Of a stretch of DNA of 20,599 nucleotides, positions 1 through 20,599 are shown piece by piece (position 1 is the stretch's first letter; each line of letters starts with the position of its first letter). A program made the position numbers and the translations under genes. The stretch spans positions 1-20,599 of the IMG/VR virus record IMGVR_UViG_3300046000_005646. One strand, 5' to 3'. The stretch comes from a virus. Below the pieces are notes generated by a model, which ran no database searches, was not told the origin of the DNA, and saw nothing but the letters and a program-made list of their open reading frames with translations.

Positions 1-933
1 AGTACCGGATTAGAAGCATCTGGTAAATCATTATTAGCAGCACACACTTTAGCAGAAACGCAAAAGAAAGGTGGATTGGCTGTATATATTGATACTGAGT
101 CGGCTACTAGTTCCGAATTTTTATCAGCAATTGGTGTTGATTTAAAAACCATGTTGTATGTTCCATTAGAAACAATTGAAGAAATATTTGAAACCATTGA
201 AACAATTGTTGAAGGTGTACGCAAATCAGACAAAGACCGTTTAGTTACAATTGTAGTAGACTCAATTATGGGTGCATCCACAAAAATTGAAATGTCAGCT
301 GAATATGATAAAGATGGATATGCAACCAGCAAATCTATTATTTTATCAAAGGCAATGCGTAAAGTTACCAATTGGATTGCACGTGAACGAATTTGTTTGA
401 TATTTACCAATCAATTACGTGTCAAAATGGGCGTATCATTTGGTGATGCTTGGACAACGTCGGGTGGTAAAGCAATTCCATTCCATGCATCGGTTCGTCT
501 TCGTCTTAAAAATACGGGGCAAATCAAAGCAAAGGTAAATGGAGCTGAACAAATTGTAGGAAGCAAAACAAATGTGCAAGTAGTTAAAAACCGAATGGGG
601 CCTCCACATCGTAAAATAGATTATGAAATTTATTATGATAGTGGAATTGATAATTGGGGCGGATGGCTAGGCGTAATGAAAACATTTGATATAGTTGCAC
701 AATCAGGTGCATGGTATACAATGCAAGATGTAGATCATGAAACTGGAGAAACCTTTGGAGACGTTAAATTCCAAAGCAAAGATTTCATTGAAAAGGTAAT
801 CAACAACCCGGAAATGAAAGACAGGTTATATAAAAGAATTTGCGATGCTTACATATTCAAATATCAAGCAGGTGTCGATGGTGGAATTGATGATGTTATC
901 ATTGTCAATGAAGTAATTGATGAAGAAGGATAA
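1..933 (+). CDS. uvsX: UvsX/RecA-like recombinase, 5' end missing
   Basis: The reading frame is open from base 1, so the gene begins left of the window; about 310 codons are visible. The first codons hold a Walker A loop, GLEASGKS, at bases 10-33, followed by the RecA-type strand VYIDTES and a Walker B strand, VTIVVDS, near base 247. Later come FTNQLRVKMG and NRMGPPHRKIDY, which fit the DNA-binding loop and core C-terminal part of RecA/UvsX proteins. The family forms ATP-dependent filaments on single-stranded DNA and drives strand exchange, which in T4-like phages also primes replication. The P-loop is closer to bacterial RecA (GPESSGKT) than to T4 UvsX. The C-terminus is acidic (VIDEEG). The stop overlaps the next start by one base (TAATG), so the two genes are probably translationally coupled. 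Recombinase identity is solid; calling it UvsX rather than RecA rests on the T4-like neighbours. Confidence 0.9.
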   Translation, partial: STGLEASGKSLLAAHTLAETQKKGGLAVYIDTESATSSEFLSAIGVDLKTMLYVPLETIEEIFETIETIVEGVRKSDKDRLVTIVVDSIMGASTKIEMSAEYDKDGYATSKSIILSKAMRKVTNWIARERICLIFTNQLRVKMGVSFGDAWTTSGGKAIPFHASVRLRLKNTGQIKAKVNGAEQIVGSKTNVQVVKNRMGPPHRKIDYEIYYDSGIDNWGGWLGVMKTFDIVAQSGAWYTMQDVDHETGETFGDVKFQSKDFIEKVINNPEMKDRLYKRICDAYIFKYQAGVDGGIDDVIIVNEVIDEEG

Positions 934-1997
934 TGAACAAGTTTCAAAAATTATTTAACGAGTTACAACAAGAAAGAAGTTTAGGTCCATCAAACGTCAA
1001 TGATCATCTCATGGTGTTTGATGGCTTAAACACCTTTATAAGAAGTTTTGGTGCTACTCCGGCATATAACGAAGATGGTGATCACGTAGGTGGTATTTCC
1101 GGATTCTTGTATTCAGTCGGCAAAACAATCAGAGACTTTAAACCTACTCGATGCATCATTGTGTTTGATGGTCGAGGCGGCTCGGCAAAAAGAAAACGAA
1201 TTTATAAAGATTATAAAGGGAACCGAGCAAACAAAACCAAGTTGCGCAGACACGATCATCATGAGTCAACATTGGAACAAGAACAAGAATCAATGCGACA
1301 TCAATTTAGTCGATTGATTTCATATCTAGATAATTTGCCTGTTACATTCATTTCAATGGATGGAATTGAAGCAGATGATACAATTGCATATATTGCTCAA
1401 ATGTATGAAGACACTTGCAAAAAAATGACAATTGTTTCTACGGATAGAGATTTTTATCAACTAGTAGATGATCGAATTCAAGTTTGGTCTCCAATTAAAA
1501 AGAAAATGTATTCGGTTGATACTGTAATAGAAGAGTTTGGTGTTCATCCAAACAATATGGTTGTGTATCGATCATTTACAGGCGATGCGTCAGATAATAT
1601 TCCTGGAGTTAATGGTATAGGACCAAAAACCATTTTAAAAGTAATTCCACAACTAGTAGAATCTACGGAATATACATTGGATAATTTATTTGCATTAAGC
1701 ACTGAATCAGTATCTGCAAAGTCACCTAATTACAAAACATTTACAAAAATATTAGAAAATTCACATACGCTAAAACAAAATTGTGAATTAATGAATATTA
1801 AATTGTTGGACATTCCTGCGCAGACCGCCACAAAAATACGTGGGATAATGGAACAACCAATACCTGAATTAAATAGGGCAGAATTCCAACGCATGTTTTA
1901 TGAAGATAAGCTGTGGGCAATAATGAAAAATGTTCCTGAATGGATAACTAATACCTGGTTATCGTTAAATGCATTTGCAAAACAAACGCACAAATAA
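933..1997 (+). CDS. 5'-3' exonuclease / flap endonuclease (T4 RNase H type)
   Basis: This 354-residue protein has the layout of the FEN/5' nuclease family. Acidic metal-binding residues appear at D30 (VFDGLN), D79 (IIVFDGRGG), E146/D148/D149 (GIEADDT), D171/D173 (STDRDF) and D218/D221 (GDASDN). The DNA-binding helix-hairpin-helix-like segment GVNGIGPKTILK lies at 225-236. The arch segment YKDYKGNRA is typical of phage members. T4 RNase H removes RNA primers and flaps from lagging-strand fragments, and this protein probably does the same. It follows the recombinase with a one-base overlap and ends just before a promoter-like sequence and the helicase gene. The C-terminal 100 residues are less conserved and I cannot assign them a role. 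Confidence 0.88.
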   Translation: MNKFQKLFNELQQERSLGPSNVNDHLMVFDGLNTFIRSFGATPAYNEDGDHVGGISGFLYSVGKTIRDFKPTRCIIVFDGRGGSAKRKRIYKDYKGNRANKTKLRRHDHHESTLEQEQESMRHQFSRLISYLDNLPVTFISMDGIEADDTIAYIAQMYEDTCKKMTIVSTDRDFYQLVDDRIQVWSPIKKKMYSVDTVIEEFGVHPNNMVVYRSFTGDASDNIPGVNGIGPKTILKVIPQLVESTEYTLDNLFALSTESVSAKSPNYKTFTKILENSHTLKQNCELMNIKLLDIPAQTATKIRGIMEQPIPELNRAEFQRMFYEDKLWAIMKNVPEWITNTWLSLNAFAKQTHK

Positions 1998-1999
1998 AT

Positions 2000-2027
2000 T
2001 TGAATTTACAGTAATTTTACTTATAAT
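2000..2027 (+). promoter_or_regulatory. Sigma-70-like promoter for the helicase gene
   Basis: TTGAAT (2000-2005), a 16-base spacer, then a perfect TATAAT (2022-2027). It lies in the only gap between the nuclease and helicase genes. The ATG at 2034 is 6 bases after the -10 box, so the expected transcription start is at or next to the start codon and the mRNA would be leaderless. No Shine-Dalgarno sequence precedes this ATG. Confidence 0.6.
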
Positions 2028-2033
2028 TGTTAT

Positions 2034-3389
2034 ATGACAGATAAATTATCGGACTACGGTTGGGGCTTTCAAGTTAAAGTTCTTGCTGCTATGTTTACGG
2101 ATAGACTATTTTTACAGCAAATTTCAGATATTATACGTGCTGAATATTTTGAGTCTGATGCAAACAGTTGGTTATTAGATATCATATTAACACATTTCCG
2201 AGAATATAAAACACCGCCTAGCAAAGATGTTTTAAAAGTAAAAATAACGGAAATTGAAAATGACATATTAAAGGCAACCGTATTAGAACAATTGAAAGAT
2301 GTGTTCAGATATATGGAGTCAGATGACTTGACATTTGTAAAAGATGAAATTTTAAAATTTTGCAAGAATCAGGAAATTAAACAAGCTATAATGGATTCGG
2401 TTAGTTTGTTAAAACATGGAAATTTTGACGAAATAAAAAGCAAAATTGATAGTGCCATGAAAGCTGGCGCCGATACCAATATTGGATTAGAATATGTAAC
2501 GGATGTTGCTGCACGATACAATGAAGCAGCACGACATACAATAACAACCGGTTGGGATGTAATTGATGATTTGATGGATGGTGGACTAGCCCCAGGAGAA
2601 TTAGGAGTTGTAATGGCACCTGCGGGAATTGGTAAATCTTGGCTTCTTATCAATATTGGAGCAAATGCAGTAAAAGACGGAAAAACAGTTATACATTATA
2701 CATTGGAACTCAATGAAAATTATGTAGGCCAACGCTATGATTCAGTATTTACAGGAATTCCAGCACAAAATTTAAAAAATTATCGAGACGACATTGAAGC
2801 AAAAATGCTAACACTTAAAGGCGATTTAATTGTAAAATATTTTCCTACCAAATCAGTAGGAGTAATGGGCTTAAAGGCTCATATAGAAAAAACAATAATG
2901 CTCGGCAAAAAACCAGATCTGGTAATTGTGGATTATGGTGATTTGCTTAAAGTTAACATTAAAAAGGACAAGCACGAAGCCTTAGAGGACTTGTACGAAG
3001 AATTACGTGGTATGGCAGGGGAATATGAAATTCCAGTATGGACCGCATCACAAGCAGGAAGAAGCGCCTTAGAAGAGGATATTATTGAAGCAGACAAAAT
3101 TGCATCATCATATGGAAAAGTAATGGTTGCTGACTTTTTAATGTCGCTTTCTAGAAAGGTAGAAGACAAAATGTCAGGAACGGGTAGAGGTCACGTTATT
3201 AAAAATAGATTTGGACCAGATGGCATAACATTGCCATGCAAAATTAATACAAATAATGGACAATTTCAATTCTTTGAACCACAAACTCAACAAGGAAAAC
3301 AAACCACACAAATCATGAAAACAGGAGAAAACATGGTCAAGAAAAATTTAGCACAAAAGTTCAAAGATTTAGGCGGAACTTTAGGATAA
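2034..3389 (+). CDS. 41: Replicative DNA helicase, DnaB/gp41 family
   Basis: A 451-residue DnaB-type helicase, close in size to T4 gp41. The N-terminal 150 residues are helical and resemble the DnaB N-terminal domain. The RecA-like motor follows: TGWDVIDDLMDGGL leading into Walker A APAGIGKS (195-202), the HYTLEL element (221-226) and Walker B DLVIVDYGDLL (295-305). WTASQAGRS and a later VIKNRFGPDG segment match the sensor and arginine-finger region of DnaB-family proteins. It should form a hexamer that unwinds DNA ahead of the polymerase encoded at 10237-12756. A primase (gp61) is not visible in this window. A terminator follows the stop codon. Confidence 0.92.
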   Translation: MTDKLSDYGWGFQVKVLAAMFTDRLFLQQISDIIRAEYFESDANSWLLDIILTHFREYKTPPSKDVLKVKITEIENDILKATVLEQLKDVFRYMESDDLTFVKDEILKFCKNQEIKQAIMDSVSLLKHGNFDEIKSKIDSAMKAGADTNIGLEYVTDVAARYNEAARHTITTGWDVIDDLMDGGLAPGELGVVMAPAGIGKSWLLINIGANAVKDGKTVIHYTLELNENYVGQRYDSVFTGIPAQNLKNYRDDIEAKMLTLKGDLIVKYFPTKSVGVMGLKAHIEKTIMLGKKPDLVIVDYGDLLKVNIKKDKHEALEDLYEELRGMAGEYEIPVWTASQAGRSALEEDIIEADKIASSYGKVMVADFLMSLSRKVEDKMSGTGRGHVIKNRFGPDGITLPCKINTNNGQFQFFEPQTQQGKQTTQIMKTGENMVKKNLAQKFKDLGGTLG

Positions 3390-3394
3390 AAACA

Positions 3395-3404
3395 TATTTA
3401 TATA
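3395..3404 (+). promoter_or_regulatory. TATTTATATA element, possible late-promoter motif
   Basis: TATTTATAT occurs in four intergenic gaps here (3395, 12780, 13101, 19750), and I noticed it in no gene. Its reverse complement contains TATAAATA, the T4 late promoter consensus. At this site it sits between the helicase stop and the terminator and has no gene directly behind it. Function is unproven. Confidence 0.25.
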
Positions 3405-3408
3405 AAAT

Positions 3409-3439
3409 GGGTTAGGAAAGTGATTTCCGCCCTTTTTTT
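3409..3439 (+). terminator. Rho-independent terminator after the helicase gene
   Basis: The stem GGG..GGAAA pairs with TTTCC..CCC around a GTGA loop and is followed by seven T residues. It closes the recombinase-nuclease-helicase unit and separates it from the ribonucleotide reductase gene. Confidence 0.85.
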
Positions 3440-3465
3440 ATCTAAAATCATTTACATATACAAAC

Positions 3466-3471
3466 AAGGAG
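3466..3471 (+). promoter_or_regulatory. Strong Shine-Dalgarno site for nrdJ
   Basis: AAGGAG ends 10 bases before the ATG at 3482. It is the clearest ribosome binding site in a window where most starts have little or no such signal, and it fixes the nrdJ start. The gap 3390-3481 otherwise holds the terminator and an AT-rich stretch in which I could not fix a promoter. Confidence 0.7.
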
Positions 3472-3481
3472 ATTACGAACA

Positions 3482-5338
3482 ATGGACATTTCAAACAAAA
3501 TTTTAAGTGAAATTACGGTATACATGAAGTATGCAAAATATCTTCCAAACCTCAATAGAAGAGAATCTTGGGAAGAACTAGTTACAAGAAACAAACAAAT
3601 GCATATTAAAAAATATCCGGCGTTAGTTGATGAAATCAATGCCGCATATGAATTTGTATATGCAAAAAAAGTATTGCCATCAATGCGTAGTTTGCAATTT
3701 GGTGGGAAATCAATTGATATATCACCCAACCGAATTTACAATTGTGCATATTTGCCAATTGATGACCACCGTGCATTTGGAGAAGCAATGTTTCTTTTAT
3801 TAGGAGGCACGGGTGTTGGATATTCGGTTCAAAAACATCATGTAGAATTATTACCAGAAATACATAAACCAAATCCAAAAAAGATGCGTCGTTATTTGAT
3901 TGCAGATTCAATTGAAGGATGGGCCGATGCAGTTAAGATGCTTGTTAAATCATATTTTGTTGGCGGATCATCTTACAATTTTGATTTTTCAGATATTCGT
4001 GCCAAAGGTGCAAGACTTGTTACTTCAGGAGGAAAGGCTCCAGGACCTCAACCATTAAAAGAATGTTTGATGAAACTGCAAGGAATTTTAGATACAAAAG
4101 AAGATGGCGACAAATTATCTCCAATTGAAGTTCATGATATGGTTTGCCATGTTGCAGATGCAGTATTAGCAGGTGGTATTCGTAGAGCAGCACTTATAGC
4201 ATTATTTTCAGCAGATGATGAAGAAATGATTGCATGCAAATCAGGTAATTGGTGGGAAATCAATCCACAAAGAGGTCGTGCTAATAATTCAGCTACATTA
4301 ATGAGACACAAATTAACAAAAGAATTCTTTATGGATCTTTGGAAGCGTGTTGAATTATCTGGAGCAGGAGAACCTGGTATATATCTTACAAATGATAAAG
4401 ATTGGGGAACTAACCCATGTTGTGAAATTGCATTACGTCCATTTCAATTCTGTAACTTGTGTGAAGTAAATGCATCTGACATTGATTCTCAAGAAGATTT
4501 TGAAAATCGAGTTAGAGCAGCAGCATTTATTGGAACATTGCAAGCAGGATATACCAACTTTCATTACCTACGTCCAATTTGGCAACGTACAACTGAAAAA
4601 GATGCACTTATTGGAGTATCAATGACAGGCATTGGATCTGGAACAGTATTGGGATATGACATGAAAGCTGCAGCAAAAACGGTTAAAACGGAAAATGAAA
4701 GAGTTGCTGCACTTATTGGTATTAATCGATCCGCACGAACAACCACAGTAAAGCCTGCAGGAACAACATCATTAACATTAGGCACAAGTTCAGGAATACA
4801 TGCTTGGCACAATGATTATTATATTCGTAGAATCCGTGTTGGAAAAAATGAAGCAATTTACACGTATTTAGCAAAAAATCATCCCGAGCTAATTGAAGAT
4901 GAATATTTCCGTCCACACGACACGGCAGTAATTTCTATACCACAACAGGCACCAGAAGGAGCAATTATGAGATTCGAGTCACCATTTCAATTATTAGATC
5001 GAATCAAAAAAGTTCATTTAGAATGGGTGAAGCCAGGTCATAGATCAGGAAACAATACACACAATGTATCGGCAACAGTTTCATTGAAAGATGATGAATG
5101 GGAATTAGCAGGTGATTGGATGTGGAACAATAGAGATCATTATAACGGCCTATCAGTTTTACCATATAATGGCGGAACCTATATTCAAGCCCCATTTGAA
5201 GATTGCACCAAAGAAACATATGAATCAATGATGAAATCTTTGAAGGGTATTGATTTGAGTCAAGTAATTGAATTGGATGATAATACAGACCTATCAGGCG
5301 AATTGGCTTGTGCAGGCGGAGCGTGTGAGATTAAATAA
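3482..5338 (+). CDS. nrdJ: Adenosylcobalamin-dependent ribonucleotide reductase, monomeric class II
   Basis: A 618-residue reductase that converts ribonucleotides to deoxyribonucleotides with a B12-derived radical. Key residues match Lactobacillus leichmannii RTPR: C88 (NCAYLP) for C119; NPCCE with radical cysteine C313 and E315 for C408/E410; C324, exactly 11 residues on, for the disulfide partner C419; and a C-terminal CAGGACEIK with C610/C615 for the redox-shuttle pair C731/C736. GGTGVGYSV, KPAGTTSLTLG and YNGGTYIQAPFE are further family signatures. It is about 120 residues shorter than the Lactobacillus enzyme (739), with 225 residues between the first and radical cysteines against 289. 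No N-terminal ATP-cone is evident. The class II type means that no iron radical subunit is needed, but B12 must come from the host. A thioredoxin encoded at 8961 is a plausible reductant. Its TAA overlaps the next ATG by one base. Confidence 0.93.
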   Translation: MDISNKILSEITVYMKYAKYLPNLNRRESWEELVTRNKQMHIKKYPALVDEINAAYEFVYAKKVLPSMRSLQFGGKSIDISPNRIYNCAYLPIDDHRAFGEAMFLLLGGTGVGYSVQKHHVELLPEIHKPNPKKMRRYLIADSIEGWADAVKMLVKSYFVGGSSYNFDFSDIRAKGARLVTSGGKAPGPQPLKECLMKLQGILDTKEDGDKLSPIEVHDMVCHVADAVLAGGIRRAALIALFSADDEEMIACKSGNWWEINPQRGRANNSATLMRHKLTKEFFMDLWKRVELSGAGEPGIYLTNDKDWGTNPCCEIALRPFQFCNLCEVNASDIDSQEDFENRVRAAAFIGTLQAGYTNFHYLRPIWQRTTEKDALIGVSMTGIGSGTVLGYDMKAAAKTVKTENERVAALIGINRSARTTTVKPAGTTSLTLGTSSGIHAWHNDYYIRRIRVGKNEAIYTYLAKNHPELIEDEYFRPHDTAVISIPQQAPEGAIMRFESPFQLLDRIKKVHLEWVKPGHRSGNNTHNVSATVSLKDDEWELAGDWMWNNRDHYNGLSVLPYNGGTYIQAPFEDCTKETYESMMKSLKGIDLSQVIELDDNTDLSGELACAGGACEIK

Positions 5339-5559
5339 TGATACAACCAGCATCAAAAGATTGGATACAACAAACCTTTGTAAGGGAGTTTGGAAACAAG
5401 CTCCTGGCTACGGACTTTTACTATAATGAAGACGGATATCGTGTAATGACTGAATCATATCATGTACGACGCGGATCATGTTGTGGTAATGGTTGTTTGC
5501 ATTGTCCATACACGCCAAAACATGAGACCAATAATACCAAGTTGAATAATATTTATTAA
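5338..5559 (+). CDS. Small cysteine-rich protein, DUF5522-like
   Basis: A 73-residue protein with the core RRGSCCGNGCLHCPY near residues 44-58. This CCxxxCxxCP arrangement after a YxxEDGYRVMTESYHV segment matches, from memory, a small family (DUF5522) common in Bacteroidota and of unknown function. The four clustered cysteines could hold zinc or an iron-sulfur cluster; that is inference. It begins on the last base of the nrdJ stop (TAATG), so it is probably co-translated with the reductase. This is one of the few clues to the host group. Confidence 0.7.
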   Translation: MIQPASKDWIQQTFVREFGNKLLATDFYYNEDGYRVMTESYHVRRGSCCGNGCLHCPYTPKHETNNTKLNNIY

Positions 5560-5560
5560 T

Positions 5561-6241
5561 ATGATTAAACTAAAAAATTTATTATTAGAAGTACATATTG
5601 ATAACAAATTCCAACGTGAATTAATTGATAGGATAAATGATGAGTATAGGGAAGATTACAAATCATTAACACCACAAGAAATTAACGATGGTTATTGTGA
5701 TATGTGGGCTTCATTGTTTGTGGATCGTTTTGGCGGAGATCATCAATGGTCTTTTGATTTTCCAAATGATCCAAATGGACATTCGTGGGTAAAATTAAAT
5801 AATAAATTTTATGATGCTGAAATGACTACGGGTACAACAAAATTAATAAATTTGCCGCATTTTCAACGAGCTATAAAAAAATATGGCACTGATTGGTTAG
5901 ATACTAAATTCTTTAATAATATTCAAAAAACAAAATATGATGCATCAAATATCAATAAAATTGAGGAAATAGGACCTCAAAATTTTATTGAGATGTATTT
6001 GGATTGGCTAGAAGAGTTATTAAATGATTTAGAAGATTCTAATGATATTGAAGCCATTAAACGGTACGATACAGTATTAAATGCTAGGTTTGCATTAGAA
6101 GATGCTGATTCTACGGAAATTATACAATATCTACAACGAAAATATGGCAATGATGTCGATCAGATAATATTAAAAATAATCGGCGATACAACAAAATATG
6201 ATGCATCAGGCATTGATACACCTGGCAATCCTAACATGTAA
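5561..6241 (+). CDS. Unknown protein with possible Cys-His-Asp catalytic triad
   Basis: I do not recognise this 226-residue protein with certainty. Residues 42-50 read NDGYCDMWA with C46 at the head of a helix. About 28 residues on comes GHSWVKLNNKFYDAE with H74 and D85. A cysteine at a helix start, then a histidine strand and an aspartate strand, is the order seen in papain-like/transglutaminase-like folds, so a peptidase, amidase or transglutaminase-like activity is possible. The rest (120-215) is acidic and helical, and TKYDASNI/TKYDASGI occurs twice (near 127 and 212). The first ten residues, MIKLKNLLLE, resemble the MIKLKTVLAE start of the protein at 12805. It starts 2 bases after the preceding stop and is followed by a promoter. 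Confidence 0.75.
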   Translation: MIKLKNLLLEVHIDNKFQRELIDRINDEYREDYKSLTPQEINDGYCDMWASLFVDRFGGDHQWSFDFPNDPNGHSWVKLNNKFYDAEMTTGTTKLINLPHFQRAIKKYGTDWLDTKFFNNIQKTKYDASNINKIEEIGPQNFIEMYLDWLEELLNDLEDSNDIEAIKRYDTVLNARFALEDADSTEIIQYLQRKYGNDVDQIILKIIGDTTKYDASGIDTPGNPNM

Positions 6242-6258
6242 TAAGTTTGCATAAAACT

Positions 6259-6286
6259 TTGAAATTCCAATAAAATATATTATATT
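6259..6286 (+). promoter_or_regulatory. Sigma-70-like promoter for the folE-queD-queE unit
   Basis: TTGAAA (6259-6264), a 16-base spacer and TATATT (6281-6286), 16 bases before the ATG at 6303. The expected start point leaves a leader of about 10 bases. The spacer shares CAATAAAAT with the promoters at 19721 and 20278. Confidence 0.5.
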
Positions 6287-6302
6287 AATATAAGAACAAG
6301 TT

Positions 6303-6992
6303 ATGACAAGAAAACATCTAGAAACAGTTGCCCCTGGATATGCGAACGGTATATCATTGCAATTAGCAGTAAAGCAAACTTTAGAAGGTCCTGACGCTCA
6401 ATTAACTCAGCAAGAAAAACAACAAATAATTGATAACGCTGCATATCATTACGGTTTATTTTTAACGGCACTAGGAGTATCTTGGGAATCAGATCCAAAT
6501 TCATCTAATACTCCTAATCGAGTTGCAAAAGCATATGTAAACGATTTATGGAAAGGCAGATATGAACCAATGTCAGACATTACTTCATTTCCAAGTGATG
6601 GGTATGACGGAATTGTATTCGAAGGCGGTATTCCATTAACATCAATGTGTAGCCATCATCACCAAACCATTTCCGGAAAAGTTCATGTTGCATATATTCC
6701 AGCAGAAAATGGAAATGTAGTTGGATTAAGTAAAATTAATCGAGTAGTAGAACATTTCGGCAGACGCGGAGCTATACAAGAACAATTAACTGTAGCAATA
6801 CAACATGCAATTGATGAACTTATAGAAGATAACAAAGGTGTTGCTGTAATGATTGAAGCAACTCATAATTGTGTATCTTGTAGGGGAGTAAAACATATAG
6901 GCGCTTCAATGAAGACCGCAAAATTATCCGGAGCCTTTTTAGATGATGGAAATGCTAGGTCTGAATTTTATCAATTTGTAAAAGGTTATTAA
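6303..6992 (+). CDS. folE: GTP cyclohydrolase I
   Basis: A 229-residue FolE that opens GTP to 7,8-dihydroneopterin triphosphate, the first step towards both folates and 7-deazaguanines. The zinc ligands expected from the family are present: C116 and H119 in MCSHHHQTISG, and C190 in ATHNCVSCRGV. The core GLSKINRVVEHFGRRGAIQE (141-160) and the HVAYIP strand are strongly conserved. The first 45 residues are not typical and look like a phage-specific extension. It leads a cluster that also holds QueD- and QueE-like genes, which points to 7-deazaguanine synthesis rather than folate. The stop overlaps the next start (TAATG). Confidence 0.95.
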   Translation: MTRKHLETVAPGYANGISLQLAVKQTLEGPDAQLTQQEKQQIIDNAAYHYGLFLTALGVSWESDPNSSNTPNRVAKAYVNDLWKGRYEPMSDITSFPSDGYDGIVFEGGIPLTSMCSHHHQTISGKVHVAYIPAENGNVVGLSKINRVVEHFGRRGAIQEQLTVAIQHAIDELIEDNKGVAVMIEATHNCVSCRGVKHIGASMKTAKLSGAFLDDGNARSEFYQFVKGY

Positions 6993-7291
6993 TGAAAAGA
7001 TTACACGTAAAATTAATTAAATGGATATCCAATAAATTTGGATACAAGATTGCAATGCTTAAAGCAGCAAACGGAACAACAACTGTTGAAGGAGATATTG
7101 AACTATTAAGATATGTTGATATATCCGGATATTTCTTTAAGAAAAAACCAATTTCTAGAATACAAGCTTCTAGAGCTCCAAGATCAGCCAAAGAAATGTT
7201 TTTAGCTGAACCAGTTCCTAATATTGATAATGTTGAACCGATAGTAAAACTTACATCGAAGCAACTTAAAGATTTACAAATAATAAAATAA
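6992..7291 (+). CDS. Small basic protein of unknown function
   Basis: I do not recognise this 99-residue protein. It is lysine- and arginine-rich through residue 70 (KRLHVKLIKWISNKFGYK, KKKPISRIQ), with a more hydrophobic and acidic patch at 73-85 and a lysine-rich end. No signal peptide or clear membrane helix is visible. It starts on the folE stop codon and ends 3 bases before the queD-like gene, so it is co-expressed with the 7-deazaguanine genes. Any link to that pathway is positional only. Confidence 0.7.
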   Translation: MKRLHVKLIKWISNKFGYKIAMLKAANGTTTVEGDIELLRYVDISGYFFKKKPISRIQASRAPRSAKEMFLAEPVPNIDNVEPIVKLTSKQLKDLQIIK

Positions 7292-7294
7292 ACT

Positions 7295-7759
7295 ATGGCA
7301 AAGTATAATTCAACAAAATTATTTGATGGTTACTCAACTTGTTTCCGGCAATGGCGAGCAGAGGATACTCATTGCAAATTCTTACATGGATATGCAGTAT
7401 CTTTTAAAGTTTGGTTCGAAGGCGAATTAGATCATCGTAATTGGGTATGGGACTTTGGTGGTATGAAGCGATCTAAAACTAAAATTGCTGGAATGTCTCC
7501 TATAGAATATTTTTCATTTTTGTTAGATCATACTACAGTTGTAGCTATTGATGATCCATATTTAGAGAAATTTCAACAAATGGATGAAGATGGTATCATA
7601 CAATTACGCATACTACCGGCAACAGGATGTGAAAAATTTGCAGAACATTTATATTATATAATCAATGCATTCTTAAAAGAAGAAACACAAAGTAGAGTAA
7701 AAGCAATAAAAGTAGAAGTTTATGAACACGAACGAAACAGCGCAAGCTACAGTGAATAA
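7295..7759 (+). CDS. queD: 6-carboxytetrahydropterin synthase-like protein (QueD/PTPS family)
   Basis: A 154-residue T-fold protein of the QueD type, which turns dihydroneopterin triphosphate into 6-carboxytetrahydropterin. Family hallmarks are the HCKFLHGY segment (26-33, catalytic-type C27 and H31), VWDFGGMK (51-58), LLDHT (D78/H79) and the ATGCEKFAEHL region (109-119, E113). Two of the three usual zinc histidines appear changed: the FxxAH histidine position holds C16 and LHGH is LHGY (Y33). FRQWRA..HC.FLHGY proteins are, from memory, a known variant group. Enzyme activity is likely but the altered metal site leaves some doubt. Neighbours folE and queE support the pathway assignment. The next gene starts inside its 3' end. 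Confidence 0.82.
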   Translation: MAKYNSTKLFDGYSTCFRQWRAEDTHCKFLHGYAVSFKVWFEGELDHRNWVWDFGGMKRSKTKIAGMSPIEYFSFLLDHTTVVAIDDPYLEKFQQMDEDGIIQLRILPATGCEKFAEHLYYIINAFLKEETQSRVKAIKVEVYEHERNSASYSE

Positions 7760-8123
7760 TGATACGTATGTATCACTTTATGAATATTTAGGTAAAGGGT
7801 CTCGAGACACCGGAGTTGGAAAACTAGTTTCGGCCGAAGCATTAAAACGTGGTATTAAACCTCAAGTTAAATTGCTGCCTAAAGAAATGCAAAGGCCAGA
7901 ATTTAATTCAGTACAAGCATACCCAATGTCATTCTTAGATGAATACTTTGCTAATAATCTAGAACATGATATGACGCCATTTGTACGAAGATCTGCATTA
8001 ACTATAGTACAAGCAAGAATTGATACCCTAGAAAAAAATTATGCAGAGTTAATTAAACTACTGCCAAATGCAACAATTGAATTAACAGCAGAAGATACAC
8101 AAGACGACGATTTACCATTTTAA
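7722..8123 (+). CDS. Unknown protein with SSB-like acidic C-terminal tip
   Basis: I do not recognise this 133-residue protein. Its last residues, AEDTQDDDLPF, closely match the acidic tip of bacterial single-stranded DNA-binding proteins (DDDIPF), which docks partner proteins. An OB fold is not obvious. The middle reads VSLYEYLGKG, then AYPMSFLDEYFANN, followed by a helix VQARIDTLEKNYAELIKLL with coiled-coil character. The ATG at 7722 overlaps the queD-like gene by 38 bases. An in-frame GTG at 7752 would cut this to 8 bases and start at NNDTYVSLYEYLG, so the true start may be 7752. It could be a DNA-binding or partner-recruiting protein, but that is inference from the tail alone. Confidence 0.7.
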   Translation: MNTNETAQATVNNDTYVSLYEYLGKGSRDTGVGKLVSAEALKRGIKPQVKLLPKEMQRPEFNSVQAYPMSFLDEYFANNLEHDMTPFVRRSALTIVQARIDTLEKNYAELIKLLPNATIELTAEDTQDDDLPF

Positions 8124-8125
8124 TT

Positions 8126-8899
8126 ATGAATAAAAGAATAGAAGATTACAACAAGACACTACCAATTCTAGAACTATACCGCTGTATACAGAGTGAAGGT
8201 TCAAGATTTGGACGTCCAACAATCGCAGTAAGAACTACCGGATGTACTCACCGATGCTTTTTTGGTGAAGGAGGGTGGTGCGACAGCTGGTACACAAGTA
8301 TTCATCCGGAAAAAGGAACATTTACGTTCCAGGACATTATTAACATTTATGATGAGAACCCACACATTAAAGAAATGATGTTGACGGGTGGATCACCCAC
8401 AATGCATCCAGCATTGGTAAACGAACTAACACACTTTGCACATGAAAGAGATATACTCATTACTATTGAAACTGAAGGTAGCCATTTCGTACCTACCGAC
8501 TATCCTATTGGCCTTATATCTCTCAGTCCAAAGTTTGGTAATTCTGTACCCGTACTTGGTGCTGTTACGCCTCAAGGAGCGATTGTGGATCAAAGAATGA
8601 TTGATCAACATAACAAGTTTAGAATGAAGCTTGCTACAATGAGCCAGATGATTCACTTCCATACAGATTACCATTTTAAACCAGTATGGGACGGAACGGA
8701 CAAGAATCTACAAGAAATTGAAAACATTCGCACTCTACTTAATATCCCAAAAGACAAAACATATATCATGCCCGCAGGAGATACTAGAGAAACTCTTGTA
8801 GAGATGTATCCACTCGTATTCGATATGTGTGCTGAGAAGGGATATAACATGACCGGCAGAGACCATATAATTGCATTTGACACTAAACGAGGAGTATAA
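8126..8899 (+). CDS. queE: Radical SAM 7-carboxy-7-deazaguanine synthase-like (QueE)
   Basis: A 257-residue radical SAM protein. QueE contracts the 6-carboxytetrahydropterin ring to 7-carboxy-7-deazaguanine. The N-terminus YRCIQSEGSRFGRPTIAVRTTGC is the QueE signature. The cluster cysteines are C40, C44 and C52 in GCTHRCFFGEGGWCDSW, a CX3CX7C spacing in place of the usual CX3CX2C. QueE proteins with unusual spacings are known. The next motifs are MMLTGGSPTMHP (SAM-binding GGE-like region) and ITIETEGS. SLSPKFGNSVP follows, as in QueE. The gene starts 2 bases after the previous stop and its stop overlaps a tiny ORF (TAATG). Together with folE and the queD-like gene it gives a complete route from GTP to 7-carboxy-7-deazaguanine. 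No QueC is in this window. Confidence 0.9.
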   Translation: MNKRIEDYNKTLPILELYRCIQSEGSRFGRPTIAVRTTGCTHRCFFGEGGWCDSWYTSIHPEKGTFTFQDIINIYDENPHIKEMMLTGGSPTMHPALVNELTHFAHERDILITIETEGSHFVPTDYPIGLISLSPKFGNSVPVLGAVTPQGAIVDQRMIDQHNKFRMKLATMSQMIHFHTDYHFKPVWDGTDKNLQEIENIRTLLNIPKDKTYIMPAGDTRETLVEMYPLVFDMCAEKGYNMTGRDHIIAFDTKRGV

Positions 8900-8964
8900 T
8901 GAACTACACAGTAACAACAACATTTGGAAATAACGTAAAAATTACATATATTATAACAAAATGA
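8899..8964 (+). CDS. Possible 21-residue leader peptide
   Basis: ATG at 8899 overlaps the queE stop (TAATG) and the ORF ends in TGA overlapping the thioredoxin ATG (ATGA). It encodes MNYTVTTTFGNNVKITYIITK. The tight junctions on both sides suggest translational coupling from queE to thioredoxin. A promoter-like sequence lies inside it, so the stretch may be regulatory rather than coding. Confidence 0.3.
   Translation: MNYTVTTTFGNNVKITYIITK
8924..8952 (+). promoter_or_regulatory. Candidate promoter for the thioredoxin unit
   Basis: TTGGAA (8924-8929), a 17-base spacer and TATATT (8947-8952), 8 bases before the ATG at 8961. As at 2034 and 13216, the expected start point falls at the start codon. 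It lies inside the 21-codon ORF, and the sequence is weaker than the other candidates. Confidence 0.35.
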
Positions 8965-9212
8965 AAAAGATACTTTATTTTACAGCAGATTGGTGCGGAC
9001 CATGCAAAATGATTAAACCACAGCTTCTAGAAGCTTCTAATCAAATATCAATAACATTTATCGATGTAGATACAAATTCATCAACCGCAGAACGATACAA
9101 TGTTAAAAATATACCTTGTGCTATATTAATTGATTTAAATGGCCAAGAAAATGGAAGATTGGTTGGATCAAATATATCTAAACAATCAGTAATAAATTTA
9201 TATAACAAATAA
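8961..9212 (+). CDS. Thioredoxin
   Basis: An 83-residue thioredoxin-fold protein with the classic active site ADWCGPCKMIKP near residues 9-20 and the cis-proline segment NIPCAILID near 50-58. It is shorter than bacterial thioredoxin (about 105) and lacks the first strand and helix, as phage thioredoxins and glutaredoxins often do. It should pass electrons from a host reductase to protein disulfides. The most likely client is the class II ribonucleotide reductase at 3482, which has the shuttle cysteines C610/C615. It is followed closely by the GroES-like gene. Confidence 0.9.
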   Translation: MKKILYFTADWCGPCKMIKPQLLEASNQISITFIDVDTNSSTAERYNVKNIPCAILIDLNGQENGRLVGSNISKQSVINLYNK

Positions 9213-9228
9213 AAAAAAAGAATCAGTT

Positions 9229-9528
9229 ATGAATTGGAAACCAATTGGAGATCAAGTACTCCTAAAACAACTAGAAAAACAAGACAAAACAAAGAGTGGT
9301 ATCATTATAATGAACTCATTGGATGATTATATTGAATGTGATGTTATGGCCGCAGGAGACGGGTTATTTACGCAAACAGGTACAAAAATACCAATGACTG
9401 TTAAAGTTGGAGATCGCATAAAAATCTATTCCGGAAATTTAGGAGCACAAAAGAAAGTGCAAGTAGAAAATAACGATTTTATTTTGGTTCGAGAACATGA
9501 AATTGCTATGATAAATACAAAACCATGA
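9229..9528 (+). CDS. GroES-like co-chaperonin (functional analogue of T4 gp31)
   Basis: A 99-residue protein whose sequence follows the Cpn10/GroES pattern: WKPIGDQVLLKQLEKQDKTKSGIII at the start with the mobile-loop region after it, then PMTVKVGDRIKIYSG (55-69) and NNDFILVREHEIAMI at the end. Co-chaperonins cap host GroEL. T4 gp31 replaces GroES so that the major capsid protein can fold. This one keeps much clearer GroES sequence similarity than gp31 does. The DNA before the ATG is A-rich with only a weak AAGA-type ribosome site. The gene overlaps the next by 4 bases (ATGA). Confidence 0.85.
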   Translation: MNWKPIGDQVLLKQLEKQDKTKSGIIIMNSLDDYIECDVMAAGDGLFTQTGTKIPMTVKVGDRIKIYSGNLGAQKKVQVENNDFILVREHEIAMINTKP

Positions 9529-9761
9529 TTGAAATCTTAGGGTGGCTTAGTACAACCTTAGTTTTAGCTGGATATGTATCAAATGCTAGAGGGTGGACTA
9601 AGACAGCCATGATTACCTGGATTATAGGAGATACTGGATGGATTACGTATGACTTTTTTATTGATAATTTTAGTCATCTTGTATTAAGTTTAGTTATTAT
9701 AGCAATTAATGTTTACGGAATTTATAGATTATGGAAAAACTTATCAGTCAAGAAAAAATAG
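9525..9761 (+). CDS. Small membrane protein, three predicted helices
   Basis: A 78-residue hydrophobic protein with probable membrane helices at about 2-20 (EILGWLSTTLVLAGYVSNA), 28-46 and 50-69, and a basic end (RLWKNLSVKKK). The first helix and the YVSNARGW turn are reminiscent of PnuC-like and similar small transporters, and three helices would fit a half-transporter that dimerises. That is inference. It starts in the ATGA overlap with the GroES-like gene, and its last 31 bases are shared with the phosphoribosyltransferase gene. It might handle a nucleoside or base, given its salvage-gene neighbour. Confidence 0.7.
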   Translation: MIEILGWLSTTLVLAGYVSNARGWTKTAMITWIIGDTGWITYDFFIDNFSHLVLSLVIIAINVYGIYRLWKNLSVKKK

Positions 9762-10237
9762 CACACCGAGTAAAACGGTTAGCAAAAGAAATTTCAAAAG
9801 ATCATATACAAAGCGGTAACACGTTGCCACCAATAATGATTTGCATATTAAATGGTTCTATACATTTCTTTTCAGATTTAATTAGGGCAATGAAAATTGA
9901 TTGTGAAATTGATTTCATTCGATTAAAATCGTACAAAGGACAAGATAATTCAGGCGGTATACAAGTCCTTAAAGGATTGGAATTAGAATTAAAAGGTCGT
10001 CGAGCATATATTGTTGATGACATTTGCGATTCTGGCAGCACACTATTAGAAGCACTGTTTATGTGCAATAGTAAATTAGTACAAGAAGTTAGAGTTGTTA
10101 CATTGTTGAAACGCAAAGATGGTGTCGATATGACTGATTTTTGCGGATTTACTATCGACAAAGAATGGGTTGTGGGCTATGGGCTTGACAATAATGGAAC
10201 ACAACGAGAATTACCACACATATATAAATTAAATTAA
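9731..10237 (+). CDS. Hypoxanthine (guanine) phosphoribosyltransferase
   Basis: A 168-residue type I phosphoribosyltransferase. The PRPP-binding loop AYIVDDICDSGSTLLEA is at about 92-108. The early PPIMICILNGSIHFFSDLIRAM matches the flexible N-terminal core of Hpt, and VVGYGLDNNGTQRELPHIY at the end is the Hpt signature for purine binding. It would make IMP or GMP from free purine and PRPP, feeding GTP and dGTP pools. GTP is also the precursor of the 7-deazaguanine pathway encoded just upstream. The ATG lies 31 bases inside the membrane protein gene and the stop overlaps the polymerase start (TAATG). Confidence 0.85.
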   Translation: MEKLISQEKIAHRVKRLAKEISKDHIQSGNTLPPIMICILNGSIHFFSDLIRAMKIDCEIDFIRLKSYKGQDNSGGIQVLKGLELELKGRRAYIVDDICDSGSTLLEALFMCNSKLVQEVRVVTLLKRKDGVDMTDFCGFTIDKEWVVGYGLDNNGTQRELPHIYKLN

Positions 10238-12756
10238 TGTATAAAGCAATCGGTTATGATAAAAAAGCGGGCATCATGCACGTTTGGGATGATGAATTAG
10301 GACATCGCAAATTTCCTTTTCAGGCATATGGATATTTACCAAATCCAAATGGAACATATCAAGCACTTGACGGAACACGATTGAATCAAGTACCTGGCAA
10401 TCATCGAGATAATCCTAAATCATATGAATCTGACTTAAATGAAGAAGTTAGAACATTGATTGATTTATATTATGAATCAGATGAGCCGTCTAAAGGACAT
10501 AAAGATTTCTTTTTTGATATTGAAACTGCAAAAGATGAAAATGGCTTCAGCACAATACAAGATGTTCGCACCGCAATTACTTCGATTGCATATTATGATA
10601 AAGCAGGAAAAGATCGAAGAGTATTGATCTTAGACGAACAAGGTCGCATCAAAGAACGTGAAATACAAGGCGAAGGATATGCAATAGAAATATTCCGCAA
10701 TGAAAAAGATCTATTAACTAGATTTATCAACATATTTGCACAAATACAACCAACAGTTATAACCGGGTGGAATACAGACGGATATGATGTTCCTTATTTG
10801 TTAGGCCGATGCAAAAAAGTATTGGGTGCACAAGCAATCAAGAAATTTTCTCCTGCCGGCATAGTAGAACAAGGCAGAACCGGTAAATGGAAGATACTTG
10901 GAGTTTCTAGTTTAGATTACATTAAATTGTATAAAAACTTTACATATACCGAACTACCTAATTATCGATTAGACACAGTTGCTAAAAAAGAATTGGATCG
11001 AGGTAAAGTTGAATATGATGGAGACTTGGATACATTGTTTACCCAAGATATTCATAAATTTGCATATTATAATATGACGGATGTTGATCTTGTTTATGAA
11101 ATGGATGAAAAGCTTCAACTTTTAAATTTAGCAAGATCGATTTGTCACAAAGGGCATGTTCCATATGAAGATGTATATTATGCATCCAAATATTTGGATG
11201 GTGCTGCCATTGTTGATTTAAAACGCAATGGATTTGTTGCACCGAACAAGCAATTTAGATTTATTGAAGAAGAAACAATGGCAGATGCATTAGCTGGTGC
11301 ATATGTAATGGCACCTGTACCTGGCCTGTATAAATGGATATATGACTTAGATTTAACTTCATTGTATCCAAGCATCATTATGACTGCAAATATATCTCCA
11401 GAAACTAAAGTAGGAGTTGTAGAAAATTGGAATCAAGAATGCATGTTAAACTCAGATTCAATGCCGGCTACAATAACATTGGCTTCTGGTAAAACACAAC
11501 AAGTTGATAATGTTAAAACATGGTTGGCACAACACAATTATAGTATTGCTAGCAACGGCGCTACATATAACAATGAACAACGAGGGTTTCTTCCAACTAT
11601 TCTAGAAAAATGGTTTAATGAACGTGTTATCTTTAAAGATAAGCGTGACACATTTAAATTTGGTACAGAAGAATATAAATTTTATGATGCATTGCAATTA
11701 ACACAAAAAGTATTGCTTAATTCATTTTATGGAGTTTTAGGACTTAAAACATTTCGTTTCTATGATTTAGATAATGCCGGAGCTATTACAGCAGTAGGTC
11801 AAAGTGTAATAAAATTTTCAGCTAAGGTTATTAATAACTATTACAAAAAAGAATTGGGAGTTGACCACTTTATTAATGATAGCGGAGACAAAGCAGAATT
11901 TGCATTTTACACTGATACGGATTCAACCTTTTGTAGCAGTTTGCCATTAATTGAACACCGATTTCCTGGATGTGACACTAACGATGAAACATTCATGATT
12001 GAACAAACTAATGCAATTGCATCTGAAATACAAACAACGGTTAATACAATGTATGACCAATATGCAAAAGTATTCCATAATACAACCGCACATCGATTCC
12101 AAATTAAACAAGAATATATTGCAAAATCCGGTTTATGGATTGCCAAAAAAAGATATGCCCAATGGGTTATATTCAAAGAAGGCAAATCTACGGATAAATT
12201 GGATGTAAAAGGATTAGATGTTGTTAGATCCAGTTTCCCGGAAGATTTCAAAAAGATAATGAAAGAAACATTGTGGTATATCCTTAAAGGAAGAAACAAG
12301 CAAGATACTTCAACATTGATACATAACTTTAAAAATAACATTAAAAGTTCCAAAGTATTGAATGTAATGAAGAATTCAAGTGTTAAAGAATTATCTAAAT
12401 ATATCAAAAAACGTAAACCGTTTACCGGTTATATAAAAGGATCGACAGCACACGTAAAAGCCGCAATTAATTTTAATGATTTATTGAGTACATTAACTAC
12501 GGATATATTACCTATATCAGACGGCGAAAAAGTAAAGTGGGGCTATTTAGTAGGCAATCCGTACGGGTTTGAAACTATTGCATTACGAGGTTATTTAGAT
12601 CCACCCGAAATAGTTGCATTTGCAGAACAATACATTGATCACAATAAAATGTTCACGGCAGACCTAAGCAACAAATTCAATGATTTCTATGCAGCAATGA
12701 GTTGGGGTGCATTACCAGAAAATAACAATGCAAAAAAGTTTTTTAACTTTGGATAA
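10237..12756 (+). CDS. 43: DNA polymerase, family B (T4 gp43-like)
   Basis: An 839-residue replicative polymerase with proofreading exonuclease. Exo I is FFFDIETA (D94/E96). The TGWNTDGYDVPYL segment near 177-189 matches Exo II, and YYNMTDVDL near 277-285 matches Exo III. Polymerase motif A is DLDLTSLYPSII from D370, motif B is KVLLNSFYG (494-499 for LNSFYG), and motif C is YTDTDST with D560/D562. KKRYAQWVIF fits the KxY element, and the C-terminal end should carry the clamp contact. T4 gp43 is 898 residues, so this is a slightly compact version. I see no intein or break. It belongs with the gp41, gp45, gp44 and gp62 homologues of this window. Confidence 0.96.
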   Translation: MYKAIGYDKKAGIMHVWDDELGHRKFPFQAYGYLPNPNGTYQALDGTRLNQVPGNHRDNPKSYESDLNEEVRTLIDLYYESDEPSKGHKDFFFDIETAKDENGFSTIQDVRTAITSIAYYDKAGKDRRVLILDEQGRIKEREIQGEGYAIEIFRNEKDLLTRFINIFAQIQPTVITGWNTDGYDVPYLLGRCKKVLGAQAIKKFSPAGIVEQGRTGKWKILGVSSLDYIKLYKNFTYTELPNYRLDTVAKKELDRGKVEYDGDLDTLFTQDIHKFAYYNMTDVDLVYEMDEKLQLLNLARSICHKGHVPYEDVYYASKYLDGAAIVDLKRNGFVAPNKQFRFIEEETMADALAGAYVMAPVPGLYKWIYDLDLTSLYPSIIMTANISPETKVGVVENWNQECMLNSDSMPATITLASGKTQQVDNVKTWLAQHNYSIASNGATYNNEQRGFLPTILEKWFNERVIFKDKRDTFKFGTEEYKFYDALQLTQKVLLNSFYGVLGLKTFRFYDLDNAGAITAVGQSVIKFSAKVINNYYKKELGVDHFINDSGDKAEFAFYTDTDSTFCSSLPLIEHRFPGCDTNDETFMIEQTNAIASEIQTTVNTMYDQYAKVFHNTTAHRFQIKQEYIAKSGLWIAKKRYAQWVIFKEGKSTDKLDVKGLDVVRSSFPEDFKKIMKETLWYILKGRNKQDTSTLIHNFKNNIKSSKVLNVMKNSSVKELSKYIKKRKPFTGYIKGSTAHVKAAINFNDLLSTLTTDILPISDGEKVKWGYLVGNPYGFETIALRGYLDPPEIVAFAEQYIDHNKMFTADLSNKFNDFYAAMSWGALPENNNAKKFFNFG

Positions 12757-12760
12757 CAAA

Positions 12761-12789
12761 TTGTTTTTTTTTTGTGTTATATTTATATG
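12761..12789 (+). promoter_or_regulatory. Candidate promoter and late-type element upstream of the first leader protein
   Basis: TTGTTT (12761-12766), 17 bases and TATATG (12784-12789). The T-rich spacer makes the -35 call weak. The same place carries TATTTATAT (12780-12788), also found before the second leader-protein gene at 19750. An AAGGA ribosome site follows 5 bases before the ATG at 12805. Confidence 0.35.
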
Positions 12790-12804
12790 TAAATAAGGAA
12801 AATT

Positions 12805-13095
12805 ATGATAAAATTAAAAACCGTACTTGCAGAAAATATGCGCCGATTTGGTACGAAAAACTTAAACGAAGGAATGTTCAGTAATTTTTTACAAAGTATA
12901 TTAGGAAAAACTGATGCGATGGTTGATTTTCTTACTATTTTAGAATTTGCAAGAAAAGATAAAGACGGAGAAAACGCCGATGAAGCGGTTCAGTATTTAA
13001 TGGATAAACATAATGTATCTGCAGATGAAGCGTTAAAAACTGTTACCCATGTTTATGAAAAATTTGGTCCATGGATCGAATTAACTAGAAAATAA
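12805..13095 (+). CDS. Small protein with capsid-targeting-like N-terminal leader
   Basis: A 96-residue protein of unknown function beginning MIKLKTVLAENMRRFGTKNLNE, a leader shared with the protein at 19780. LNE followed by G at residue 22/23 fits the (L/I)xE cleavage rule of T4-type prohead proteases, which would release a mature chain of 74 residues. The remainder is largely helical and acidic (KDKDGENADEAVQYLMDKHNVSADEALKTV) and includes an EALKTV-type helical repeat like a UBA or similar three-helix bundle; that fold is a guess. AAGGA just upstream gives a good ribosome site. The gene stands alone between a promoter and a terminator. A head-packaged internal protein is my preferred reading. 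Confidence 0.75.
   Translation: MIKLKTVLAENMRRFGTKNLNEGMFSNFLQSILGKTDAMVDFLTILEFARKDKDGENADEAVQYLMDKHNVSADEALKTVTHVYEKFGPWIELTRK
12829..12871 (+). repeat. 43-nt direct repeat encoding the shared leader, copy 1
   Basis: Identical base for base to 19798-19840 and in the same reading frame. It encodes the AENMRRFGTKNLNE leader core. The mature parts of the two proteins show no evident similarity, so the repeat is limited to the leader. Confidence 0.95.
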
Positions 13096-13100
13096 ATAAT

Positions 13101-13130
13101 TATTTATATGTAAGATAAAGAACCAAAATG
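13101..13130 (+). promoter_or_regulatory. Orphan leader-like sequence with TATTTATATGTAA
   Basis: TATTTATATGTAAGATAAAG followed by ATG (13128) resembles TATTTATATGTAAATAAGG ahead of the 12805 start. The ATG here opens only a three-codon ORF (MTN then TAA), so no gene follows. It may be a remnant of a lost gene start or a functioning promoter element. Confidence 0.3.
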
Positions 13131-13137
13131 ACAAATT

Positions 13138-13168
13138 AAAGTACTAGCAGCAATGTTAGTACTTTTTT
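13138..13168 (+). terminator. Rho-independent terminator after the first leader protein
   Basis: AAAGTACTA pairs with TAGTACTTT around a ten-base loop and is followed by T residues. The gap 13096-13215 contains this terminator, the orphan element before it and a promoter after it. Confidence 0.8.
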
Positions 13169-13181
13169 ACTGTTATAAAGG

Positions 13182-13210
13182 TTGGATAATATAAATACAT
13201 TTATTATAAT
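13182..13210 (+). promoter_or_regulatory. Promoter for the DpdA operon, with an embedded TATAAATA
   Basis: TTGGAT (13182-13187), 17 bases and a perfect TATAAT (13205-13210), 5 bases before the ATG at 13216. The spacer contains TATAAATA (13190-13197), identical to the T4 late promoter consensus and the only forward copy I found. Early and late promoters may be stacked here. Use of the -10 at 13205 would give a leaderless message. Confidence 0.55.
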
Positions 13211-13215
13211 ATAGT

Positions 13216-13647
13216 ATGATTGGTTATAAAACACATTGGTACGGCAAAGAAATAGAAGGCCGTTACACTGATATCGAAACATTGTTTATTGCAGACATTA
13301 AAGCACTAGACAGAATTGTAGCAGGAAAAAATCCACACGTTTATTTTTGTTCCGGTGCAACCGCCCAATTGATCGACGATGATCGATGGGCTACGGTATT
13401 CAGAATGATTTCTGATACTAGTTTCATAACAATCGAAGTTACTCCCGGTATGTTAGAAAAGATACCACCAATGATTCGAATTCGCGCACACATCTTGTTA
13501 ATGTTAAATTGTACTGATGCCGCATTGTTAAAACAATCAGACAGCATTAAGGTTGTATATGCAGATTATTCTTTGTATTGTACAACGGTACATAATATGC
13601 AACATGTTGTCCCAGATATGTATAAATTTGATAGAGATAAACAATGA
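13216..13647 (+). CDS. Unknown protein, first gene of the DpdA operon
   Basis: A 143-residue protein I do not recognise. It reads as a mixed alpha/beta soluble domain: VYFCSGATAQLID, SFITIEVTPGMLEKIPPMIRIRAHILLML and IKVVYADYSLYCTT suggest alternating strands and helices. Four cysteines are scattered, with no clear metal-binding pattern. The ATG follows a TATAAT box by 5 bases and has no ribosome site. Its end overlaps the nucleotidyltransferase start by 4 bases (ATGA), which places it in one translational unit with the next four genes ending in DpdA. Confidence 0.7.
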   Translation: MIGYKTHWYGKEIEGRYTDIETLFIADIKALDRIVAGKNPHVYFCSGATAQLIDDDRWATVFRMISDTSFITIEVTPGMLEKIPPMIRIRAHILLMLNCTDAALLKQSDSIKVVYADYSLYCTTVHNMQHVVPDMYKFDRDKQ

Positions 13648-14045
13648 TAAGAGGAGTTATAGCAGGAAACTTTGATGTAATACATCCAGGATACATTGCC
13701 ATGTTTGATGAATGCAAAAAGCACTGCGATAGATTAATAGTGTGTCTACATGAAGATCCATCCGTTGAACGACCAGAAAAACTTAAACCAATATTACATT
13801 GGAGCGACCGAGTAAAGATACTTGATTCACTTAGGCAAGTTGATTTTGTATTTCCATATCAAACAGAAGCTGATCTATATGAAGCTCTAGTTAAAGGAGA
13901 CTTTGATGTTAGGTTCTTAGGCGATGATTATGTAGGAAAAACTTATACCGGTTATGAATTAAACATTCCTATAAAATACCTAAACAGAGACCATGGATGG
14001 TCAACAACTAAATACAAACAATTAATAGCAGATTCATTAAAATGA
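13644..14045 (+). CDS. Cytidylyltransferase-like nucleotidyltransferase
   Basis: A 133-residue protein of the HxGH nucleotidyltransferase superfamily, closest in layout to glycerol-3-phosphate cytidylyltransferase (TagD). GNFDVIHPGYIAMF (8-21) is the nucleotide-binding start, but the usual HxGH is HPGY, so the second histidine is a tyrosine (Y17). SDRVKILDSL and VRFLGDDYVGK follow the family pattern, and DHGWSTTKYK near the end matches the RTxGISTT signature. Such enzymes activate a phosphorylated alcohol or sugar with CTP. The glycosyltransferase two genes on suggests that it may supply an activated donor; this is inference. It overlaps both neighbours by 4 bases. Confidence 0.8.
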   Translation: MIRGVIAGNFDVIHPGYIAMFDECKKHCDRLIVCLHEDPSVERPEKLKPILHWSDRVKILDSLRQVDFVFPYQTEADLYEALVKGDFDVRFLGDDYVGKTYTGYELNIPIKYLNRDHGWSTTKYKQLIADSLK

Positions 14046-14392
14046 AATACAGCGTAGTAGTAACATTTAACATTGAAGGATTTCATAATTGGCCTGATGC
14101 AAAAGAAATATTTCCACAAGTAGCATTCTTATCGGATAGACATAGACATATGTTTGGATTCCGTTGTTATGCAAACGTAACACATACTGATCGCGATGAG
14201 GAATTTATATTGTTAAACAGAAAAATACAAAAAGGATTGCGAATTGGATTTTCTGGATCTGAAACAAATGTATTAGAATTTGGATCAATGTCGTGTGAAA
14301 TGATTGGAGAATGGTTGTTAGAATCATTTCCAACGTTGTATAAAGTAGAAGTTTGGGAAGATTGGGAGAATGGAGCAATAATTGAAAGATAA
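14042..14392 (+). CDS. T-fold (PTPS/QueD-like) protein
   Basis: A 116-residue protein that I read as a diverged member of the 6-pyruvoyltetrahydropterin synthase fold. Three histidines, H15 (FHNW) and H34/H36 (RHRHMFGF), have nearly the spacing of the PTPS zinc triad. The following YANVTHTDRDEEFI aligns in style with the strand pair before DFxxLK. SMSCEMIGEWLLESFPTLYKVEVWEDWENGAII resembles the family's C-terminal PTxENIAxWL...VxVxET segment. Proteins like this are common in phages and are usually unannotated, as far as I recall. It keeps the histidine triad that the queD-like protein at 7295 appears to lack. Its place between nucleotidyltransferase and glycosyltransferase upstream of DpdA suggests a role in base modification. 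Confidence 0.75.
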   Translation: MKYSVVVTFNIEGFHNWPDAKEIFPQVAFLSDRHRHMFGFRCYANVTHTDRDEEFILLNRKIQKGLRIGFSGSETNVLEFGSMSCEMIGEWLLESFPTLYKVEVWEDWENGAIIER

Positions 14393-14393
14393 T

Positions 14394-15431
14394 ATGAAAA
14401 TATTTTTAGTAGACTTAGAATCAATACCGACACGATATACTTGCGAGTGGAAGACACATGTTCCACAATTATTGCGTGATAATGGATTTGATGTTCAAGT
14501 TATAGAAGGAGATCATACAATTCCAGAATCAACAACACCTGGTGCATTTTTGAACTTTGGTGGTACTAACATGTACAAAGCAACACAGCTTCACAAGTTG
14601 TCTGAATTATTTACATTAGGTAAGATTACCGCAGGAGACCATATCATTTTTACAGATGCATGGCACCCAGCTATTATCAATGTAAAATATATGAGTGAAC
14701 TTCTAAATATTCCGGTTGTAATGCACGGACTTTGGCACGCGGGTTCATATGACCCGAATGATTTTTTAGGTCGGCTCGTAGGAGATAAACCATGGATTAG
14801 GCACGCTGAACAAGCCTTTATTGGAGCACTAGATCATAATTGGATTGCAACCGCAGCACATTTTCAAATGATATGTAAAACATATGATGTATTTTTAAAT
14901 TCAACGTTTGATCAAACAGGCTGGCCAATGGAATATACCCATAATATGATTACGCCTAAACCATTTAATGAAAAAGAAAATATTATTGTTTTCCCGCACC
15001 GAATAGCACCTGAAAAACGATTAGATTTGTTTCAAGAATTAGCATCGCAGCCAGAATTAGCACATTATCAATTTATTGTAGCAATGGATCTAAATTTGAC
15101 TAAAACACAATATCATGAACTTCTTCAAAGAGCAAAGTTTGCAGTATCATTTGCAGATCAAGAAACATTGGGAATTTCAATGTATGAATCAGCTTGTGCA
15201 GGAGCATGTACAATTGTTCCTAATAGATTATCATATATGGAAATGTATCATCCTATGTTTAAACATGCAGATTCAGTAAATGAGGCTGTGGCTGCAATAT
15301 TAAAATATGAACAACAAGACTTAACAAATGATATTGCTAAATTAACAAATTATTTACATGACCGATTTTTTTCAGCAACAAGATTAATTAATTTACTAAA
15401 AGAATATAAAAACAATGAAAGAACAAGATAA
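14394..15431 (+). CDS. GT-B fold glycosyltransferase
   Basis: A 345-residue glycosyltransferase of the GT4-like type. The C-terminal half holds IIVFPHRIAPEKRLDLF (a donor-binding HRxxPEKR element, near 200) and ADQETLGISMYESACAG with the EX7E pair E257/E265. CTIVPNRLSYMEMY follows. The N-terminal half has a Rossmann-like start, MKIFLVDLES, and VVMHGLWHAGS. I chose the ATG at 14394, which is 1 base after the previous stop, over an in-frame TTG at 14382. The acceptor is unknown: modified DNA, as for T4 glucosyltransferases, or a surface component are both possible. The DpdA gene begins inside its last 17 bases, so the two are tightly coupled. Confidence 0.85.
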   Translation: MKIFLVDLESIPTRYTCEWKTHVPQLLRDNGFDVQVIEGDHTIPESTTPGAFLNFGGTNMYKATQLHKLSELFTLGKITAGDHIIFTDAWHPAIINVKYMSELLNIPVVMHGLWHAGSYDPNDFLGRLVGDKPWIRHAEQAFIGALDHNWIATAAHFQMICKTYDVFLNSTFDQTGWPMEYTHNMITPKPFNEKENIIVFPHRIAPEKRLDLFQELASQPELAHYQFIVAMDLNLTKTQYHELLQRAKFAVSFADQETLGISMYESACAGACTIVPNRLSYMEMYHPMFKHADSVNEAVAAILKYEQQDLTNDIAKLTNYLHDRFFSATRLINLLKEYKNNERTR

Positions 15432-16677
15432 GCGGTTCATATATTTTCCGTCGTTGTCTGCAGGCTCAATGGTCTCGGCATTCAAGAAAGATATGAAATT
15501 TGAAAATGGAGACCCGGTAAAGTTCTTCGACTCAAGATATCCAGATAAGTGGAGGCACCCATATTTTCTAATCACAGCAGGACACCATTACAAGAAAATG
15601 GATTTCCGAGACACGATGGGCTTAGAAAAAGATGTTCTAGTATTTGGAGATTCAGGAGGATACCAAATAGCAACAGGAGCATTACCATATAGCAACGAAT
15701 TGCGCGAAAAAATATTTCATTGGTTAGAAGCTAATAGTGATGTAGCAGCAAACTTAGATATTCCACCTAAAACAAAATATCGAAATAAATTTGCAGAATG
15801 TGCTGACATTAGTTATGACAATTTTGCTTATTTTGAAAAACATCAAAGCGGTAAGACAAAATACCTTAACATGTTGCAAGGCTCTAACACTGATGAATAT
15901 ACTTGGTGGTATCATAAATTTAAACATTTTGATTTTCAAGGTTGGGCAATTGGAGGTCCACAAAAATTAGTAGACTTTATGTTTGCGGTTGCATTGATGC
16001 TCAAAGAAAAAACATTTGAAAATCCTAGACTAGAATATTTGCACTTATTGGGTATTAGCAAAATATCCGACTTTTTTATTCTAGCAACATTGCAAAAATT
16101 AATGAATAAAAATTATGGCAATAGAATCTATGTAACAACGGATTCATCATCGCCAGGACAATATCCGGTATTTGGAACATATCTTCATTCAGCAAATTAT
16201 AAAACACAAACCTTTTCGGAATTGTATTTTCCTAAAAATGCTGAATATAGAAGACAAGCTCATATTCGTCAAGGAAAAATTGGAGAAGTATCTATTGATC
16301 TATCACAACATGTACCATGTGCATTACATTGTCCAGCATGCACCGACTTTACATATGATTTGCTAGGAGGAAAAACAGATGCTGGATTAGATCGATATTC
16401 ACAAGAAGCTATGCCTAGAATGGTTGTTCACAATGTGCATTTATATGTGCAATGTGCAGAAGAAATCAATCAACTAGTAGACAGCCATGTAGAATTGCTA
16501 GAAACAGTAATACCAAGAGACTTGTATGATGTTATCTTGTCACTGCATGAAATGTTTGCCGATCCTGACGCAGCATTACAAACATATGAAAAATATATTA
16601 AAACATATAAAAAGTTTGGTGGAAGTAGTATATCAACCACCGATGCCGAAAATTTCAATAAATACTTTACATTTTAA
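15415..16677 (+). CDS. dpdA: DpdA-like 7-deazaguanine DNA transglycosylase (TGT superfamily)
   Basis: A 420-residue homologue of tRNA-guanine transglycosylase. TGT features in order: FGDSGGYQ with D79 (general acid/base-type aspartate), NLDIPP with D115, MLQGSN (154-158) and WAIGGPQ (177-183) equivalent to the QGG/GG substrate loops, and VTTDSSSP with D243 in the nucleophile position. A zinc site is formed by C302, C306 and C309 (CALHCPAC) plus H339 (VVHNV). The CX3CX2C spacing differs from the CxCx2C of tRNA enzymes. DpdA proteins exchange guanine in DNA for a 7-deazaguanine. Phage context, folE/queD/queE nearby and replisome neighbours favour DNA over tRNA as the substrate. A TGT acting on tRNA cannot be excluded from sequence alone. 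Confidence 0.87.
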   Translation: MKEQDKRFIYFPSLSAGSMVSAFKKDMKFENGDPVKFFDSRYPDKWRHPYFLITAGHHYKKMDFRDTMGLEKDVLVFGDSGGYQIATGALPYSNELREKIFHWLEANSDVAANLDIPPKTKYRNKFAECADISYDNFAYFEKHQSGKTKYLNMLQGSNTDEYTWWYHKFKHFDFQGWAIGGPQKLVDFMFAVALMLKEKTFENPRLEYLHLLGISKISDFFILATLQKLMNKNYGNRIYVTTDSSSPGQYPVFGTYLHSANYKTQTFSELYFPKNAEYRRQAHIRQGKIGEVSIDLSQHVPCALHCPACTDFTYDLLGGKTDAGLDRYSQEAMPRMVVHNVHLYVQCAEEINQLVDSHVELLETVIPRDLYDVILSLHEMFADPDAALQTYEKYIKTYKKFGGSSISTTDAENFNKYFTF

Positions 16678-16691
16678 AAACAAATAAAACA

Positions 16692-17402
16692 ATGGAAAAA
16701 AGCAAATTACAATCATTTATTAATCGTTATTATTTAGCAGGAAATTGCGAGGCAGTTATCCTTAAAGAAAACGAAACAGGTGTCGGCTGTGAATTAATCG
16801 ACATGGATCAAACCGTAGTTGGAAAGATTCAATGGAATACAACTCCTTTCATGAAAGGCATGTTAGGTATCAATCATACAGGTGCATTAACTAAGATGTT
16901 AAGTGCATTAGGTGAAAAAATTGAAATTGAAGTTAAAGATGCAGCCGGCAAGAATTATGCAATGTGTATTTCGGAAGGAAGCACCCGCGCAACATTCATG
17001 TTAGCAGATACAACGGTTATTCCAGCAGTTCCAAGCATTAATGCAGAACCAGAATATGTTGTACAAGTTGCCGTTAATGATGACTTTATTAACAAATTCA
17101 TTAAAGCAAAAAATGCATTACCAGACGCAAAGAATTTTGCAGTACAAGTTAAATCAGGAGTTGTTAAATTTATTATCAATTATACAACAGTTAATTCCGA
17201 TAACATTACTTTTGAAGTAGGAACAACAACGGCTGACGATATGGAGCCTGTATGCTTTTCGGCAGACAAATTAAAAGAAGTATTAGTTGCAAATAAAGGC
17301 GACGTAGGACAATTGCATGTTTCTCCCGATGGATTATCTCGAATAGATTTTGTTGGAACTGATTTTGAATCTAGCTATTGGTTAGTAATGTTACAAAATT
17401 AA
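16692..17402 (+). CDS. 45: Sliding clamp (T4 gp45-like)
   Basis: A 236-residue protein, close to the 228 of T4 gp45, with the clamp layout of two similar domains. NTTPFMKGMLGINHTGALTKML (near 50-71) and the later SADKLKEVLVANKGDVGQLHVS (near 194-215) occupy equivalent positions in each half. As a trimer it would ring the DNA and tether the polymerase. The order clamp, dUTPase, large loader subunit, small protein, small loader subunit supports the call. It starts 14 bases after the dpdA stop with an A-rich leader and no ribosome site, and ends one base before the dUTPase start. Confidence 0.85.
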   Translation: MEKSKLQSFINRYYLAGNCEAVILKENETGVGCELIDMDQTVVGKIQWNTTPFMKGMLGINHTGALTKMLSALGEKIEIEVKDAAGKNYAMCISEGSTRATFMLADTTVIPAVPSINAEPEYVVQVAVNDDFINKFIKAKNALPDAKNFAVQVKSGVVKFIINYTTVNSDNITFEVGTTTADDMEPVCFSADKLKEVLVANKGDVGQLHVSPDGLSRIDFVGTDFESSYWLVMLQN

Positions 17403-17403
17403 T

Positions 17404-17829
17404 ATGCAGATAGATATAGTAAATAAATCACCCAATGCGCTACCGGCATATGAAACTCCTAGTAGCGCAGGAATGGATGTTCGTTGTGTGGATAAACTTA
17501 CAGTAAACCCAGGCGAACGAATATTAGCAAAAACGGGACTTTATGTAGAAATTCCAATTGGATATGAAATACAAGTAAGACCTAGAAGCGGATTAGCATT
17601 AAAACAAGGAATAACTGTATTGAATACTCCCGGCACTATTGATGCTGACTACCGAGGAGAAATAGGAGTAATATTAATAAATCATAGTTCAACTGTTGTT
17701 GAGTTTATGCCAGGAGACAGAATTGCACAAATTGTATTGAATAAAATTGAAATAATACAATGGAACCAATCCAATTCATTAACTGGAACAAAACGTGGCA
17801 CTGGAGGATTTGGATCAACAGGAAAATAA
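17404..17829 (+). CDS. dut: dUTP diphosphatase
   Basis: A 141-residue trimeric-type dUTPase with all five family motifs: SSAGMDVRC (motif I), PRSGLALKQGI (II), GTIDADYRGEIGVIL (III, catalytic D), GDRIAQIVL (IV) and GTGGFGSTG at the C-terminus (V). It hydrolyses dUTP to dUMP, which keeps uracil out of DNA and feeds dTMP synthesis. It is placed inside the clamp and clamp-loader block, 1 base after the clamp gene and 3 bases before the loader gene. Confidence 0.96.
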   Translation: MQIDIVNKSPNALPAYETPSSAGMDVRCVDKLTVNPGERILAKTGLYVEIPIGYEIQVRPRSGLALKQGITVLNTPGTIDADYRGEIGVILINHSSTVVEFMPGDRIAQIVLNKIEIIQWNQSNSLTGTKRGTGGFGSTGK

Positions 17830-17832
17830 CAT

Positions 17833-18759
17833 ATGTACGGACAACAAGAAAATACACTTTGGACAGAATCATTCCGTCCTAACACATTAGAAGGATATAT
17901 CGGTAATGAACATATCATCGAAAAAGTTAAAATATTTATTGCCAATGGTGATGTGCCGCATCTATTATTTTACGGCTCGGCAGGAACCGGTAAAACTACA
18001 TTGGCAAAGATTATTGCAAATAGCGTCGATGCTGATCTAATGTATATTAATGCATCAGATGAAAACTCAGTTGATGCAGTTAGAGATAAAATTAAACGTT
18101 ATGCATCAACAGTAGGATTTAAACGTTGGAAAATCATTATTCTAGATGAAGCAGATTATTTGACACCAAATGCCCAAGCAGCTCTTCGTAACTTGATGGA
18201 AACATATAGCAAAACAACACGTTTCATTTTAACATGCAATTATGTTGAAAAGATTATCGATCCAATTCAATCACGTTGTCAAACATTTGCTATTATGCCT
18301 CCCAACAAAACAGATGTAGCAAAGCGACTAGTATCAGTATTAGAAGAAAAACAAGTGCAGTATGACATCAAAGATATTGCAGCAATCATTAATGCATCAT
18401 ATCCAGATATTCGTAGAGCAATTAATACAGCTCAAAGTTGTGTAATTGAAAATCGATTAACATTGGATAAGGCAAGTGCAATACAAGCAAATTACATGAC
18501 CGAAGTACTTGAAATGCTTAAGAATGCTAAAGACAAAAAAGTTGCATTCACTAACATTAGACAATGCATTGCTGATAGCAAAGTTAGAGACTTTACTCCA
18601 ATGTATACTTTCTTGTATGATAATTTGGATGAATTTGCTCACGGCCACATTGCTCCATGCATTTTGATTATTGCAGAATCGCAATTTAAAGATGCTAGCG
18701 TGGTTGATAAAGAAATTAATATAATGGCAATGTTTGTAAACATACTAGGAGAAATTTAA
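17833..18759 (+). CDS. 44: Clamp loader large subunit (T4 gp44-like)
   Basis: A 308-residue AAA+ ATPase of the RFC small subunit/gp44 type. WTESFRPNTLEGYIG is the family N-terminus. Walker A GSAGTGKTT lies at about 49-57, Walker B with DEAD box (IIILDEADYL) at 98-107, the sensor FILTCNY at 134-140 and the SRC motif QSRCQTF at 149-155. PDIRRAINTAQ matches sensor 2. With the gp62-like subunit encoded at 18979 it loads the clamp onto primed DNA. It ends 4 bases before the next start. Confidence 0.96.
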   Translation: MYGQQENTLWTESFRPNTLEGYIGNEHIIEKVKIFIANGDVPHLLFYGSAGTGKTTLAKIIANSVDADLMYINASDENSVDAVRDKIKRYASTVGFKRWKIIILDEADYLTPNAQAALRNLMETYSKTTRFILTCNYVEKIIDPIQSRCQTFAIMPPNKTDVAKRLVSVLEEKQVQYDIKDIAAIINASYPDIRRAINTAQSCVIENRLTLDKASAIQANYMTEVLEMLKNAKDKKVAFTNIRQCIADSKVRDFTPMYTFLYDNLDEFAHGHIAPCILIIAESQFKDASVVDKEINIMAMFVNILGEI

Positions 18760-18763
18760 AATA

Positions 18764-18979
18764 ATGTCGATATCGTATCACAAAAGCATGGTAACTGTTA
18801 TATTTAAAACATCTAATAGAGCTAATGCTAAAACAAAAATAAAAACGTTTCGCAACAAATCAATTGATGATATTTTATCGGCTAAACGAATAATAGGAAT
18901 TCCAGAGACTTCAATTATTTTGGAATTAGGAATCGGCAAAGAATTAGAATATCAATACAGAAAACGATATAAATTATAA
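18764..18979 (+). CDS. Small basic protein between clamp-loader genes, unknown
   Basis: A 71-residue basic protein that I do not recognise. VTVIFKTSNRANAKTKIKTFRNKSIDDILSAKRIIGIPETSIILELGIGKELEYQYRKRYKL suggests strands flanking a short helix. It is not RegA, which is about 120 residues. A second in-frame ATG at 18788 (MVTVIFK) could be the true start. The stop overlaps the gp62-like start (TAATG), so it is made together with both loader subunits. Confidence 0.65.
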   Translation: MSISYHKSMVTVIFKTSNRANAKTKIKTFRNKSIDDILSAKRIIGIPETSIILELGIGKELEYQYRKRYKL

Positions 18980-19452
18980 TGGCAAAGCAAAAAGTTATTA
19001 AATCAGCTAATACTATTAAAGCGGCAACATTGTTTGATTTTATTGATGGTGTTACTCATAAAAAGAAAGAATGGTCTGCCTGGACTGATATGGATCAAAA
19101 AGCATTTAGTCCATTCATGACAAATCGATTCTTATCAATGCGTATGGAGCTTACGGAACTTATTAATGAGTTTCAAACATATACAATTGGATTATTACGG
19201 CCACAAGAAACTTATCGATTGTATTATGATTTATTGCCTACTAACAAAACATATGCAAAATACATAAAAGGCAAATCCGAAGATAAATTCGATAAAGCAT
19301 TAGTTGCTCAAATTGCAGAACATTATCAAATTAGTTTGTATGAAGCTGCAGATTACGTGGAATTAATGGATACGGCTGAATGTGAACGAATCTTAACGTT
19401 ATATGGATATAGTGATGGCGACAAGAAAAAATTATTAAAAGGAATCAAATGA
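18979..19452 (+). CDS. 62: Clamp loader small subunit (T4 gp62-like)
   Basis: A 157-residue protein, a little shorter than T4 gp62 (187). FMTNRFLSMRMELTELINEFQTYTIGLLRPQETYRLYYDLLPTNKTYAKYIKGK is the region shared with phage gp62 proteins: a helix ending in NRFLSM, then RLYYDLLP and KYIKGK. It has no ATPase motif, as expected, because gp62 is the non-catalytic subunit that binds the gp44 ring. The position downstream of the gp44-like gene is the strongest support. It overlaps the next gene by 4 bases (ATGA). Confidence 0.82.
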   Translation: MAKQKVIKSANTIKAATLFDFIDGVTHKKKEWSAWTDMDQKAFSPFMTNRFLSMRMELTELINEFQTYTIGLLRPQETYRLYYDLLPTNKTYAKYIKGKSEDKFDKALVAQIAEHYQISLYEAADYVELMDTAECERILTLYGYSDGDKKKLLKGIK

Positions 19453-19718
19453 GCAATATACATACACAATCACATTACAGAGGTAAAGACAGCCTTTATA
19501 AATTTGCTGAAGAGTGGGCATTAAACGCCTATGAATTTGATATCATTAAACGTGTTGTAAGATGTCGACACAAAGGTTCCTTTACGGAAGACTTAACAAA
19601 GACTCAAGACTTAATTGACATTTATCTACAAGAGCAACAACATAAATATATCAAGGTAACGCCAGATTACCTAGAGCTCGATGATCCATTTATTTCTACA
19701 GATGTAATGCCGTTATAG
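19449..19718 (+). CDS. DUF3310-like protein
   Basis: An 89-residue protein with SHYRGKDSLYKFAEEWALN followed by IIKRVVRCRHKGSFTEDLTKTQDLIDIYLQE. The pattern HY...YK..E.W.LN...F.IIK...R...KG...EDL.K...LI is that of DUF3310, a small domain common in phages and sometimes called a nucleotide kinase-like protein, without firm function. It closes the clamp-loader block. Its TAG stop (19716-19718) lies immediately upstream of a promoter. Confidence 0.75.
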   Translation: MSNIHTQSHYRGKDSLYKFAEEWALNAYEFDIIKRVVRCRHKGSFTEDLTKTQDLIDIYLQEQQHKYIKVTPDYLELDDPFISTDVMPL

Positions 19719-19746
19719 GTTTGAATATGCAATAAAATTTTATATA
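19713..19746 (+). repeat. 34-nt promoter repeat, copy 1
   Basis: Identical to 20270-20303. After one mismatch the match runs a few bases further. Both copies span a complete -35 to -10 region, so this is a duplicated promoter cassette and not a coding repeat. Confidence 0.95.
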
Positions 19747-19748
19747 CT
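19721..19748 (+). promoter_or_regulatory. Sigma-70-like promoter for the second leader protein
   Basis: TTGAAT (19721-19726), a 16-base spacer and TATACT (19743-19748), followed by TATTTATAT (19750-19758) and an AAAGGA ribosome site before the ATG at 19780. The TATTTATAT element is shared with the leader gene at 12805. Confidence 0.6.
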
Positions 19749-19779
19749 ATATTTATATAAAAATTTAAAGGATAGTATT

Positions 19780-20202
19780 ATGAAAAAAAACATCTTAGCA
19801 GAAAATATGCGCCGATTTGGTACGAAAAACTTAAACGAAGATGAAGATCAAAATAACAATGGATACCCAGATGATTCCGAATCAGTCCTTAAAGGCGGAA
19901 CTGGAATTGATGGTATTAAACGATCCACCGGGAATAAAGTAAAACAATTTATTAAACTAATAGGTAAAGATTCTGTAGATTGGTTTGATAACTTAGATGT
20001 TAATTATCTCCCATCACAATATGCGTCAGCATTAAAAAAATTAGGAATTAATCAACATACTGCATTAGTAGCACCATATGAGCTTCGAGGTAATGATATT
20101 AGCGATATTATCAATGCAGCAAATCAATCTAATATACGCTATATTGAAATTTTAGACAGAGCCGGAGGCGGGCGACTAATTATATTTACATCAAGACAAT
20201 AA
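19780..20202 (+). CDS. Second protein with capsid-targeting-like N-terminal leader
   Basis: A 140-residue protein beginning MKKNILAENMRRFGTKNLNE, the leader shared with the 12805 protein. Cleavage after LNE (residue 20) would leave DEDQNNNGYPDDSE at the new N-terminus, a stretch like the calcium-binding DxDxDGxPDxxE repeats. The C-terminal 90 residues read as an alpha/beta domain (NQHTALVAPYELRGNDISDIINAANQ, then YIEILDRAGGGRLIIFTSRQ). I do not recognise the fold. AAAGGA upstream is a good ribosome site, and the gene stands alone between its promoter and a terminator. It is probably made in quantity and packaged in the head. Confidence 0.75.
   Translation: MKKNILAENMRRFGTKNLNEDEDQNNNGYPDDSESVLKGGTGIDGIKRSTGNKVKQFIKLIGKDSVDWFDNLDVNYLPSQYASALKKLGINQHTALVAPYELRGNDISDIINAANQSNIRYIEILDRAGGGRLIIFTSRQ
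19798..19840 (+). repeat. 43-nt direct repeat encoding the shared leader, copy 2
   Basis: Exact copy of 12829-12871 in the same reading frame. The flanking bases differ on both sides. Confidence 0.95.
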
Positions 20203-20235
20203 GTTAAAATTAATACTTTTTAAAACTAAGATACG

Positions 20236-20263
20236 GTGCAATCATTAACGGTTGCACTTTTTT
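20236..20263 (+). terminator. Rho-independent terminator after the second leader protein
   Basis: GTGCAA (20236-20241) pairs with TTGCAC (20252-20257) around a ten-base loop, followed by six T residues. It is directly followed by the promoter repeat. Confidence 0.8.
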
Positions 20264-20269
20264 ACTGTT

Positions 20270-20303
20270 TTATAGGTTTGAATATGCAATAAAATTTTAT
20301 ATA
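20270..20303 (+). repeat. 34-nt promoter repeat, copy 2
   Basis: Identical to 19713-19746. It lies between the terminator and the last gene of the window. Confidence 0.95.
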
Positions 20304-20305
20304 TT
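20278..20305 (+). promoter_or_regulatory. Sigma-70-like promoter for the last gene
   Basis: TTGAAT (20278-20283), 16 bases and TATATT (20300-20305), 13 bases before the ATG at 20319. The expected leader is only a few bases. No ribosome site is evident. Confidence 0.6.
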
Positions 20306-20318
20306 ATATAAAAAAGTT

Positions 20319-20599
20319 ATGGCAAATCATGTTTATACTCAATTAGACATTGAATTTATAAATCAGCAAGATACAGCAAAATTTTCGGAATGGATTGGAC
20401 ATACTCCTACTATTGAAAATACAACGTTTGGTGCACGCATTGAAGCATGTTGCAATATCATGTTAGATAATTTATATCCAGACAAACAAGATACCAATGC
20501 ATACTACATTGAAAATTTAGGTGCTAAATGGATTTATTTTGATGATGTAGATCAGTCTGAAACTACTATGCATATTTCATGGACAACTGCATGGGACTT
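20319..20599 (+). CDS. Unknown protein, 3' end missing
   Basis: About 93 codons are visible from the ATG at 20319, and the frame is still open at the right edge. It reads MANHVYTQLDIEFINQQ, then EWIGHTPTIENTTFGARIEACCNIMLDNL, ENLGAKWIYFDDVD and HISWTTAWD. Strand-rich proteins with NIGAKW and a tryptophan-rich end such as W.T.W. occur in many phages under API92/DUF1281-like names. I recall that only loosely and do not assign a function. It is driven by its own promoter after a terminator. Confidence 0.65.
   Translation, partial: MANHVYTQLDIEFINQQDTAKFSEWIGHTPTIENTTFGARIEACCNIMLDNLYPDKQDTNAYYIENLGAKWIYFDDVDQSETTMHISWTTAWD

Follow-up and report, generated by a model that had tools for sequence, protein, structure and literature searches.

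A phage protein family with an SSB-type C-terminal tip encoded among 7-deazaguanine DNA-modification genes

The SSB protein of E. coli was reported to end in the residues DDDIPF (PMC5872125), and the SSB tip was described in abstracts to dock on many proteins of DNA metabolism. The 7-deazaguanine gene clusters of phages were shown to include genes of unknown function (Hutinet 2019, PMC6884629, legend of Fig. 3), and genes for queuosine synthesis were reported to be widely found in the genomes of Bacteroidetes viruses, including T4-like viruses (PMC7198788). The DNA analysed here, called the window throughout, is a stretch of 20,599 nucleotides from a virus (IMG/VR record IMGVR_UViG_3300046000_005646) and was found to contain a small gene, designated X, whose product ends in an SSB-type tip and whose neighbours are genes of the 7-deazaguanine pathway. 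The link to 7-deazaguanine DNA modification was overlooked in an earlier note on this DNA and is the strongest clue to the function of X.

Gene X and the 7-deazaguanine genes of the window

The pathway set of the window was found to contain five genes, all on the plus strand. A folE-like gene for GTP cyclohydrolase I (6303..6992; TIGR00063, E 1.1e-43, below its cut-off) was followed by a queD-like gene of the 6-pyruvoyl tetrahydropterin synthase family (7295..7759; PF01242, E 4.9e-13; phrog_2389, E 2.1e-35), gene X (7722..8123) and a queE-like radical SAM gene (8126..8899; phrog_2076, E 7e-47; TIGR03365, E 8e-15, below its cut-off), so that X lies between queD and queE. The fifth gene, located about 7 kb past queE, encodes a likely DNA guanine transglycosylase of TGT/DpdA-like type (15415..16677; Pfam TGT, E 0.011, and TIGR00432, E 0.0034, both below cut-off) and was present in 9 of 9 related contigs. 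Its product contained the stretches DSGGYQ, QGS, GWAIGG, HLLG and CPAC, which were read by eye as TGT-like motifs; no TGT was found among its PDB sequence matches. QueC was not found in the five window-clade contigs searched, which may be fragments. The host of the window may be a member of Bacteroidota, with which the common presence of queuosine genes in Bacteroidetes viruses (PMC7198788) fits; Flavobacterium phage immuto, the cultured carrier of the X family, infects Flavobacterium.

Gene X starts with ATG inside the 3′ end of queD, whose stop is at 7759, and its stop is followed by 3 nt and then by the start of queE. From this overlap and this gap, queD, X and queE very likely form one operon. 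The product of 133 aa belongs to a family of small phage proteins that often bear an SSB-type tip. It was found to contain a conserved N-terminal domain from S18 to F76 (SLYEYLG...FLDEYF; 7773..7949, plus strand), delimited by alignments and modelled by AF2 in the order E-H-H-E-E-H. The domain is followed by a region of variable length, in which a long helix was predicted by AF2 of the window protein at residues 90-113 (7989..8060, plus strand); short family members contained no stretch matching this helix in the alignment. The C-terminal residues are AEDTQDDDLPF followed by the stop, with the SSB-type tip DDDLPF at 8103..8120 (plus strand) as read from the translation and from the alignment with relatives.

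The reading frame with its DDDLPF end, to which the earlier note had drawn attention, was confirmed, and LPF followed by the stop was found at the same place in 14 of 14 relatives of the window clade. The codons of the L, P and F residues contained synonymous changes only (TTA/CTC, CCA/CCC/CCT and TTT/TTC, respectively; n=14). In the acidic part, the middle D was replaced by Y in 7 of the 14 and the last D by E in one of the 14. The agreement of these relatives shows that the 3′ end of X is not misread. In the stretches compared (window 2722-13120 and 3-1115), the window showed no difference from the IMG/VR contig IMGVR_UViG_3300046003_006174.

Two further features of these contigs were noted. 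Among otherwise different proteins (window 12805-13095, 19780-20202 and 5561-6241; L004, L007, L030), several were found to share an N-terminal peptide of the LAENMRRFGTKNLNE or KLKNLLLE type and others a C-terminal TKYDASGIDTPGxPNM; these peptides have the appearance of shared targeting tags, which may direct proteins into the head during packaging. At the start of a ribonucleotide reductase frame (L012:57-1103), the reductase sequence was found to be directly preceded by what resembles the end of an intein (...NHNFFANGILAHN).

Fold, family and C-terminal tip of X

A tblastn search with window X against 50,697 phage records gave no match at E <= 1, and the same search with one relative (L014) gave only Flavobacterium phage immuto, at E 1, whose X was later tied to the family through viral-contig relatives. 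Window X matched no Pfam family at E <= 1 nor at E <= 10. With the family members, nothing better than E 0.017 was found in PHROGs, Pfam and NCBIfam, and matches in the PDB sequence search were at E 0.42 or worse only. Foldseek against the PDB gave no match with E <= 0.001 for the X domain. Its best fold matches were to the Brucella effector 8af9 (Z 6.0 and 5.6, not significant), the others being SKI/Dachshund domains and XPA. In BFVD, five phage proteins were found at E <= 1e-4 to the model of the X domain, all of them named 'uncharacterized'; one of the five (A0A6J5M071) has a length of 344 aa. No publication describing X was found in the literature searches, most subscription papers being outside their reach, and as far as the literature was searched X is a previously undescribed phage protein family.

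The AF2 model of window X had a mean pLDDT of 70, and a better model was obtained for the relative L058, with block means of 82-90 over residues 1-60 and the same order of elements. According to these models the X domain would not be an OB barrel, and here the view of the earlier note that the body shows no obvious OB fold was borne out: E-H-H-E-E-H is predicted, to which the window protein adds one helix. The fold searches hinted only weakly at a winged-helix arrangement, with weak matches to BldC (Z 3.6), to a mycobacteriophage Xis (Z 3.1) and to the winged-helix domain of the Mu transposase (Z 2.9). The predicted order and these matches would suit a small protein of winged-helix type that regulates transcription of the modification operon and whose tail is incidental. 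The Z values, however, are within the noise described for the tool and the conservation of the tip would be left unexplained, which makes such a regulator very unlikely. DNA binding would be no more than a possible role of the X domain, which gave no significant fold match and has only a weakly positive charge (median +2).

Members of the X family were found to consist of a domain of about 55 residues, a linker whose length differs widely between members and, in many of them, an SSB-type tip. The consensus of the domain in the alignment is SLYDYLGKAAGxxLGKxV...REVSNPKYxGxVxLYPKxFLDxYF. The family was sampled from viral-contig searches in which the best 80 of 277 and the best 80 of 276 relatives were kept. 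The 213 loci obtained, several of which repeat the same contig, gave 122 distinct complete proteins, and these form 31 clusters at 60% identity. The count leaves out frames truncated by a contig end, proteins longer than 220 aa and those that lack an FLxxYF-like end. In one ORF (L237), the only long reading among the loci, the X domain is preceded by a GPAIE-type repeat stretch of about 130 residues.

A strict tip, defined as [DEN][DEYNGS]?[LIT]PF at the C-terminus and so admitting TPF also, was found in 80 of the 122 members, the tail being conserved in homologues as the reading of the earlier note required; 42 members were without it. The commonest ends among the 122 were DDLPF (41), DELPF (11) and YDLPF (10). 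At least one tipped member was present in 23 of the 31 clusters, and half or more of the members were tipped in 18 of them. The first set of 102 proteins (71 tipped, 29 clusters) served for a control and for the lengths of the linker. Of 1,503 other ORFs of at least 60 aa in the loci of these 102 members, two ended in the strict tip, one of which is itself a piece of X, and the frequency of the tip in the family is thus far higher than chance would give. Tipped members of this set had between 10 and 58 aa separating domain and tip, and untipped members had 1 to 28 aa after the domain. From the range in the tipped members, the tip is retained while its spacing is free. The untipped members include the X of immuto, the only cultured phage found with the family, and since 42 of 122 are of this kind, the tip is not needed for the basic job of the domain.

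An LPF end might also serve as a degradation tag keeping X short-lived, since in S. mutans the last three residues of SsbA, LPF, act as a tag for ClpXP (PMC5143411). In the same paper GFP-DDDLPF was unrecognised in E. coli, as were SsbA in S. gordonii and LPF in S. sanguinis (PMC5143411), and in the X family the residues before LPF stay acidic, which would be needless for a tag of three residues. A degradation tag is highly improbable on these grounds.

When 84,980 species genomes of bacteria and archaea were scanned with a single short pattern of the domain, 26 stretches were obtained, of which two were relatives. Both relatives were found in metagenome bins, directly upstream of queC, and as only these two were found in the scan, both in such bins, the family seems to be carried by phages. 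In the bin with the relative L085, the SSB gene reads through two TGA codons, so that this bin looks recoded and gives no Bacteroidota host name; the phage contig in it may be misbinned.

Pathway linkage and the separate gp32

A gene for FolE, QueC, QueD, QueE or a transglycosylase was found in the X locus of 109 of the 122 members and in 28 of the 31 clusters, the X loci of the other three clusters containing no pathway gene. The transglycosylase gene was found just upstream of X in 63 of the 122 and queC just downstream in 76, both being present in 60. Among 37 large contigs (at least 60 kb, hand-listed, some of them near duplicates), 31 had a pathway gene no more than 1.5 kb from X, against at most 7.7 expected from random placement under a generous estimate. 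Four of the six unlinked large contigs were searched for QueC, which was found elsewhere in G012 and G014 and was absent from G010 and G015. In the whole of this search, which covered nine records without a pathway gene near X, QueC was found elsewhere in four and was absent in five. QueC-like matches are rare in phages and were found in 209 of 50,697 phage records.

The transglycosylase protein next to X had no Pfam match, and its immuto homologue, with 36% identity, is annotated as 'DNA guanine transglycosylase'. Homologues with 35-36% identity to one such protein beside X (L084:2699-3493) were also found in 14 Campylobacter phage records (H54-H67). Some Campylobacter phages were reported to have modified DNA and no known DpdA (Hutinet 2019, PMC6884629), and the homologue could be the insertion enzyme of these phages.

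The pathway linkage is independent of the tip, since a pathway gene was found in the locus of 69 of the 80 tipped and 40 of the 42 untipped members. Linkage as strong without the tip as with it would be expected if X served the biosynthetic enzymes or the transglycosylase as a subunit or as a regulator, with the tip binding a phage protein of the complex and with a convergent likeness to SSB that involves no SSB-tip reader. Some of these genomes, however, have a gp32 with the same tip, which in the six contigs scanned (below) was found on no further picked ORF, and a purely enzymatic partner role of this kind was considered fairly improbable.

With the PF08804 profile, gp32 was found in 8 of 10 records and then in 20 of 25 contigs, giving 28 of 35 in total with the window record included; the search of the window record itself gave no gp32. 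The bacterial SSB profile PF00436 was found in 0 of the 10 and 0 of the 25 records, every one of them holding an X gene, and X itself matched neither PF08804 nor PF00436. In the contig identical to the window where compared, the stop of gp32 lies about 240 bp before window base 1, the gene being placed upstream of a recombinase gene and adjoining it. The recombinase is probably uvsX-like, and the end of the gp32, ASAFNDLFN, resembles the style of T4 gp32.

The remark in the earlier note that no other gp32 candidate was visible is true inside the window, but gp32 sits just upstream of the window start. Its proposal that X is the phage's own, diverged SSB in the role of gp32 did not hold. The tip alone speaks for it; a separate gp32 in 28 of 35 records, including the window-identical contig in which it adjoins the uvsX-like gene, together with a body not predicted as an OB fold, rules it out for practical purposes.

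The gp32 proteins of the 28 X-carrying contigs were found to contain a PF-type tip in 11. Both X and gp32 were tipped in 8 contigs, X only in 10 (8 of which are the window clade), gp32 only in 3 and neither in 7. In the window clade, X is thus tipped and gp32 is without a tip. Co-variation of the two tips was not significant (p=0.69 for the 28 contigs; p=0.07 without the 8 window-clade contigs). In the tipped gp32s, the tip was often preceded by an FDxLF stretch resembling the one in the untipped gp32s, e.g. KADKFDALFEEDDDLPF. Such composite gp32 tails (L244-L249, L252, L255, L257, L258, L262) contained DLPF, SPF, MPF or GLPF, mostly behind FDxLF, and no mention of them was found in the literature searches.

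In six contigs scanned for the tip, 974 ORFs of at least 50 aa were picked (G019 being covered to 120 kb and G002 minus its last 595 bases), and the seven matches were four X and three gp32 proteins, with no other. The X of G028 was absent from the picked ORFs, yet it is present and tipped. The SSB ends of four Bacteroidales records of the plasmid collection were DDLPF in three and ANMPF in one, and the residues of the X tip thus agree with those of Bacteroidales SSBs.

A small protein with a host-type DDLPF tip, in a clade whose gp32 is untipped, is what would be expected of a decoy aimed at the host, in which X occupies the pockets where host proteins of repair and recombination bind the SSB tip and bars these proteins from acting on phage DNA. 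The place of X in the operon would then reflect a shared role in DNA protection with no direct part in modification. Against this, gp32 is tipped in 11 of the 28 contigs, 8 of them with a tipped X, so that X would block partners which the phage's own gp32 could recruit, and the tight linkage to the modification genes is not explained by the decoy role itself. Such a decoy was judged unlikely.

A proposed docking role and comparison with known systems

An SSB-type tip that is conserved on a body for which no OB fold is predicted makes the recruiting or blocking of SSB-tip-binding proteins, as put forward in the earlier note, the natural reading of X. The conserved tip, its free distance from the domain, the unrelated body and the presence of gp32 as the phage's own SSB make a copied docking tag the best reading of the tail, and the linkage of the X body to the pathway genes points to 7-deazaguanine modification as its cargo. 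X would thus be an accessory of 7-deazaguanine DNA modification whose copied SSB tip docks on a reader of SSB tips and couples modification to replicating or recombining phage DNA, a reading to which we give a probability of roughly 0.5.

In this proposal the N-terminal domain would do specific work, probably holding DNA or one modification enzyme, and the length-variable tail would end in a functional copy of the tip of bacterial SSB. The tip may dock in the pocket of an SSB reader, which could be a host replication or repair protein or a phage protein that also reads tipped gp32, and X would couple base modification to phage DNA under replication or recombination. The docking, the identity of the partner and the purpose of the coupling are what we infer for the tip. 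The most economical picture would be that of an adaptor, with the domain bound to the transglycosylase or to DNA and the tip bound to an SSB-tip reader at replicating DNA. A wider claim, put forward tentatively and held to be doubtful, is that X represents a new class of adaptor, in which the host SSB tip was copied by T4-like phages onto a dedicated small protein (and in several lineages onto gp32 too) and delivers the modification machinery to phage replication forks.

If the adaptor reading is true, it would account for the direction of a base-exchange enzyme to the DNA of the phage and not to that of the host, and a tip that steers modification to replicating phage DNA would bear on how these enzymes choose phage DNA. 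X would in any case be a widespread component of phage 7-deazaguanine modification that is described nowhere in the literature searched, with a six-residue tip as a testable handle. It is also a clear example of a protein unrelated to SSB that carries an SSB-interaction motif, the motif being present on gp32 as well in some lineages.

Compared with the described systems, X sits inside phage 7-deazaguanine clusters of the kind that contain FolE, QueD, QueE, QueC and DpdA (Hutinet 2019, PMC6884629), in the main text of which neither 'SSB' nor 'single-stranded' occurs and no Flavobacterium phage is named. The T4-like Bacteroidetes viruses with queuosine genes (PMC7198788) represent the same kind of phage and pathway as the carriers of X, and X is not mentioned where that paper deals with queuosine genes. 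The gp32 of T4 type (PF08804) occurs in the same phages as X and has a similar PF-type tip in 11 of 28 contigs, whereas it is encoded by a separate gene and X is without a PF08804 match. The bacterial SSB (PF00436) has an OB fold, in place of which X is predicted to contain a domain of about 55 aa in the order E-H-H-E-E-H with no OB fold; like X, it carries an acidic C-terminal tip of the [I/L]PF type after a stretch of free length.
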